From Gemmatimonadota bacterium (GTDB lineage: Bacteria > Gemmatimonadota > Gemmatimonadetes > Longimicrobiales > Gaopeijiaceae), in contig DQPL01000118.1 in the NCBI GenBank assembly GCA_015664885.1, forward strand, positions 1-64,000: 64,000 nt of DNA, read 5' to 3'. Positions 1-64,000 of the stretch are shown one piece after another. Each line of letters starts with the position of its first letter. The first letter of the stretch is position 1. A program made the translations under genes and the position numbers. The notes under the pieces were generated by a model that was not told the DNA's origin, did not search any database, and saw only the letters and a program-made list of their open reading frames with translations.

Positions 1-8
1 CGAGCCTT

Positions 9-926
9 CTAGCCCTCGATCCGACTCTCCGCATTGTTGCCGTACTCGGCCCACGAGCCGTCGTAGTTACGCACGCTTGGATAACCCAGAAGCTCACTCA
101 GGACGAACCACGTATGTGCGCCCCGAGTGCCGCTCTGGCAGTAGGTGACGATCTGCTTGTCCGCGGTGAAGCCCGCTCCGGCGTATAGCGCGGAAAGTTC
201 TTGGAACGACTTGAAGGTTCCGTCCGAATCGACCGCCGCGGTCCACTCCACGTTGATCGATCCCGGGATGTGTCCCCCGCGGGCCGCTCGCACGTCTCGG
301 CCCAAGTGCTCATCCGGGCCTCGCACATCACAGAAGAGCGTCGACGGGTCGTCGGTATGGTCCATGACGTACTGCCAGGTCGTGCGCATCTCCGGGTCTG
401 CGGGGCCGGCTTGATAACTCGACAGCTCGAATTCCGCCACTTCCGTGCTGAGTGCCTGACCGCCCTCTGTCCAGTTGCCCGCGCCGCCGTTGTAGATGCG
501 GACTTCGGCATGCTGATAGTACTTCAGCGCCCAATAGGCCCTGGCTGCGAATAGGTTGTTCCGCCGGTCGTACAAGACGATGGTCTGGTCTCGTGCCACA
601 CCTACGGCCGCGAGGGCCGCGGACATCTGATCCTCGGTAGCGATCTGGCCGCGAATGGGATCGTCCGGGTTCGACAGCTGGCGCATGGATAGAAACGACG
701 CGCCCGGGAGGTGTCCCTCCGTGAATGCCTCGTCGTTGCCCCCGAGCTCCAAAAGGCGCACAGAGGCATCGTCCATGTGGGTTGCGACCCACGCCGCATC
801 GACCAGGACGTCTTTGGCGTAGCCCTGCTGGACGACCTCAGCGGCTTCGTTCGCGCATGCGGCCACTGTGGCGCTCAGGAGAATGATCCAGAGGAATTTC
901 CTCGGTATGGTTCGGTAGTAGGTCAT
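9..926 (-). CDS. Two-domain rhodanese lipoprotein (sulfurtransferase)
   Basis: Predicted thiosulfate/3-mercaptopyruvate-type sulfurtransferase of 305 residues. The N-terminus is basic then hydrophobic and ends in a lipobox (VAAC, Cys24), so it is probably a lipoprotein acting in the periplasm. Two rhodanese domains follow, about residues 38-155 and 180-300. Only the C-terminal one carries the active-site loop, CQSGTR with Cys263, as is usual for tandem rhodaneses where the N-terminal domain is inactive. It starts at ATG 926, overlapping the stop of the upstream tusA-like gene by 4 nt (ATGA), so the two are translationally coupled. It is the last gene of a sulfur operon. Role inferred: moving sulfane sulfur from thiosulfate-like donors. 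The physiological donor is not visible from sequence. Confidence 0.88.
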   Translation of the reverse strand: MTYYRTIPRKFLWIILLSATVAACANEAAEVVQQGYAKDVLVDAAWVATHMDDASVRLLELGGNDEAFTEGHLPGASFLSMRQLSNPDDPIRGQIATEDQMSAALAAVGVARDQTIVLYDRRNNLFAARAYWALKYYQHAEVRIYNGGAGNWTEGGQALSTEVAEFELSSYQAGPADPEMRTTWQYVMDHTDDPSTLFCDVRGPDEHLGRDVRAARGGHIPGSINVEWTAAVDSDGTFKSFQELSALYAGAGFTADKQIVTYCQSGTRGAHTWFVLSELLGYPSVRNYDGSWAEYGNNAESRIEG

Positions 927-1186
927 GCTCCGTCCTCCCCTTCAATGCGTGTAAGCACGATGAGCCACTCGGATGCGCCCTTCTCCTCAACCTCGGTCCG
1001 GAAACCGAGGCGGGCAGCTTGGGTCGGGATCGTCTGCAACGCTGGCGGGTGGTCGGTGACCACCTCCAGCGCCCTCTCGTCCCCTTGCAACTTCTTCAGG
1101 GCGCTGACCGTCCGCATCATCGGGTACGGACAGATCTCACCTCTCACATCCAGCGTCTTGACCGAGGCTTCCGGCGTCTTTGTCAT
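923..1186 (-). CDS. TusA-family sulfur carrier protein
   Basis: Small 87-residue protein of the TusA/SirA/YedF family. It has the N-terminal CPxP signature (Cys19-Pro-Tyr-Pro) after the typical LDVRGE strand; this cysteine is the persulfide carrier in the family. The length matches single-domain TusA proteins (about 80 residues). It lies directly downstream of a YeeE/YedE permease and is coupled by ATGA overlap to a rhodanese lipoprotein. The TusA-YedE pairing is a known arrangement for thiosulfate uptake and intracellular sulfur relay, which supports a cytoplasmic sulfur-acceptor role rather than tRNA thiolation specifically. Confidence 0.9.
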   Translation of the reverse strand: MTKTPEASVKTLDVRGEICPYPMMRTVSALKKLQGDERALEVVTDHPPALQTIPTQAARLGFRTEVEEKGASEWLIVLTRIEGEDGA

Positions 1187-1196
1187 CCGTCCTCCT

Positions 1197-2405
1197 CTAC
1201 TCGATCCGCTGGATCATTTGAGTGCCGAGCCACGCGCCGAGCGCGAGGAATGCCCCGAACACCCACCCGTTCACCGCCAGGGAGGGGATCGCCGAAAACA
1301 GCGCTCCGATCGTGCATCCCATGGCGATTCCAGCACCATATCCCATGAGCACCCCGCCGCCGAGCGACTGCGCGTATCGCACAGTTCGCCTCGGCACACG
1401 GAGCTTGAATTCCCCGGCACCGAGGGCAGCGGCGAAGGATCCGAAAAGCATGCCACACACCAGAAAGAGCATGTGGTTGAAGAAGAGTCCGTCCGAGGGG
1501 ACGAGGACGCAACCGGGCAGCTCTTCCACGCCGGCGAGGGGCCCGGGCGCAGCGTTGACGAGCGATGCCATGCCGACCGACCAGCGCGATACCTCACCCG
1601 TAAACCCCCACGGTTCCTGGGCGGTGAAGAGCAACACGTTGAGGCCGCCCAGCACCGCCCCGGCCGGGAGCACGGGCCATGCTTTCACGAACAAGCTGTG
1701 TGCTACCGATCGGAGATCGTCGGAGACGCTCTCGGGTTGTGAGTGGCTTCGCGACAGCGGGGGGACCACAATGCCGGCGCGGTGTTCTATCGACAGCACC
1801 CACACGTAGACGCCGGCCAACGCGAGCAGCGTGACCAGCAACGCACCCGGATGCCCGATCCAATGCGGAAGCCAGATGCGCGGCGCGTCGGCGATGTGGA
1901 TGTCCCACCACCAATTCCACGTGTACGCGGACACCAGCAGACCGCCCATCACCCCAGCGAAGGCCACCCAAGAGGCGACATATCCCTCGCCCATTCGGTA
2001 GATACTGCCCGATACACACCCACCCGCCAGCACCATCCCCATGCCGAAGAGGAGGCCGCCGAGCCCTGTGTGGATTCCGAGCGGCAACACATTGGCGGAC
2101 GGTGGATACACGCCCAACGAGGTCATCGGCACCTGTTGGCTCATGACCAGCCCGAACCCGACCGACGCCACCGCGAGGCCCAGCAGCAACCCCCTCATGT
2201 TGCGGGAGTGGCCCATCAGGAAGATGTCTCGGAATGCCGACGCGAAGCAGAAACGGGCACGCTGAAGCACGAATCCGAACGCGAGGCCGAACACCCAGAA
2301 CATCGAGAACCCGGTGTCGGCTGCGTGAGCGGCCATGTACACCACCACCGCCGCCGCCCAGGCCGTCAGCGCCAAGGCGGTATTCCTAGCTACGGGCGTT
2401 CGCAC
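1197..2405 (-). CDS. YeeE/YedE (TsuA-type) sulfur compound permease
   Basis: Polytopic membrane protein of about 402 residues with roughly ten hydrophobic helices. It shows the family cysteine motifs: GGC-x-SG in the first half, GC-x-IG near the C-terminus, and a third cysteine in an RARFCF segment. In TsuA such pore cysteines pass thiosulfate across the inner membrane. I chose the GTG at 2405, because the earlier TTG (2471) lies well inside the upstream rhodanese gene and adds a charged tail before the first helix. The start is uncertain, since no strong ribosome site is visible at either. It sits between a rhodanese and tusA, which fits import of thiosulfate or another sulfane-sulfur anion. 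Confidence 0.87.
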   Translation of the reverse strand: MRTPVARNTALALTAWAAAVVVYMAAHAADTGFSMFWVFGLAFGFVLQRARFCFASAFRDIFLMGHSRNMRGLLLGLAVASVGFGLVMSQQVPMTSLGVYPPSANVLPLGIHTGLGGLLFGMGMVLAGGCVSGSIYRMGEGYVASWVAFAGVMGGLLVSAYTWNWWWDIHIADAPRIWLPHWIGHPGALLVTLLALAGVYVWVLSIEHRAGIVVPPLSRSHSQPESVSDDLRSVAHSLFVKAWPVLPAGAVLGGLNVLLFTAQEPWGFTGEVSRWSVGMASLVNAAPGPLAGVEELPGCVLVPSDGLFFNHMLFLVCGMLFGSFAAALGAGEFKLRVPRRTVRYAQSLGGGVLMGYGAGIAMGCTIGALFSAIPSLAVNGWVFGAFLALGAWLGTQMIQRIE

Positions 2406-2413
2406 CGGAGTCT

Positions 2414-3217
2414 CTATAGGTCGTCCCCCTTCGCGGGATCGGGCTCCCTTCGCATGCTCCACTCCTGCCAAGAACCGTCGTACAAGCGCACGCGCGGGAA
2501 GCCGGCGTGCCGCAACACCACATACGTGTGCGCCGCCCTCATTCCCGACCTACAGTAGGCTACGATCTCGTCGCTGGGATGAACTCCTAGCTCTGCCAGC
2601 TCCGACCGAAGTTCGTCAGGGTCCCGGGAGCAGTTCCAGGATCCGTCGGGGACCGCGTTGAACCAATCCCAGCATGTCGCCCCCGGCAAGTGCCCCTCAT
2701 CGAACTCGGCCTGGGTGCGTGTATCCAACAGGCGGACGTCGCCGCGAGCCACGGTGGCGGAGATCCACTCGTAGTCGGCAGACACCGCAGGGTCCGCCCC
2801 CGCCTTGAACCCGGCAGGGGTCTCTGGCGGGAGCTCCGCCGTAGAGGGCCGGCCCTCCTCCTGCCATCGGTCCCAGCCGCCGTTCAGGACAACCGCGGCC
2901 TGGTGCCCATAATGGTGTAGGGCCCAGACGAGCCGAGCCGAAGCCAGCCCCCATTGCTCGTCGTACGCCACCACCGTGTCTCGGTCGGTGATGCCGAGTC
3001 GGGCCATGAGGGCCTTGAAAGAGGCAGGGGGCAATAGCACATTCTCGCACCCGCCCCGGCTTTCGCCCAGATCCTCCAGGTCCAGCTGGACGGCCCCAGG
3101 GATGTGACGGTCGGCAAACGCGTCCCTATCCCGGAGATCCACCGTGCGCACGCTCCGATCATGGATGCGCTCGACCAACCACTCGGGATCGACGATGAGG
3201 TTGGGCGTTTTGATCAC
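2414..3217 (-). CDS. Two-domain rhodanese (sulfurtransferase), cytoplasmic
   Basis: 267-residue tandem rhodanese without a signal peptide. The domains span about residues 8-130 and 148-262. The active loop CRSGMR has catalytic Cys222 in the second domain. CRxGxR loops are typical of thiosulfate or 3-mercaptopyruvate sulfurtransferases. It starts at GTG 3217 and is the first gene of a minus-strand operon: rhodanese, YedE, TusA, rhodanese lipoprotein. It differs from the last gene in location (cytoplasm versus envelope), so the operon could have one sulfurtransferase on each side of the membrane. That division of labour is inference. Confidence 0.88.
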   Translation of the reverse strand: MIKTPNLIVDPEWLVERIHDRSVRTVDLRDRDAFADRHIPGAVQLDLEDLGESRGGCENVLLPPASFKALMARLGITDRDTVVAYDEQWGLASARLVWALHHYGHQAAVVLNGGWDRWQEEGRPSTAELPPETPAGFKAGADPAVSADYEWISATVARGDVRLLDTRTQAEFDEGHLPGATCWDWFNAVPDGSWNCSRDPDELRSELAELGVHPSDEIVAYCRSGMRAAHTYVVLRHAGFPRVRLYDGSWQEWSMRREPDPAKGDDL

Positions 3218-3389
3218 GTTGGGTCGCGCAATTCGCGTTTCTGTTGTCGTCGTCGAACGGGGCGGAGATTTGATTCACCAGAATCGCCTGAAGCGCGCGA
3301 AGTCGAAAGCGCATGGCGTGTCAGCCTCGTCCATGTGTCTCGTACATAGCGGGGAGGAGCCGCGCCTGTGCCGAGGTGTCGAGACCGGA
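3218..3389. promoter_or_regulatory. Divergent intergenic region
   Basis: 172 bp between the minus-strand sulfur operon (GTG at 3217) and the plus-strand secreted protein at 3390. Promoters for both must lie here or just inside, but I see no clear -35/-10 boxes, palindrome or riboswitch-like structure. Confidence 0.4.
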
Positions 3390-3788
3390 ATGCCAAAGCT
3401 CAGACGATCATTGTTGGGTGCAGCCGTACTGTTGCTCGCTTCAGCGAGCCTCGCGTCGGCAGCAACGCCTGCTTGGAAGTGCAGTGGGCGTACCATGCCG
3501 GGATATGGCGGCAACGAACCGGTCATGATCCTGGACGGCGTGGTCACGGAGAAAGAGCACCTGACAGAGATCTTCGCGTCGTCGGACATCGATAGTCTCG
3601 AAGTGACGTGTTGGAACCCGGACAACGGGAAGTTTCGGATCGCACCAGGCGTGCCGGCCATCCTGATCTGGACGAAGAGCTTCGTGGAGGCTTCCGAGCA
3701 CCCCGCAGAAGCTCGTCAGGCCGCGGAGGCGAAGGCGAGCTGGGAGTTGCAGGTGCTCTGGGAAGCGGGCGGCAACGAGACGCGTTGA
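3390..3788 (+). CDS. Secreted stand-alone TonB-plug-like protein
   Basis: 132-residue protein with a clear Sec signal (MPKLRR then a hydrophobic stretch ending around ASA). The frame is open further upstream, but ATG 3390 puts the signal peptide at the N-terminus and is preferred. The mature part has the order 'ILDGV', then 'SSDIDSLEV', then 'GVPAILIWTK'. This resembles the core of TonB-dependent receptor plug domains (DGV, DIESIEVLK, GVILITTK). No barrel follows, so it cannot be a receptor. Whether it binds metals, partners or acts as a regulator is unknown. It is followed by a secreted M28 peptidase. Confidence 0.62.
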   Translation: MPKLRRSLLGAAVLLLASASLASAATPAWKCSGRTMPGYGGNEPVMILDGVVTEKEHLTEIFASSDIDSLEVTCWNPDNGKFRIAPGVPAILIWTKSFVEASEHPAEARQAAEAKASWELQVLWEAGGNETR

Positions 3789-3953
3789 GCGCGACTGCGC
3801 GAAAAGAGGCGTGCCCCCGACTAGGAGCGCTGCGAGGCGCTCTAGGATCGAAGTAGTGCGGAGCATTTGGCGTTGTCCTGGCGAGCACCGAGGCGTATGG
3901 TCGGACCCGATCGATAATCCCTTGTCGCACCACGTTTCGTCGAGACCATTGCT

Positions 3954-5243
3954 ATGCCTATCAGAGTTCTATCCCTCGCCGCTGTAGCGCCGATCGCCGT
4001 GGCCGGCGCCCTCGCCCTCAGCGGACTCGCCGTCCCGATGCCCGCCACCGCCACGCTGATTCAGGAAGACGAGGACGACGCGACCCAGGTCCTCGTCAGC
4101 CGCCTCACCCTCGACAACTACAAGACGACGCTCAAGGGGCTCACCCAGTTCGGTGACCGCCGCCAGGGGACCCAGCGTAATCGCGACGCGGTTGACTGGA
4201 TCGAGGCCCAGCTCCAAGCCGTCGGTTGCGATAACACCGAGCGAATCACGTACGAGTACAACCCGGAGCCCCGCGAGAACCGCGGTGGCCGGGGGCGTCG
4301 CGTCGCGGCCGAGCCGCCCGATCTGACGACACCGACCGGTGGCATTGTGGGCCGCAACGGCAACGGCCCCGGTGGCAGTTCGGTCTACGGCTACCGTGCG
4401 CGTACCGGCGTCAACCGTGACCTCGACGCGCAGCCCGACGAGCGCATCCGGGAGCTCAACCGTGAAGAGCCGGTCAACGGGATGCGCACCGAAGTCTATT
4501 GCACCAAGATCGGCACGACTCGGCCCAACGAGATGTACATCATTGGCGCCCACATGGACGGTCACGGTGTCAACGAGGCGGTCAACGACGACGGCTCGGG
4601 TACCGCTCTGGTGATGGAGCTGGCGCGCGTCCTCAATGCCCCTGATGTGGAGACCGAGGTGTCGATTCGTTTCGCGCTCTGGAACAACGAAGAGACCGGT
4701 ACGAACGGCGCGGAGGCCTACGTCGAACAAAGGCGGGCGCTGCAAGGCATCGAGAGCCCTGCGGGGTCCGGCCAATACCCGGAGCCCACGTGGCTCGGCA
4801 TGATCCAGCACGACATGATGATGTGGGATCATGGAGCGCCGCGCGCCGACGGCACCGTGAGTCGCGATCAGCGGCCTGAGGCCGACGTCAACATCGAGTT
4901 TCAGTCCGATTCCGATATGGCTGAAGAATCGATGAAGCTCGCCTTCGTCTTCAAGGCCGCCGCCGACGCCTACAACACCGACTACCCGGCGACGGTCGGC
5001 CCACACATGACGAATACGGATTCGCGGCAGTTCCAGGACATCGTGCCGTCCATCAGCTTGCGCGAAAACGAGCGCGGCGCGCACACCGGGGGTGGCTGGA
5101 ACCCGACGTGGCATACGCCGCTCGACGTGTGGACGACGTTTACCGACGATGATTTCAGACTCGGTCTCAATGCCGCGCAGACGACCTTGGCGGCGCTCTC
5201 GCAGCTGACTGGCGCGACGGTTGGGGGGCCGATCTCACAGTGA
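3954..5243 (+). CDS. Secreted M28-family zinc metallopeptidase
   Basis: 429-residue protein with an N-terminal hydrophobic signal (about residues 1-30). The M28 di-zinc catalytic order is visible: AHMDG (His near 200), NDDGSG (bridging Asp near 211), NNEE (catalytic and ligand Glu near 246), an Asp in QHDMMM, and a C-terminal HTPLD (His near 386). Members are secreted aminopeptidases or carboxypeptidases. A low-complexity Arg/Gly-rich insert (about residues 100-140) precedes the catalytic domain and is unusual in length. Located between a secreted plug-like protein and a PD40 propeller on the same strand. Substrate unknown; a role in peptide scavenging is inferred. Confidence 0.9.
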   Translation: MPIRVLSLAAVAPIAVAGALALSGLAVPMPATATLIQEDEDDATQVLVSRLTLDNYKTTLKGLTQFGDRRQGTQRNRDAVDWIEAQLQAVGCDNTERITYEYNPEPRENRGGRGRRVAAEPPDLTTPTGGIVGRNGNGPGGSSVYGYRARTGVNRDLDAQPDERIRELNREEPVNGMRTEVYCTKIGTTRPNEMYIIGAHMDGHGVNEAVNDDGSGTALVMELARVLNAPDVETEVSIRFALWNNEETGTNGAEAYVEQRRALQGIESPAGSGQYPEPTWLGMIQHDMMMWDHGAPRADGTVSRDQRPEADVNIEFQSDSDMAEESMKLAFVFKAAADAYNTDYPATVGPHMTNTDSRQFQDIVPSISLRENERGAHTGGGWNPTWHTPLDVWTTFTDDDFRLGLNAAQTTLAALSQLTGATVGGPISQ

Positions 5244-5284
5244 GGTGACCGCAGTCCATCAGCGGAAGTTGGGGGGAGAGGAGG

Positions 5285-6139
5285 ATGATGAGAAGGCTGC
5301 TTCTGCTGAGCGTGATTTGGCTTCTTGCCGCTCAGGAGAGGGCCGTCTTCAACTCCTATCCCAGCTGGTCGCCGGACGGATCGCACATCGTCTTCAGCTC
5401 CGATCGGGGCGGGAACACTGATCTCTATGTCATCGGCGCTGACGGAAGGGGGCTTCGCCAACTTACGGTCCATGACAGCATCGACGCTCACCCCACCTGG
5501 TCTCAAGATGGCTCGCTGATCGCGTTCGACTCGCACCGAGACGGCAACCGTGAGATCTACTTAGTCGCCGTGGACGGTACCGAGCTTCGACGCCTGACCC
5601 GCGACAGCGCCTGGGATGGCACCCCGTCGTGGTCCCCGGACGCTTCCCGGCTCGTGTTCTACTCCGAGCGGGATGGGAATGCCGAACTCTATGAGGTCGA
5701 CGTCAGAGGAGGTGCACCGCAACGGCTCCTACGGACTCCGGCCAACGAACACTACGGGTCCTGGTCACCCGACGGCTCCGAGCTGGTCATGGAGTCGGAC
5801 GCGGATGGCGACCGTGATATCGTGGTGATGACCGTGACCGGGCAACGCCGCACCTGGCTGACCGTGAACCACGCCCGTGATCACCTTCCTTCCTGGTCAC
5901 CGGACGGTGCAGAGATCGTGTTCGCGTCGCGAAGGGATGGCAACGACGAGATCTACGTAATCGACCGGGACGGCGAAGGCCTTCGAAATCTCACGAACGA
6001 CCCGGGAGTCGACGTGATGGCCAGGTTCTTACCGGACGGCCGCAGTATCGTCTTCGTGTCGAACCGAGGCGGTGCTTTTGATCTCTACCTCATGAGCGCC
6101 AGCGGTCGTGACGTTCGGAAGCTGGAAGGCGTTAGGTGA
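5285..6139 (+). CDS. PD40/TolB-like beta-propeller protein
   Basis: 284-residue protein made almost entirely of about six PD40 repeats. Each carries a 'W-S-P-D-G/A ... I-V-F-x-S-x-R-D-G-N ... D/E-I/L-Y' pattern, as in the TolB propeller. A short hydrophobic N-terminus may be a signal. ATG codons occur at 5285 and 5288 just after a strong GGAGAGGAGG purine run, so either could be used. The family usually forms extracytoplasmic interaction platforms; no enzymatic residues are evident. It lies 41 bp after the M28 peptidase and could be co-transcribed with it. Confidence 0.85.
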
Positions 6140-6145
6140 GCGGAC

Positions 6146-6619
6146 CTATCGCCCAGACCTCTCGTCGTCCCGACTCACGCGATCCCAACGCCCAGCGAGG
6201 CCAGCCGCCGCGCCGGAGGGTGCCCAGATGACCAAGGCGCGGGTTGGCGGCCCGTCCGCATCTGTGATGTGGTTAACGAAATCCGGTGGCTCGACAAAGC
6301 CGAACATGCCTGGTCCCAGGATGGTACTCTCCCCGTTCACGACGTGCTCGAGGGCTCCCTCCAGGACGAAGAAGAGTTCGGTCTGAGCGTGCTGGTGGTC
6401 TCCGGAGTTCGTACCCGCGGGAAAGGTGAGTATGCCGACGTCGACGGGTACGTCCCGAGCCGCACCGTCGTAGAGCACCTCTAGTGATGTGCCGCCGGGT
6501 GAGCTCTGAAAGAGGCCACCTTCCAGTGACTCCTGGGCGATCAGACCTGCCCCGAATGATGCTGCGCACGCCATTACGACGGCACCGCCAAAAACGATGT
6601 AGCGAGTACGTCTCTTCAT
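6146..6619 (-). CDS. Membrane-anchored or secreted cupin-domain protein
   Basis: 157 residues from ATG 6619, which follows a good ribosome site (GAGGAGGACGGG). The frame is open upstream, but the signal/anchor helix begins right after this ATG (MKRRTRY then a hydrophobic run). The rest is one cupin barrel with motif 1 GDHQHAQTELFFVLEG (His-Gln-His and Glu as likely metal ligands) and motif 2 around GPGMFGFVEPPDFVNHI. Such small extracytoplasmic cupins are of unknown function, and binding of a small ligand or metal is inferred. It converges with the PD40 gene, with 6 bp between the stops. Confidence 0.82.
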   Translation of the reverse strand: MKRRTRYIVFGGAVVMACAASFGAGLIAQESLEGGLFQSSPGGTSLEVLYDGAARDVPVDVGILTFPAGTNSGDHQHAQTELFFVLEGALEHVVNGESTILGPGMFGFVEPPDFVNHITDADGPPTRALVIWAPSGAAAGLAGRWDRVSRDDERSGR

Positions 6620-6736
6620 CCCGTCCTCCTCTTCAATGCTCGATCGCGCAAACTTGGCCGGTCGCTTCGACGGTTGCAATCGGGGGGGCGCGAGCCCGGG
6701 AGAATCACCAGGCGTGGAACACATCGAGAGGTTCTG

Positions 6737-6958
6737 GTGCCCGACTACCACGAGCGAGTGACGCTCTACTGGCTGATGGTGCTTCTCACGCTGGGCGCGT
6801 TGGCCGCCTACGTAGGTGATGCCATACGGAACGCGGGAACCCAGAACGCGTTCGTATTCGTTGTTGTTCCGCTGGCGTCCTGGGTCCTCATCGTACTGGT
6901 TCTCACGATCGCGGCCTTCGCAGCACGCAGGGCTTCACGGCGGGACGAGGGCGCCTAG
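6737..6958 (+). CDS. Small two-helix membrane protein
   Basis: 73 residues from GTG 6737 (preceded by GAGAGG; the frame runs further upstream but that part looks non-coding). Two hydrophobic helices, about residues 10-28 and 38-62, are joined by a short polar loop, with a basic C-terminus. No family recognised. It is divergent from the cupin gene and 77 bp upstream of the NHL-repeat gene. Moderate confidence that it is a real gene, based on the clean helix pattern and ribosome site. Confidence 0.55.
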   Translation: MPDYHERVTLYWLMVLLTLGALAAYVGDAIRNAGTQNAFVFVVVPLASWVLIVLVLTIAAFAARRASRRDEGA

Positions 6959-7035
6959 GTCGAGGCTCTCACTTGCGCATACGGCGGGTGCACGTCGAAA
7001 CTGCGAACGCCCATCCCATACTGCAGGAATAATTG

Positions 7036-8166
7036 ATGACTAGAATCATGCGAAGTCTGGCGAAGTTGATGGTGGTCCTGATGGTTGCCGCACCGGCGCA
7101 GGTACTTGTTGCGCAGGACGCAGAGACCGGCCCTGTCGGACCCAGCCCCTACAACATCGTCTCAGGCTGGCACACGCCGTTTGCCGGAGCGGGTTACGCC
7201 TTCGGAGGCAACTCAGGCGTGTTCGCCGAATCGCCAGACCGCATCTTCATCGCGCAGCGTGGCGAGACCCGTCTGCCGGACCCGATTCCGCCGGAGTTCG
7301 GTGGGCATGCAGGTACGCTCGGTATCAACGTGTTGCGTGCCACGGATCGGCGCGTTTGGCAGAACTGCCTGTACACGCTCGATGGTGGCGGGGATGTCAT
7401 CGAGGTCTGGAACCAGTGGGACCACCTGTGCGCAGGATCGGACGGGCCTGGGCCCCACAGGCTCCGCATCAGCCCGTACGACCCCGAACACCGGGTGTGG
7501 CTCGTCAACGAGACCTTTCATCAGATCTATGTGTTCTCCAACGACGGCTCGCAGCTGCTGATGACCCTGGGCGAGAAAGGCGTCTCTGGGGATGACGAGA
7601 TGCACTTCGGTCGCCCGCAGGACGTGGCCTTCTTGCCCGACGGCAGAATTCTGGTAGCCGATGGCCTCGACAATCATCGCGTCATCATCCTGGATAGCGA
7701 CGGCAAGTACATCTCGGAGTTTGGCGCCGCTGGTGAAGGACCCGGTCAGTTCAATGGCATTCATGCGCTCGGCATCGGACCTGATGGTTTGATCTTCGCT
7801 CTGGATCGCTCCGGTGGTCGAATCAACGTGTTCAGGACTACGGACGATCCGGCGAAGGTGGATTTCGTCGACGTGTGGTCGGGCTTTACTCTGCCGTTGG
7901 ACATCATCGTCAACGACGAATCTCTCTGGATCACCGACCTGGGACCGCTGCGGTTCATCAAGATGGACTTCGAGGGAAATCACCTCTACACTTGGAACGT
8001 GCCGCGCGAATTGCCGGACGGGTATCTCGAGGTCCACACTTTTTCGGTCGACTCCGATGGCAATCTCTACGGCGGAGACAACCAGTACGGCCGTACTCAG
8101 AAGTTCGTACCCAAGCCCGACGCCGACCCGGCACTGTTGATTGGCCCGCCCTGGGTCGCTCGATGA
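7036..8166 (+). CDS. Secreted NHL-repeat beta-propeller protein (copy 1)
   Basis: 376 residues from ATG 7036 (a TTG at 7033 is in frame). It has an N-terminal signal peptide ending near VLVAQ. The body is an NHL six-bladed propeller with repeats such as 'PQDVAFLPDGRILVADG', 'GEGPGQFNGIHALGIGPDG' and 'HTFSVDSDGNLYGGDNQ'. The fold resembles peptidyl-alpha-hydroxyglycine alpha-amidating lyase and other NHL proteins, but I cannot show the catalytic residues, so no reaction is assigned. A paralogue of equal length lies inverted at 10637-11743, with shared segments such as GPHR-RISPYDPE and QDVAFLPDGRIL. DUF2911 follows 20 bp downstream. Confidence 0.82.
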   Translation: MTRIMRSLAKLMVVLMVAAPAQVLVAQDAETGPVGPSPYNIVSGWHTPFAGAGYAFGGNSGVFAESPDRIFIAQRGETRLPDPIPPEFGGHAGTLGINVLRATDRRVWQNCLYTLDGGGDVIEVWNQWDHLCAGSDGPGPHRLRISPYDPEHRVWLVNETFHQIYVFSNDGSQLLMTLGEKGVSGDDEMHFGRPQDVAFLPDGRILVADGLDNHRVIILDSDGKYISEFGAAGEGPGQFNGIHALGIGPDGLIFALDRSGGRINVFRTTDDPAKVDFVDVWSGFTLPLDIIVNDESLWITDLGPLRFIKMDFEGNHLYTWNVPRELPDGYLEVHTFSVDSDGNLYGGDNQYGRTQKFVPKPDADPALLIGPPWVAR

Positions 8167-8186
8167 CCTCCTGCCAAGGAGAACCG

Positions 8187-8807
8187 ATGAAGTCGTTCCG
8201 CCTGCTTGCTTGCCTTGCGATTGGCGTCCTCTTGCCCGTCAGCGTCGACGCCCAACAATCGAGGCCGCTCAGTCCCCGAGGTGAAGCCGCTACGCAGGTC
8301 GGTGGCGCGTACAACGGCCAAGGGCAGTACGAGGGTGGCTCGTGGATTGTGGTGACCTACGGGCGACCGCTGCTGCGCGGCCGCGACCTCTTCGGCTCGG
8401 GCGATGCCTACGGCCAAGCGTTCCTCCGAGGCGCCCCCAACTGGCGCATCGGTGCGGACCAGTCCACGCGGTTCATGACCGAAGTCGATCTGACGTTCGG
8501 TGGCCAGCGCCTCCCGGCGGGGGAGTACAGCATCTTCGCCGAGCTTAGCGAGGGCGAATGGACTCTGATCTTCGCTGACTGGGGGGTGAAGGACGACTTC
8601 CGGGAGGACAAGCCGGGCGCGCTGTGGGGCTCATATGGATACACGCCCGAGAACGACGTTCTGCGCACGACCATGGAGGTGACCACTGTCGGCGTGGCGG
8701 CCGATCAGCTGGTGATCGTCTTTACCGACATGACGAGCGCAGGTGGGCAATTCACCGTCTGGTGGGACGATCAAGTCGGCTCTACGGCGTTTCAGGTGGC
8801 GCGATAG
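8187..8807 (+). CDS. Secreted DUF2911 protein
   Basis: 206 residues from ATG 8187, with an AAGGAG ribosome site at about 8176. The reading frame is open long before this, but the signal peptide (KSFRLLACLAIGVLLP..VDAQ) starts here. The mature part matches DUF2911: 'V-x-Y-x-R-P-x-x-x-G-R', 'W-R-x-G-A-D-x-x-T' and 'LPAGEYS(I/L)F'. Family function is unknown; proteins of this type are exported. Probably co-transcribed with the NHL gene ahead of it. It converges with the HpaI-like gene, with 3 bp between the stops. Confidence 0.85.
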   Translation: MKSFRLLACLAIGVLLPVSVDAQQSRPLSPRGEAATQVGGAYNGQGQYEGGSWIVVTYGRPLLRGRDLFGSGDAYGQAFLRGAPNWRIGADQSTRFMTEVDLTFGGQRLPAGEYSIFAELSEGEWTLIFADWGVKDDFREDKPGALWGSYGYTPENDVLRTTMEVTTVGVAADQLVIVFTDMTSAGGQFTVWWDDQVGSTAFQVAR

Positions 8808-8810
8808 GGT

Positions 8811-9779
8811 CTACCGTCCCGCGACCCTCCGCCCCAGATCGACCGTCGCGAAGCCCGACTCACCCCAGCCCATCACGAACACGCTGAAGCCCTGCTGCAT
8901 GCGCATCTCGATGTCGCTGGCGTTGGCGGGGTAGCCGCAGGGTATGTCGAACTCTTTGCACGCAGCGAGAACGGTCTGGATCGAGTTTTCCCAGGCTTCT
9001 ACGTCGAGCGTTCGCTCGCCTGCGGCGTTGGTGCTCGAGAAGAGCCCGCGTAGTGTGCCCGCACCGGGCCAGAGCACACCGATGCCTTCAACCGCGGCGA
9101 TCTCACGCACGTGCGCGAGGCCCTCGTGGCTCTCGACGATGGTCCAGTTGAGCAGCTCACCCTCCGGGTTGAGCGGCCACAGGTCGGCTTTCCGCCGATA
9201 CTCGGCGTCGCTCACACCCCAATAGGCGGGTGCCCGACCGACGGCATCCGGTCGTGTGCCTCCGTTTGAGGCGAAGCGCATCGCGGCGAGACCCTGCCGG
9301 ACTTCCTCCGCGCTTTCGACACCCACGAACATGATCGTGCTCACGCCAGCGTCGAGCTGCTTGGCGATCGCCGCCCGGGCGGCGTCGTAGTCGGTACCGA
9401 TCTCCTGCATCTTCACCACGAGTGGATTCGAGCGCGTGCTAGCACCAGCGGCTTGCATCGCGCCGACAAGACCGGCAAACGCGGAGAGCGCGTCGTCGAC
9501 GCTCCTCTCCATCGATCCGTCGAAGACGAAGTCGCTGGATCCGTAGCCAAGGATCTCGCTCGCGAGCTCCGCGCGAGACTTTGGCTGCCCTGCGGTGGCT
9601 CCGCCTCCTCGCCGTCCGCGTGCCGTCCGTGCTCGCGGCGCGTAGAGCCCGAACACAGGCATGCCCTGCTCGTGTAACGTGATCATGGGGTTGAGGCGTT
9701 GCGCGCTCTGCGCATGCCCTGAGGGCGGACCGATCACCATCGCCAGAGCCGCCGCTACGATCGTGAGCTTGAACCGCAT
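8811..9779 (-). CDS. Secreted HpcH/HpaI aldolase-like protein
   Basis: 322 residues from ATG 9779, directly after GGAGGAAAGGCA. A signal peptide ending near GHAQS is present, which is unusual because HpcH/HpaI aldolases are cytoplasmic. Family landmarks: 'IMFVGVESAEEVRQGLAAMRF' aligns with the usual 'VPMVNTAEEA..AV.A.RYPP'. 'VESHEGL..VREIAAVEGI' aligns with 'IES.EGV.N.EEIAAVEGVD' and keeps the metal-ligand Glu. However, the following 'GPGDL'-type loop reads GAGTL, so the Asp metal ligand appears replaced by Thr. Catalysis of aldol cleavage is therefore doubtful. It is the last gene of a minus-strand operon with an NHL propeller and a spermidine-synthase-like gene. Confidence 0.75.
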   Translation of the reverse strand: MRFKLTIVAAALAMVIGPPSGHAQSAQRLNPMITLHEQGMPVFGLYAPRARTARGRRGGGATAGQPKSRAELASEILGYGSSDFVFDGSMERSVDDALSAFAGLVGAMQAAGASTRSNPLVVKMQEIGTDYDAARAAIAKQLDAGVSTIMFVGVESAEEVRQGLAAMRFASNGGTRPDAVGRAPAYWGVSDAEYRRKADLWPLNPEGELLNWTIVESHEGLAHVREIAAVEGIGVLWPGAGTLRGLFSSTNAAGERTLDVEAWENSIQTVLAACKEFDIPCGYPANASDIEMRMQQGFSVFVMGWGESGFATVDLGRRVAGR

Positions 9780-9912
9780 TGCCTTTCCTCCGAGAGAGTC
9801 CCGCCTGTCGAAAGGGGGGAGCGCACGGTAGAGCGGACCACGCATGCCAGCAAGACGCCCGATCAGGAATTGTCGGTCCGAGTTGGCTCCACACGTCCGA
9901 CGCGACAGGCTG

Positions 9913-10629
9913 TCATGCATCACGAGTGGCGGGCTCGTCGTGAGCGAGGAAAAGCCAGTCTGTGTGCTGCTCGTCGACGAGGTCGTTCAGGTAGCTCACC
10001 GGCACGAGCTCGACGACCGCGAATGCGGCGCGCAACGCTGAGACGAACGGAGAGTTCTCCGCATACGACCAGACGGCCAGGATTCCGCCCGGCGCCAGGT
10101 GTTCCTTGGCGCGGGCGAGCCCGGACTCCGTGTAGAACGACTCGTTGCCCGGCCCGAGATGATCGTCAGGTGCGTGGTCGATGTCGATGAGCACGAGGTC
10201 CCATCGCGGGCCGGTTGGCTCCCGTAGCGTCGCGTACGCGTCGCCTTCGCTGACACCGAAGCGAGGGTCGTTGAGCAGCTCGGCCGAGAGGGGAATCAGC
10301 CCCCCCTCCAGAAAGCCGACGACCGCCGAGAAGATCTCGATCACCTCGACCCGCTTTATGCGCCGCGACTGTAGCACCTCGGCCACTGTATAACCGAGGC
10401 CCAGCCCGCATACTAGAACCGACAGATCGTTCCCTGGGTGGCGCGCGAGCGCCTCGTTCGCCAGCGCCCGCTCGGACACCGTGTTGTAGCTGCTCATCAG
10501 CAGCTGGTGATCGAGTGTGATCTCGGTGATCACCGTGCCGGGTCTGGAGAGGAGCTCCCGACGGCGCAAACACAGATCGCCGAGAGGCGTTGTCTCGTAG
10601 GCGAGAATTTCGAGATTGGAGAGAGGCAA
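9913..10629 (-). CDS. Spermidine synthase-like SAM-binding protein
   Basis: 238 residues from TTG 10629 (no closer ATG before the conserved region, so the start is tentative). The Rossmann nucleotide-binding loop is visible as VCGLGLGY, then an acidic residue after the second strand (VEVIEIFS), and 'DLVLIDIDHAPD' followed by 'LAPGGILAVWSY'. This matches spermidine-synthase-like or class I methyltransferase folds. The N-terminal 'LDHQLLMSSYNTVSE' resembles the substrate-gate region of the synthase family. No signal peptide. It begins 7 bp after the NHL gene stop. Aminopropyl transfer is possible but not proven; a different SAM-dependent reaction is equally likely. Confidence 0.75.
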   Translation of the reverse strand: MPLSNLEILAYETTPLGDLCLRRRELLSRPGTVITEITLDHQLLMSSYNTVSERALANEALARHPGNDLSVLVCGLGLGYTVAEVLQSRRIKRVEVIEIFSAVVGFLEGGLIPLSAELLNDPRFGVSEGDAYATLREPTGPRWDLVLIDIDHAPDDHLGPGNESFYTESGLARAKEHLAPGGILAVWSYAENSPFVSALRAAFAVVELVPVSYLNDLVDEQHTDWLFLAHDEPATRDA

Positions 10630-10636
10630 GCGCCGC

Positions 10637-11743
10637 TCAACGCCGCCCGTTCGACTGCCCCACCAACAAGTTCCGATCGACGCCCGCCTTGGGCACGAAC
10701 TTTTGGATACGCGCGTGCTGGTTGTCGGCGCCGTAGAGGTTGCCGTCGGAATCCACGGCGAACGAGTGCATTTCCAGGTATCGGTGTGGCCCTTCAGACG
10801 GAAGGTTGAACGAGTACTTCCGATTCCCCTCCAGGTCGAGCTGAACGATCTTCGCCGGGCGGAGGTCGGTTACCCACACGCGGTCGCCGCTGACCATAAT
10901 GTCGAGCGGCATCCCGAACCCGGTCCACTCCTCGACTGGCTCGAACCCCCGGCCCGCCTGGCGGAACACTTGGACGCGCAGGTTGTCCCGGTCCACGACG
11001 AAGATCTGTCCGTCAGGCCCGACGGCGATGCCGTGAACGACGTTGAATTGACCCAGGCCTTCCCCTCTCTCGCCGAACTCGGACAGGTACTTGGCGTCGC
11101 CGTCCATCACGATCACGCGCCCGTTCTCGTAGCCGTCCGCGATCAGGATGCGGCCGTCGGGCAAGAACGCCACATCCTGCGGCAGCCCGAAGTGTGTCTC
11201 GTCCGTGCCCGGCACGTTCTTCTCCCCGAGCGTCATGAGGAGCTCTTCCCCATCGTTCGAGAACACGAAAATCTGGTGCGCGGTCTCGTGGATCACCCAT
11301 ATGCGGCGCTCGGGGTCGTACGGACTGACGCGAATCCGGTGCGGTCCCGGTCCGTCGGTGCCCGCGAACAGGTAGTCCCACTGGTCCCAGACCTTGAGGA
11401 TGTTGCCCTCACCATCGACCTCATAGATGCAGTTCTGCCAGGTCCGGCCTTGGCCGCTGAGCGCGTTGATCCCGATCGAGCCCACGAAGCCTGCGAAGCC
11501 TTCGGGAACGGGGTCGGGCAGCTTGGTCTCGCCACGCTGCAGCACGATGATGCGGTCGGGAGACTCCGCGTAGACGCCCGAATTCCCACCCCACGCGAAC
11601 CCCTCGCCGGCGAACCGCGTCGGCCAGCCGTCGATGATGTCGTAGGGGACTGGACCGGTGGGCCCGAGATCCTGAGCGGCGGCGGGACCAGCCAGTAGGA
11701 CGAGCGAGGCTACGAGCGGGAAAATGCGGACAGGCGTGCGCAT
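10637..11743 (-). CDS. Secreted NHL-repeat beta-propeller protein (copy 2)
   Basis: 368 residues from ATG 11743, with a Sec signal ending near GPAAAQ. The NHL propeller organisation is the same as in the gene at 7036-8166. The two align over their whole length (shared FAG-GFAWGGNSGV-AESPDRI, Q-RGET-LPDP and others) but are far from identical, so the duplication is old. First gene of an operon with the spermidine-synthase-like and HpaI-like genes. Function unknown; a sugar or peptide lyase or a scaffold are both possible. Confidence 0.82.
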   Translation of the reverse strand: MRTPVRIFPLVASLVLLAGPAAAQDLGPTGPVPYDIIDGWPTRFAGEGFAWGGNSGVYAESPDRIIVLQRGETKLPDPVPEGFAGFVGSIGINALSGQGRTWQNCIYEVDGEGNILKVWDQWDYLFAGTDGPGPHRIRVSPYDPERRIWVIHETAHQIFVFSNDGEELLMTLGEKNVPGTDETHFGLPQDVAFLPDGRILIADGYENGRVIVMDGDAKYLSEFGERGEGLGQFNVVHGIAVGPDGQIFVVDRDNLRVQVFRQAGRGFEPVEEWTGFGMPLDIMVSGDRVWVTDLRPAKIVQLDLEGNRKYSFNLPSEGPHRYLEMHSFAVDSDGNLYGADNQHARIQKFVPKAGVDRNLLVGQSNGRR

Positions 11744-11884
11744 GGCAGACGGCCTCGGTTGATGTTGGCTTCGTGATGTCCGGATGGTGCTCGACTCTTC
11801 AGCCGGGAACCTCGGCTCTGTAGCTGGGAATCCTACGCAAACCCAGGTGTTTTCGCGATCTGCGCCGCAGCGCCCCGACCCCCG

Positions 11885-13219
11885 CTACAGCCCGCTGAGC
11901 GGCTCGAGCGGCAACCGACCGCTGGAATCTCCGAGCGACTCGATGGGGACACCCATTTTGTCGAGCAGACTCAAGTGCAGGTTGGCGAGCGGTGTCCCTT
12001 CGTCGTACCGGATGTGACGCCCACCCGTGCCCGCCCCGCCGCCGGCGAGCAGGATTGGCAGGTTGCCGGAGTAGTGCGCGTTGCTGTCGGCCATGCCGGC
12101 GCCGTAAATGATCATCGAGTTGTCGAGAAGCGTTCCGTCGCCCTCCGGGGTCGACGCCAACCTCTCGATGAACTCGGCGAAGAGCTCCACGTGGTAGCTG
12201 TTGATCTTCTTCAGCTTCTCGAGCTTGAGTGGATCCCTTTGGTGGTGCGAGATGGGATGATGCGCGTCCGGCACGCCGATTTCGGCGTAGGTACGGCCGG
12301 TGATTTCGCGTCCCATCATGAACGTCGCCACGCGCGTAAGGTCGGTTTCGTACGCGAGCGCCAATAGGTCGAACATGAGCCTCGAGTGCTCACCGAACGT
12401 CCCCGGAATGCCCGCCGGTCGATCGAATACGGGGAGATCCAAGTTGTCGCGCGACTCGGCCATCTGGATGCGCCGCTCGATGTCGCGGACGGCTTCCAGG
12501 TATTGCTCCAGCTTGGCCTGGTCGCTTGATCCGAGCGCGCGTGACAAAGCGCGCGCGCGATCGGTGACCGAGTCGAGCAAGCTCGCGTCCTTGGCCATGC
12601 GCGCTTTGCGCACTGCCGGGTCCGTGGTGCCGCTGTCGCCGAAGAGCCGCTCGAACACATACCGCGGGTTGTTCTCCATCGGGAGCGGCGTGGTCTCGTT
12701 CGCCCAGGAGATGGTGTTCGTGTATGCGCAACTGAAGCCCTCGTCACACGAGCCCGCGAAGTCACGCCCGTCGATGGCGAGCTCCAAGGTCGCCAGCTGA
12801 GTCTCGCGACCGAGCACGCGTCCCGCGACCTGATCCATCGAGATGCCGGCGCGAAGATTGGAGCCGTCATCACGTCCTGACGCCACACCGGTGAGGAAGC
12901 GCGTGGAGGCGCGCGCGTGCGGCCCTTCGGCCTCAACGCCGTGCATGCCCGAGAGCACCTGCACCGAACTGCGGAACCGTTCCAGCGGCTGCAGAATCGT
13001 CGGGAAGTCGAACCCTGTCCCTTCGATGCTCGGAGTCCAGTGATCCATCATCATCCCGTTCGGCACGTAGACGACGCCGAGTCGACGCACCGGGCTCGCG
13101 GCGGTGTTGCTGAGTGCGGTGAGCGCAGGCACCATCCCATCGAGCAGGGGCAGCGCCATCGCAGCGCCAAGTCCTCGGAGCATCGTGCGGCGGGGGATAG
13201 CCTTCTTGGTGATGATCAT
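11885..13219 (-). CDS. Tat-exported DUF1552 protein
   Basis: 444 residues from ATG 13219, which overlaps the DUF1592 gene stop by 4 nt (ATGA). The N-terminus has a Tat-like signal, IPRRTMLRGLGAAMALPLLDG. The body matches DUF1552 ('RLGVVYVPNGMMMDHW', 'SGMHGVEAEGPHAR', 'DLTRVATFMMGREI', 'HHQRDPLKLEKLKKINSYHVELF'). The family is distantly like the DUF1501/alkaline-phosphatase-type fold and is nearly always next to DUF1592-type cytochromes. The biochemical role is not established. The tight coupling here supports a joint function with the upstream heme protein. Confidence 0.9.
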   Translation of the reverse strand: MIITKKAIPRRTMLRGLGAAMALPLLDGMVPALTALSNTAASPVRRLGVVYVPNGMMMDHWTPSIEGTGFDFPTILQPLERFRSSVQVLSGMHGVEAEGPHARASTRFLTGVASGRDDGSNLRAGISMDQVAGRVLGRETQLATLELAIDGRDFAGSCDEGFSCAYTNTISWANETTPLPMENNPRYVFERLFGDSGTTDPAVRKARMAKDASLLDSVTDRARALSRALGSSDQAKLEQYLEAVRDIERRIQMAESRDNLDLPVFDRPAGIPGTFGEHSRLMFDLLALAYETDLTRVATFMMGREITGRTYAEIGVPDAHHPISHHQRDPLKLEKLKKINSYHVELFAEFIERLASTPEGDGTLLDNSMIIYGAGMADSNAHYSGNLPILLAGGGAGTGGRHIRYDEGTPLANLHLSLLDKMGVPIESLGDSSGRLPLEPLSGL

Positions 13220-15675
13220 GACCTCGACCTCCGCATGCGGAACGGCGTGCTCTGCACCACGCCCACAATGATAGACGACCAACGGTAATCCTGCGACGAT
13301 GCCGTGTGGACGATCCCGCGCACAGTCGGCCGGTCGTAGTATTCAGGCCCCCGCCCGATCGCATAGGAAAGCAGTTTTTCGGTCACCGTGCTGACGAATT
13401 GCTCTCGTCGTTCGAGCAGCAGCGCGCGCAGCCCGCCCGGACCATTGAACTCGGTCCCGTCCGGCAAGAGGCCCGACGCGTCGATTGGCAGATCGGCCTC
13501 ACCGGTGGTGCGCCACCTGCCGATTGCGTCGTAGTTCTCGAGCGCGAATCCCAGGGGATCCATGGGCGCGTGGCACCCCGCGCAGGCCGGGCTCTCACGG
13601 TGCTGCGCCAGCCGATCGCGAATCGTGGCCGCCTCGCCGGCTGCACCACGGTCCGGGAGATCCGGCACATCGGCGGGCGGGGGCCGCGGAGGCGTCCCGA
13701 GAATGTTCGTCAGTACCCATTTGCCCCGCAGCACCGGCGACGTGCGATTGGGATACGACGTGACGGTGAGCAAGCTACCGTGCCCCAGAATGCCACCCCG
13801 TCGCTCAGCCAGCTCACCATCCAGCGCAACCCGACGGAAGTGGCTACCGTAGACGCCGGGAATGCCGTAGTGAGCAGCTAGCCGCTCGTTGGCGTAGGTG
13901 AAGTCGGCGCTGAGCAGATCGGCCACGCTGCGGTCGTCTCGAATCAAGCTCTCGACGAACAGCTCGGTCTCCTGCCGGAAGGCGTCGCGCAGATTCTCGT
14001 CGAACTCGGGGAAGGTGACCGCGTCGGGCACTACACTGCGCAGGTTGCGCAGATAGAGCCACTGACCGGCGAAGTTGCGCACCAGGGATTTCGCACGGGG
14101 ATCGGCGAGCATGCGCAGGGTCTGCTGCTCGAGCACCGCCGGATCCCGGAGCCGCCCGCGCTCGGCAAGTTCGAGTAGCTCGGGGTCGGGGATGCTGCTC
14201 CAAAGGAAGAACGATAAGCGCGAGGCGAGCTCGAGATCGCTCAAGGCATAAGCTGTTCCGGGCGCGATGCCGTCCGGGTCGCGCTCTATACGAAATAGAA
14301 AGTCGGGCGAGATGAGCAAACGCTCGAGCGCCAGCTGTATGCCCGCGTCGAAGCTGCCATCGCGCCGTCCTGCTCGGTAGAAGTCCATGAGCGTTGTCAG
14401 GTCGGCAGGCTCCACCGGCCGCCGGTACGCATAGCGCGCGAGCGAGGACAGGATCTCACCGGCGCACGCTTCTTCGTGCGCGGTGGCTTCGCTCGCTGGC
14501 TGGCACGTGAACACAGCTCGGCGGCTGGGCGTGTCGCCCCGGCCACTGCTCACGTAAGGCCCAGTGATGGCCACGTTCTCCACGGCGGCGTTACCGTCGC
14601 GCAGTTCGTTCACCGCCGCCGCGAATACGCTCTGTCGGGGCTGTAGCACGCCCTCGGGCTCGGTGAACTTGCGCACGAATGAAACAGCGACGACGTGAGG
14701 GCCCGCCTGCGCCGAAAACCGGACTCGCAGATTCGCGTCCGCGAAGAGCATGTACTCTTCCCACTCGGGGTCGCCGAACTGGTTGCCACCGTAGCTTGCC
14801 GGCGCCTGCAATACATCTGGCTCATCGCCCCCGAACGTGAAGGTCCGGACGAGCGCGCCGTCGAGCCGGACCTCCAGCTCGTGGGCGGATCCCATGCCGC
14901 GGATGTAGTTGACGTAGTTCCGATGCAGTCGAATCGCGAGATCGTATTCACCCGCCACCGGGAAGTGATGTCGGATGCCGATCCCGCCACGCGAGCCGAA
15001 CGGAAGGTCGTTGCCCATCCGGTCGTCCTGTATGAGGAGAATGGGCACGTCGTAGGTCTCGGCTGCCGGTGACAACGGGGTTTCGCCGACCACCAGCCGT
15101 GCGGTTTTTCGCGCTGCCGACAAGTAACGCTCCATCAATGAGGGCGAGACCGTCAGCACTTCGGCCATATTGTCGAAGCCGTGCTCGTCGATGTCGTCGG
15201 CGGGCAACAGCGCCTCCACATCGACATCGAGCGCCAACAGGTCGCGCACCGCGTTGGCGTATTCGGCTCGGTTGAGGCGGTGGAAAGCCTCGGTCCGTCC
15301 TGGATTCGGATTGGATGATGCGAATCGATCGATCTCGGCCTCGAGCCAAGTCGTCAGCGCATGGTACGTCTCCTCGGTGGGACGCGGCCGACCCGTCGGC
15401 GGCATTGCACGTGTGCGAAGCTGCAGAGCGATGCGCTCCCCCAGTTCGGCGTATTGATCCACGTGGGCGAGGTCGAGGCCCTCGAAGGAGAGGTCGGCCC
15501 TGCGGAGTCGGTCGTTGTGGCAGCCGAGGCAATACTCGTCGGCGGTCGCTTGAAGAAGCCCGGCGTCGCCGGATGGTTGCGCCGGCGTAACTGCCGCCCT
15601 AGGAGCGCAGGCGAGCGCCACTGCTACGAGCATCGCCGTTCCAAGGAAGAACGACTTCGACGGGTATCGAGACAT
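13216..15675 (-). CDS. DUF1592-family (PSCyt-type) c-type cytochrome lipoprotein
   Basis: 819 residues from ATG 15675. The signal ends in a lipobox-like ALAC (Cys23). An N-terminal heme motif CLGCH (residues 49-53) is followed by MPP, the likely axial Met. Then come the DUF1587, DUF1595, DUF1592, DUF1588 and DUF1585 regions ('FHRLNRAEYANAVRDLL', 'LSFFLWSSIPDPELL', 'RGGILGHGSLLTVTSYPNRTSP'). A second CAGCH lies near residue 697 in 'CAGCHAPMDPLGFALENYD'. This is the complete domain set of the planctomycete-type cytochromes. It is the first gene of a two-gene operon with DUF1552 and is divergent from an ankyrin/CxxCH protein about 110 bp away. Electron-transfer role is supported by the hemes; the substrate is unknown. 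Confidence 0.92.
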   Translation of the reverse strand: MSRYPSKSFFLGTAMLVAVALACAPRAAVTPAQPSGDAGLLQATADEYCLGCHNDRLRRADLSFEGLDLAHVDQYAELGERIALQLRTRAMPPTGRPRPTEETYHALTTWLEAEIDRFASSNPNPGRTEAFHRLNRAEYANAVRDLLALDVDVEALLPADDIDEHGFDNMAEVLTVSPSLMERYLSAARKTARLVVGETPLSPAAETYDVPILLIQDDRMGNDLPFGSRGGIGIRHHFPVAGEYDLAIRLHRNYVNYIRGMGSAHELEVRLDGALVRTFTFGGDEPDVLQAPASYGGNQFGDPEWEEYMLFADANLRVRFSAQAGPHVVAVSFVRKFTEPEGVLQPRQSVFAAAVNELRDGNAAVENVAITGPYVSSGRGDTPSRRAVFTCQPASEATAHEEACAGEILSSLARYAYRRPVEPADLTTLMDFYRAGRRDGSFDAGIQLALERLLISPDFLFRIERDPDGIAPGTAYALSDLELASRLSFFLWSSIPDPELLELAERGRLRDPAVLEQQTLRMLADPRAKSLVRNFAGQWLYLRNLRSVVPDAVTFPEFDENLRDAFRQETELFVESLIRDDRSVADLLSADFTYANERLAAHYGIPGVYGSHFRRVALDGELAERRGGILGHGSLLTVTSYPNRTSPVLRGKWVLTNILGTPPRPPPADVPDLPDRGAAGEAATIRDRLAQHRESPACAGCHAPMDPLGFALENYDAIGRWRTTGEADLPIDASGLLPDGTEFNGPGGLRALLLERREQFVSTVTEKLLSYAIGRGPEYYDRPTVRGIVHTASSQDYRWSSIIVGVVQSTPFRMRRSRS

Positions 15676-15784
15676 GGACGACGAGTCCGAGAATGTCACT
15701 AGGCCAGAATCCAAACCTGTTCCAGTTTGCTCCGGCGCTCACCCGCTTGTCAACGCGGGACCGAGCGCCGTAGCATTGCACATC

Positions 15785-18328
15785 ATGTATATGAGACGTC
15801 GAGCTTCGCTGGCGCTGGTCGCCACACTCGCCTGCGTTCTCGCAGGACCGGTCGCCGTTCACGCACAGTCTGGGCCCGCGGTCATCGAGGCGGTGAGAGC
15901 GGGTGACCTCGAGGCCGCAAGCAACCTGCTCGCGGCGGGCGCCGATGTTAACGAACCCCAAGGCGACGGAGCTACGGCGCTCCAGTGGGCGGCCCACCAC
16001 AACGATCTCGACGCGGCCAAGCTGCTCATCGATGCCGGAGCGGACGTCAACGTCGCCAACGCGCTCGGCGCGACCCCGCTGTGGCTGGCGGCAGTCAACG
16101 GCAGCGCGCCCATGGTTGCCCGCCTGCTCGAGGCCGGTGCTCACCCGAATGCGGCACTAAAGATGGGCGAAACCGTGTTGATGACCGCAGCTCGGTCGGG
16201 CGATCTCGACACGGTCGAGCGTCTTGTCGCGCATGCTGCGGACGTCAACGCGGCCGAGCACGAACGGGGGCAAACCGCGCTGATGTGGGCCGTTGCGCAG
16301 CGACACTCCGAGGTCGCCCGCCTGCTGATCTCGCATGGCGCCGACCTGCACGCGCGCTCGAAGGTGACGTACCAACTGGAGAACACCGCGGGCAATACCA
16401 ATCCGACCGGAAACTTCCAGATGGCGCGAGGTGGCTCGACGGCGCTGCTCTTTGCGGCGCGGAACGGTGACGTGGCCACGGCCCGAGTGCTCATCGACGC
16501 CGGCGCCGATGTGGACGATGTCGCCGCGTCAGGCACCAGCGCGCTCGTGATCGCTGCGCACAGCGGTCACGGAGCATTCGGCATCTACGTACTCGAGCAA
16601 GGCGCCAACGCAAACGCCGCGGAGGCCGGGTATACTGCGCTGCACGCCGCGGTGCTGCGGGGCCAGGTCGAGTTGGTCGAGGCGCTGCTCGAGCATGGTG
16701 CAGACCCTGACGCGGTCGTTGAGCACGGGACGCCGGGCAGGCGCTTCAGCGCGGACTATAGCATCCGCTATCAGCTCATCGGCACGACCGCGTTCTGGCT
16801 GGCCGCGAAGTACGGCGAGCCCGAAATCGTGCGTACGCTCGCGCAGCACGGAGCGGACCCTTTTGTGGTATCCCGAAACAGGGCATCGACGCTGCAGGCG
16901 GCCATGGGCATGCCGGGCTCGTCCCTGGAGGGCCGACGCGACCGCATCGGGAATTCGCTCCCGGATCTCGAGGCAGAGGAGCGCATGACGCTCGAGCTGG
17001 CCGGCATCGTTCTCGACCTCGGCGTCGACGTCAACGCCGCCGACCGCAGGGGCAACACCGCGCTGCACGATGCTGTGCGCAAGAACTTCCCTTCGGTGGT
17101 GGAGTTTTTGGCCGCGCAGGGCGCCGACATCAACGCCGAGAACGAACGCGGCCAAACCGCGCTGGAATTGGCCGAGACTCCTCAGACGATACAAGGCACG
17201 AACGGGCTCAGGGGCACACGCCCCGAGGTCGCGGCGATTCTTCGGCGACTCGGCACGAGCGACGGGGTGTCGCCCACGCCCGCTGTGTCCGCTGAATGGG
17301 ATCGGGCGGCAGCCGCCCAATACCTTGACGAACGACAAGACTGGTGGCTGAGCTGGCCGGGCGCAGCCCGCGACCACGGCACGACTTGTGTCTCTTGCCA
17401 TACCACGCTCCCGTACGCGTTGGCTCGCCCGGCGCTACGCGCGGCGTTGGGGGAAACCGGTCCGGCGATTCCCGAGGCGCACCTGTTGGAGGGAATCAAA
17501 AAGCGGGTCGAGATGTGGAACGAAGTGGAGCCGTTCTACCCGGATCAGACCGTTGGCCTTCCCAAGACAAGCGAGTCGAGGGGGACCGAAGCCATTCTGA
17601 ACGCGATCACCCTGGCCAGCCAGGATGCGCATGACGGACACCTGAGCGACGGCACACGAAAGGCGTTCGAGAATCTGTGGAAGCTTCAGTTCACCCGAGG
17701 CGAGGGGGCCGGTGCTTGGGCCTGGCTGTACTTCGACCTGGCACCCTGGGAGTCGGAAGGCGCGGCCTACTTCGGAGCCGCTCTCGCGGCCGTCGCAGTC
17801 GGAGTCGCGCCCGACGACTACGCCGCCTCGACCGAGATCCAGGAGCCACTGGCGTTGCTTCGCATGTACCTCCGGGAGGGGCACGAGAGTCGTCCGCCGT
17901 ACGACCGGGTCATGCTCCTTTGGGCCTCGTCCGAACTGCCAGGATTACTCACTTCAGCGGAACAGCAGGCCATCATCCGCGACGTCATGAGCCTGCAAAC
18001 GAGCGACGGGGGCTGGAGCCTCACTTCCCTCAGGCCGTGGCGAGGGCAGGATGGGTTCTCTCCTGGTCCCGGAAGCGATGGATATGCGACGGGGCTGATC
18101 GCCTTTGTTCTGCAACAGGCAGGCGTATCGGCCGGTCAGGAAAACATGAAGGCGGCGCTTGCCTGGCTAGTTCAAAACCAGGACCCGACAAGCGGCGGTT
18201 GGCCCGCGTCCTCGCTCAACAGAGAAAGGGATCCGGAATCCGACCGGGGCCGATTCATGGCCGACTCGGCCACTGGCTTCGCTGTGTTGGCACTCATCAA
18301 GGCTGATCTCTCGAACGACGACCCCTAA
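15785..18328 (+). CDS. Secreted ankyrin-repeat / CxxCH / cyclase-toroid fusion
   Basis: 847 residues from ATG 15785 (ATG 15791 is an equally good start). A signal peptide ends near VAVHAQ. Residues about 30-500 hold around ten ankyrin repeats (A-x-x-G-A-D-V/P-N, LLxAGAD, G-x-T-A-L). Then a single heme-binding CVSCH motif occurs at about 535-539. The last 300 residues form a helical region with QW-like motifs (QTSDGGW; QDPTSGGW), as in the alpha/alpha toroid of squalene cyclases. The catalytic DXDD of hopene cyclases is not visible. The combination is rare. It is divergent from the DUF1592/DUF1552 operon and may work with it in the periplasm (inference). Confidence 0.85.
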   Translation: MYMRRRASLALVATLACVLAGPVAVHAQSGPAVIEAVRAGDLEAASNLLAAGADVNEPQGDGATALQWAAHHNDLDAAKLLIDAGADVNVANALGATPLWLAAVNGSAPMVARLLEAGAHPNAALKMGETVLMTAARSGDLDTVERLVAHAADVNAAEHERGQTALMWAVAQRHSEVARLLISHGADLHARSKVTYQLENTAGNTNPTGNFQMARGGSTALLFAARNGDVATARVLIDAGADVDDVAASGTSALVIAAHSGHGAFGIYVLEQGANANAAEAGYTALHAAVLRGQVELVEALLEHGADPDAVVEHGTPGRRFSADYSIRYQLIGTTAFWLAAKYGEPEIVRTLAQHGADPFVVSRNRASTLQAAMGMPGSSLEGRRDRIGNSLPDLEAEERMTLELAGIVLDLGVDVNAADRRGNTALHDAVRKNFPSVVEFLAAQGADINAENERGQTALELAETPQTIQGTNGLRGTRPEVAAILRRLGTSDGVSPTPAVSAEWDRAAAAQYLDERQDWWLSWPGAARDHGTTCVSCHTTLPYALARPALRAALGETGPAIPEAHLLEGIKKRVEMWNEVEPFYPDQTVGLPKTSESRGTEAILNAITLASQDAHDGHLSDGTRKAFENLWKLQFTRGEGAGAWAWLYFDLAPWESEGAAYFGAALAAVAVGVAPDDYAASTEIQEPLALLRMYLREGHESRPPYDRVMLLWASSELPGLLTSAEQQAIIRDVMSLQTSDGGWSLTSLRPWRGQDGFSPGPGSDGYATGLIAFVLQQAGVSAGQENMKAALAWLVQNQDPTSGGWPASSLNRERDPESDRGRFMADSATGFAVLALIKADLSNDDP

Positions 18329-19278
18329 CGGACCTCGAGACGCGCCGCCACGGGGTAGTGATCGGACGGATAGCGGCCTCGGTCATTGTACAGGACCGTC
18401 TCGACCGACCGGACTCCAATCGGACCTCCGACCAAGATCCAGTCGACCCGCTCGATGCGCCCCTCGTCCGGGGCACCGAAGTCGCTAAGGGTCAGTGCCG
18501 GACCCCGCCGCTCGTCGGCCACGAGCCAGGCGTCGCGTAGTCCCTGGCCGGTAGCGTTCCGCCACAACTCGCTATGCTCCGCGACGTTGTTGAAGTCGCC
18601 CATGACGATGACGGCGGCACCTGCCGGCAAGGCACCCACCCGCTCCAGGATCAACTCGACCGAATCGATCTGCCCCTGCCCTCGCCTCAGGGAGAGATGG
18701 GTGTTGAAGACGTGCACCGCTCGCCCCGTCGCCAAGTGATGAAACCTCGCCCAGGTGACGATGCGACCACCGCCTCGCCGCCGCCGGGCGCCATTCGACG
18801 GCGGCGGTTGGGGCGCCGGCGGCTGATCGGGCGTGTCAGTGAGCCAGAAATTGCCCGACTCTATCGGTGCCAGCTCGTCGTGCCGGTAGAAGATGGGTGT
18901 GTGCTCGCTGAGCCCCTGTCCACCGTTGAGCCGGCGATCGATTCCCAGCCAGCGATAGTCCGGCAACTCAGCCGTCAGAAACTCGATCTGCTCGCTGACG
19001 GCCTCCTGCATGCCGACAACGTGGGGCGCGAATCGACGGATGGTCTCCGCCACCAGCTCTTTCCGATACTGCCAGGCGTTGTCTCCATCGGGGATATTCG
19101 ACGTTCGAATGTTGAACGTCATGACATCGAGCTGGATCTGCGCGGCGGCGTGCCCCGGCGTTCCCATCACCGCGGCTGAAACAACGGCGGCGGCGATGAG
19201 CTTTCGGGCGAGCGTTGCGGTTTGCGGCGGTCGAGAGGCCCTCGAGGGCCCCCCTGAGGCGGGTAAGGGATCGAACAT
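18325..19278 (-). CDS. Secreted endonuclease/exonuclease/phosphatase (EEP) family enzyme
   Basis: 317 residues from ATG 19278. A signal peptide precedes the EEP core: 'LDVMTFNIRTSN', 'VVGMQEA' (metal-ligand Glu), 'HVFNTHLSLR', 'VIVMGDFNN' (catalytic Asp/Asn) and C-terminal 'YPSDHYPVAARLEV' (Asp-His). All catalytic landmarks of the DNase I / sphingomyelinase-type fold are present, so it should be an active metal-dependent phosphoesterase. Nucleic acid, phospholipid and sugar-phosphate are all possible substrates. A proline/arginine-rich insertion around residue 185 is atypical. Its stop codon overlaps that of the convergent ankyrin gene. Confidence 0.87.
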   Translation of the reverse strand: MFDPLPASGGPSRASRPPQTATLARKLIAAAVVSAAVMGTPGHAAAQIQLDVMTFNIRTSNIPDGDNAWQYRKELVAETIRRFAPHVVGMQEAVSEQIEFLTAELPDYRWLGIDRRLNGGQGLSEHTPIFYRHDELAPIESGNFWLTDTPDQPPAPQPPPSNGARRRRGGGRIVTWARFHHLATGRAVHVFNTHLSLRRGQGQIDSVELILERVGALPAGAAVIVMGDFNNVAEHSELWRNATGQGLRDAWLVADERRGPALTLSDFGAPDEGRIERVDWILVGGPIGVRSVETVLYNDRGRYPSDHYPVAARLEVR

Positions 19279-19407
19279 GGACGACAAGATGCGTCGCCGG
19301 AGTGGCGGGCGGCAAATCGACCCCACGCGACGGATCACGATTGCTGAACCGTACACTCCTCGGCAACTTCGACCGCTGGCCTACGGAGCTGGCAGGAGGA
19401 CAGGCGG

Positions 19408-20376
19408 ATGCATCGACGCGTGCTAAAAGACCGCTACGAGCTGCAGGACCCGCTCGGTGGAGGTAGCGCTTCCACGACGTACCTGGCCCAGGATTCCGAA
19501 TTGGGGGCCCGCTGCGTCGTGAAGGAGCTATCGGTCGGCGAAGTCGTGCGGGGAGACAGGGGCACACACTCCTTCGACGCCGATGACTTCACCAAGCTGA
19601 TCGAGCTCTTCAAGCGAGAGGCACGCGTGCTTGCTCATCTCGATCATCCCGGCATCCCTCGCTTCATCGATCACTTCTCGGTGGCGAGCGAGGACGACAC
19701 CCGGCTCTATACGGTCCAAGAGTACGTGCAGGGGGAGACTCTGGAGGCTCTGGTCAGGAACGGCCGACACTTCACCGAAGACGAGGCCGTGAACATTTGT
19801 CGTCGGGCTACGGCGGTCCTCCGCTATCTGCATGGTCGCTCGCCACCCCTCGTGCATCGAGACATCAAGCCCAGCAACGTCATTCTCGACGCCGATGGCA
19901 CCGTGCACCTGGTGGACTTCGGCTTGGTACTCAACCGGGTCGGCGGCGGTGAGCTGGACGGAAGGACGATCGTCGGCACCTACGGCTACATGCCCATCGA
20001 GCAGTACGAGGCTCGCGCGCAGCCGCAGTCGGACTTCTGTGCGCTGGGCATGACGCTGGTGTACGTGCTCTCCCACAAGGAACCGACGAAGATCTCACGT
20101 CGCAGCATGAAGCTCGAGTTCCGAAGCCACGTGAACGTGTCGGAGGGCTTCGCGCAGGTGCTCGAACGCATGATCGAACCGGCTCCCGAGGATCGCTTCG
20201 CTTCAGCGGACGAGCTTCTCGATGCGCTGGATGGGGCCAGCGACGTCGTCGTGTATCAGCCTCAGCAGGTCGTCGCGGCGGCGGGAAGCCCGGTCGCCGT
20301 AAGGGTCCTGTTCGTAGGAATCTCGGCGATGCTCTTGGTGATTCTTGCGTTCTTGTTCCTGCTGGCACCCGCTTGA
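19408..20376 (+). CDS. Membrane-anchored Ser/Thr protein kinase
   Basis: 322 residues with a complete eukaryote-like kinase domain (about 8-275): glycine loop GGGSAST, VVK with the ATP-anchoring Lys, catalytic HRDIKPSN near 150-157, DFG near 170, and an activation segment ending GTYGYMPIEQY. One transmembrane helix closes the protein (about 298-322). There is no sensor domain outside the membrane, so it differs from PASTA kinases. It is divergent from the EEP gene, with 129 bp between, and convergent with the PHP-like gene. Targets are unknown; no phosphatase or FHA partner is adjacent. Confidence 0.92.
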   Translation: MHRRVLKDRYELQDPLGGGSASTTYLAQDSELGARCVVKELSVGEVVRGDRGTHSFDADDFTKLIELFKREARVLAHLDHPGIPRFIDHFSVASEDDTRLYTVQEYVQGETLEALVRNGRHFTEDEAVNICRRATAVLRYLHGRSPPLVHRDIKPSNVILDADGTVHLVDFGLVLNRVGGGELDGRTIVGTYGYMPIEQYEARAQPQSDFCALGMTLVYVLSHKEPTKISRRSMKLEFRSHVNVSEGFAQVLERMIEPAPEDRFASADELLDALDGASDVVVYQPQQVVAAAGSPVAVRVLFVGISAMLLVILAFLFLLAPA

Positions 20377-20386
20377 TGCTTTCCCC

Positions 20387-22438
20387 CTAGTCTCTCCACG
20401 TCGGGTTGGTGAAGGCCCCATTGGTGGCGACGTCCCACACGGCCACGCGCGCCCAGCTCCAGCCCTCGGCCTCGACCGTCCACTCGAAGGTCTCTTCGTC
20501 GAACTCCCGAGTCTTCGTGAGCGGGATCACCTCTCGATGCGTAGTGCCGCCCTCTCCCCAAACGATCTCGGCGTAGCGGAGAGGCAGCGTCCACTGCACG
20601 CTCACTCGCGCGCTGATTCGATCTGCGGTCGACGCCGACAGGTCCACTCCCGGCAGCAGCACCTCGCCGGTGGTGGTGAAGAAGTCGCCAGACGCGAGCG
20701 GCTCGAGTACTTTTCCCCACTCGTCGAAGCTCGGCAGGTCATCCAGGCGCACGTAGTTGATGTTCATGTGCGCGTACAGCTCGTGAGTGTCGTCGAACTG
20801 AAATACGTCGACCTCACCCATGATCTTTTTGCGTAGGCCTTCGTTGCTCAGGTCGTCGAGAAGGTCGAAGACCCGGTCTCCCAGCCGAGGCGAGGACATG
20901 TCCGACGGCATCGCCTTCCAGCCCGCGCCGAGGTAGCTTGCGTCCCGGAAGTGATCGGTCTGCATGATCGCGTCGGGGTAGCCGGTCGATCCCTTGGTTC
21001 GCGGATGGGTCTGGTACATGAACCCGCCCTCCCTGCGGACCAGCTCGAGCAGCTCCGTGGCGTCGGCGGTGCTGTAGACCTGGCCGTACTCGGGATGGGT
21101 CGTCTCAAACGCGCCTCCCGGAGGCCGATTCATGAACCAGTACACAGGCTTGGGGAACATGAGCACCCAGTGGCCGCCGAAGTGCACGTTGGCCTCCTCG
21201 GCTGGAATGAGCAGGAAATCCTCGTCCGACTGCGCTCGCAAGGCGTTGAAGTAGGCGTCCAGCTCCTCCAGTCGCAGCTCGGTGAGATCCCGTGGATGCC
21301 CATCGCCGTGGAAGTCCATGATGACGGAGGCGTCGACGCCCATCGCTTTCAGCACAGGCTTAAACGGTGGCGTCCAGTCAACTCCGTGTTCCATCGCCTG
21401 CATCGTATACGCGAGATGCCAGTGCGTGCTGAGCGTCTTGTACCCTTCGAGCGCACGGAAGCGGTCCCGGTTCGTGTAGCGCAGCACATCGTGCAATGCC
21501 GAGTCCGGCGCCCCGTCCGAGAGTAGGAAGAACACGGACATGCGTTGCGTCTGACCCGGCGGAGCGTTCATCCAGGGGTAGAACTGCCAGTTGGTATCGC
21601 GGATCTGGCGAATGCCGAGTGACACCCTGCCGCGCCAGGAGCGGTGCCAGAGGTAGCCGATGTTCGACGTGAAGTCGCGCGGAAAGAAGTACTGATGCGG
21701 CGCGGGAAATACGGCGACGCTTCCGCCGCTCGTGGCGGCCGCGAGGGTGCGGTAGCGGACCTCGGCTGGTATTCGCTCCGGGTCGAAGCCGGTCGACACG
21801 ACGTGCTCTATTTCTCCGGTCGTGTCGTAGTAGGCGATCGTCGTCGTCATGTTGCCGCCCACCTTCCGGTCTGCCCGCGCCCCCATCTCCCAACCGGCGT
21901 CGTAGTAGTACGCGACGTCGTTTTCGTCCGTCGTGACGACGGCTTCCTGTTGGATGAGTCGGCTGCCGGGAAAGAACGTGTAGGCGATCGCCCCCTCGAA
22001 CACACCCATGCTCAGGCCGTCGAAGAGCAACTCCACGCGATCGCCGATCGTGCGTACGGTCGCCGAGCGAAGACGGAAGACGCCCTTGCTGTGACGCGTG
22101 CCATCGGGGTGGCGCGGCGGGTAGTCGAAGAACGCGTTCCACCCGCCCGTTCTGACCCCGGTCTCGCTCTCATAGAAGGGGCGCGCGTCCTGGATCACGA
22201 CCTGCTCGCCCGCTGTGATCGATCGGATCAGTGGCCGGCTCGGATCGAGCGAGAAGGTGGCGTGCCAGTCCCGCCCCGACTCGTCGGGCCAGGTGACCGT
22301 GACCTCGTCGTCGGCTTCGCTGACCGTCACCGGGCCCGGTAGGACCTGCTGGAGATCGAGCGGGACGGCCTGACCCGCTACGGGCCCGGCGAAGGCCAAG
22401 ACGAGCGCTAGCGACAAGAGCGCGCGGGTGCACTTCAT
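20387..22438 (-). CDS. Secreted protein with PHP-like C-terminal half
   Basis: 683 residues from ATG 22438, with a strong GGAGGTGG ribosome site and a clean signal peptide ending near VAGQ. The first half (about 25-330) is beta-rich and unrecognised. The second half has a metal-binding pattern like PHP phosphoesterases: 'MDFHGDGHP', 'PAEEANVHFGGHW', 'YQTHPRTKG', with a late 'FQFDDTHEL'. The product is therefore probably a periplasmic metal-dependent hydrolase, but the substrate and the identity of the N-terminal domain are open. It stands alone and converges with the kinase gene. Confidence 0.6.
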   Translation of the reverse strand: MKCTRALLSLALVLAFAGPVAGQAVPLDLQQVLPGPVTVSEADDEVTVTWPDESGRDWHATFSLDPSRPLIRSITAGEQVVIQDARPFYESETGVRTGGWNAFFDYPPRHPDGTRHSKGVFRLRSATVRTIGDRVELLFDGLSMGVFEGAIAYTFFPGSRLIQQEAVVTTDENDVAYYYDAGWEMGARADRKVGGNMTTTIAYYDTTGEIEHVVSTGFDPERIPAEVRYRTLAAATSGGSVAVFPAPHQYFFPRDFTSNIGYLWHRSWRGRVSLGIRQIRDTNWQFYPWMNAPPGQTQRMSVFFLLSDGAPDSALHDVLRYTNRDRFRALEGYKTLSTHWHLAYTMQAMEHGVDWTPPFKPVLKAMGVDASVIMDFHGDGHPRDLTELRLEELDAYFNALRAQSDEDFLLIPAEEANVHFGGHWVLMFPKPVYWFMNRPPGGAFETTHPEYGQVYSTADATELLELVRREGGFMYQTHPRTKGSTGYPDAIMQTDHFRDASYLGAGWKAMPSDMSSPRLGDRVFDLLDDLSNEGLRKKIMGEVDVFQFDDTHELYAHMNINYVRLDDLPSFDEWGKVLEPLASGDFFTTTGEVLLPGVDLSASTADRISARVSVQWTLPLRYAEIVWGEGGTTHREVIPLTKTREFDEETFEWTVEAEGWSWARVAVWDVATNGAFTNPTWRD

Positions 22439-22591
22439 GATCCACCTCCGTTGGGGCTGCGAGTGTAGCCGAGGCGAGCAGGGGGGGGAAGAGATCTTGC
22501 ATCATGCGGGGCGCGTCGAGGCCCCTGTGCTCCCTGGCGTTCGAAGCCTCGCATGCGCATCCTCTCACCCTGCCTTCAGGAGATTGAGGAT

Positions 22592-23218
22592 ATGGACGGG
22601 AAGACTGAAAAGGGCCGTGGTCTCACTAGGCGCGACTTCCTCGAGGGCACGGGAGCCGCATTGGTCGTCGCGGGTGCGGCGCCCAAGTTCGCGGGCGCGG
22701 AATCCTCGGAAGAGGCGGCTACCCTGCAGGCGGCGGGCACCGCCCCTCGCACGCGGATTCGTCTCACCGTCAACGGCACCGAACACCGCATCGAGGTCGA
22801 GGATCGCTGGACGCTCAACGAAGTGCTACGCGATCAGCTCGAGCTCACGGGCTCGAAGATCGGCTGCAACCGCGGCGAGTGCGGCGCTTGCACGGTGCTG
22901 GTGGACGGAGAGCCGACTTACTCCTGCAGCACGCTCGCCGTTTGGATGGACGGACGAGCCATCGAGACCGTAGAGGGCCTCGAGCAGGACGATGAGCTGA
23001 CACCGTTGCAACAGGCGTTCATCGATCACGACGCGGCACAGTGTGGCTTCTGCACACCCGGCCAACTCATGGCCGCCACTGCGCTGCTCGAGCGGAACGC
23101 TAGTCCGAACGCACAAGAGGTACGCGAAGCGTTGGTCGGCAATCTCTGTCGCTGCTCGAACTACAACGCGATCGTGGAAGCCGTTCTGGTCACCGCACGG
23201 ACCGGAGGCGCGCCATGA
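22592..23218 (+). CDS. Molybdenum hydroxylase small subunit, [2Fe-2S], Tat-exported
   Basis: 208 residues from ATG 22592 (AGGAGATTGAGGA just upstream). An N-terminal Tat signal (TRRDFLEGTG) is followed by a plant-type ferredoxin domain with 'C-x4-C-x2-C' and a distal Cys (first cluster, about residues 90-112), then a helical [2Fe-2S] domain with 'CGFCTPGQ' and 'CRCSNYN'. Together they mark the small subunit of xanthine-oxidase-family enzymes (YagT/CoxS type). Its stop overlaps the start of the Mo subunit by 4 nt. A Tat signal on this subunit is known for periplasmic aldehyde oxidoreductases, where it carries the folded complex out. Confidence 0.93.
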   Translation: MDGKTEKGRGLTRRDFLEGTGAALVVAGAAPKFAGAESSEEAATLQAAGTAPRTRIRLTVNGTEHRIEVEDRWTLNEVLRDQLELTGSKIGCNRGECGACTVLVDGEPTYSCSTLAVWMDGRAIETVEGLEQDDELTPLQQAFIDHDAAQCGFCTPGQLMAATALLERNASPNAQEVREALVGNLCRCSNYNAIVEAVLVTARTGGAP

Positions 23219-25386
23219 CCGCGCAGGAAGCGCAGGGATCCATCGGTCCCCTGAACACGGTCGGGCACAACGTGCCGCGCATCGACGCGTATGAGCGCGT
23301 CACCGGAAAGGCCACGTATACGAGCGACGTCCGAGTCCCCGGCATGCTGTATGCGCGTGTCTTGCGGAGTCCGCATCCTCACGCGCGCATCCGTAGCATC
23401 GACGTCTCCAGAGCCGAGTCGCTTGCGGGCGTGCGCGCCGTCGTGACTCACGAGACGCACCAGTACATCTACAGCTCGGGCTCGATCGCCGGGGGCAGGC
23501 AGTACAGCGATGCTGCCAAGGACATCACCGAGCACATCCGCTACATGTTCGACAACCCGGTGCGCTACGTCGGCCAGCCGGTGGCCGCGGTAGCCGCGGT
23601 CGATCGCCACGTGGCCGAAGAAGCGTTGGCGCTCATCGACATCGATTGGGAGGAGCTGCCATTCGTGATCGATCTGGAAGAAGCACTGGAGGCTGGGGCT
23701 CCCAAGATCTGGCCCGAGGGCAATCTCGGCTTGGACTTTCGCAACGAAGCCAGACCGATGACACGGAGCGTGGGCGACATCGCTGCGGGGTTCCGGGCAG
23801 CGGATCGCGTGTTCGAGGATCGATATACGACGGCCTTCGTTCAGGACGCCCAAATGGAGCCCCGCTCGGCTCTGGCCGAGTGGCACGGGGACAAGGTCAC
23901 GATTCACACGCCGACCCAGGGCATCTCCAACTGCCGCCATGACAACGCGCGGGACCTGGGTCTCGAAGACCACCAGGTCCAGATCGTCTGCAAGTACATG
24001 GGCGGCGGTTTCGGCGACAAGAACGGCAGCTATTACTTCGACCTGATCGCGGCGGCCTTGGCGAAGGAGGCGGACGCTCCTGTGTTGCTGGAGCTGACCC
24101 GCAAGGACGACTGGCTGGGCACGCACGGACGTTGGCACACCGTTCAGGACTTCAAGGTGGGCGTCCAGCAGGACGGAACCGTGACCGCGATTCAGCAGAC
24201 CGGCTACAGCGGGATGGGCCCGTACTTGAGGCGTTCGGGGGGTATCAGCGGGATCGAGGCCTACGCGTGCCCCAACAGCGAGCGTGTGATCTACCCCGTG
24301 CATACCAACCGCATGGTATCCGGAAATTTCCGGGCGCCGTCGGACCCGCAGGGCTACTTCTCGATCCAGTCCATGATGGATGATATCGCCTACGAGATTG
24401 GCATGGACCCGGTGGATTTCGCGAAGAAGAACATGCTGCGGCCCACCGAAGACGTGCGCTTCACCAACTACATGCTGGAAGACTGCATAGACCGGGGTGT
24501 GGAGCTTTTCGACTGGCAGAGCCGCCGGCGCGTCGAGCCCGGCTCGGATGCGGGACCCATCAAGCGTGGTGCCGGATTCTCGTTCATGATGTTCCGCTCG
24601 GGCGTCGGCCCGAGCAGCGCAATCGTGCGTGTGGACTCCCAAGAGCAGTACACGCTGTTCGTCGGTGTCACGGACATCGGTCCAGGGGCGAAGACGACGA
24701 TGGCCCTCATCGCCGCCGAAGAACTCGGCGTTCCCTTGTCCGAGGTGGAAGTCGTTTGGGGCGATACCGATCGCTGCCCGTATTCGGTGGGTGAGTCCGG
24801 GAGCCGGACCACGACGCAGACGGGCTACGCGGTGGTGCAGGCCGCCAAGGACCTCAAAGCTCAGATCGCCGAGTCCGGCATGCCGCGCCGCGGCGAGGTC
24901 TTGATCGCATCGGCGACGCCCACGCCGAGCACGCAGGGAGCGCGGCGCATGTGCTTCGGCGCACACTTCGTGGAGGTGGAAGCCAACGTACAGAGCGGTC
25001 ACGTGCGCATTACTAAATACGTGGCTGTGCACGAGTCCGGCCGCATCCTCAATCCGCTGCCCGCCAGGGACCAGATCCGGGGCGCGGCGCTGCAGGGCGT
25101 TGGCCAGGCGCTGCACGAGGATCTCCTGTACGACCCCCGGAACGGGCACCCGCTCAACGCCGGGTACTACGGGGCGCGGCACCTGACGCATCTGGACGCG
25201 CCGGAAATCGAGGTCGAGTTCATCGAGACCGACGACGGCTTCGGGCCCTACGGCGCCAAGACCGTGGGCGAGGCGGGCATCATCCTCGGTCCGGCCGCGG
25301 TGGCCAACGCGATCTACAACGCGATCGGGGTGCGCATGAAGGACCTGCCCATCACGCGGCAGAGAATCCTGGAGGCACTCTCATGA
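23215..25386 (+). CDS. Molybdenum hydroxylase large (molybdopterin-binding) subunit
   Basis: 723 residues, xanthine-oxidase family, without its own signal. N-terminal domain 'VPRIDAYERVTGKATYTSDV', Moco-binding 'GGGFGDKNG', and the C-terminal 'KTVGEAGI' with the catalytic base Glu near residue 686. It is tightly coupled to both neighbours by ATGA overlaps (23215-23218, 25383-25386). The enzyme should hydroxylate an aldehyde or heterocycle, using water and passing electrons through the Fe-S subunit and FAD. The substrate cannot be read from sequence. No Moco-sulfurylating chaperone (XdhC-like) gene is nearby. Confidence 0.93.
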   Translation: MTAQEAQGSIGPLNTVGHNVPRIDAYERVTGKATYTSDVRVPGMLYARVLRSPHPHARIRSIDVSRAESLAGVRAVVTHETHQYIYSSGSIAGGRQYSDAAKDITEHIRYMFDNPVRYVGQPVAAVAAVDRHVAEEALALIDIDWEELPFVIDLEEALEAGAPKIWPEGNLGLDFRNEARPMTRSVGDIAAGFRAADRVFEDRYTTAFVQDAQMEPRSALAEWHGDKVTIHTPTQGISNCRHDNARDLGLEDHQVQIVCKYMGGGFGDKNGSYYFDLIAAALAKEADAPVLLELTRKDDWLGTHGRWHTVQDFKVGVQQDGTVTAIQQTGYSGMGPYLRRSGGISGIEAYACPNSERVIYPVHTNRMVSGNFRAPSDPQGYFSIQSMMDDIAYEIGMDPVDFAKKNMLRPTEDVRFTNYMLEDCIDRGVELFDWQSRRRVEPGSDAGPIKRGAGFSFMMFRSGVGPSSAIVRVDSQEQYTLFVGVTDIGPGAKTTMALIAAEELGVPLSEVEVVWGDTDRCPYSVGESGSRTTTQTGYAVVQAAKDLKAQIAESGMPRRGEVLIASATPTPSTQGARRMCFGAHFVEVEANVQSGHVRITKYVAVHESGRILNPLPARDQIRGAALQGVGQALHEDLLYDPRNGHPLNAGYYGARHLTHLDAPEIEVEFIETDDGFGPYGAKTVGEAGIILGPAAVANAIYNAIGVRMKDLPITRQRILEALS

Positions 25387-26393
25387 AAGCCTTCGCCAAC
25401 CAGAATGCCCGGAGCGTAGAAGAGGCCGTAACGCTAGCGCAGCAGTCGCTTCAGGGCGGCCAGTCGGTGTCTTTCGTCGGGGGAGGCACCGACCTCCTGC
25501 AGCTCATGAAGGACAGGGTCGTGAACAGGCCTGGATCCGAGCTCCCGGATGTGCTCGTGAACCTCAAGACGGTCGGCGGGCTCGATCAAGTGACGCCGTC
25601 GGCGCAGGGAGGCGCGACCATTGGCGGCATGATCACGCTCGATGCGCTCAGCCAAAATGCGCTCGTCCGTGACCGGTTCAGGGTGTTGGCCGAGGCGGCC
25701 GAGAGTGTCGCGAGCCCCCAGATCCGCAAGGCCGGCACGCTGGCGGGAAACGTGTGTCAGCGGCCGTGGTGCTGGTATTTCCGCAATGGTTTTCAGTGCT
25801 ACAAGGCGGGCGGCAGCGTTTGTTACTCCGTGCGGGGCGAGAACCAGCTGCACGCGATCTTCGGTGGAGGCCCGAGCTACATCGTTAATCCTTCAGACGT
25901 CGCGCCGGCGCTCGTCGCGCTCGACGCGAGCTTCCGGGTCGTGGGTCCCGAAGGCGAACGCACGCTTTCCGCAGCTGACTTCTTCGTGCTCCCCCGCCAA
26001 GACGCGGAGCATGAGAACGTGCTCGCGGACGACGAGGTGCTCGCGTCCGTCGAGTTGCCTGCGCCGGGCTCCGGAATGCGCAGCGCGTTTCACAAGGAGA
26101 TGGATCGCGAGGCGTGGACGCACGCGCTGGCGAGCGCAGCGGTTGTGTTGGACATGGACGGCGGGGTCGTTCGCAGCGCGAGGATCGTGCTGGGCGGCGT
26201 AGCCCCGATCCCCTGGCGAGTCCCGGAGGCGGAAGCGCTGCTGGCGGGCAACCGTGTCACACCGGAGCTCGCTCGGGCGGTGGGAGCCGCGGCCGTTGCA
26301 GGCGCGAGGGCGATGTCCAAGAACGCATACAAGATCCCTCTCGCCCGCAGCGTGGTGGAGCGAACGGTCCTGACGCTCGCCACCTCCGCCTAG
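25383..26393 (+). CDS. Molybdenum hydroxylase FAD subunit with extra Fe-S cysteines
   Basis: 336 residues of the CoxM/YagS-type FAD-binding family: 'FVGGGTDLLQLMKD' (FAD loop), 'TIGGMITL', 'IRKAGTLAGNV', and the C-terminal CO-dehydrogenase flavoprotein domain. Between residues about 123 and 150 four cysteines occur in the pattern C-x4-C-x8-C-x7-C, in the position where YagS (PaoB) holds an additional [4Fe-4S] cluster. With the Tat-signalled small subunit this makes the enzyme PaoABC/YagTSR-like. The gene order differs (small-large-FAD rather than small-FAD-large). A periplasmic aldehyde-oxidising role is inferred. Confidence 0.9.
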   Translation: MKAFANQNARSVEEAVTLAQQSLQGGQSVSFVGGGTDLLQLMKDRVVNRPGSELPDVLVNLKTVGGLDQVTPSAQGGATIGGMITLDALSQNALVRDRFRVLAEAAESVASPQIRKAGTLAGNVCQRPWCWYFRNGFQCYKAGGSVCYSVRGENQLHAIFGGGPSYIVNPSDVAPALVALDASFRVVGPEGERTLSAADFFVLPRQDAEHENVLADDEVLASVELPAPGSGMRSAFHKEMDREAWTHALASAAVVLDMDGGVVRSARIVLGGVAPIPWRVPEAEALLAGNRVTPELARAVGAAAVAGARAMSKNAYKIPLARSVVERTVLTLATSA

Positions 26394-26406
26394 GGCGGAC
26401 ATTGAG

Positions 26407-27147
26407 ATGAATAGACGAGACTTTCTCCTGCTTAAGACCCGCGGCCAAGAACGCGTGCTCGAGCTGTCGTGCGAGCGTCTCTACATGCGCCACACGGACG
26501 CGAAGTCGGGCGCGCTTCGCGCCAGTGGCGGCTCCGGAGACCCGGAGTCGTGGGAGGGTGAGCCACCCCTGGAGACGGTGACGCCCACGACCGACGACCT
26601 CCTGAGGGAGTTGGATGAGGAGTTGGCGAGCGCAGACGTGCTTCATGTGCTCGACCGCGACTGGCTCGTAGCCGGAGCATTCCGGGGGGCGGTCGAGGCG
26701 CGCATCGACGCGTTCCGGCGTCGCGGAGGGCGCGTGGAGTATCCGGCCTCGGCTCGTCGCGCGGTCAGAAGCGGGGCCGGAGTCCATCTGTCGCTCGCGT
26801 TCTGCTTGCTTGCCGCGACCGCACTAGGCGGGTGTGCCTCCGACGGCCCCGAGATTCCGCCGGACGACGTGTTGCAGGAGAGGGTGGAGGCGGCCATCGC
26901 GCGTGCATCGGACGTACCGGCTGACGCGATCACCGTCGTGGTCATCGATGGGGTCGTGACCGTGACCGGCTCGGTCGTCTGCGAAGAGTGCGGGGGTCGC
27001 CGCACTCCCGGCGGCTTCGGGACGGTTCAGCAGAGCCTCGGCGCCGTCGTGCGAGCGATTCCCGGCGTGCAGAGCGTCGAGTTCGACCTGCAGTACGAGC
27101 GCCGGGCAGGGCCGCCCCCCGGCGCGTCGGGCGGTGCAGGCGGGTAG
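26407..27147 (+). CDS. Two-part protein: unknown N-terminal domain plus BON domain
   Basis: 246 residues from ATG 26407. The first 115 residues (MNRRDFLLLKT..., LSCERLYMRH) look like a cytoplasmic protein of unknown function. A hydrophobic stretch at about 123-140 then ends in a lipobox-like LGGC, and the rest is a BON domain ('RVEAAIARASDVPADAITVVVIDGVVTVTGSV', 'IPGVQSVEFDLQ'), which usually binds membranes. The BON part would make a normal lipoprotein by itself, but no start codon lies at its signal, so it reads as one protein. It follows the FAD subunit by 13 bp and may be a maturation or anchoring partner. Confidence 0.6.
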   Translation: MNRRDFLLLKTRGQERVLELSCERLYMRHTDAKSGALRASGGSGDPESWEGEPPLETVTPTTDDLLRELDEELASADVLHVLDRDWLVAGAFRGAVEARIDAFRRRGGRVEYPASARRAVRSGAGVHLSLAFCLLAATALGGCASDGPEIPPDDVLQERVEAAIARASDVPADAITVVVIDGVVTVTGSVVCEECGGRRTPGGFGTVQQSLGAVVRAIPGVQSVEFDLQYERRAGPPPGASGGAGG

Positions 27148-27237
27148 GGGCCAACTCGACATTTCGTTGCGCAGGGGCGATACCGCTCACAGGTTGAAGC
27201 GAACGCATCTTCCCACCAGAGTCAGGAGCAAGTGATC

Positions 27238-28599
27238 ATGAAGAGCCGAATCCCAGTTCGGGCATCGCGGGGTCTAGCGGTGGGCGCTCTGATGCTGCTT
27301 TTCTTGCTCGGCTCCTGGAACGCATCGGCTGTGGAAGCGCAGACACCGCCGGAAGCGAGCCCGACGTTCGCCGAGCACGTCGCTCCCATTCTCTACGAGA
27401 GTTGCGCTACCTGCCATCAGCCGAATGGCATCGGGCCGATGCCTCTGCTGAGCTACGACGACGCACGGCGGTGGGCGCCACGCATCAAGCGAAAGGTACA
27501 ATCGCGGGCGATGCCCCCTTGGCACCTGGACCAGACCATCGGGATTCAGGCGTACAAGAACGATATCTCCCTGTCCGATTCCGAGATCAATGCCATCGTG
27601 CGTTGGGTCGACGCGGGTGCACCCGAAGGTGATCCTGCAAAGCTGCCGAGCTTGCCGGAGCTACCTGACGGTAGCGAGTGGCAGCTAGCCAAGGAGCTCG
27701 GTCCGCCCGACTTCGTGATCGAGGCTCCACCCTTGACCGTCCCGGCCAATGATCAGGACCAGTGGTGGGTCCAGACCACGCCGTTCGAGGGCGTCATCGA
27801 CGAACCGCGCTATGTGAAGGCGACGGAGCTGAAGGGCTCTTACCCGCTGGGCGTGAGAGTCCTACACCACGGGCACGTCACGCTCGGCTGGCAGCAGGAG
27901 GGACGACGAGTATCTCGGCCGCTGGGCCGGCAAGGTATCGGCAAGGGCGGTGATCTCTTTCCGGACAACACCGGGATGCTGATCCAGCCCTCGGGCTCAC
28001 TGAACTGGAACCTGCACTACTTCCCGATCGATGAGGAAGTGGTGGACGAGCGCAGTACGGCCGCGGTGTGGCTGCATCCGAAGGGTTATGTGCCAGAGTA
28101 CGAGACCATCGGGGAGCAGCGCTTCACCGCCGACCGGGGTGGCGACATGCCCTGGGCCGGGGACATCGCCATTCCTCCACATTCGATCAAAGTGCAGCAG
28201 GGCACGCACGTTCTGAAGCGGCCCGCGCTCATCCAGAGCTTCCGCCCTCACATGCACATGCGGGGAAGAGAGCAGTCGGTTGAGGCGATCTATCCGGATG
28301 GTCGGCGGGAAATGCTGGCCAAGGTCGACAAGTACAACCACTTCTGGCAGATCTCGTACGAATTCGAAGACGACAAGGCGCCACTGCTGCCCACGGGCAC
28401 CGTTCTGCTCATCACGACGCTCTGGGACAACACGGCGGACAACCCGGTCAACCCCGATCCGCGGCAATGGGTCGTATTCGGCCAACGCGGCGTCGATGAG
28501 ATGTCTCATGTCTGGCTGGGCATGACCTATCTCACCGAGGAGCAGTTCAAGAGGCTATCCGCTGAGCGGAACCGGATGGCGGCACGCGACGACCGCTGA
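27238..28599 (+). CDS. Secreted heme c / type II copper monooxygenase-like fusion
   Basis: 453 residues from ATG 27238; AGGAG at 27224 fits this start better than GTG 27232. A signal peptide is followed by a CATCH heme motif (56-60) with an MPPW axial-Met candidate near 92. The C-terminal half resembles the copper type II ascorbate-dependent monooxygenase fold (PHM/DBM). It has a His-His pair at 210-211 with His213, a later NLHY (His260), and HMHM at 338-341, which match CuH- and CuM-type ligand sets. The combination suggests a periplasmic redox enzyme with electrons delivered by its own heme. Substrate unknown. A secreted unknown gene follows 6 bp downstream. Confidence 0.82.
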   Translation: MKSRIPVRASRGLAVGALMLLFLLGSWNASAVEAQTPPEASPTFAEHVAPILYESCATCHQPNGIGPMPLLSYDDARRWAPRIKRKVQSRAMPPWHLDQTIGIQAYKNDISLSDSEINAIVRWVDAGAPEGDPAKLPSLPELPDGSEWQLAKELGPPDFVIEAPPLTVPANDQDQWWVQTTPFEGVIDEPRYVKATELKGSYPLGVRVLHHGHVTLGWQQEGRRVSRPLGRQGIGKGGDLFPDNTGMLIQPSGSLNWNLHYFPIDEEVVDERSTAAVWLHPKGYVPEYETIGEQRFTADRGGDMPWAGDIAIPPHSIKVQQGTHVLKRPALIQSFRPHMHMRGREQSVEAIYPDGRREMLAKVDKYNHFWQISYEFEDDKAPLLPTGTVLLITTLWDNTADNPVNPDPRQWVVFGQRGVDEMSHVWLGMTYLTEEQFKRLSAERNRMAARDDR

Positions 28600-28605
28600 C
28601 AGACA

Positions 28606-29484
28606 ATGGCGGTGAAGCGTCCGCGCCTTGCGGGACCTCTCTTCTTCGCGGGCTGCGTCGTGGGTCTGGCGGCGTACTCTCCGCTGGCTGCGCAGGCTAG
28701 GCGTGGCCAGAGCCCGCTGAGCCAGGATCCGCTGCGCCCCAGCGGCCAGAATGTGATCCCCGTCTTCGACGGCTGGTTCGAGAACTCCGACGGCAGCTAC
28801 ACGCTGTGCTTCGGCTATTTCAATCTGAACACCGAGCAGTCGCTCGACATTCCTCTCGGGCCACAGAATCGTATCGAGCCGTCCGAGTATGACGGTTTGC
28901 AACCCACCCACTTCGATCCCGTCCCGGATCCGTCGCTCACCTCCAAGTACCGACACCACTGGTGCGTCTTCTCTGTGACCGTGCCGGACGACTTCGGCAG
29001 CGGGGACATCACCTGGACGCTCACGAGCCAGGGAGACGAGTTGGCGGTGCCGGGTGCTCTTCGCCCTGAGTACATCCTGGAGGAGCCGACGTCGTCGGGC
29101 CGCGGCGCGATCGCACCGTTTCTGAGACTCGAGGAGGATGCGCCGGCGGCGCAGGGGCGCAGGGGCGTATGGCTGGGCCCTCTCACCGTGCGGGCGAATG
29201 AGCCTCTCCCGCTGAACGCGTGGATTCTACACGCGGAGCCTGGGACCTGGCTGCAGTGGACCAAACATCAGGGTCCCGCCGAGGTCGTGTTCAACGAGCC
29301 CGAGATGCGGCTGGACGTAGCCGAGGGACTGGCGACGACCCTCGCGATCTTCAGCCAACCGGGTAGCTACATCGTCCGCCTTCAGGCCATCAACGATCTG
29401 GAATCGAGGCGGAATCCCACCTACGGATTCGAATTTCACTGTTGCTGGACCAACGGCTACGTGCGGGTCGATGTGGTCGAGTGA
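28606..29484 (+). CDS. Secreted protein of unknown function
   Basis: 292 residues with an N-terminal signal (residues 1-32, ending near LAAQA). Mature part is beta-rich: 'IPVFDGWFENSDGSYTLCFGYFNLN', 'HHWCVFSVTVPDDFG', 'FEFHCCWTNGYVRV'. It has few cysteines and no enzymatic motif that I recognise. The repeating 'GSYTLCFGYFN' and immunoglobulin-like strands would fit a binding module. It starts 6 bp after the heme/copper fusion gene, so the two are surely co-expressed, and it may be its partner or substrate-presenting subunit. Confidence 0.72.
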   Translation: MAVKRPRLAGPLFFAGCVVGLAAYSPLAAQARRGQSPLSQDPLRPSGQNVIPVFDGWFENSDGSYTLCFGYFNLNTEQSLDIPLGPQNRIEPSEYDGLQPTHFDPVPDPSLTSKYRHHWCVFSVTVPDDFGSGDITWTLTSQGDELAVPGALRPEYILEEPTSSGRGAIAPFLRLEEDAPAAQGRRGVWLGPLTVRANEPLPLNAWILHAEPGTWLQWTKHQGPAEVVFNEPEMRLDVAEGLATTLAIFSQPGSYIVRLQAINDLESRRNPTYGFEFHCCWTNGYVRVDVVE

Positions 29485-29528
29485 GGCCCTTCGAACACGC
29501 CCGAGGCGGCTGTCAGCATAGGTATTAG

Positions 29529-29550
29529 CGTCAATACGGATGCATTGACG
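29529..29550. promoter_or_regulatory. Palindrome upstream of the cupin gene
   Basis: CGTCAAT, 8 bases, then ATTGACG: a perfect 7-bp inverted repeat ending 19 bases before ATG 29570. Position and symmetry fit an operator for a dimeric regulator; a small hairpin in the 5' leader is the alternative. No regulator gene is adjacent. Confidence 0.4.
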
Positions 29551-29569
29551 TCACCGCAAAGGAAGTGAC

Positions 29570-30049
29570 ATGAATCCGAACCACGTTGTGAAACGGATGT
29601 GCTGCGCCACGCTCTGGGGTGCGCTCTCCCTGACGGTCTTGCCGAGTGAGGTTCGATCGCAAGCGTCCGAGCAGCAACAGGAGCAGGCGCTCGTAGTCAA
29701 CTTCGAAGACGCAGATTGGGGTCAGCCAGGCACGCGGGACGGGTTCCCACAGGGGGTCCAGTCGGCGCCACTCGGTATCGATCCCGAGAATGGCGGCCCG
29801 ACGTACTTCGCCAGATTCCCCGCTGGATCGCACTTCGATCTTCATTGGCACACCCATGCCGAGTACGTCGCGGTCCTGAGCGGCGCGGTGACGATCGTGC
29901 TCGGTGAGAACAGCCACTCGCTCTCTCCCGGGAGCTACATCGTGATTCCGGCCCGGATGAATCACTCCTGGGACGTGCCGCCGGGCAACGAGGTCGTGAT
30001 CCTGGTTCGGCGGCGCGGGCCCGCCGACTTCAACTTCGCCGGGCGTTAG
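29570..30049 (+). CDS. Secreted cupin-domain protein
   Basis: 159 residues from ATG 29570 (AAAGGAAG site). An N-terminal signal ends near residues 27-32. A cupin barrel follows: motif 1 'GSHFDLHWHTHAEYVAVLSG' with three His and Glu, motif 2 'LSPGSYIVIPARMNHSW' with the last His. This is a full four-ligand metal site, so a small dioxygenase-like or binding role is possible. It is not closely similar to the cupin at 6146-6619. Preceded by a palindromic element that could control it. Confidence 0.82.
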   Translation: MNPNHVVKRMCCATLWGALSLTVLPSEVRSQASEQQQEQALVVNFEDADWGQPGTRDGFPQGVQSAPLGIDPENGGPTYFARFPAGSHFDLHWHTHAEYVAVLSGAVTIVLGENSHSLSPGSYIVIPARMNHSWDVPPGNEVVILVRRRGPADFNFAGR

Positions 30050-30137
30050 CGGCGCAGCGTTGGCCGCCGAGCGTTAGCCGCCCAGCGTAGCCGTGCGGCC
30101 TGAGGCGCCCACCGGGTAGCGTACGAGGCGCTCGGAG

Positions 30138-30503
30138 TCAGTCGCCCGGCGACCACGGCTGGAACGTGATCTCATCGGCGGTGCCTTCGTGCACGCGAGT
30201 TCCCGGAGGCACGATGCCGCGCGACCTGAGCAGGTATCCTGTGGTCAGCCAGATGTCTGAGTCCGTCATCGTGCGCGGGGCATCGTACGGCATCGCGATT
30301 CTCAGGTAGTTGAAGAGACGACGGGCAGAGCCGTAGGAGCGGATCACCCGCTCGTCGAGCTTCACACCGATCGTCCCGTCCAAGTCGTGGCAATAAGCAC
30401 AACGGGCCTGGTACACGAGCTCGGAGTCGGCCGTATCGTCCCGGCCGGGCATGAACATCACGAACGCCCCGAGTCCCGCCGCCATTAAGGCTCCACCAGC
30501 CAC
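30138..30503 (-). CDS. Membrane-anchored cytochrome c, partner of the molybdoenzyme
   Basis: 121 residues from GTG 30503. One hydrophobic N-terminal anchor is followed by a single heme motif CAYCH and a downstream MPYD with the likely axial Met. It comes 35 bp after a sulfite-oxidase-family gene on the same strand. That pairing is the known layout of SorAB and SoxCD, where the cytochrome accepts electrons from the Mo subunit. The start is uncertain: the frame is open upstream into the previous gene, but this GTG is the first in front of the anchor. Confidence 0.8.
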   Translation of the reverse strand: MAGGALMAAGLGAFVMFMPGRDDTADSELVYQARCAYCHDLDGTIGVKLDERVIRSYGSARRLFNYLRIAMPYDAPRTMTDSDIWLTTGYLLRSRGIVPPGTRVHEGTADEITFQPWSPGD

Positions 30504-30538
30504 CCAGGGCCACCTGAGACCGCCGAACCGCCCTTGGA

Positions 30539-31744
30539 TCAGGAGACCACGACCTCGTGGGGAAGCACGATGTTCAGCAGATACCCCTTTTCGTTGAACC
30601 GCGCCTCCTCCGGCTGCACGTTGCCGCCGGTATCGGTTGCCCGGGTCAGCAGCGTGTGTCTACCCTGCTGGGCGTCCCACTCGAACGCGAAGCGCTGCCA
30701 AGCGTGGGGGAGCACGGGGTCGAGGATGCGCGCTTCTTGCCAAGAGCCGCCGCCGTCCGCGCTCCACTGCACGCGGATCACGGGCCCCTGCGGCGAATAG
30801 GCGAATCCAAAGAGCGTGTGCGACCCCGTGTCGAGTCGAGCCGGTCGCGGCAAAGCCAAGGCGCTCTTGACCACCCCGGTCGTGATGGGGCCTCCATCGG
30901 CTGGTGCGTACTCGGCCGCGGGCCAATCGTCTCCGATGAGCACGTAGGACGTCGTGTTGTTCTTGGACCACACTTTCTCGGAAGTCACGCGGATCTCACC
31001 GATCCACTTCACGCTCGTGCTGCCGACCCAGCCCGGAACCACGGTGCGTGCGGGGTATCCGTGATCGGCGGGAAGTGGCTCGCCGTTCATCCTTGTCGCG
31101 ACCAGCGTCGTCGGGTCGAGGGCGCGGTCGATGGGCATCGCACGACTGAATGCGCCGTCATCCAGGCCGATCACGTCGACATCGACCGCCGTGTCACGCA
31201 CACCCGCGAGTGCGAGTACCGAGGCGAGGGTCGGGCCCGACCACTCCGCGCAGCCGACCCCGCCCCGAGCCCACTGACCGCCACTCGCTACGCGGCCGGT
31301 CTCCGTGAGCCAAAAACCCCGCCAGTTTCCGGCGCACTCCAGGTAGGCGACGACCGACTCCGACGGAAGTCTCTCCAGCTCGGCGAGCGTGAGCTCGACC
31401 TCCCGTTCGACCGCATCGCCGGTGATGCGCACGACGTACTGCGATGCGTTCAGACGTGGCGTCGGGGCGTGGTTCCGGACGAAGAACAGCTCGTTCGGTG
31501 TGATGACTCCGTCTAGGAGCTCGAGGCGCGTCTCCAGATTCGTGGGGTGCTGCACGAACGGTCCGGGGTCCTTCACCCACGGCAACTCGACCGACAGAGT
31601 GGCGGCACCCGGGCCCGGCGGGCGCTCGCACGCGGCGAGCAGAGCTCCGACGCCTCCCGCGGCGAACAGCTTGAGCAGCTGGCGGCGAGAAAATCCATGC
31701 TCTTGGGCGCGCTGGATCAGCGCGGCCAACTCCTCGTTGCTCAT
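30539..31744 (-). CDS. Sulfite-oxidase-family molybdopterin oxidoreductase (SorA/SoxC-like)
   Basis: 401 residues from ATG 31744 (GAGGTTCCG site). The N-terminus carries a twin-arginine motif SRRQLLKLF and then a lipobox-like LAAC (Cys39). The Mo domain has the single Mo-coordinating cysteine in 'YLECAGNWRG' (Cys137) and 'GVGCAEWSGPTLASVL', with 'HGYPARTVVPGWVGSTSVKWI'. A Mo-co dimerisation domain follows to the end. The partner cytochrome c gene is directly downstream. Likely reaction: oxidation of sulfite or sulfane sulfur in the periplasm. It is too distant to name SorA or SoxC, and YedY-type reduction is less likely because of the cytochrome. Confidence 0.85.
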   Translation of the reverse strand: MSNEELAALIQRAQEHGFSRRQLLKLFAAGGVGALLAACERPPGPGAATLSVELPWVKDPGPFVQHPTNLETRLELLDGVITPNELFFVRNHAPTPRLNASQYVVRITGDAVEREVELTLAELERLPSESVVAYLECAGNWRGFWLTETGRVASGGQWARGGVGCAEWSGPTLASVLALAGVRDTAVDVDVIGLDDGAFSRAMPIDRALDPTTLVATRMNGEPLPADHGYPARTVVPGWVGSTSVKWIGEIRVTSEKVWSKNNTTSYVLIGDDWPAAEYAPADGGPITTGVVKSALALPRPARLDTGSHTLFGFAYSPQGPVIRVQWSADGGGSWQEARILDPVLPHAWQRFAFEWDAQQGRHTLLTRATDTGGNVQPEEARFNEKGYLLNIVLPHEVVVS

Positions 31745-31764
31745 CGGAACCTCGAACCCTGGGG

Positions 31765-33264
31765 TCAACGAGCGGACTCGCTCGAGCGAGCAAGATGTGG
31801 CGACTCGCGTGCGCCCGCTACGAGGCGCTCAGCATCGATCCACTCGACATTGGGATCCCTCAGGGTCATGTGCTCGAGGTCTGGCGTGGGGGGTTGCTTC
31901 ATGAAGAGCATGATCGCTCGACGCTCCCTTCCGAATCCGTACCGGGTCTCACGCACTTCGGCTCGCGCACGGAGAAGTGCTTCCTCCCCGACGCGGCTGG
32001 CCTGCCAGGTGCAGTGGGCGTAGACGACGCTTCCGTCGTTCAGCGTCGCCACTGGGTCGAAGTCGTAGCCCGCGCCCCAGAGCCCTCCGACCACGCGCGC
32101 TCCCGAGCCCAGGCGGTCGGCGCCTCGCCGCTCGAGGTATTGTCGAGCCATGCGGGGGAGCTGGCTGCTCACATAAGGGTCTAGGCCGGGTGCGATGTGC
32201 CTATTCCAGGCGTCCATCGGCTGCATTTGGCCGGCGCCGATTCGGTCCGCTAGCGGCGCGACGAACCGGAACCAGAATGCGTGGAACGGATCGGACAGCG
32301 AGTACCGTTTCCGCCGCGCGCCGGCTGGGGCGTCGAGCGAGTCGTGCACGTCCACCAGCCCCCGTTCTTGCAATCGCTTCATGTAGGCACCCAGCGCGCT
32401 CCCGGAGCCGAACTCCGGCTCGGCGCCGGCGACTTCTTGCCAGGTCTCGGCCCCTGAGGCTAGTGCCGAGAGCAGAGCTCCATACCGAGCCGTCTTCTGG
32501 AATCGTGCGGAGATTGCAGCGGGGAGTGCGTCCAGCAGGGGACCAGAGGGGCCCAGGAGCACGCGTGACACGTTGCTCGCCAAGCTGCGCTTGCTTTGCA
32601 GCATTCCCAGAACTTCCGGCAGGCCGCCGAAGATCGCGTAGCCGCGGATCACGTCCTGGGCAGACCACTCAGGACATGCTCGGGCGAGCGACTCATATGT
32701 CAGCGCTCCGAGCTCAGCCGCCTGCGCGGTCTCGGCGCCGCGGTCGGTCAGCGCGGCCAGCGGGTCGTGAAAGGGAGAGTCGGTACCAAATAGGTCCGCG
32801 AGGAAGCGACGGTCGTCCGAGACGAGGACCCATCGCGGCACCCCACCTTCGGACAGCGTCGAGCGCCAAGCCTGCGCGAGGTCTCGCACGAAGCGCCGGT
32901 CGGCTTCGGCGATCAGGTGAGCGTCGTGCAAGACGACCGCGAGTGCCGGTACGCTCGCGGCTACGCGCAAGAGCGTGGACCACTCCACATCCGAGTCGAC
33001 GGGCCGATCTCGACGAGATAGTTCGGCGGCTAGTCCTTGGCGCAGCACCCGAGCGGGCGCATGGCCCCCTTTCAGGTAGATCGGGGCTGAGGAGTTGATG
33101 CCGCAGCTCGTTTCGTCGGCGGTGAGAGCGTCGAGAATCCGTGCGCTAGCGGCAGAAAACGGCCGTCCGAAGGCCGCAACCAGGTAGGGGCCCGGCCCAC
33201 GCAAGACGTGGCTGAGCCCCGCATCTTCGTGCTGAACGTCCGCTAATGGGATCGCACCGTACAT
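31765..33264 (-). CDS. Degenerate archaeal-type ATPase / DUF234-like protein
   Basis: 499 residues, ATG 33264. The overall plan is that of archaeal-type STAND-like ATPases: an N-terminal ATPase region, 'GYAIFGGLPEVLGML' sensor region, winged helix (about 295-335), then 'YSLSDPFHAFWFRFVAPL' and a C-terminal DUF234 nuclease-like domain. No Walker A (GxxxxGKS/T) is present in the first 100 residues; a Walker B-like 'AVVLHDAH' remains. The nuclease-like motif reads FDPVAT...AHCTW instead of D...ECKW, so two active sites look lost. It is upstream of the molybdoenzyme on the same strand, 20 bp apart. It could be a regulator or scaffold. Confidence 0.7.
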   Translation of the reverse strand: MYGAIPLADVQHEDAGLSHVLRGPGPYLVAAFGRPFSAASARILDALTADETSCGINSSAPIYLKGGHAPARVLRQGLAAELSRRDRPVDSDVEWSTLLRVAASVPALAVVLHDAHLIAEADRRFVRDLAQAWRSTLSEGGVPRWVLVSDDRRFLADLFGTDSPFHDPLAALTDRGAETAQAAELGALTYESLARACPEWSAQDVIRGYAIFGGLPEVLGMLQSKRSLASNVSRVLLGPSGPLLDALPAAISARFQKTARYGALLSALASGAETWQEVAGAEPEFGSGSALGAYMKRLQERGLVDVHDSLDAPAGARRKRYSLSDPFHAFWFRFVAPLADRIGAGQMQPMDAWNRHIAPGLDPYVSSQLPRMARQYLERRGADRLGSGARVVGGLWGAGYDFDPVATLNDGSVVYAHCTWQASRVGEEALLRARAEVRETRYGFGRERRAIMLFMKQPPTPDLEHMTLRDPNVEWIDAERLVAGARESPHLARSSESAR

Positions 33265-33429
33265 CGACCTGCATACCCTCTATGAACAAGATAATAATTA
33301 AGTTAATCACAATCATGTTAATATCGAGTGCACGTGGACCGTTTGTCGCATAGATTCTTCCATTCTGCTGCGGCGGTGAACAGGCACCGTAGCTTGCTCG
33401 GCGCGCCTTGGGGACCACCACGCACGAAA
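33265..33429. promoter_or_regulatory. AT-rich divergent promoter region
   Basis: 165 bp between the ATPase gene and the type III glutamine synthetase gene. The stretch 33283-33330 is markedly AT-rich against GC-rich surroundings. It contains a direct repeat of GTTAAT (about 33303 and 33318, 15 bases apart) and several TAATTA-like elements. It is the likely promoter/operator for one or both genes. Confidence 0.55.
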
Positions 33430-35610
33430 ATGACACGACCCAGATTCCGCTTGGATGACGCCTCGGCCGCCGCATCGGCGCGCGCGACGCCTGGCGGCAC
33501 TCCTGCGCACTTCGACCTGACGAACGTCTTCGGCGAGAACGTGTTCGGGGTCTCGCAGATGCAGCAGAGCCTGTCCAACAGTGTCTTCGCGAAGCTGATG
33601 GACACTGTCGAGAACGGCTCTCCGCTCGAGCCGTTGGTCGCTGACGCGGTCGCGGTGGCCATGAAGGACTGGGCCATGGCGCGCGGAGCTACGCACTACA
33701 CGCACTGGTTTCAGCCGCTGACGGGTCAGACGGCGGAGAAGCACGACTCCTTCATGACGTTCGACGCGGAAGGGCAGGCGATCGACCACTTCACCGGCAA
33801 GGAGCTCGTTCAGGGCGAGCCGGACGCGTCTTCGTTTCCGTCGGGCGGGTTGCGCGCGACCTTCGAGGCGCGTGGTTACACGGGGTGGGATCCCACGTCG
33901 CCCGCGTTCTTGGTCGAGAGTGCCACCGGCTGCTTCCTGTCGATCCCCACGGCCTTCAGCTCCTGGAAGGGTCACAGTCTCGACAAGAAGGTCCCTCTGC
34001 TACGCTCCATCGACGCGTTGGATGAGGCCGCGCGTAAGGCGCTCGCCTTGTTCGGCATCGAGACCAGCCGGGTTGTGCCGGCGATCGGATCCGAGCAGGA
34101 GTTCTTCCTTATCGACGAGGAGTTCTACTACAAGAGACCCGACCTGCGCACGTGTGGCCGAACGCTTTTTGGAGCCAAGCCCGCACGTGGCCAGGAGCTG
34201 GACGATCACTACTTCGGCTCGATCCCAGAACGTGTGCTCGCATACATGAACGAAGTCGAGCTGGCGATGTTCCGGTTGGGGGTACCGATCAAGACGCGCC
34301 ACAACGAAGTCGCGCCCGGACAGTACGAGATGACCTGCGTGCACGAGCACATGAACGTCGCCGCGGATCATCAGCAGTTGCTGATGCTGGCTCTGCGCCG
34401 TACAGCTCCGCACCACGGGCTCGTATGCCTGCTTCACGAGAAGCCGTTCGCCGGCGTAAACGGAAGCGGAAAGCATCTGAACTGGTCGTTCGGCACCAGC
34501 GACCGCAATCTGCTCGACCCTGGAGACACGCCGCACGACAACGAAGTGTTTCTCTTCTTCTGCTCGGCGGTGCTGAGAGCGGTCGACCGTCACCAGGATG
34601 CGCTGCGCGCATCAGTTGCCTACGCGGGAAACGACCATCGGTTGGGCGCGAACGAGGCGCCTCCCTCCGTCATCTCCGTGTTCCTGGGAGACCAGCTCAC
34701 GGACATCCTGGAGCAGATCGAAAGTACGGGAACCGCGACGGGCGTGGCGCACGCTGGACTGTTGGGCTTGGGCGCGAAGCGCCTGCCCACGCTCCCGAAG
34801 CACTTCGGTGACCGAAATCGTACTTCGCCCTTTGCGTTCACGGGCAACAAGTTCGAGTTCCGGGCTTTGGGCGCTTCTCAGAGTGTGTCGACGCCGGGCA
34901 TGGTGCTCAACACGATCGTTGCGGAGTCCGTGAGCGAGATGGCGGATGAGCTTGCGGCGGCCACCGAGCGGGGCGCGAGCCTCGACGACGCACTGCGCGC
35001 GCTTCTCGGCAAAGAGATCCCTCAGTTCAAGCGCATCATCTTCAACGGAGATGGCTACTCGAAAGAGTGGGAAGAGGAGGCGGAACGGCGCGGGTTGCTC
35101 AACATGCGCACCACGATGGACGCGCTGCCGACGCTCACCAATCGCAAGAACCTCGCTCTCTTCGACAACTACCACGTGCTTTCGAACGATGAGTTGGAGT
35201 CCCGAGTCGAGGTGAAGGTCGAGCAGTACTTCATATCCGTGAACATTGAGGGTGAGACCGCCGCACAAATGGCACGGACGATCATTCTTCCTGCGGCAGT
35301 GCGCTACCTAAATACGCTGACGAGGGCGCTCGCGGGGATATCGGAGCTGGGCACGACCATGGACGGGCTCGCGGGCGAGGCAAAGAAGCTTTCCGAGACC
35401 ATCGACGAACTCACCAAGAAGCTCGCAAAGCTGGACAAGCGAAACGCCGAGCTGGGGGGCGACGAAGTTCGCTCCAAGGCGCTGCATGTGCGCGACAGCG
35501 TGGTCCCCGCGATAGACGCTGTGCGCGTAATCTGCGACATGTTGGAACGCATGATTCCGTCTGATCTGTGGCCGCTCCCGACCTATCAGGAAATGCTGTT
35601 CGTGAAATAG
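33430..35610 (+). CDS. glnN: Glutamine synthetase type III
   Basis: 726 residues from ATG 33430 (the frame is open further upstream, but this start gives the usual length of about 730). GSIII hallmarks: 'HFDLTNVFGENVFGVSQMQQ', 'THYTHWFQPLTG..AEKHDSF', 'GSEQEFFLID', 'EVAPGQYEM', 'HEKPFAGVNGSGKHLNWS', 'NDHRLGANEAPP', and the long C-terminal helical region. ATP, ammonia and glutamate are the substrates. It stands 40 bp ahead of a type II glutamine synthetase. Such a GSIII-GSII tandem is uncommon, and no GSI or PII gene is in the window. Confidence 0.95.
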   Translation: MTRPRFRLDDASAAASARATPGGTPAHFDLTNVFGENVFGVSQMQQSLSNSVFAKLMDTVENGSPLEPLVADAVAVAMKDWAMARGATHYTHWFQPLTGQTAEKHDSFMTFDAEGQAIDHFTGKELVQGEPDASSFPSGGLRATFEARGYTGWDPTSPAFLVESATGCFLSIPTAFSSWKGHSLDKKVPLLRSIDALDEAARKALALFGIETSRVVPAIGSEQEFFLIDEEFYYKRPDLRTCGRTLFGAKPARGQELDDHYFGSIPERVLAYMNEVELAMFRLGVPIKTRHNEVAPGQYEMTCVHEHMNVAADHQQLLMLALRRTAPHHGLVCLLHEKPFAGVNGSGKHLNWSFGTSDRNLLDPGDTPHDNEVFLFFCSAVLRAVDRHQDALRASVAYAGNDHRLGANEAPPSVISVFLGDQLTDILEQIESTGTATGVAHAGLLGLGAKRLPTLPKHFGDRNRTSPFAFTGNKFEFRALGASQSVSTPGMVLNTIVAESVSEMADELAAATERGASLDDALRALLGKEIPQFKRIIFNGDGYSKEWEEEAERRGLLNMRTTMDALPTLTNRKNLALFDNYHVLSNDELESRVEVKVEQYFISVNIEGETAAQMARTIILPAAVRYLNTLTRALAGISELGTTMDGLAGEAKKLSETIDELTKKLAKLDKRNAELGGDEVRSKALHVRDSVVPAIDAVRVICDMLERMIPSDLWPLPTYQEMLFVK

Positions 35611-35650
35611 ACACTCAAGGAATCTTTTTACCCCATAACCCCACAGGACC

Positions 35651-36697
35651 ATGGCAAAATCGAAACTGGAGTACATCTGGTTGGACGGGAATCATCCGAC
35701 TCAGAGCCTGCGTGGCAAAACCAAAGTTCTGGCTGACTTCAGCGGTAGCCTCGAGGACTGCCCCATGTGGGCGTTCGACGGAAGCTCGACACAGCAAGCC
35801 CCCGGTGGCTCGTCGGATTGTTTGCTGAAGCCCGTCGCGATCTTCCCCGACCCGGGGCGGCTCAACGCGTTTCTGGTGATGGCCGAAGTGCTGAACGCCG
35901 ACGGGACCGCGCACGAATCGAACGGCCGGGCGACGATCGAGGATGACGACAACGATTTCTGGTTCGGCTTCGAGCAGGAGTACTTCCTGTGGGATCCGGA
36001 CACTGATCTCCCGCTTGGATTCCCGGCAGGTGGCTTTCCCGGACCTCAGGGCCCGTATTACTGCTCCGTGGGAGCCGCGAACACCTTTGGACGCGAGATC
36101 GTCGAGGAGCATCTCGACCTCTGCCTCGAAGCGGGCCTCAACATCGAAGGCATCAACGCCGAAGTGGCCTCGGGGCAGTGGGAGTTCCAGAGTTTCGCGA
36201 AGGGCGCGGGGGCCGCTGGCGACGAGACTTGGATCGCGCGCTATCTGCTGGAGCGGACGGCCGAGAAGTACGGAGCTTCGGTGAACTGGCATTGCAAGCC
36301 GCTCGAGGGCGATTGGAACGGCTCCGGAATGCACTGCAACTTCTCGAACACCACGCTGCGCGAATGCGGCGATCAGGCCACGTTCGAGGCGATCTGCGAG
36401 GCTTTCGGTGTGTCGCCCGAGGTCATCAAGGCCCACATCGACGTGTATGGCTCGCAGAACCACCTTCGGCTGACCGGACTGCACGAAACTCAAGCGATCG
36501 ACAAGTTCAGCTACGCCATTTCGGATCGTGGCGCGTCGATCCGCATTCCGATTGGCACGGTCAACAACGGCTGGAAGGGATACCTGGAGGATCGTCGGCC
36601 GGCCTCGGACGCTGATCCGTACAAGGTCGCGGCGGTGATCATTCGCACGGTCAAGTCGGCGGCACTTCCAGCGACGCAGGAAGCCGCTGCTGGGTAG
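35651..36697 (+). CDS. glnII: Glutamine synthetase type II (eukaryote-like)
   Basis: 348 residues, close to the GSII length. Motifs: 'YIWLDGNHPTQSLRGKT', 'WAFDGSSTQQAPGGSSDC', 'FGFEQEYFLWD', 'EVASGQWEFQ', 'NWHCKPLEGDWNGSGMHCNFS' and 'GASIRIPIGT'. These include the catalytic Glu and Arg residues and the ATP-binding region, so it should be active. It starts 40 bp after GSIII, with no terminator seen between them, and they probably share a transcript. GSII is regulated at transcription level or by feedback rather than by adenylylation; there is no Tyr-adenylylation loop. Confidence 0.95.
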   Translation: MAKSKLEYIWLDGNHPTQSLRGKTKVLADFSGSLEDCPMWAFDGSSTQQAPGGSSDCLLKPVAIFPDPGRLNAFLVMAEVLNADGTAHESNGRATIEDDDNDFWFGFEQEYFLWDPDTDLPLGFPAGGFPGPQGPYYCSVGAANTFGREIVEEHLDLCLEAGLNIEGINAEVASGQWEFQSFAKGAGAAGDETWIARYLLERTAEKYGASVNWHCKPLEGDWNGSGMHCNFSNTTLRECGDQATFEAICEAFGVSPEVIKAHIDVYGSQNHLRLTGLHETQAIDKFSYAISDRGASIRIPIGTVNNGWKGYLEDRRPASDADPYKVAAVIIRTVKSAALPATQEAAAG

Positions 36698-36771
36698 GGC
36701 TCGTCCCGACTCGATGCAATATGGGAACGGCCCCGGCATTGGCGCCGGTAGCGACCGGGCGTCGTGCACGT

Positions 36772-36814
36772 GAGCAGCAACCGCGCCAGGCGCGGCGGTT
36801 TGCCCGTGCTGCTC
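36772..36814. terminator. Bidirectional stem-loop between convergent genes
   Basis: GAGCAGCA (36772-36779) pairs perfectly with TGCTGCTC (36807-36814). Inside is a second inverted repeat, CCGCGCC-A-GGCGCGG. It lies between the GSII stop and the PadR stop (36816), so it could end transcription from both sides. There is no strong T-tract. Confidence 0.5.
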
Positions 36815-36815
36815 G

Positions 36816-37151
36816 TCACCCGTAGCGCTCCGGATCGAGCTCGATGCCGTCCCAGAGGCCCGTGAGCAGCGCCTGCGACTGCGCCAAAGCTTCGACGCCG
36901 CTCCGCTCCGCGGCGAAATACCGCTTGGCGCGCCCGCCGCGCTGCCGCGTGGGCTCCCCGACGCGACTGCTCACGTGGCCGCGCGCTTCGAGTCGATCGA
37001 GCGCCGCGTACACGGATCCGATCGCGACGTCGCGTCCCGTTCGCTCCGTTAGGTCTTCTGAAATGCGCATTCCGTAGGCCTGGTCACCCAACCGGACGAT
37101 GACCAGGAGCACGAGATGCTCCAGCTCGCCGAGAGCCTGATTTCGAGTCAT
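36816..37151 (-). CDS. PadR-family transcriptional regulator
   Basis: 111 residues, ATG 37151. It has the PadR N-terminal winged helix: 'LGELEHLVLLVIVRLGDQAYGMRISEDL', 'GSVYAALDRLEARGHV', 'RYFAAERSG'. It is of the short, single-domain type, so it likely dimerises and binds a palindromic operator. The AT-rich spacer on its 5' side (37152-37274), shared with a class V aminotransferase gene, is the likely place for autoregulation. PadR genes often repress neighbours, but the effector is unknown. Confidence 0.9.
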   Translation of the reverse strand: MTRNQALGELEHLVLLVIVRLGDQAYGMRISEDLTERTGRDVAIGSVYAALDRLEARGHVSSRVGEPTRQRGGRAKRYFAAERSGVEALAQSQALLTGLWDGIELDPERYG

Positions 37152-37274
37152 GCACGTATATTATCAATTGGATGGAGTAAATAAAAGGGGCGCTGCACGG
37201 CCTCGGGTGAATATTGAATCAGGACCTTCGCCTACTCACCCTGACACCCCGGACCGACAGAGGGTCGCATAGCC
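37152..37274. promoter_or_regulatory. Divergent spacer between PadR and aminotransferase
   Basis: 123 bp, with an AT-rich part (37155-37190, 'TATATTATCAATTGG...AAATAAAAG'). It likely has promoter and PadR operator functions. No exact PadR palindrome is obvious. Confidence 0.4.
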
Positions 37275-38435
37275 GTGTTCAACAAGAGCGAGAGTCTGTT
37301 CCCGGTCAGGCGTGACTACGTCTACCTGGCCCATAGCTCGATCGGCCCCATGTACGGGCCAGCGGCCAAGGCCGGGGCCGAGTTCCTCAAGGCTCATTCC
37401 GAGCAGGGGATGATGCTGCGCCACTACTACGTTGGCGTGCTCGACGCGTTTCGGAAGAAGACCGCGGAACTACTGAGAACCAGCCCCGACAACATCGCTT
37501 ATGTAAGTAATACCGCTGAGGGGACCAATCTGGTGGCGAACGGCTACCCATTCGAGCCCGGCGATCAGGTCATCAGCTACGTGCATGAATTCCCGTCGAA
37601 TCACTACCCGTGGGTGCTGCAGCAGCAGCGGGGGGTCGAGCTGGTGCTGCTGTCCGATGTCGATCCGTGCGGCGACCTACCGGATGATGGGCCTCGTGGA
37701 TGGTCCATGGAGGAGCTCGAGGCCAAGACGACCGAGAGGACTCGGGTGATCGCGCTCAGCCACGTCCAGTTCGCGAGCGGGTACGCCGCGGACCTGAAGT
37801 GACTGGGCGCCTTTTGTCAGAAGCGCGGCATCGATCTCATCATCGACGCCGCTCAGAGCCTAGGGGCGTTGCCGCTCTATCCGGAGGAGCATGGCATAGC
37901 CGCCATCACGGCATCAACATGGAAGTGGCTGCTGGCTTCGCGAGGCGCGGGCATCTTCTACACGACGCCGGAGTTGCGCGAGAAGCTCCGGGACACGATG
38001 GCCGGCGGCGCGATGATGAAGCATCGAGGGGAGTACCTCAACCACGCGTGGGACCCCTTCGAGAGTGCTCGTCGTTTCGAGTACAGCACGTTGCCCTGGG
38101 AGCATCTCGTGACGCTGGAGACGGTTCTCGACGAGGTGTTTCTAAAGTACCAGATGGGCCCGATCGCTCACGAAGTCCTGAGGTTGCAGGATCGGCTGGT
38201 GGAATGCTTGGATAAGCGACTGTATCAACCGCTGCGTTTCCCCACCGAGCATCGCTCCGGCATCCTCGCGGTTCGCACGGTGGAGGATCCGAAGCGGGTC
38301 GTCAAAGCCCTGAGGGCACGCGGCATGGTAGCGACCACGCAGGGCGGATACTTGCGGCTTGCCCCTCACTTTTACCAAACCGACGAAGACATGAGACGGG
38401 TCACGCAGGTGCTCAACCAGGGCACGCGCGCCTGA
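37275..38435 (+). pseudogene. Class V aminotransferase (cysteine desulfurase-like), interrupted by in-frame TGA
   Basis: GTG 37275 opens a frame that runs to 38435 with a single TGA at 37800-37802. The upstream part (175 residues) ends '...GYAADLK'. The downstream part resumes in the same frame with LGAFCQKRGIDLIIDAAQSLGALP. The family features straddle the stop: N-terminal 'VYLAHSSIGP', 'SNTAEGTN', 'DAAQ', the PLP-lysine region 'STWKWLLASRGAG' and a normal C-terminus. Full length would be 386 residues. In homologues the stop position holds a variable residue, so CGA (Arg) to TGA is a simple explanation. No selenocysteine context is evident. It is a pseudogene, a sequencing error, or a recoding case. 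Confidence 0.85.
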
Positions 38436-38538
38436 GCTCAGCGAGGGCGGGCTCCGCCAGCTTGCGCCTCAGGCATCCAGCGATCACGATGAAGGCGGCG
38501 ACCCGCAGTCGCGAGGGTCGAACGCGGGAGCGAAGATC

Positions 38539-40635
38539 ATGACGAACGGCAACTGCTGGCGAATTCGACGTCTGTCCCCCTCCACCTGGCTCTCTGGCTG
38601 CCTCGCCGCAGCGCTCGGCGTATCGCTGGTCGCGCCGATGGCCGTGATGGCTCAGGGGCCGGGCACCGAGAACGGGCAATGGACCTTCCTCGGTGGTGAC
38701 GCGTGGCACACGCGCTACAGCCCAGCGACGCAGATCACTGCAGCGAACTTCGAGGACATGGAAGTTCTCTGGCAGTTCCAGGCCGGCAGCTTCGGTCCCA
38801 GCACGCCCCGGGCGACGCCGACGTATGTCGATGGCAAGCTGATCACCGTCACCGGCTACAACCGAAACGTGATCGCGCTCGATCCGGCCACTGGAGAGCT
38901 GCTCTGGAGTTGGGTTCCGCCGAAAACGTTTCGCTCCGACTACTCGATGCGATCTCCGTACGGGAAAGGGATCGCGTACGGGGAGATCGACGGAAGAGGC
39001 GTTGTCTACATCACGAGCCCCGGTTTCTTCCTGCATGCGTTGGACGCCGAGACCGGCCGGCCGCTTGAGGGCTGGGGCAGACCCGTGCCCATCGACGGGT
39101 TCCCCGGTGGCACCGTGGACCTCGTGGAGGATCTGATCCAAGACTGGGGCCCATGGGAGAAGCTGAATCAGCCGTACGATCCCTACCAGGGAATGCCGAT
39201 CGAGATCGGCTTCATCACTGCCTCCTCACCGCCAATCGTGGTCAACGACGTGGTGGTGGTCGGGAACTCCGCCGAGCAGGGCTACCTCCAGACACGTCAG
39301 GAGATGGTGCCGGGCGACATCATGGGCTACAGCGCTCGCACGGGTGAGTTCTTGTGGAAGTTCCACGTCGTGCCGCGCCCCGGTGAGTTCGGTCACGAGA
39401 CCTGGGAGAACGACGCTTGGGAGTGGACGGGCGATGTCTCGTCGTGGGCGCCGATGGCCGCCGATCCGGAGCTCGGCCTCGTCTACATCCCGACCAACAC
39501 CGTCACCATCGACTACTACGGCGGCTTCCATCCGGGCGACAACCTCTACAGCACGAGCATCGTCGCGCTGAATGCCGCGACCGGGGAACGAGCTTGGCAC
39601 TTCCAGCTCGTGCATCACGACATCTGGAACTACGACACCTCCGCTGCGCCGATCCTGATGAACGTCACCGTTGATGGCGAGGACATCCCGGGCGTTTTCC
39701 AGGCCACCAAGCAGTCCTTCGTCTACGCGCTCAATAGGGAGACCGGCGAGCCCATCTGGCCGATCGAGGAGCGGCCGGTGCCGCAATCGAGAGTGCCCGG
39801 TGAGCAGACATCTCCCACGCAGCCCTTCCCGACCAGGCCGGCTGCGTTCGAACCGCTGGGTCGTACTGAGGACCACCTCATCGATTACACGCCCGAGATC
39901 TATCAGAGGGCGCTGGAAGTCGCGCGCAACAACAACTTGTTCGTACCCATGTTCAATCCGCCGACGCACGTAGGCGATCCGGCGGGTCCCGCGATCGTGT
40001 GCCCCTCGGGCTCCGGCGGCGTGAACATCACAGGTGCGCCCGTGGCTGACCCGGTGGCGGGCGTGATCTTCATCTCATCTCAAAGTAACTGCGGAGCGCT
40101 GCTGGTAGCCCCCGGTGTCGAGTCTCCGTTGGACGGTCCCGAGCAGACGGGCGTGACCCACTCCGACTGGTCCAGTGCCCAGGGTCAGGGAGGGGGTGCC
40201 GGACGTTGGAACGAGGCAGGGAGAATCGATGGGCTCTCGATCTGGAAGGGACCCGTCGGGCGGATCAGCGCCATCGATCTGAACACCGGTGAGTACCGCT
40301 GGGTCATCCCCAGTGGTGATGCGCCGCAAGACGAGCAGGATCTGATCCGGAATCATCCGCTGCTTCGAGGTGTCGCTGGGGTCCCAGTCAACCAGGGCCG
40401 GAGCGGGCAAGCTGCGATGGTCGCAACGGCAACCCTGTTGTTGGCTTCAGGCCAGACCAGCGATGGGACTCCGACGTTGTTCGCGATCGACAAAGCCACG
40501 GGCGAGCGAGTCGGCGAAGTCGAGCTGCCCGGCATGACCCGGTACGGCATGTCGAGTTGGGTGCACGAAGGACAGCAGTACGTGATCATCCAGCTCGCCG
40601 ATGGTCTGGCGGCTATGGGAGTGCCGCAGAACTAG
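38539..40635 (+). CDS. Exported PQQ-dependent quinoprotein dehydrogenase (beta-propeller)
   Basis: 698 residues, ATG 38539. A signal peptide ends near AVMAQG. The eight-bladed propeller pattern 'NGQWTFLGGDAWHTRYSP', 'ALDPATGELLWSW', 'ALNAATGERAWHFQLVHHDIWNYD', 'YALNRETGEPIWPIEERPVPQS', 'GRISAIDLNTGEYRW' is that of membrane or periplasmic PQQ glucose/quinate-type dehydrogenases. No cytochrome c domain (CxxCH) is present, and no membrane helices. It would pass electrons to a separate carrier. A related quinoprotein sits at 60362-62365. No PQQ biosynthesis genes are in the window. Confidence 0.88.
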   Translation: MTNGNCWRIRRLSPSTWLSGCLAAALGVSLVAPMAVMAQGPGTENGQWTFLGGDAWHTRYSPATQITAANFEDMEVLWQFQAGSFGPSTPRATPTYVDGKLITVTGYNRNVIALDPATGELLWSWVPPKTFRSDYSMRSPYGKGIAYGEIDGRGVVYITSPGFFLHALDAETGRPLEGWGRPVPIDGFPGGTVDLVEDLIQDWGPWEKLNQPYDPYQGMPIEIGFITASSPPIVVNDVVVVGNSAEQGYLQTRQEMVPGDIMGYSARTGEFLWKFHVVPRPGEFGHETWENDAWEWTGDVSSWAPMAADPELGLVYIPTNTVTIDYYGGFHPGDNLYSTSIVALNAATGERAWHFQLVHHDIWNYDTSAAPILMNVTVDGEDIPGVFQATKQSFVYALNRETGEPIWPIEERPVPQSRVPGEQTSPTQPFPTRPAAFEPLGRTEDHLIDYTPEIYQRALEVARNNNLFVPMFNPPTHVGDPAGPAIVCPSGSGGVNITGAPVADPVAGVIFISSQSNCGALLVAPGVESPLDGPEQTGVTHSDWSSAQGQGGGAGRWNEAGRIDGLSIWKGPVGRISAIDLNTGEYRWVIPSGDAPQDEQDLIRNHPLLRGVAGVPVNQGRSGQAAMVATATLLLASGQTSDGTPTLFAIDKATGERVGEVELPGMTRYGMSSWVHEGQQYVIIQLADGLAAMGVPQN

Positions 40636-40692
40636 CGCGCCGGTAGCCGGAACGGCAGGGGGCGGCTCGGGGCTTTGGCCTCGGGCCGCACA

Positions 40693-41740
40693 TCATCGAC
40701 TGCTCACCTGCCTCAGCCCTGATCCACCGACGCTCGCCACCCAGATGTTGCGCGCGCTAGCGACCGCGACGTTGCGGTCCGAAGAGAAGGCCACTCTGGA
40801 GCAGTCGGGCGACCAGGTCGGCGTATAGTCGCTGCCCGCTTGGTCGGTCAGAATCTGGACGTTCGAGCCATCGCTTTGCATTAGGTAGATGGATAGCCCG
40901 CCGCTATCGCTAGAAGCGAAAGCGATCTGCGTTCCACGCGGGGACCAGGCGGGATCTCGCGCGCCGCCAGAGACGTCGGACAATCCCACGACATCCGATC
41001 CATCGGCTTCCATGCGATAGATCTGGAAGATGCCGCTACGGTTGGACTCGAATACCGCCTGGGAACCATCGGGTGACCACGAGAGGTTCCGATTGATGGA
41101 GTCGGGCTGCGTCAGCTGTGTCGTGACGGATGTGGTGAGGTCGAACAGGAACATGTGACTATCGACGCTCCCACCCAGCGTCGAGTAGGCGATCGTGTTT
41201 CCGCCGGGCGACCACGCGACCGCCCCTGCTTGGACACCTGACACCAGCTCGCTCAGAGCCGAACCATCACGCCCAACTACGTAGATACTGCTACCACTGT
41301 CCGACGAGCGGGTGAACGCGATCCGGAGGCCGTCGGGGGACCACGAGGGTGAGCCAGCCGAGATTCCGTTGGTCAGCTGCACCGAACCTCCGAGCGTGTC
41401 CATGACATAGAGGTCGTGGCGGAACCAAGCGGCGCTGAATCCTGTGCCATCCGGACGATTCGAGGAGATCGCGATCTCGGCGCTGGTTGGCGACCAGGCG
41501 GGCTCGTAGTCCGCCCAACCCCCCTCCCGCTGGTAGCAGCGCGATGTCGAGCTTCAGGGTGCCGCGGTTGGCGTTGAAGCGCAGCGGGGCTCCGGTGTGG
41601 ATCACGTATCCGACCGCACTCGCGTTGACCGTGGCCGGGCAATAGAGCTCGGTCTCGAGAGAGAACTGACCCTCAGAGTCTGTTACCGCGGTATCGATCG
41701 CGATTCCCCGACCAGAGTAAACGCACGGTGCGGAAGAAGA
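40693..41740 (-). pseudogene. PD40 propeller protein with N-terminal carboxypeptidase-like domain, frameshifted
   Basis: The 236-residue C-terminal part (40693-41403) is a PD40 propeller ('SWSPDGLRIAFTRS', 'AWSPRGTQIAFASS', 'TWSPDCSRVAFSSD'). Its frame extends upstream without a stop to 'WADYEPAWSP' near 41515. Upstream of a C6 run at 41519-41524 the protein continues in another frame with 'TDSEGQFSL...RFNANRGTLKLDIALLP', a carboxypeptidase-regulatory-like fold. Removing one base of that run joins 'LLPAGGGW-ADYEPAW' cleanly. No signal peptide lies upstream; its 5' end abuts a DUF4388 fragment near 41730. It is either a homopolymer error or a decayed gene. Confidence 0.75.
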
Positions 41741-42029
41741 ACTCGCCGTCGTCGTTGTCGTGGAAGAGCTGGTAGACGGCTTCGGCGCCCTCCAGCCCTC
41801 CGCAGCGCGCGCGATCCACGGTGCCGTCGAGAAGCAACACTTCGGCGTAGGTATTGCCTTCGTCATCAGTGATGGTCAGCACACCGGTCTGCTTCGCCGT
41901 CACCAGGGTCTCCACCACGGTAGGTAGGTCGAAGAACTTCAGCTTGCCGGACAGCTCTTTGCGGCGCTTCTTGCCGCGCACGCGTTTGATGAAGCCTTCC
42001 AGCCGCCGCGCGAAGACCGTGGCGATTGC
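41720..42029 (-). pseudogene. DUF4388 (PATAN-like) domain fragment
   Basis: The reading frame from about 42029 to 41720 gives 'AIATVFARRLEGFIKRVRGKK' then 'SGKLKFFDLPTVVETLVTAKQTGVLTI..' and 'VYQLFHDNDDGEFFFR', which matches DUF4388 domains used in gliding and signalling proteins. It has no own start fitting the domain. It is the out-of-frame continuation of the CNB-domain gene upstream (break near 42030) and its far end runs into the PD40 protein near 41730 in a third frame. It is therefore a remnant of a CNB-DUF4388 protein joined to an unrelated gene. Confidence 0.7.
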
Positions 42030-42442
42030 TAGCGGTAGCCTGGCACCGTGCGCGTCAACTCTTCGAAGACGGGCATGCTCAACGTGAGCACATCCGCGAA
42101 CTCCGGGGCCCTTCCGGCAGAGCGCCGCTCGGTGCGGGTGAAAAGTCCCGTGTCACCGATCGCCTCACCCGGGGAGAGGTAGGCCACGGGCGTCGGCTCG
42201 GGGCTGTCGGGAGTCGAACGCACGACCTTGATCGCCCCGTCGAGCAGTATGTTGACGCTGTCGGGCGGGTCCCCCGCCTCGAACAGGTACTCACCCTGTT
42301 CGAACCTACGTAGCTCCCCTGTGGCGATCACACGCTCGAATTCCGCGTCGGACAGCATTTCGAAGAGATCGATGCACTTGAGGATCTCGAGAATCTCTTC
42401 GGCCGTGGGGACGGGATGCTGATCGACAGGTGGGGGGTTCAT
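42029..42442 (-). pseudogene. Cyclic nucleotide-binding (CNB) domain protein, 3' end shifted
   Basis: 137 residues from ATG 42442, ending at TAG 42029. It is a CNB (cAMP/cGMP-type) fold: 'FEMLSDAEFERVIATGELRRFEQGEYLFEAGDPPDSVNILLDGAIKV', 'GEAIGDTGLFTRTERRSAG'. The usual phosphate-binding Arg motif is not complete (ERRSAG). The end 'TVPGYR' is the normal lead into an 'ATVFARRL' helix, which is present but in another frame right after the stop. So the native protein probably had a C-terminal DUF4388 domain. The N-terminal domain alone could still fold. Confidence 0.75.
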
Positions 42443-42657
42443 GCGATGACGGCGCTCGTGAGTCGGTGACCGGGGGCGATTTCAGAGAATACAATATAGC
42501 ATCGTGTGTGGTCCCTCTTCGCGGGGATCGACGGGGCCGATCATGTCATGGGTTCTGCCCAGGCATTGCCCCCCGAGGGTCGGTGCTCGATCATGTCCAT
42601 TCGGCCCAGCAACAAGACGTTGGTGCCGGCCACAGATGGTCGTACCCGGGGGATACC
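42443..42657. promoter_or_regulatory. Divergent spacer between CNB pseudogene and S9 peptidase
   Basis: 215 bp. A TACAAT hexamer at about 42490 with GTGACC-like sequence some 17 bases ahead is a weak promoter candidate for the peptidase. Nothing else is evident. Confidence 0.3.
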
Positions 42658-45060
42658 ATGAGCCGTTGTCGTGTGTTCTTGTGCCTTTTGTTCGTGTCGT
42701 TCGTCGCCGCTCCTCTGGATGCGCAAGATGGGTACCGGCTGCCGCCGTCCGAGGTCGTCGAGATCCTCGACGCACCCAACACCCCATCCGTGAGCGTGAG
42801 CCCCGACAACGAGTGGCTGATCCTCACGCACCGCAAGAGCATGCCGTCGCTGGCCGACATGTCCCAGCCGATGCTGCGCATCGGTGGCCGGCGCATCAAT
42901 CCGGCGACCAACGCGCGCTTCAGCCCTAGTCTGGTCACGGGCTTCTCGGTGATGCGGGTGTCTGACGGCAGCGAGCGCACGATCGACCTCCCGCATGAGG
43001 ACGGCTGGGGCTCCCCTGGCTTCTCTCCCGACGGCGCGCGCTTCTTCGTCACCAGAGACAACGACACCGGCATCGAGCTCTGGATCGGGGATGTCCAGGC
43101 CGCCACGGCCGAGCAGATCCCTGGCCTGGTCGTCAACACGGCTCGCGGAGGCGCTTGTCAGTGGATGCCCGACTCCGAGCACTTGCTCTGTCATCAAGTG
43201 ATCGACGGGCGCGGCGCTGTGCCCGAGAAGCCCGCGGTGCCGGCGGCTCCGGTGATGCAACAGAACCTGGGCGTCGTCTCTGTGGTTCGCACCTATCAGG
43301 ACCTGCTCAAAGACCAGCATGACGTCGATCTTTACGACTACTTCATGGCATCGCAGCCGATTTTGGTGGACGCACCGACCGGTACCACTGTTCCGATCGG
43401 GGTCTCAGGCAACTACGCAGGACTCGTGGCGTCGCCCAGCGGAGACTACTTCCTCGCCGAGCGCAGGAAGAAGCCCTTCAGCTACCTGGTCACCGATCGC
43501 TCTTTCCCCATGGATGTCGAAGTCTGGGACGCGCGGGGGAACGTGGTGGCCACGCTCGCTGATGTGCCGCTGCGGGAGACCGTGCCCATCGGCGGCGTGC
43601 CAACAGGTCGCCGCAACTTCAGTTGGCTGGCCGGAGAGCGGCATGCCATCGTCTACGTAGAAGCGCTCGATGGCGGCGATACGCGGACGCCCGCTCCGGA
43701 GCGGGACAAGCTCATGCGGCTCGAAGCTCCCTTCGCGGGGTCGGGCACTGAAGTTGCCCGCACGACGCTCCGCTATGCCGGCCTTCGACGCGGCGAAGGG
43801 ACGATGGCCTTCCTGATGGAGTCCGAGCGCCCCACGCGCACCCGGCGCACGTGGAGAATCGATTTGGCGGGTGGCTTCGAGCCCGAGCTCATGTTCGAGG
43901 TGAATACCGAGGATCGCTACAACGATCCCGGCAGTCCCATGATGGCACCCGACGCACAGGGCGACTATCGCATGATCCAGGACGGTGACTGGATCTTCCT
44001 GTCCGGGCCGGGCGGCTCGGACGACGGGGACAGGCCCTTCCTCGATCGCTTCAACACGCGCACGAAGGTGACCGAGAGGCTTTGGCGGGCCGCCGCGGGG
44101 TCGTACGAAGTGATCATCGAGATGCTCGACGATGAAGGCAGCAGGGTTCTCACGCGCTACGAGTCGACAACCGATTTTCCCAACTACTTCGTTCGCGAAA
44201 CACGCAGTGGCAACGGGGACCAGATCACGGCGTTCATGAATCCGCACCCGCAGCTCAGCGAGGTCGAGAAGCGGTTCATCACCTACGCTCGCGAGGACGG
44301 CGTGCAGCTCTCGGCTACGCTCTATCTGCCGCCCGGGTACGAAGAGGGTGACAAGGTTCCGTCCATCGTGTGGGCATACCCGCGCGAGTACCAAACCGAT
44401 GACCTCGCGGGGCAGGTGCGCGGCTCACCCCACCGCTTTACACGCATCAGCGGCTACTCGCACCTGTTCTTCCTCACGCAGGGCTACGCCGTACTGGACG
44501 GTGCCGCCGTCCCGATCGTCGGGGGGGACGAGGCGAACGACACCTACGTCGAACAGCTCGTGGCCGGCGGCCAAGCGGCCGTCGACTTGCTCGTGGATCT
44601 CGGTGTCTCCGAAGCGGATCGCATCGGCATCGGTGGGCACAGCTATGGCGCCTTCATGACCGCCAATATGCTCGCGCACTCGGACCTGTTCGCTGCAGGC
44701 ATCGCCCGCAGTGGTGCCTACAACCGGTCGCTCACTCCGTTCGGATTCCAGAGCGAGCAGCGCACGTTCTGGGAGGCACCCGAGCTCTACTTCGAGATGT
44801 CACCGTTCATGAACGCCGACAAGATCAACGAGCCGCTGCTGTTGATCCACGGCACCGCCGACAACAACTCCGGCACGTTCCCAATCCAGTCCGAACGCAT
44901 GTACCACGCGCTCAAGGGGCACGGAGCGACTGTCCGGCTTGTGATGCTGCCGAACGAGTCTCACGGCTACCGCGGGCGTGAGTCGGTGCTGCACACTTTG
45001 GCCGAGATGATCGAGTGGTTCGACACATACGTGAAGCCGGGGAGGAAGATCACGTTCTAG
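42658..45060 (+). CDS. Secreted S9-family serine peptidase
   Basis: 800 residues from ATG 42658, whose product begins with a clean signal peptide (SRCRVFLCLLFVSFVAAP..DAQ). The frame is open upstream but non-coding looking. N-terminal propeller region with 'VSPDNEWLILTHR' and similar repeats is followed by an alpha/beta hydrolase domain. The nucleophile is in 'GGHSYGAFMT' (Ser near 661), the Asp in 'HGTADNNSG' and the His in 'NESHGYRG' near 766, a complete S9 catalytic triad. The enzyme should act on short peptides after Pro/Ala or as a glutamyl-type peptidase. Consistent with peptide scavenging in the periplasm. Confidence 0.93.
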   Translation: MSRCRVFLCLLFVSFVAAPLDAQDGYRLPPSEVVEILDAPNTPSVSVSPDNEWLILTHRKSMPSLADMSQPMLRIGGRRINPATNARFSPSLVTGFSVMRVSDGSERTIDLPHEDGWGSPGFSPDGARFFVTRDNDTGIELWIGDVQAATAEQIPGLVVNTARGGACQWMPDSEHLLCHQVIDGRGAVPEKPAVPAAPVMQQNLGVVSVVRTYQDLLKDQHDVDLYDYFMASQPILVDAPTGTTVPIGVSGNYAGLVASPSGDYFLAERRKKPFSYLVTDRSFPMDVEVWDARGNVVATLADVPLRETVPIGGVPTGRRNFSWLAGERHAIVYVEALDGGDTRTPAPERDKLMRLEAPFAGSGTEVARTTLRYAGLRRGEGTMAFLMESERPTRTRRTWRIDLAGGFEPELMFEVNTEDRYNDPGSPMMAPDAQGDYRMIQDGDWIFLSGPGGSDDGDRPFLDRFNTRTKVTERLWRAAAGSYEVIIEMLDDEGSRVLTRYESTTDFPNYFVRETRSGNGDQITAFMNPHPQLSEVEKRFITYAREDGVQLSATLYLPPGYEEGDKVPSIVWAYPREYQTDDLAGQVRGSPHRFTRISGYSHLFFLTQGYAVLDGAAVPIVGGDEANDTYVEQLVAGGQAAVDLLVDLGVSEADRIGIGGHSYGAFMTANMLAHSDLFAAGIARSGAYNRSLTPFGFQSEQRTFWEAPELYFEMSPFMNADKINEPLLLIHGTADNNSGTFPIQSERMYHALKGHGATVRLVMLPNESHGYRGRESVLHTLAEMIEWFDTYVKPGRKITF

Positions 45061-45170
45061 GGCTGGGTCAGCCTCCGTGAACGATAGGGCCAGAAACCTC
45101 GTTGACGTAGGTGGTTCCTTCCTTAGGACGAACGGCGACCTCTCCTAAAAGAGGCTGCGATGGACCTGGC

Positions 45171-45217
45171 AAAAAGCCGAGTTGACAACGGTAGCTCTCA
45201 AAGGCCAGCAACTCGGC
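45171..45217 (-). terminator. Rho-independent terminator of the repeat protein gene
   Basis: On the minus strand GCCGAGTTG (45217-45209) pairs perfectly with CAACTCGGC (45184-45176) and is followed by TTTTT. The loop is 24 bases. It overlaps the stop codon of the gene ending at 45198. Confidence 0.65.
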
Positions 45218-46421
45218 TGCCCGTGCCACCGGTCGGAGCGATGAGGATGCCCTTGTTGTCCCAGTCGACATCGTTGGAGTCCTCCAACTCGAAGCTGCGT
45301 CCGTCCAGTAGCGTCACCAGGGAGCCCCACGCTTCCCTTCGCTCGATCCGGCTCAGGAAGCCGAACTCGATCGTGAAGACCACGCCGTCTTCATTGCGGC
45401 CGTTCAGGAATTCCCACGACGCGGCCTCGTCCGCGTCCCACCGTATCTCGCCCTCGATCTGCTCACCCGATTCCGTGACCACGGTGCCTCGCAAGACGTG
45501 ACCTCCATCGAAGGCGTCGTAGCCAACCACCCCCTCCGCCTCATGAAAGCGCAGAATCTCGAAGTCGCGCCACTCGACCTCCACCATGCCCAGGTTGGGG
45601 TCGGAGATCTGGATGCCTCGGTTGCGGCGGTCGACGTCGTTCGAGCCTCTGAGGTCCAACACGGTCCCGTCGACCAAGACGACCTGTGCTCCGCGACCGA
45701 GACGGGCAATCGAGGTGATCTCGCTGAACCGGATGTCCAGGTCGTCACCGGTCTCCGTGTCTCTACCGTCCAGCACGTCTGCCTCGAGAATCTCGTCCAA
45801 ATCGTAGGAAACGTATCCGGTGAAGAGACGGGCCTCGGAGTCTTCGACAGTTCCGTAGAGCCGGCCGGAGGAGGCTCGGGCTCCCGAAGGTGCCGCCGAG
45901 AACACGACCCGATCGAGATCCTCCCATTCGAGATCGACTTCACGCTCGCCGGGCACATCCACCACCAGCTCGCGGATCCGCCTTCCCAGATCGGTGGACG
46001 CGCCCTCCATTTCCACCACCTCGCCTGAACGTAGCGTCAGCTAGGCGCGGCCTTCCTCCAAGACGCGAAGAGACGCGATGTGCCCGAAGCGAATACCCGA
46101 AGCAGCCCTCGACGGAAAATCGGGGTCGTCTTCATCCCAGGAAATCCGATACCCGCGAAGGTCGATCGTGCGGGTTGGCGGTCCATCTTCCTCGATGGAC
46201 TCGAGCCAGGCGAAGTAGTTCTCCTCGGGGATGTCCTTGTAGCCGTCCAGAATATCCACCCAGCTGCCCTCATTCCTGTCCCAGCGGATGAACCCTTCGT
46301 GGACGTCGCCGGAGGTCAGGTGGACTTCGCCCCAAATCCGGTGGCCGTCCTGTGCCTGAACCGGACCGGCTAGGCAGATCGCAAGCAACAATGAGCAAGC
46401 CAACGCTTGCGACAGCGTCAT
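45198..46421 (-). pseudogene. Secreted three-repeat protein of unknown function, split by in-frame TAG
   Basis: ATG 46421 begins a signal peptide (..LACSLLLAICLAGPVQAQ) and the same frame runs to 45198 apart from one TAG at 46041-46043. The 126-residue product ends 'LEEGRA', and the frame resumes 'LTLRSGEVVEME'. A CAG (Gln) to TAG change explains it. The full product would be 407 residues with three similar units, each with 'G.V..SG...G.IRWD..E...W..LDG' and 'LDG....L..SNDVD..N.GI.I'. No known family recognised. The downstream part may start at GTG 46019 or ATG 46010 but would lack a signal. Confidence 0.75.
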
Positions 46422-46497
46422 GTCGTTTTTATTGCTGAAGTGAAGACCGGCCCCGGTTAATGGTACGGCTTCAGGGCAAGGGTGGTTTCGCGCCAGC

Positions 46498-48273
46498 CTA
46501 AAGAGGCCAGAACCAGGGAATCAAGAGCACGCCCAAGATCCAGAAGATGAGATTGAGCGGTGCGCCGACACGGACGAAGTCCACGAAGCGGTACTGGCCG
46601 GGCCCATAGATCATCGTGTTGGTCTGGTAACCAACCGGTGTCATGAAACTCGACGACGCGGCGAACACGACCGCGAACATGAAAGTGCGTGGGTTCGCGT
46701 CGATCGAATGCGCCGTGGTGATCGCGATGGGCAGCAGCAGCGCGACGGTCGCGTTGTTCGACATCACTTCGGTCAGCAGCATGGTGGCGCCGAAGAACGC
46801 GGCAAGCAGCGCGATCGGCCCGAATCCACCGACCGCGTTGACCATTCCCTCCGCCAGCATCGTCGAAGCGCCGGTCTTTTCCATGGCGGCGCCCAGCGAA
46901 AGCATGCCCGCCAGTAGGAAGAGCACGTTCCACTCGATTGCCCCGTAAGCCTCATCGGTCGAGATGCACCGGCTCAGTACCATCGCTAGCGCGCCTGTGG
47001 CCGCGGCCGCCACGATCGGCAGTAGCCCGGTCGCAGCCACGACGACGACCGAGACCACGATGGCCAGCGCCTTGGCAGCCTTGGGCCAGTTGAAACGCGG
47101 AATCCCGGCTCTGGACACCACCAGGAACACGCGCTGCTCCGTGAGATGCTCGATCTGGTCGTTGGGCACGTCGATGAGTAGGGTGTCACCCGGCATGAGC
47201 GTGATGTTCTCGAACTCGCTGTGTCTGAGCGTTCCGTGCTGCCGGACCGCTAGCACCCAGGCACCGAAGTTCTCTCGCAGGTGTGACTCCGCGAGGGACT
47301 TGCCGGCGAGCGGTGAGCTGGGCCCCACGACGGCCTCGACGAGCCTGGTATCGGTGGACTGGAGGTCTTCGTCGCGCCATTTCACACTCATTCCAAAGGC
47401 GACTCCGGCGCGGTCTTTCAGCTCGTTGATGGTGCGCAGATTCCCCTGGATGCGCAGAACGTCGTTTTCGCAGAGGATGGTCTCTGGGGTCGGGCGCAGA
47501 GTGTCCTCGCCGCGTCGGATCTGGAGAACTTCGATGCCGAGATCTTTCACTAGCGGCGCCGATGCTAGAGGCCGGCCCACCGACTTCGACCCGGCTTGCA
47601 GGATGAGGTCAGTCAGGTAGTCGCCCAGTCCGAAGCTCGTCGTCAGATCCCCTCGCCCGCGGTGGTCGGGAACGAGCTTTCTGCCCACCGTCATCATGTA
47701 GGTGACTCCGACGGCGAAAAAAATCACGCCCAGTTTGGTGAACTCGAACATGCCAAAAGCTCCGAGCCCCGCTTGCTCCGATATCGCGCTCGCCAGGATG
47801 TTGGTCGACGTTCCCAGTACCGTGCACATGCCGCCGAACATCGAAGCGAACGAGAGCGGCATCAGCAATTTCGACGGGCTCGTATCCGCTCTGCGCGCGA
47901 CGACGATGACGACGGGGATCAGGATCGCCACCGCGGCCGTATTGTTCAGGAACGACGACAACACGCCGACACCGACCATCAGGACGAAGAGCATCAGCCC
48001 AGAGCTGTGCCGGGCTAGTCTCCCGAGCCCTCTGCCTACGAAGTTCACGGCCCCGCTGCGGAACATTCCGGCGCTGAGCACGAACATTGCGCCGACCGTG
48101 ACCGTTGCGGTGTTGGCGAAGCCGGCCAACCCCTCGGCCGGCGTTAGCACGCGAGAGACGAGAAGCACGACCATCACGAGGATGGCCACGATGTCGGTAG
48201 AGAACTTCTCGGTGACGAACAGCACCACCGCAGCGATCGTCAGCAGCAGTACGAAGCCGATTTCCAACGTCAC
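46498..48273 (-). CDS. SLC13-family permease with two RCK_C domains
   Basis: 591 residues, GTG 48273. The transmembrane N-half ('EIGFVLLLTIAAVVLFV', 'SSFLNNTAAVAILIPVV', 'LLMPLSFASMFGGMCTVLGTSTN') and C-half ('LLTEVMSNNATVALLLPIAI') each contain the NxxT/NNA-type transport motif of the SLC13/ArsB superfamily. Between them, about residues 205-375, are two TrkA-C/RCK_C-type domains ('LRPTPETILCENDVLRIQG', 'LMPGDTLLIDVP'). This build is common for sulfate or dicarboxylate permeases in bacteria. The substrate is uncertain; sulfate or C4-dicarboxylate are both possible. Divergent from the thioesterase gene. Confidence 0.88.
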   Translation of the reverse strand: MTLEIGFVLLLTIAAVVLFVTEKFSTDIVAILVMVVLLVSRVLTPAEGLAGFANTATVTVGAMFVLSAGMFRSGAVNFVGRGLGRLARHSSGLMLFVLMVGVGVLSSFLNNTAAVAILIPVVIVVARRADTSPSKLLMPLSFASMFGGMCTVLGTSTNILASAISEQAGLGAFGMFEFTKLGVIFFAVGVTYMMTVGRKLVPDHRGRGDLTTSFGLGDYLTDLILQAGSKSVGRPLASAPLVKDLGIEVLQIRRGEDTLRPTPETILCENDVLRIQGNLRTINELKDRAGVAFGMSVKWRDEDLQSTDTRLVEAVVGPSSPLAGKSLAESHLRENFGAWVLAVRQHGTLRHSEFENITLMPGDTLLIDVPNDQIEHLTEQRVFLVVSRAGIPRFNWPKAAKALAIVVSVVVVAATGLLPIVAAAATGALAMVLSRCISTDEAYGAIEWNVLFLLAGMLSLGAAMEKTGASTMLAEGMVNAVGGFGPIALLAAFFGATMLLTEVMSNNATVALLLPIAITTAHSIDANPRTFMFAVVFAASSSFMTPVGYQTNTMIYGPGQYRFVDFVRVGAPLNLIFWILGVLLIPWFWPL

Positions 48274-48386
48274 GTGCGTCCCCCGATCTCCGAGTCTCGG
48301 TGCCCGATGTGCTGGCCGGATGCCGAAGCATACACTGGTGCGTGCCGACTCTCACCCCATCCCCGTCTCATAGGCTCAGCGAGCGC

Positions 48387-48869
48387 ATGACCCCAACCCC
48401 CTTCGAAGCCCTTCGCGAGGTCGTGCGTCCCGAGTGGATCGACGCGAACGGCCACCTCAACATGGGCTACTATGTCGTGGCCTTCGACTTGGCCACGGAC
48501 GCGTGGCTCGACCACATCGGACTGACCCCGGCCGAACGGGACAGATCTGGTGCCACCACGTTCACGCTCGAGTCGCACGTCAACTATCTGCGTGAGGTCA
48601 AAGAGGGCGATCCGTTGCGCTTCACGACGAGACTGCTCGCATACGATGCCAAGCGCATCCACTACTTCCACGAGATGCACCACGCGACGGGAGGCTTCCT
48701 GGCCGCGACCAACGAGCTCATGTCGCTGCACGTCAGCCTCGAGACCCGTCGCGCGGCGCCGATGGCCGAGGACGTGCTCGCTCGCCTAGCGGAGGTGTTG
48801 AGCGAGCATGAGAGGCTGCCCATGCCTTCGCAGGTGGGGCGCCGCATCGGACTCGACGGGAAGCCGTAG
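48387..48869 (+). CDS. Hot-dog fold acyl-CoA thioesterase
   Basis: 160 residues from ATG 48387 (an upstream in-frame extension is not protein-like). 4HBT-type hot-dog fold with the motif 'VRPEWIDANGHLNMGYYVVAFDLA' (catalytic Asp) and 'TLESHVNYLREVKEGDPLRFTTRLL'. The 'EWIDxNGHLN' form is seen in short-chain/betainyl-CoA thioesterases linked to carnitine degradation, but no other carnitine genes are near. A 4-bp gap separates it from the convergent TRAP transporter operon. Confidence 0.82.
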   Translation: MTPTPFEALREVVRPEWIDANGHLNMGYYVVAFDLATDAWLDHIGLTPAERDRSGATTFTLESHVNYLREVKEGDPLRFTTRLLAYDAKRIHYFHEMHHATGGFLAATNELMSLHVSLETRRAAPMAEDVLARLAEVLSEHERLPMPSQVGRRIGLDGKP

Positions 48870-48873
48870 TTGC

Positions 48874-50175
48874 CTACTCCATCCTTCCAGGCAGCCAGAG
48901 CGCGATTTCCGGGAAAGCGATAAGCAGCGCGATCACGACCATCTCACCGAGCACGAAGGGAAGCACGCCCATGAAGATTTCACCCATGGGCACCTCGGGC
49001 GCGGTCCGGCGCATCACGAAGACGTTGGCCCCCACCGGTGGGGTCACCAGGGCGAGCTCAGCCATCACCACGGCGAAAACGCCGAACCAGATGGGGCTGA
49101 TGCCGAGCTCGCCCACGACGGGCATCAGGAACGGAATGGTCAAGACGAGCATGCCGAACACATCGAGCATCGCGCCCAGCACCAGGTAGAGCAGAACCAG
49201 AAGCACGAGGAAGCCCACTCTGCCCAGGTCCATCGCGACCAGGATGGACACCATGTTCTCGGTGATGCCCGTGATCGCCAGGAACCGGGCCACCAGATAG
49301 CCGCCGACGATGATCGCGAAGATCATCGCGCTGATGAGAGCCGTCTCCTCGAGCGCCTTGCTCATGGCCCGCCTCGTCAGCCTGCGCCTGATGGCGGCGG
49401 TCACGAGGACACCTGTGCACCCCACGCCGGCCGCCTCCGTGGGCGTGAAGATGCCTCCGTAGATCCCGCCGATCACCAAAAGGAACAGCCCCAGAATGGG
49501 CACGAGGCCGATGGTCGAGGTCCAGCGTTCCTTCCAGGTCGCCCCCGGTCCCGGCGGACCCAGAGAAGGTGTGATGATGCAGCGCACTAGGATGATCGCC
49601 GAGAACATCGCAGCCGTCAGAATACCCGGGAGGATGCCCGCGATGAAGAGCGCCCCGATCGACGTCTCGGTCATCACGCCGTAGAAGATGAAGATGAGGC
49701 TGGGAGGGATCAGGATGCCTAGTGTTCCTGAGGCGGCCAGCGTGCCGGTGGCAAGGCGCGGGTGGTACTTGTAGCGCCGCATCTCCGGCATGACGATCGC
49801 GCCCATCGTGGCCACCGTCGCGATGCTCGAGCCGGTTACGGCACCGAACGCGCCACACGCGATCACGGAGGTGATCGCCATGCCGCCCGGCACCTTGCCG
49901 ATCCACGTGCGCACGCCGTCGTAGAGGTCTGATGCGAGCCCGGTGTGGAAGACCAGTTGGCCCATCAGCACGAAGAGCGGAATGGTGACGAAGACGAAGC
50001 TGCGTCCCTCGTCCCACGGGATGAGCAGTGTATGAGCGAGAGCCGGCCCAGGCCCCTCCAGAATCCAGATGCCGACGGCTCCCGTAAGCGCCATCGAGAA
50101 CGCGATGGGCACGCCCGACATCAGCAGCACGAACATTGCGGCGATGCCGAGCAGGCCTACGAGCGTGAGGCTCAC
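48874..50175 (-). CDS. dctM: TRAP transporter large permease (DctM type)
   Basis: 433 residues from GTG 50175, which overlaps the DctQ stop as GTGA. Around twelve helices with the DctM signatures 'GVPIAFSMALTGAVGIW', 'PLFVLMGQL', 'GAFGAVTGSSIATVATMGAIVMPEM', 'LGILIPPSLIFIFYGV', 'VTPPVGANVFVM'. It forms the ion-coupled transport channel together with DctQ. Last gene in the operon acylase-P-Q-M. Confidence 0.93.
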   Translation of the reverse strand: MSLTLVGLLGIAAMFVLLMSGVPIAFSMALTGAVGIWILEGPGPALAHTLLIPWDEGRSFVFVTIPLFVLMGQLVFHTGLASDLYDGVRTWIGKVPGGMAITSVIACGAFGAVTGSSIATVATMGAIVMPEMRRYKYHPRLATGTLAASGTLGILIPPSLIFIFYGVMTETSIGALFIAGILPGILTAAMFSAIILVRCIITPSLGPPGPGATWKERWTSTIGLVPILGLFLLVIGGIYGGIFTPTEAAGVGCTGVLVTAAIRRRLTRRAMSKALEETALISAMIFAIIVGGYLVARFLAITGITENMVSILVAMDLGRVGFLVLLVLLYLVLGAMLDVFGMLVLTIPFLMPVVGELGISPIWFGVFAVVMAELALVTPPVGANVFVMRRTAPEVPMGEIFMGVLPFVLGEMVVIALLIAFPEIALWLPGRME

Positions 50176-50720
50176 GCTTGGTCTCCGTCTTCTTCGCTCT
50201 TCCCGTGCACTAGATGCTCCAGGCCGTCCTCGACGCCGGCGGGGTTCGAGAAAAGCCTCGCCACCAGCACGCACGAGCAGAACGACAGGAACGCCATGAA
50301 GGGCCAGATCTGCATTCTGAGGTCCTCACCCGTCTCCCCGGTCCCGATCATGAAGGGCACGAAGCGAGCGCCCTGCACGGCCATCAGCCCGAAGACGATG
50401 ATGCCAGCGACGGCTGCAACCACGTCCGCGCCCTTGCGCCGGTTCCCCGAGAGGCGCGTGTACAGGACCTCCATGCGGATGTGATACCCGCGGTCCCAAG
50501 CATGGGGAAGCGCGGAGAAGATCGTCATCAGAAGCAGGAGCCCGTTCACGTCGCGGCCCCATTCGAGCGGAGCGTTGAACAGGTAGCGCAGGAAGACATC
50601 CGAGGTGACCAACACGACGAGCGCCGGCAGGGTCACGTAGATGCCGAATCGGAACAGCTCGTATGCGAGCCTCTCGGACCAGCGATCGACGCGCTCGGTC
50701 GCGAGGTCGAGCCAGGCCAT
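50172..50720 (-). CDS. dctQ: TRAP transporter small permease (DctQ type)
   Basis: 182 residues from ATG 50720, 5 bp after the DctP stop. Four helices with the DctQ pattern 'VVLVTSDVFLRYLFNAPLEWGRDVNGLLLLM' and 'RGYHIRMEVLYTRLS'. A longer upstream frame exists but overlaps DctP and is not protein-like. Helper subunit binding DctM; required for uptake. Confidence 0.9.
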   Translation of the reverse strand: MAWLDLATERVDRWSERLAYELFRFGIYVTLPALVVLVTSDVFLRYLFNAPLEWGRDVNGLLLLMTIFSALPHAWDRGYHIRMEVLYTRLSGNRRKGADVVAAVAGIIVFGLMAVQGARFVPFMIGTGETGEDLRMQIWPFMAFLSFCSCVLVARLFSNPAGVEDGLEHLVHGKSEEDGDQA

Positions 50721-50725
50721 CACGT

Positions 50726-51850
50726 TCAAAGCGCGATGATGCCTTGCACCGGCCGCTCCAAAATGTGGTCCCAGAGTTCCTGGTCGGTCCAACCGTCGTA
50801 CACCGCCGCGCGTTGTCTCGCTTCGCGAACGAAATCTCCCGCCGGCAGCCCTCGTGCCTCGTTCTCCTCGATGAAGCGCTGCTCCAGGGGGAGGATCGCG
50901 TCGACCCACTCCTGTCGCTCCTCCGGAGTGAGCTCGATGACTTCCACGCCTCCTGCAACGAGCGTCTCGATCGAGCGGTCCAGGGCCTCCCCGCCGTAGT
51001 AGTTGCGGTGGGCGACCTGCCCGCGCAGACGGAAGAGATTGTACAGCTCCACGCGCAGGTCTTCCGGCAGACCGTCGAAGGTGCGAGGGCTCAGGCAGTA
51101 TTGCAGCACCGTGTGCGTCAGGCCGACGCGGGTGAAGTAGTTCCCGGTCTCGTGCAGCCGATACGCGGCCATGTCGGGACCGCCCAGCGCGACCGCGTCC
51201 AGGATGCCTCTCTGGAACGCCGTGTAGGTCTCGGCCGCCGCCATGACTACGGGAACCGCGCCCACCTGTCGGATGATTGCCGCGGTGAGCCCGCCGGTCG
51301 CGCGCACCTTAAGCCCGCGAATATCCGCGGGCGAGCGGATGGGCGTCTTGGAGATGATGTCGTAGGCGCTCGTCGAGTCACAGTGAGCGAGGTACACGCC
51401 CATGCGCTCGTACTCGTCCTTCAGGTACTCGGGATAGAGCTCCTCCGAGACCAGAGCCGCGACGCCGGGGTTCGGGAAGAGGAAGGGCAGCTGGAGCCCG
51501 TGCGTGAGGTGGAAGCTGCCCGGCTGGTACGTGGCGTATGCGTGTGTGTAGTCGGTCACTCCCGTCGCAACCGCCTTGAATCCGTCGAGGGGCCCGTGCA
51601 GTAGCTTGTCGACGAAGTGCTCCCAGCGGATTCGTCCGCCGGTGCGCTCGGTGACGATCTCCTCCCAGGGCAGGAAAACTTTCCCGTAGAGTCCGTGAGA
51701 GTTCGGAATGTGCGCTGTGTAGCGGAGTAGCACCGAATCGCCGGTGACGTCGCGGCTCCCGCGCACGAAGGGCGCGACCGCTCCTACGCCGAGCAGCGAG
51801 GCCAGCACACGGCGCCGGCTCCAGTTTGCAGCGGAATCGTCCGGAGTCAT
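50726..51850 (-). CDS. dctP: TRAP transporter substrate-binding protein (DctP type), Tat-exported
   Basis: 374 residues, ATG 51850. Tat signal 'SRRRVLASLLGVGAV'. Periplasmic binding fold of the TRAP DctP family: 'SPADIRGLKVRATGGLTAAIIRQVGAVPVVMAAAETYTAFQRGILDAV'. The conserved Arg in 'KVRATGG' normally binds the ligand carboxylate, so an organic acid is expected. A Tat signal is less common than Sec for DctP. It begins 27 bp after a penicillin acylase gene, so the product of that enzyme could be the ligand (inference). Confidence 0.92.
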   Translation of the reverse strand: MTPDDSAANWSRRRVLASLLGVGAVAPFVRGSRDVTGDSVLLRYTAHIPNSHGLYGKVFLPWEEIVTERTGGRIRWEHFVDKLLHGPLDGFKAVATGVTDYTHAYATYQPGSFHLTHGLQLPFLFPNPGVAALVSEELYPEYLKDEYERMGVYLAHCDSTSAYDIISKTPIRSPADIRGLKVRATGGLTAAIIRQVGAVPVVMAAAETYTAFQRGILDAVALGGPDMAAYRLHETGNYFTRVGLTHTVLQYCLSPRTFDGLPEDLRVELYNLFRLRGQVAHRNYYGGEALDRSIETLVAGGVEVIELTPEERQEWVDAILPLEQRFIEENEARGLPAGDFVREARQRAAVYDGWTDQELWDHILERPVQGIIAL

Positions 51851-51877
51851 TGGGCTGATCTCGGGCCTCGGCAGCGC

Positions 51878-54223
51878 TCAGCTGCCCGCTGGATTGAGCG
51901 TCAGGCGATGAACCGCGAGTTCTTCGACGGCCTCGCGCGTGAAGACGAGCGGAAAGTACTCCCCGTTCCCGAGATTCTCGACCAGGTTGTCGTAATAGGG
52001 GCTGCCCGGCTGCGCTGACTGCCCCGGCGAATTGCTGGCCACGGAGCGGTCCAGATCGGCCAGGTCGATGATCCTGCGGAAGTTGGCTCCCGTGGCGTTG
52101 ACGGTCCCCGAACCGCCCGGTCGCTCGACCGTCGGCAGATCGAACGCCGATGCCATGATGTGGCGCAACTCACTGTCGTGAATCCTTCCGTATCGCCACC
52201 CTGTGCGGTCCGTTCCGAAGTCCCGCGCCAAGCGCTCCAGCGTGTCCTCAAGGCCCTGCTCGACCACCGCCTGTCGTTGGCTGGCGGACAATGAGTTGTT
52301 GCGCGCCCCGTCATCGACCAACGCAGCCCAGCGCACGTAGACCGCCGCTGCGCTGCTCTCTTTCGTGAACTTCGCGTCCCACCCCGCGACCGCAGCCCGC
52401 GCCCACTCGACATCCGCGTCCTCGGAGGTCCAGCCCTGGAAGGAGGCGATATCCCGCGCGGCGCGCAGTGAATAAGCGTCCAACTGTATCTGCATGTGGT
52501 CGTCGACCGACAATTGCTCGCCAGATCCGAGGACCTGATGGAGTCGCGTGATTCGTGACGTTTCTACTCCTCGTGTGGAGTGGTAGAAAACCGGACGCCC
52601 TTCGTAGCCCGGCGGATGCACGTTGTTGTTGGCGGTGGCGATGTAGCCGCGGCTGGGATTGAACTCGCGTGGCAGATCGCTTCGGAAGCCGCGCCACTCG
52701 TACTGCCCGGTGCCTGGAACGGGCAGGCGTCCGTTCCAGCCATCGCGGTCCGGCGTGAGCCCGGTCACCTGCAGCGCGATGTTGCCTGATACGTCCCCGC
52801 AGATGAGGCTGTGAGTGGGCACCTTCCAATACATCGCTCGATCGAAGAAGTCCTCGCAGCCGCCCGCTTGAGCCAGCTTGAAGCTGCCTTTGTAGGCGGC
52901 GGTGCCCGGGTATTGCACCACGGATTGAACCGCGTAGGCGCGGCGGTTCTCCAGATCCTCGTAGAACACTGGGCCGTGACGGCTGAACTTCAACTCGACG
53001 GTGTGCGGTGCTTCGCCTTTGACCTGGATCTGCTCCTCGATGACGGTCAGTCGCTCCCAGCCATCTTGCCAGCGTACGAGGTTGGGGTCCTGCGGGTGCA
53101 TCTCTTCGACGAAAACGTCGACCATGTCGGTGCCGGCGAACGTGAAGCCCCACGCCATGCGCTCATTATTGCCCGCGTCCACGCCCACGAAGGGAGGCTC
53201 TCCGCCTCCAGTCACGTTCCACCCTGGAGCCACGAGATGCACGAAGTACCGCAGCGCGGGCATCTCGATGCGCCGATGCGGGTCATTGGCCAGGATCGGC
53301 ACGCCCGTTGGAGAACGGGCACCACTCATGACCCAGTTGTTGCTGCCCTCGGTCGGGACTTCCCGGCTCGAGACTTGGGCCGTGCGCACCGCGGGCATGA
53401 GAGACCGATACTCCTCCACGACCTCGAGGTCGGGCAGCCTACCAGCCACGAAAGGGTCCGAGTCTCCCGCGCGCATCGCGTTGATAATGTCCTGGGTGAT
53501 GATGCTGACGTCGAGACCCTCGGGGACCTCTAGGTCATCCCAGGGATCCGGCGCAGCGCGGCGATTGGCTTCCTCGACTCCGAGGCGCGCGACGTTCATC
53601 GCGAGCTGCATCTCGCTGATCGCGTGGCCGCGAACGCTGGGCACGGCTAGTGCGGCCCAGCGCAGAACCACGGTGCGCGCGGTCCAGGGATCGGGCACGA
53701 TGCCGGTGAGCCGGAACTCCACCGGGAGGTTGTCCCGGTTCTGTTCGATGTAGGCGTTCACACCGTTGGCGTAGGCTGTGAAGATACGCTCTGCTTCGGG
53801 GTGATAGCTTGTCCACTCGGACGCATCCCACGGCCCGCGAAACATCATCAGGCGCGTGCGCCGGTCGTAGTCGAGCGCCTCGGGCCCGAAGATCTCGGCG
53901 AGCCGACCTTCATGCCAGCGGCGCCACATCTCCATCTGCCAGAGCCGGTCCTGGGCCATGACGTAGCCTTGGGCGAAGAACAGGTCATCGTCGTTCTGCG
54001 CATAGATGTGCGGGATGCCGGTCTCGTCTCGCAGTACCTCGACCGATTCCCGCAGCCCCGGGATCGCCAGTTCGCCGTCGATCTGAGCCAGCGACAGGCG
54101 AGCCAGCTCATCGAGTGACTCGGGCGCGGACGTGCCACCGCAACCGGAGATCGATGCGGCAAGGGCCAGCAGCGCGGCTCGGGCGACACCTGTTGCGGGT
54201 GCTGAAAAGTGGTGGACGGACAA
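51878..54223 (-). CDS. Penicillin acylase family (Ntn hydrolase) lipoprotein
   Basis: 781 residues from TTG 54223, preceded by GGGAGG five bases away. A lipobox ISGC (Cys28) makes it a lipoprotein. It is a precursor that would self-cleave into alpha and beta chains at Gly293-Ser294 ('PTEGSNNWVMSG'), where Ser294 becomes the N-terminal nucleophile. Other landmarks: 'ETGIPHIYAQNDDDLFFAQGYVMAQDRLWQMEM' at the N-terminus and 'ILANDPHR', 'GWNVTGGGEPPFVGVDAGNNERMAWGFT'. It could hydrolyse N-acyl amides such as N-acyl-homoserine lactones or acyl amino acids. Directly upstream of a TRAP transporter, as if it releases what the transporter imports. Confidence 0.9.
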   Translation of the reverse strand: MSVHHFSAPATGVARAALLALAASISGCGGTSAPESLDELARLSLAQIDGELAIPGLRESVEVLRDETGIPHIYAQNDDDLFFAQGYVMAQDRLWQMEMWRRWHEGRLAEIFGPEALDYDRRTRLMMFRGPWDASEWTSYHPEAERIFTAYANGVNAYIEQNRDNLPVEFRLTGIVPDPWTARTVVLRWAALAVPSVRGHAISEMQLAMNVARLGVEEANRRAAPDPWDDLEVPEGLDVSIITQDIINAMRAGDSDPFVAGRLPDLEVVEEYRSLMPAVRTAQVSSREVPTEGSNNWVMSGARSPTGVPILANDPHRRIEMPALRYFVHLVAPGWNVTGGGEPPFVGVDAGNNERMAWGFTFAGTDMVDVFVEEMHPQDPNLVRWQDGWERLTVIEEQIQVKGEAPHTVELKFSRHGPVFYEDLENRRAYAVQSVVQYPGTAAYKGSFKLAQAGGCEDFFDRAMYWKVPTHSLICGDVSGNIALQVTGLTPDRDGWNGRLPVPGTGQYEWRGFRSDLPREFNPSRGYIATANNNVHPPGYEGRPVFYHSTRGVETSRITRLHQVLGSGEQLSVDDHMQIQLDAYSLRAARDIASFQGWTSEDADVEWARAAVAGWDAKFTKESSAAAVYVRWAALVDDGARNNSLSASQRQAVVEQGLEDTLERLARDFGTDRTGWRYGRIHDSELRHIMASAFDLPTVERPGGSGTVNATGANFRRIIDLADLDRSVASNSPGQSAQPGSPYYDNLVENLGNGEYFPLVFTREAVEELAVHRLTLNPAGS

Positions 54224-54293
54224 TGGAACCTCCCGACTAGGGCTGGTGCAGCTGGCTACGGCCCGGTCACAGTGCCTCCGCGTCGGGGGCGAG

Positions 54294-55925
54294 TCAATCG
54301 CGCGGAAGGCGGACCGTGTTCGGGTAGATGCTGCGGCTGTCCAAGTCGTCGGGAACGGGAATGCCCGCGAGTCCGGCGAGCGTGGGTGCGAAGTCCACCG
54401 TGTAGACCGGTGAGTCCGAGGTACCGGGCTCGACGCCTGCGCCCATGAAGATCATTTCCACGTGACGGTCCTACCAATAGGTCGATTCGTGGTTGGTACC
54501 GGTGGAGAATCCTACCAGGTCTCCTTCCCCGAAACGGACTTCGACGCCCCAACGAGATAGCGGCCCCCACGCGCGCCCGGCGTAATACCCGGCGTAATAA
54601 GAGTTGCGAAAGAGCACCGCGAAGGTATCGGCGGGCTCGCCGCTGGTGAGTTCCGCATGCGTGTACGCCTTCGCTACGAGCCCGCGCTGCTCTACCAGCC
54701 GGGCCAGTCGCTCGGCGATGTCCTCCGGATAGCCTCCGTTGCGCGCCGCATCCTGCAGGGCCTGGGCGAGCTGTGCATTGCGTTCCGCCTCCGGGATACG
54801 CACCGGCGTCCGGGTTGGTGCCCATCTCCACCTGGGCTTTGGGGATGGTGACGACGCCGTGGTCTCCGGCCAGGCCGATCAACCATTTGTCCTCGCCGAC
54901 CTCCTCATCCAGGTAGTCGAAGAACTCGCCGAGAATCCGGTCGACATGGATCAGGTTCGAGAGTTGCTCCTGGCTGAAGGGACCGAAGGCGTGCCCGACG
55001 CGGTCGGTGGCAGAGAGTGAGATCGCCAGATAGTCCTGTTCACGGCTCTGGCCGAGCTCGAATTCGTCGATGACCTCATACGCCAGGGCCATGACCGCGG
55101 CATCGACACGCGACTGGTCGAAGCCCCAGGCGTTGTGGACCTGCGTGTTGTCCCCCGGAGCCTCTTCCGAGCTCACGTGTGGGAATGTCGAGTAAATGCG
55201 GTCGTATTCGTATGCCGCGACACGTCCGGGCGCGCGAGACTCCGGAACCGCTCCGGTACCCCCGTGTCCCACACCGGCTCTTCCGCGATGGCCGGCATGA
55301 CGCGCTGGTTGAAGCGTTCGAGCCACCGTGGATAGCGGTTCCGGTAATGCGTGGAGGTGATGAAGCGACCGCGCTCGGGCAGCAGCCAATACACGTGTTC
55401 GCTCGTCTGCCCACCCGTGGTGATCGCGGCACGGTCCTTCTTCGAGATCGATATCCGGCGCGACCGGTCGTTCGCGTTACGTAGCCAGTCGGGGAGACCG
55501 TCGCGCAGGATCGTCTTCGGAGAGCGCCCCTGCAGGGCCGGCTCGGTCTCGAAGCCCAGGATCGGGGAGGGAGGGTCACCGACCGTGTATGATGACTCCC
55601 AATCGAAACCGACCTTCCGGTATCAGGAACTGGCGACCGCGCCGTGGCGTGAAGGATGGACCCCGGTGGTGAGCGTGGCGTGTCCCGGAGCCGTGCTCGT
55701 GCGCGCGTGCGCGTGTGACGCCTGCGTGAAACGGAACCCGTGGTCGAGCAGCTGACGGAACCCGGCGGTGAAGGCCGGCTCATAGCGGTCGAGCAGATCT
55801 GCCCGCAGCTGATCGGCGACCAGCATGATTACCAGCTTAGGAGCGTCGTCCTGTGCCGATACGCCGGGCGAGACCGTAGCAGCGAGCGCCACAGGCAGAA
55901 ACTGCACGCGGAGGAAGCCTCTCAT
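54294..55925 (-). pseudogene. Alkaline-phosphatase-family phosphodiesterase (PafA-like), multiply broken
   Basis: ATG 55925 starts a signal peptide and 'PKLVIMLVADQLRADLLDRY' with 'SHARTSTAPGHATLTTG' (nucleophile Thr region). Four lesions follow: an in-frame TGA at 55623-55625 (VASS-stop-YRKVGFDWES, as if TGG became TGA), a frameshift near 55205-55225, another near 54800-54815, and an in-frame TAG at 54471-54473 (STYW-stop-DRHVEMIF). Between them recognisable metal-site sequences remain ('GHAFGPFS', 'LAGDHGVV', 'DFAPTLAGLAGIP'). The end is TGA 54294. The neighbouring acylase gene is intact, which argues against general poor sequence quality. Role before decay: phosphomonoester or diester hydrolysis. 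Confidence 0.82.
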
Positions 55926-56079
55926 GCCTCGCTTCTCTGAAGAATTCGACCACCACCCCCATCCGCCCTTCCCACCATCCTGACACGACTGACCGGGTCG
56001 GTGTTCCAAAAAGGGCCGCCGACTGCCAGTCCATCCTTGGTTGAGAACTAGATTATCAGTAACCGGAGCTGTGCGAACC

Positions 56080-56487
56080 ATGATCGAGCAAATCGAGATC
56101 CGCACGAAAGGGAAGGGCCTGCACGAGATCACCGGCACGGTGCAGGGCGTCGTCCGTTCAAGCGGCAAGGATCAAGGACTCTGCACGCTGATGATCCAGC
56201 ACACATCGGCGAGCCTGACGATTCAGGAGAACGCTGATCCGTCCGCACGTTGCGACCTCGAGGGATGGCTGGACCGGCACGTGCCGGAGGACGACCCGCA
56301 CTTCACGCATGTGCCCGAGGGCCCCGACGACATGCCGTCCCACATCAAAGCAGCGCTGACCTCGACCACACTCTCGATCCCGATCGTGCGCGGAGCGCTG
56401 GCGCTGGGCACGTGGCAGGGGATCTACTTGTGGGAGCATCGACGGCGCGGGTCGCTGCGACGATGCGTCGTGTATGTCGGGGGGTGA
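56080..56487 (+). CDS. YjbQ family protein (secondary thiamine-phosphate synthase-like)
   Basis: 135 residues from ATG 56080. UPF0047/YjbQ fold, with the family signature 'LMIQHTSASLTIQENADPSARCDLEGWLD' and 'LALGTWQGIYLWEHR'. Conserved His and Asp/Asn residues form an anion-binding site. Family members have a weak thiamine phosphate synthase activity in E. coli; the natural role is not settled. Divergent from the broken phosphatase gene, and followed 9 bp later by the first copy of the zinc-ribbon protein. Confidence 0.9.
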   Translation: MIEQIEIRTKGKGLHEITGTVQGVVRSSGKDQGLCTLMIQHTSASLTIQENADPSARCDLEGWLDRHVPEDDPHFTHVPEGPDDMPSHIKAALTSTTLSIPIVRGALALGTWQGIYLWEHRRRGSLRRCVVYVGG

Positions 56488-56496
56488 GGGAGTCTG

Positions 56497-57030
56497 ATGT
56501 TCAAGACCTGCATGTTCTGCAACCGGCCGCTCGGCACGAACGAGGTGATCGAGCACTTTCCGGTTGGCAGGCGGTTGGCGTTCGACGCGGAGCGTGGTCG
56601 TCTGTGGGTGGTATGCAGGAAGTGTGAGCGCTGGAATCTCTCCCCAGTCGAGGAGCGCTGGGAGGCGGTCGAGATGTGTGAGCGGCTCTTCCGGGATACG
56701 CGCGTGCGGGTCTCGACGGAGAATGTCGGCCTCGCGAAGCATCCGGAGGGTCTGGAGCTCGTTCGCATTGGTCGGCCCATGAGGCCCGAGTTCGCGGTCT
56801 GGCGTTACGGCGACCAGTTCGGTCGGCGCCGGAAGGGGGCGCTGCTAGGCACCCTCGCAGCCACCGCGGTCTTCACCGGGATCATGGCCGGGGCCTCCAG
56901 CGGCTGGCATCGGCGGCGGCGGGCTGTGGTTCTTCTGGAACGCTTGGGTCAACGGACACACGCTGGCCAAGGTGCGGACCGACGACGGGCGAGTGATCAA
57001 GCTCATGAACCCCGACTTGCTCGGTACCCG
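56497..57030 (+). pseudogene. Zinc-ribbon protein of unknown function, copy 1 (frameshifted, truncated)
   Basis: The first 115 residues are almost the same as copy 2 (62550-63569): 'FKTCMFCNRPLGTNEVIEHF', 'GRRLAFDAERGRLWVVCRKC', 'FRDTRVRVSTENVGLAKH', 'RPEFAVWRYGDQFGRRR'. The zinc ribbon has Cys5, Cys8, Cys40 and Cys43, all intact. After the start of a membrane region the frame shifts near 56905-56920. The correct frame continues 'IGGGGLWFFWNAWVNGHTLAKVRTDDGRVIKLMNPDLL' and stops matching near 57020, where a toxin remnant begins. Copy 2 has another 140 residues that are absent here. Confidence 0.8.
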
Positions 57031-57327
57031 AGCGCTGTTCGCGAGCTGCGGACATTGCGGCCGTACACTCGGGCGGCTGTCCAAGATGCGATCGAACGGC
57101 ATTTGCGGCACGAGCCGGACCGCGTCAGCAGAAGCCGCATCAAGCGCCTCCACGGCCTTGCGCGACCGTAATACAGGCTTCGAGTCGGAGAAGTGAGGGT
57201 GTTCTATGACGTCCAAGAAAACAGAGCCGAGGTCCTTGCGATCATCGACAAATCGTCGGCCGCAGGTTGGCTCGAAGAAGAGGCAACGGGGGCCGAGGAG
57301 GGTGGCGATCGCCGAGATGAAGGATGA
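57024..57327 (+). pseudogene. RelE/ParE-type toxin remnant
   Basis: In one frame: 'SAVRELRTLRPYTRAAVQDAIERHLRHEP', then 'RVSRSRIKRLHGLARP', TAA at 57169-57171, then 'YRLRVGEVRVFYDVQENR' and 'AEVLAIIDKSSAAGWLEEE', ending at TGA 57325-57327. This is the RelE/ParE toxin pattern (basic helix, 'K/R..L.G......YRLRVGEYRVFYD'). A CAA-to-TAA change in the conserved R-P-Q-Y region explains the stop. The normal N-terminus and start codon are missing, so it is not expected to be functional. It overlaps the start of the Phd antitoxin gene by 26 bases in another frame. Confidence 0.72.
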
Positions 57328-57535
57328 CTTCTCTCGATATCTGAGGATTGCCGCTCGGGAGGATCTCGTGATCACACGGCACGGACGACCGGCGGGAGTC
57401 TTGATCGGTTTTGAGTCGGAGGACGATTGGCTCGTTTATCGGCTCCAGAACGATCCAACATTCCTTGCTCGCATTGCTGATGCTCGCGATGCGCTCCAGC
57501 GTGATGAGGGGACGCGGCTCGAGGACGTCGACTAA
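57302..57535 (+). CDS. Phd/YefM-family antitoxin
   Basis: 77 residues from GTG 57302, immediately after GAGGAGG. A longer ATG start (57206) is possible, but the conserved domain begins here. 'VAIAEMKDDFSRYLRIAAREDLVITRHGRPAGVLIG' is the DNA-binding/dimer domain of Phd/YefM, and the rest is the toxin-neutralising tail. The neighbouring toxin gene is broken, so this is an orphan antitoxin. It could still bind its own promoter or neutralise a toxin encoded elsewhere. Confidence 0.82.
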   Translation: MAIAEMKDDFSRYLRIAAREDLVITRHGRPAGVLIGFESEDDWLVYRLQNDPTFLARIADARDALQRDEGTRLEDVD

Positions 57536-57554
57536 CTAGGCCCTCCCCTGGCGG

Positions 57555-58586
57555 ATGAGGCTGCTGGGGCGGATTGTCCCGCCTATGCTGACTGCACAGA
57601 GGCCTCACCGCGCCGCTTCGGCGGTCCTCGTCGCCCTGCTCGTTGCCACGGCTTGTGGCGACCCCGCGCAGCGCTCGGGAGAGCCCGGGACTGACTCCGC
57701 CCGCGCGGACCTCCGTATCGTCGCTGTCACGCATGGTGTGTCCGCGAACCCTTTCTGGTCGGTGGTCATCAACGGGCTCGACGACGCGGCGCGCGACATG
57801 GGCGTGAGGGTCGAGTATCAGGCACCGAGCACGTTCGACATGGTCACGATGAGCGAGCTCATCGACGCAGCCGTCGCCTCCCGCCCGGACGGGCTCGTGG
57901 TCTCCGTGCCCGACCCTGACGCGCTGGGTGCCTCGATTCGCGCGGCTGTCGCCGTCGGTATCCCGGTGATCACCATCAACTCGGGCGGAGACGCATCAGC
58001 CTCGCTCGGCGCCGTGGCTCACGTGGGCCAGGCGGAGTACGACGCGGGCTTCGGCGGGGGCGAGCGGCTGGCCGAGGCCGGCGTTCACCGAGTCCTGTGC
58101 GTGAACCAAGAGGTCGGCAACGCCTCGCTCGATACCAGGTGTCAGGGCCTCAGCGACGCGCTGGCGGAGCACGGTGTGCCGGTAGAGGTGCTGGCAGTCG
58201 AGCTCGCGGACCCGGAAGACACCCGCCAGCGGGTTGCCGGGGCGCTGCTGGCGGACGCCACGATAGACGGAATGCTCACGCTCGGGACCACCGGAGCGGA
58301 GCCCGCGCTCGCTGCGCTTCAGGATCTAGGACGTGTGGGCGACGTACACCTCGCAACGTTCGACCTCTCGACATCGGTGCTCGAGGCGATTCGAGACGGT
58401 GAGATCGATTTCGCCATCGACCAGCAGCAGTACCTCCAGGGCTACCTGCCCGTCGTCCTGCTCACGCTATACATCGAGACCGGCACCGTGCCGGGTGGAG
58501 GGCTCGCGCTCCCGACGGGGCCAGGCTTCGTGACGTCCGAGACCGCCCAGCAAGTCATGGACCTCACGAGTCGCGGCCTGCGGTGA
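57555..58586 (+). CDS. Sugar ABC transporter substrate-binding lipoprotein
   Basis: 343 residues, ATG 57555 (ATG 57585 also possible). The signal peptide has a lipobox ATAC. Type 1 periplasmic binding fold of the ribose/fructose family (Peripla_BP_4): '[37 protein letters not shown]', '[23 protein letters not shown]', '[12 protein letters not shown]', '[21 protein letters not shown]', '[17 protein letters not shown]'. First of three genes for a sugar or sugar-alcohol importer, most like FrcB. It follows the orphan antitoxin by 19 bp. Confidence 0.92.
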
Positions 58587-59611
58587 GCGGGCCCGCGTCC
58601 AGCATCTCCGATCGACCCGCCGCCGGCGTGCTCGCGCGACTGTTCACCCGCCCCGGGGCCGCGGCGGCCGTAGGCGCCGTCCTCATCTGGCTGCTCTTCG
58701 CCGTTGCGGCCGGTCCGGCGTTTCGCAGCCTCGCGGGCACGGCATCGTACCTGAACGCAGCGGCGCCGCTCGGAATCCTGGCGGTGGGTGTTGCGCTGCT
58801 GATGATCGGCGGCGAGTTCGACCTCTCGGTGGGGTCCGTTGTGGGCGTCTCGGGCATGTCCGTCATGCTGCTCACCACGGAAGTGGGTTGGTCGGTGTGG
58901 CCGGCAATAGGCGCGACCGTCGTGATCTGTCTGTTCATCGGCTTTCTGAACGGCCTAACGGTGGTGCGAACCCAGCTGCCGTCCTTCATCGTGACACTCG
59001 CGACCCTGTTCATGGTTCGAGGCCTGACCATCGCCGCGGCCCGCGGCTTCACGCGCCGAACGCAGCTAGGGGGCCTCGACGACGTCGCCGGCTACGAGCT
59101 CGCGAGGACGGCCTTTGGTAGTGCTCCAGTGGCGGGGCTGCGAGTCTCGATCGTGTGGTGGCTCGGCTGCGCCGCACTCGCGACGTGGGTTCTGCTGCGC
59201 ACACCCTGGGGAAACTGGATCCTCGCAGCAGGGGGTCAGCCCGAAGCGGCGCGCAACGTCGGCGTACGCGTGGCGCGCGTGAAGATCGGACTCTTCATGA
59301 CCAGCGCGCTGTGTGCGTGTCTGGTTGGTATCATCCAGGCGGTGCGCTTCACTGGGGCGGACGCGCTTCGCGGGCAGCTCCAGGAGTTCTACGCGATCAT
59401 CGCGGTAGTGATCGGCGGCACACTGCTCAGCGGCGGGTATGGTACGGTGGTCGGCGCGGTCTTTGGCGCACTCATCTTCGGCATGGTCCGCCAGGGCATC
59501 GTAATGACCGGGATCGATGCCGACTGGTTCCAAGTCTTCCTGGGTGGGATGCTGTTACTCGCGGTCTTCGTCAACCGATACGCGCTCGTTCGAGCGCAGC
59601 GGGCCCCCTGA
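58583..59611 (+). CDS. Sugar ABC transporter permease (RbsC/FrcC type)
   Basis: 342 residues, GTG 58583 overlapping the binding protein stop (GTGA). About eight to ten helices, with the BPD_transp_2 signature '[27 protein letters not shown]' and the ATPase-coupling region '[24 protein letters not shown]'. The pattern is specific for carbohydrate importers of the CUT2 class, which use homodimeric permeases; one permease gene is consistent with that. Confidence 0.93.
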
Positions 59612-60384
59612 TGCAGCCGACCACGCAGCCGGAGCAGCCGGCTTCGCCGCCCCGCCTCGAGGCGCGCGACGTAACGATGCGTTTCGGAGGGGTGGTGGCG
59701 CTCGAGCACGCGTCCCTTGCCGCGCGCGCCGGCGAGGTGACCTGCCTGCTCGGGGACAACGGAGCGGGCAAGTCGACGCTCATCAAAGTGCTCGCTGGAG
59801 TGCACCCGCCGACCGACGGCGTGTGCCTCCTGGACGGGGAGGCAGTCCGCTTCCGCTCACCCAGAGAGGCGCTGAGCCGTGGCATCGCGACGGTTTACCA
59901 AGACCTCGCGATGGTGCCGCTCATGAGCGTGTGGCGAAACTTCTTTTTGGGCTCGGAGCCGACGAGCGGGCGGGGTCCGTTCCACCGAATCGACGTGGGC
60001 CGCTGCAGAGAGGAAACACGCGCCGAGCTCGCCGCGATGGGCATCGAGCTCCGCGATCCCGACCAGCCCGTGGGCAGCCTGTCAGGCGGCGAGCGCCAGG
60101 CCGTCGCCATCGCCAGGGCGCTCCACTTCGGCGCTCGCGTCCTGATTTTGGACGAGCCCACCGCGGCGCTGGGCGTGAGGCAGTCCGAGCGCGTCCTGGA
60201 GCACGTACGCACGGCGGCCGATCGCGGCGTCGCGGTCGTGTTCGTCACGCATACACCGCATCACGCTCACCCCGTTGGCGACCGCTTCGTCGTACTGCGC
60301 CGAGGACGCGTCGTCGCAGACGAGCCGCGAGAGGCGCTGCCTGTCGAGCAGCTGGAGGCGCTCATGGCAGGCGAGGCGGGTTAG
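59611..60384 (+). CDS. Sugar ABC transporter ATP-binding protein, single-domain (FrcA type)
   Basis: 257 residues from ATG 59611, which overlaps the permease stop by one base (TGATG). Walker A 'GDNGAGKST', signature 'LSGGERQ', Walker B 'LILDEPTAAL', switch His 'FVTHTPHH'. CUT2 ATPases usually have two fused ABC domains; this one has a single domain, as in FrcA. The complete B-C-A set should be functional. The 3' end overlaps the convergent PQQ protein gene by 23 bases. Confidence 0.93.
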   Translation: MQPTTQPEQPASPPRLEARDVTMRFGGVVALEHASLAARAGEVTCLLGDNGAGKSTLIKVLAGVHPPTDGVCLLDGEAVRFRSPREALSRGIATVYQDLAMVPLMSVWRNFFLGSEPTSGRGPFHRIDVGRCREETRAELAAMGIELRDPDQPVGSLSGGERQAVAIARALHFGARVLILDEPTAALGVRQSERVLEHVRTAADRGVAVVFVTHTPHHAHPVGDRFVVLRRGRVVADEPREALPVEQLEALMAGEAG

Positions 60385-62365
60385 GCAGTCTCAAAGAGAC
60401 CAACTCCGGCACCCTGCCGCCTATTGTGAGCGCGATGTACTGGACCCCCCCGTGCATATAGGTCATTGGCGTCCCGATGGCGCGCGCCGGCAGGTCGACC
60501 CACCCGACGATGTCGCCGGTGCTCTTGTCACGCGCCACGAGGCGGGGACCGTCGTCGGCGCCCCCGGTCGACAGCGCGCTCACGAGCAGCGTTTTGGTAA
60601 TCAGCGGTCCGCCGATGATACCCGGATCCCCCAGCGGCGGCAGATCGAGATGGGTCAGCAACTCGTGGTCGCGGATCCGGTTCCCGTCGCCCGCCGGCTG
60701 CATCCACGCGTGATCGCCCTGGTTCAAGTCGATGGCGGTGATGCGCGAGTACGGTGGCTTGAGTAGAGGTAGTCCGTCCGGCATGTCGGGTTGCGTACCG
60801 CTGCCGAACCCGGCCTGAGTGAGGTTCAGATTCCCGCCCTCTGCGGGGTCCGGAGTGTAGTACTTCATGACCGTGACGCCGTTCAGGGACGGGACATAGA
60901 GCAGCCCTGACTCGGGATCGACGCCCGCACCTGTCCAGCTTGCGGCGCCTCTGATCTGAGGTCGCTGAATGGTCCCTTGTCGGCCACCCTCGACCGTCAC
61001 GGTGGGTGGCGTGAAGAGCGGCCCGAGCCTGAAGTTCTCGACCGCTTCGATCGCCATAGCGCGGATCTCAGGCGTAAAGTCGACCAAATCGTCGATGTTC
61101 AGCCCCTGGTAGTCGAACGGAGGTGGCTTGGTCGGGAACGGCTGCGTCGGCGAGAGCACGTCGCCCTCGAGATCGGTGTCGGTAGCTACCGCACGCTCTT
61201 CGATCGGCCAGATGGGCTCGCCGGTCAACCGGTCCAGGACGTAAGTGAATCCTTGCTTGCTCACCTGTGCGATGGCCTTGATGGGCCGGCCGTCGACCGT
61301 GACGTCGAGCAAGTTGGGCGCGGCCGGGAAGTCGTAGTCCCACACCCCGTGATGGACCGCCTGGAAATGCCAAATGCGCTCGCCGGTCTCGATGTCGAGC
61401 GCGACGATGCTCTCGGCGAAGAGGTTGTCGCCCAGACGGTGGCCGCCGTAGTAGTCGCTGGTGGGCGTTCCGGTCGGCAGGTATACCACGCCCAGCTCGT
61501 CGTCCGCGCTCAGCATGGCCCAAACGTTGGTATTGCCCGAGTAGCGCCAGGAGTCGTCCAGCCAGGTGTCTACGCCGAGGTCGCCTTCCTGCGGCACGGT
61601 GCGGAACATCCACTTGGTCTCGCCCGTGCGCGCGTCGACACCCTTGAGCCATCCGGGAGGAGCCTCGCGGCGAGTCGCGTAATCCGTAATGATCGTGGGC
61701 GTGACGATTACATCATTGGAGACGATGGGTGGCGAGCCTACCCCGAGTAGGTTGCGACCGCGGTGGTCCTTGGCTCCGCGAATCGCCCGCGGGATGTCCG
61801 CCATGAGATCCACCCGTCCGTTGTCACCGAAACTGCGAACCGGCTGGCCCGTGTAGGCATCGACTCCGACCAAGTATCCCTCGCTCGTGCCCCAGAAAAT
61901 CCGCGCCTGCTCACCATCGGTCCAATAAGCGACACCACGGGAACGGTATGCGTGCGTCGGCAGCCCGCCCAAGTAGGCTTTCGGGTCGTGGACCCAGATG
62001 GTTGCGCCGGTGCCGGCATCGACAGCGGCCGCTTGGTGCAGGGAAGTCGATATGTAGAGAACGCCCGAGACCATCAGGGGCGTGGCCTGGAGCCCTCGAA
62101 TCGAGAGCTCCGGGATCTGCTCCCGCAGTGTTTCCAGATCGAGCGATCCATCGGCTGACTGCCAACGCCATGCGACGTTGAGGTCGCTGAAGTTACTGGC
62201 GTCGATCTGATCCAGCGGCGAGTACTTGGTGCTGCCGGCGTCGCCGCCGTAGCTCCGCCACTCGCCGTTGGTTGCCCCGTATTGGGCCAGCCCAGGGGTA
62301 GGAGCGAACATCGCCGCACACAACAAGGCAGCGCAGATGCTTGATGGACGCCAGATGCCGGACAT
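60362..62365 (-). CDS. Exported PQQ-dependent quinoprotein dehydrogenase (beta-propeller)
   Basis: 667 residues, ATG 62365, signal peptide ending near GLAQ. It is an eight-bladed propeller with 'NGEWRSYGGDAGSTKYSPLDQIDASNF', 'AVDAGTGATIWVHDP', 'GVDARTGETKWMFRTVPQEGD', 'ALDIETGERIWHFQAVHHGVWDYD' and 'TYVLDRLTGEPIWPIEERAV'. It is of the same broad family as 38539-40635 but clearly divergent. No heme domain and no membrane helices. Likely a periplasmic alcohol or sugar dehydrogenase. The 3' ends of this and the ABC ATPase gene overlap. Confidence 0.88.
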   Translation of the reverse strand: MSGIWRPSSICAALLCAAMFAPTPGLAQYGATNGEWRSYGGDAGSTKYSPLDQIDASNFSDLNVAWRWQSADGSLDLETLREQIPELSIRGLQATPLMVSGVLYISTSLHQAAAVDAGTGATIWVHDPKAYLGGLPTHAYRSRGVAYWTDGEQARIFWGTSEGYLVGVDAYTGQPVRSFGDNGRVDLMADIPRAIRGAKDHRGRNLLGVGSPPIVSNDVIVTPTIITDYATRREAPPGWLKGVDARTGETKWMFRTVPQEGDLGVDTWLDDSWRYSGNTNVWAMLSADDELGVVYLPTGTPTSDYYGGHRLGDNLFAESIVALDIETGERIWHFQAVHHGVWDYDFPAAPNLLDVTVDGRPIKAIAQVSKQGFTYVLDRLTGEPIWPIEERAVATDTDLEGDVLSPTQPFPTKPPPFDYQGLNIDDLVDFTPEIRAMAIEAVENFRLGPLFTPPTVTVEGGRQGTIQRPQIRGAASWTGAGVDPESGLLYVPSLNGVTVMKYYTPDPAEGGNLNLTQAGFGSGTQPDMPDGLPLLKPPYSRITAIDLNQGDHAWMQPAGDGNRIRDHELLTHLDLPPLGDPGIIGGPLITKTLLVSALSTGGADDGPRLVARDKSTGDIVGWVDLPARAIGTPMTYMHGGVQYIALTIGGRVPELVSLRLPNPPRLP

Positions 62366-62549
62366 TGCTTCCTCCGTGCCGAACGGAACAGCGCGCAGGC
62401 GCAGCTAGTGCACCGTGCGATACCGTCGCGGGTTCACCTTCGCTGCAAGGTCCGGGGGTCGTGCTCATTGCACAAGAACGCGCCAGCGAAGGCACCTTCG
62501 AGCCGATCCGTAGTAGTTGCGAGCCACCCCTGCGTACGACGGGAGCCTA

Positions 62550-63569
62550 ATGTTCAAGACCTGCATGTTCTGCAACCGCCCGCTCGGCACCAATGAGGTG
62601 ATCGAGCACTTCCCGGTTGGCAGGCGCTTGGCATTCGATGCGGAGCGCGGCCGCCTCTGGGTGGTATGTCGGAAGTTCGAGCGCTGGAACCTCTCACCGC
62701 TCGAGGAGCGCTGGGAGGCGGTCGAGATGTGCGAGCGCCTCTTCCGGGACACCAAGCTTCGCGTCTCGACTGAGAACGTCGGTCTCGCGAAACATCCGGA
62801 GGGCCTCGACCTCGTTCGCATCGGCCAGCCGATGAGGCCTGAATTCGCGGCTTGGCGCTACGGCGACCAGTTCGGCCGGCGCCGGAAGCGGGCCATCATG
62901 TACGGCGTGGGCGGAGTGGCGGTCTTCCTCGGGCTCGATATCGTGGGGGCCGCGGCGACCGGCGGAGGTGGTATGGGTGGCTACTGGATCTGGCAGATCA
63001 TCGACAGCTGGCGTAATAGCGTCACGCAGGCCAAGCTGCGCCCCGCCGACGGGAGGGTCATCAAGCGCAACAAGCTGGAGTTGCCGTTCACACGCCGGCG
63101 GCCTGCCGAGGACGGGCAAGGCTTGCGGCTCTCGATTCGAAAGGGCAAGAAGGAGGAGTGGTTCGAGGGTGCCGAGGCGGAACGCTTCGCCAGTCAGATC
63201 GTCCCGCGCATGAACTCCAAGGGTGGCAAGAAGCAAACAGTGCAGACCGCGGTGAGCGAGATCGAGCACTACGGTCACCCCGACGACTTCCTCGCGCAGG
63301 TGGTTACAGGCGATCGCTTTCTGGGCAAGGGGCGGGTCCCGGGCTACATCGACAAAATGCCGGCACCCACCAAGCTCGCTCTCGAGATGGCGCTGCACGA
63401 AGAGGAGGAGCGACGCGCGCTCGAGGGTGAACTGTGGCGTCTCGAGCGGGCCTGGCAGGAGGCGGAGGAGATCGCGGCCATCTCCGATGGCCTGCTACTG
63501 CCAACGGACGCCGATGACTTCATAGAGAAGCATCGCGAGGACACCGGGGGCGGAGCGAAGCCCCTCTGA
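62550..63569 (+). CDS. Zinc-ribbon membrane protein of unknown function, copy 2 (full length)
   Basis: 339 residues from ATG 62550; a GGGAG site like the one before copy 1 is just upstream. N-terminal 110 residues match copy 1 closely. The first knuckle CMFC (5, 8) is kept, but the second reads CRKF instead of CRKC, so one of four zinc ligands is replaced by Phe43. A hydrophobic, glycine-rich segment (about 116-155) may span the membrane. The C-terminal half is charged and ends with a long Glu/Arg-rich helix (about 285-325, 'LALEMALHEEEERRALEGEL'). Function unknown. It stands alone, divergent from the quinoprotein gene. Confidence 0.78.
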   Translation: MFKTCMFCNRPLGTNEVIEHFPVGRRLAFDAERGRLWVVCRKFERWNLSPLEERWEAVEMCERLFRDTKLRVSTENVGLAKHPEGLDLVRIGQPMRPEFAAWRYGDQFGRRRKRAIMYGVGGVAVFLGLDIVGAAATGGGGMGGYWIWQIIDSWRNSVTQAKLRPADGRVIKRNKLELPFTRRRPAEDGQGLRLSIRKGKKEEWFEGAEAERFASQIVPRMNSKGGKKQTVQTAVSEIEHYGHPDDFLAQVVTGDRFLGKGRVPGYIDKMPAPTKLALEMALHEEEERRALEGELWRLERAWQEAEEIAAISDGLLLPTDADDFIEKHREDTGGGAKPL

Positions 63570-63582
63570 AGTCGACGGAAGC

Positions 63583-64000
63583 CTAGTCGCGCCGCGCCGC
63601 CCGCGCCTGGATCGTGAAGTCCCGATAGGCGTCTACGTCATCGATGCTCAGCAGATCGACGCCGGCATCCAGTAGTTGGCTCCACACTTTCTCGACGCTT
63701 CGGCCCCAGGGCGTAGGGATGTTCCAGAACCGCAGGCGGTAGCCACTTTCGTGAGCCTGCTCGACGAGATGCGCCAGATGGCGGGAGTCTGCTTCGCTCA
63801 GGCTTCCGCCGCCTCGCCAACTGAAGTGGTCTTTCCAGTCGTCGCTGATCAACGAGATGAAGTTCGCGGGAATGCGATCACCCAGGTCCGCGATGCGGCC
63901 ATCGTAGGTAGCGATCCGCACAGCCTCGGCCATCATCAACTCGCGCGGCCGATTCCCCGATACGATCGCGGAGACCGCTCGCTCCTGGACCTGAGTCTCG
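63583..64000 (-). CDS. Phosphodiesterase C-terminal part (PI-PLC/GDPD-like), cut by window edge
   Basis: The frame is open from 63583 to the end of the window, so the gene starts beyond 64000. The visible 138 codons contain 'ISLISDDWKDHFSWRGGGSL', 'HLVEQAHESGYRLRFWNIPTPWG' and 'LLDAGVDLLSIDDVDAYRDF'. This is the end of a TIM barrel like that of glycerophosphodiester phosphodiesterases and PI-specific phospholipase C relatives. The catalytic His pair would be in the missing part, so the activity cannot be judged. Confidence 0.7.
   Translation of the reverse strand, partial: ETQVQERAVSAIVSGNRPRELMMAEAVRIATYDGRIADLGDRIPANFISLISDDWKDHFSWRGGGSLSEADSRHLAHLVEQAHESGYRLRFWNIPTPWGRSVEKVWSQLLDAGVDLLSIDDVDAYRDFTIQARAARRD

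Follow-up and report, generated by a model that had tools for sequence, protein, structure and literature searches.

A putative multi-copy periplasmic redox cassette of DUF1592, DUF1552 and ankyrin-repeat proteins, and a copy whose ankyrin gene is joined to a heme-toroid domain

The closest described relatives of the locus presented here are the planctomycete-specific PSCyt3/PSD proteins treated by He et al. (2017; PMC5615132), which belong to the same PSD/PSCyt domain family as its DUF1592 protein. According to that study, PSCyt2 and PSCyt3 genes usually adjoin two gene families whose function is not known, and in Verrucomicrobia and Planctomycetes PSCyt3 genes usually adjoin one such family; the term DUF1552 occurs in the record of the paper, where the passage that names it lies outside the main text. 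A Planctomyces plasmid (L065), the sole planctomycete example that we compared, carries DUF1592 and DUF1552 in the order seen at our locus, but the cassette described here adds a gene for a periplasmic ankyrin-repeat protein that the plasmid lacks. Among open-access papers, none was found linking ankyrin repeats with DUF1552, DUF1592 or PSCyt. We found no description in them of an ankyrin partner for DUF1592-DUF1552.

The window, a stretch of 64,000 nucleotides from a Gemmatimonadota genome (assembly GCA_015664885.1), contains the features listed in Table 1. An earlier note, made from the sequence alone, had described three divergent genes encoding a two-heme DUF1592 lipoprotein, a Tat-exported DUF1552 protein and a fusion of ankyrin repeats, a heme site and a toroid, and both coordinates and Pfam confirm this arrangement with small shifts in numbering. 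The heme sites of the DUF1592 protein lie at residues 49-53 (CLGCH, exactly as claimed) and 698-702 (CAGCH, placed near 697), and the single CVSCH of the fusion protein lies at 533-537 rather than 535-539. Its N-terminus is signal-peptide-like and is followed by ankyrin repeats, of which we counted roughly 11 by eye where about ten had been claimed; the interval between the divergent starts, put at about 110 bp, is slightly longer, and holds one sigma-70-like match (+ strand, 15747-15776), which is a match to consensus only. We consider it somewhat probable that the three genes represent one of several copies of a periplasmic redox cassette, that the fusion gene of this copy was made by deletion, and that the ankyrin protein is a scaffold close to the path of electrons.

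Table 1. Features of the locus and neighbouring genes in window coordinates; G001 is a genome of the same genus
Feature	Position	Strand	Details
HpcH/HpaI aldolase-like protein	8811-9923	-	Family near 9 sampled cassettes (raw count)
NHL-repeat beta-propeller, downstream of DUF1552	10637-11743	-	Family near 13 sampled cassettes (raw count)
Tat-exported DUF1552 (HXXSHH) protein with a predicted fold of the alkaline-phosphatase/sulfatase superfamily	11885-13219	-	444 aa, ATG at 13219; Pfam PF07586, 322 bits
DUF1592-type di-heme lipoprotein	13216-15675	-	819 aa; Pfam
Divergent intergenic region	15676-15790		115 bp, between start codons at 15675 and 15791
Ankyrin/heme/toroid fusion protein	15791-18328	+	845 aa, intact 2,538-bp ORF
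Signal peptide and ankyrin-repeat region (third cassette partner, normally its own gene)	15791-17263	+	Pfam; homologous to G001 ankyrin as far as 17263
Fusion junction, between blocks homologous to G001 ankyrin and G001 heme-toroid	17264-17276	+	13 bp; from blastn and a pairwise alignment with L052
Heme-toroid domain: CVSCH heme site, then alpha/alpha toroid	17277-18328	+

The genome from which the window comes has eight genes each for DUF1592 and DUF1552, every one of them a member of a pair, with an ankyrin gene beside all eight pairs; seven of these lie downstream on the same strand and the window copy is divergent. Because each of the 30 Ank_2 matches in this genome falls within one of those eight ankyrin genes, the association between pair and ankyrin gene is exclusive in both directions here. 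Across the eight paralogous cassettes, the pairwise distances of the three proteins are closely correlated (DUF1552-ankyrin r=0.95, permutation p about 0.0002; DUF1552-DUF1592 r=0.97; DUF1592-ankyrin r=0.96), and the correlations remain at 0.94-0.95 over 44 cassettes; where they are drawn among paralogues of one genome, the species tree is removed as an explanation. Export signals are present in the sequences of all three proteins. The members of the cassette appear to move together and to diverge together, and the grouping of DUF1592, DUF1552 and ankyrin as the core, instead of DUF1592-DUF1552 plus the fusion, is well supported. The suggestion in the earlier note that the locus forms one system is thus borne out in so far as the ankyrin part goes with the pair, on the evidence of the eight cassettes, their parallel divergence and their occurrence in several phyla, but it does not extend to the fusion as a conserved component.

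A neighbourhood conserved across distant phyla had been named as support for such a system, and it is DUF1592-DUF1552-ankyrin that provides it, in Gemmatimonadota, Acidobacteriota and some Proteobacteria. Gene calls in other loci came from a greedy ORF picker that may miss or overextend genes, and tblastn was used in the census to limit this. All 20 loci sampled from other Gemmatimonadota genomes carry the triad. The triad was present in 11 of 16 interpretable Acidobacteriota loci from a biased set, the genomes having been brought in by their heme-toroid genes, and in four of 13 loci of an independent sample. Among Gammaproteobacteria the ankyrin partner occurs in five loci (L150-L153 and L167) and is absent from four distant variants (L168-L171); one Novosphingobium plasmid has the triad, and neither one Sphingobium plasmid nor the Planctomyces plasmid has the ankyrin gene. 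Since it is missing from about half of the sampled Acidobacteriota cassettes and from several in Proteobacteria and planctomycetes, the ankyrin partner is not obligatory everywhere, but is specific to certain lineages and subtypes. Copy number goes up to 31, counted as DUF1552 matches in an acidobacterial genome of 3.2 Mb. Besides the families in Table 1, PQQ dehydrogenase genes also recur near cassettes, as raw occurrences.

Two types of ankyrin partner can be distinguished by length. Short partners, to which the window copy belongs, have roughly 440-510 aa; long partners have roughly 580-735 aa and mostly end in a conserved tail, LGxKNNHxCxxC, directly before the stop codon. The CxxC tail is found in 29 of 56 ankyrin ORFs, and in 23 of 44 within the cassette set; no histidine follows it, which sets it apart from a standard heme site. 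Heme is absent from most ankyrin partners. Redox domains nevertheless recur C-terminal to such ankyrins: the heme-toroid in the window, a class I cytochrome c in L026 and a PQQ propeller in L196, the last adjoining a heme-toroid gene and not a cassette. Where the ankyrin gene is missing, other redox proteins can follow the pair. In two gammaproteobacterial loci (L168, L169) the position after DUF1552 is taken by the flavoprotein of flavocytochrome c sulfide dehydrogenase (FCSD), which does not occur at the window locus, and this hints that DUF1592-DUF1552 works with redox partners; further hints are the cytochrome c and cytochrome b genes that follow the pair in L066, the ankyrin-cytochrome c fusion of L026 and the nearby PQQ, NHL and aldolase-like genes. 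We advance only tentatively, as possible but doubtful, the wider proposal that the cassettes are a family of undescribed and substrate-specific periplasmic redox modules, with up to about 30 copies per genome, and that electrons would be exchanged at the C-terminal end of their ankyrin scaffolds, as the CxxC tail of about half of these ankyrins, the cytochrome c of L026 and the heme-toroid here might indicate.

The DUF1592 protein consists, in order, of PSD3/DUF1587, PSD5/DUF1595, PSD4/DUF1592, PSCyt3/DUF1588 and PSD2/DUF1585 domains, all above Pfam cut-offs; one heme site is N-terminal and the other lies in PSCyt3, all 39 aligned sequences keep both CxxCH motifs unchanged, and the N-terminus has, as judged by eye, a lipobox-like sequence (VALAC). 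Its stop codon overlaps the start of DUF1552 in the sequence ATGA. A TTG further upstream in the DUF1552 ORF marks a start assigned mechanically, and the ATG is the likelier one; the twin-arginine pair expected of a Tat-exported protein (R10 and R11) is invariant in all 42 aligned sequences. The dN/dS is 0.10 for DUF1592 and 0.07 for DUF1552. Searches of PDB sequences produced no match for either protein. The AlphaFold2 model of DUF1552 (pLDDT 81, pTM 0.86) gave 27 PDB matches in Foldseek at E<=0.001. Those at the top belong without exception to the alkaline-phosphatase superfamily and include sulfatases, LtaS and phosphonate monoester hydrolases; the likeness is one of predicted fold, at about 10% identity and a TM of about 0.4. 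The HxxSHH motif is present as HHPISHH, with H321 and H325 invariant, and the invariant residues also include H101, D129 and H382, a set of histidines and aspartate that is compatible with a metal site. The catalytic residues have no obvious match to a sulfatase or phosphatase site.

These structural matches could also be read as the mark of a true hydrolase of that superfamily. DUF1592-DUF1552 would then attack carbohydrates or organic esters, with the hemes of DUF1592 contributing an oxidative, peroxidase-like step and the ankyrin protein binding only substrate or wall. Such a role would accord with the PSCyt-type genes of Verrucomicrobia, which lie near sulfatase genes and some of which carry carbohydrate-binding modules (PMC5615132), and with a Cellvibrio DUF1592 protein bearing CBM2 that was reported in a study of lignocellulose (PMC6004670). 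However, the DD pair and the formylglycine position of classical sulfatases are not evident on inspection of the window DUF1552 sequence, and the recurrent cassette neighbours that were scanned include neither a glycoside hydrolase nor a sulfatase, so that we regard this explanation as rather unlikely.

The origin of the fusion gene can be reconstructed by comparison with G001, in which a fragment of an ankyrin gene is followed by a copper amine oxidase gene (PF01179) and then by a standalone heme-toroid gene of 382 aa, all of them separate. The window DNA matches the G001 ankyrin gene up to 17263, immediately after which G001 has its stop codon, and matches the heme-toroid gene from 17277, just past the signal peptide. 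What is missing at the window junction is therefore the ankyrin stop codon, the amine oxidase gene and the heme-toroid signal peptide. Because the junction links the position of the ankyrin stop codon to the point where the mature heme protein begins, an in-frame deletion is the simplest history, and the fusion would be a recent and local event. A general amine-oxidase/heme-toroid system was considered and rejected, since outside its own genome the G001 amine oxidase was matched by blastp in none of the remaining loci of L018-L043.

The same comparison bears on a reading of the fusion as an accident, whether neutral or decaying, or as an artefact of assembly. It has been seen once, and the G001 locus is itself disturbed: on inspection the 5' part of its ankyrin gene is replaced by a transposase-like ORF, so that G001 is not an intact ancestor, and its DUF1592 gene lies at a contig end. 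Against this, the junction is in frame, the ORF is intact along its whole length and both halves look constrained by purifying selection, with dN/dS of 0.14 and 0.19, values that include divergence preceding the fusion. We think an accident or artefact unlikely.

The domain acquired in this way belongs to a family that is distinct from the ankyrin partner and mostly standalone, found in 28 of 395 Gemmatimonadota genomes and 23 of 396 Acidobacteriota genomes, as well as in 23 named loci. Standalone members have signal-peptide-like N-termini, as judged by eye. The earlier note had named a lack of conservation of the CVSCH as one finding that would refute it, and this is not what we see: CxxCH is kept in all 75 homologues that cover the site, five further partial matches stopping short of it. 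Its description of a cyclase-like toroid with QW-type motifs holds for the motifs, of which there are two (DGGW / Q..GGW), and for the fold, the AlphaFold2 model (pLDDT 86.9, pTM 0.90) being placed by Foldseek among the alpha/alpha toroids of the PDB, both terpene cyclases and complement TED domains, at a TM of about 0.5-0.6. The sequence link to cyclases is weak, with SQHop_cyclase_C at 20 bits falling below the Pfam cut-off of 26.1, a PDB phmmer match at E=2e-4 and no other. The catalytic acid of squalene-hopene and other class II terpene cyclases was sought, and the DxDD motif is absent from all 22 aligned sequences; terpene-cyclase activity was rejected on this ground and is unlikely. Unlike the matched toroid families, which are not known for one, the heme-toroid has a CxxCH heme site on its N-terminal side, and it is best seen as a putative heme-bearing toroid in which the invariant M321 is a possible axial ligand.

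A conserved operon around the heme-toroid was sought and not found, its neighbours varying from locus to locus. The DUF1592-DUF1552 pair lies nearby in two of the 23 named loci and in none of 17 further Gemmatimonadota loci. No other heme-toroid gene with ankyrin repeats occurred among the loci examined, and the window genome is the only one of the 28 Gemmatimonadota and 23 Acidobacteriota genomes with both in one gene. The earlier note would have abandoned its reading had the fusion occurred mostly apart from the pair; this does not apply to a single fusion, but it is what we see for the heme-toroid family. That the ankyrin-heme-toroid protein itself is the conserved partner of the pair, its toroid pocket holding a lipid-like substrate, is very unlikely: a heme-toroid does lie on the divergent side of a cassette in L026 and L036 too, and by a rough hand estimate three independent cases, counting the window/G001 genus, against about 0.5 expected seem above chance, but the fusion is unique, the family usually lies far from any pair, DxDD is absent and seven of the eight cassettes in the window genome have no heme-toroid.

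For the redox cassette, we propose a mechanism in which complex formation, a flow of electrons from substrate to DUF1592 and the role of ankyrin as a scaffold are all inferred. Tethered to a membrane, DUF1592 would take electrons from a small substrate in the periplasm, which it handles jointly with DUF1552, a putative metal protein, and would conduct them by way of its two hemes. As a docking scaffold, the ankyrin protein would hold the complex beside an electron acceptor or another redox protein, and in the window copy this scaffold would carry the acceptor-side heme covalently. The many copies of the cassette would represent substrate-specific versions of a single module.

DUF1592 and DUF1552 are abundant, multi-copy families of soil, sediment and freshwater bacteria. 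The natural fusion described here may hint at which partner sits beside the ankyrin protein. Taken with it, the dedicated ankyrin partner, its divergence in step with the pair and the predicted fold of DUF1552 turn these families into a defined, putative complex that could be purified, with partners that can be tested.

Approximately half of the ankyrin proteins encoded in DUF1592-DUF1552-ankyrin cassettes carry a conserved tail of the NNHxCxxC type at the extreme C-terminus (the ORFs at L044, L045, L047, L050, L058, L062, L116-L122, L125-L129, L131-L133, L135 and L148), which possibly has a metal-, disulfide- or heme-related role.

Redox domains other than the heme-toroid are also found joined to ankyrin repeats: in one cassette ankyrin the fused domain is instead a class I cytochrome c with the heme motif CAACH, and a 729-aa acidobacterial protein, encoded close to a standalone heme-toroid gene, combines N-terminal ankyrin repeats with a C-terminal PQQ-type propeller. 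At two gammaproteobacterial loci the place of the ankyrin gene, 3' of DUF1592-DUF1552, is taken by a flavocytochrome c sulfide dehydrogenase flavoprotein.

The fusion gene shares 4 bp, where the two stop codons meet, with a convergent endonuclease/exonuclease/phosphatase gene. In G001, a genome of the same genus, the orthologous ankyrin gene is truncated and adjoins a transposase-like ORF, and the orthologous DUF1592 starts right at the edge of a contig (start of L054). A standalone heme-toroid gene (48% identity) on a Sphingobium sp. RAC03 plasmid adjoins an IS110 transposase and a Cas9 locus.

Coordinates of the features described
Feature	Location	Strand
Stop-codon overlap	window 18325-18328	
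Endonuclease/exonuclease/phosphatase gene	window 18325-19356	-
Plasmid heme-toroid	L043:7887-8990	
Ankyrin-cytochrome c	L026:83-2023	
Ankyrin-PQQ-type propeller	L196:12552-14741	
Flavoprotein	L168:5238-6542	
Flavoprotein	L169:4959-6257	
Truncated ankyrin	L052:13151-14145	

DUF1552 matches number 31 in one acidobacterial genome (G414, 3.2 Mb) and 20 in another (G405, 4.1 Mb), an expansion that is, by analogy, reminiscent of multi-copy nutrient-uptake modules.
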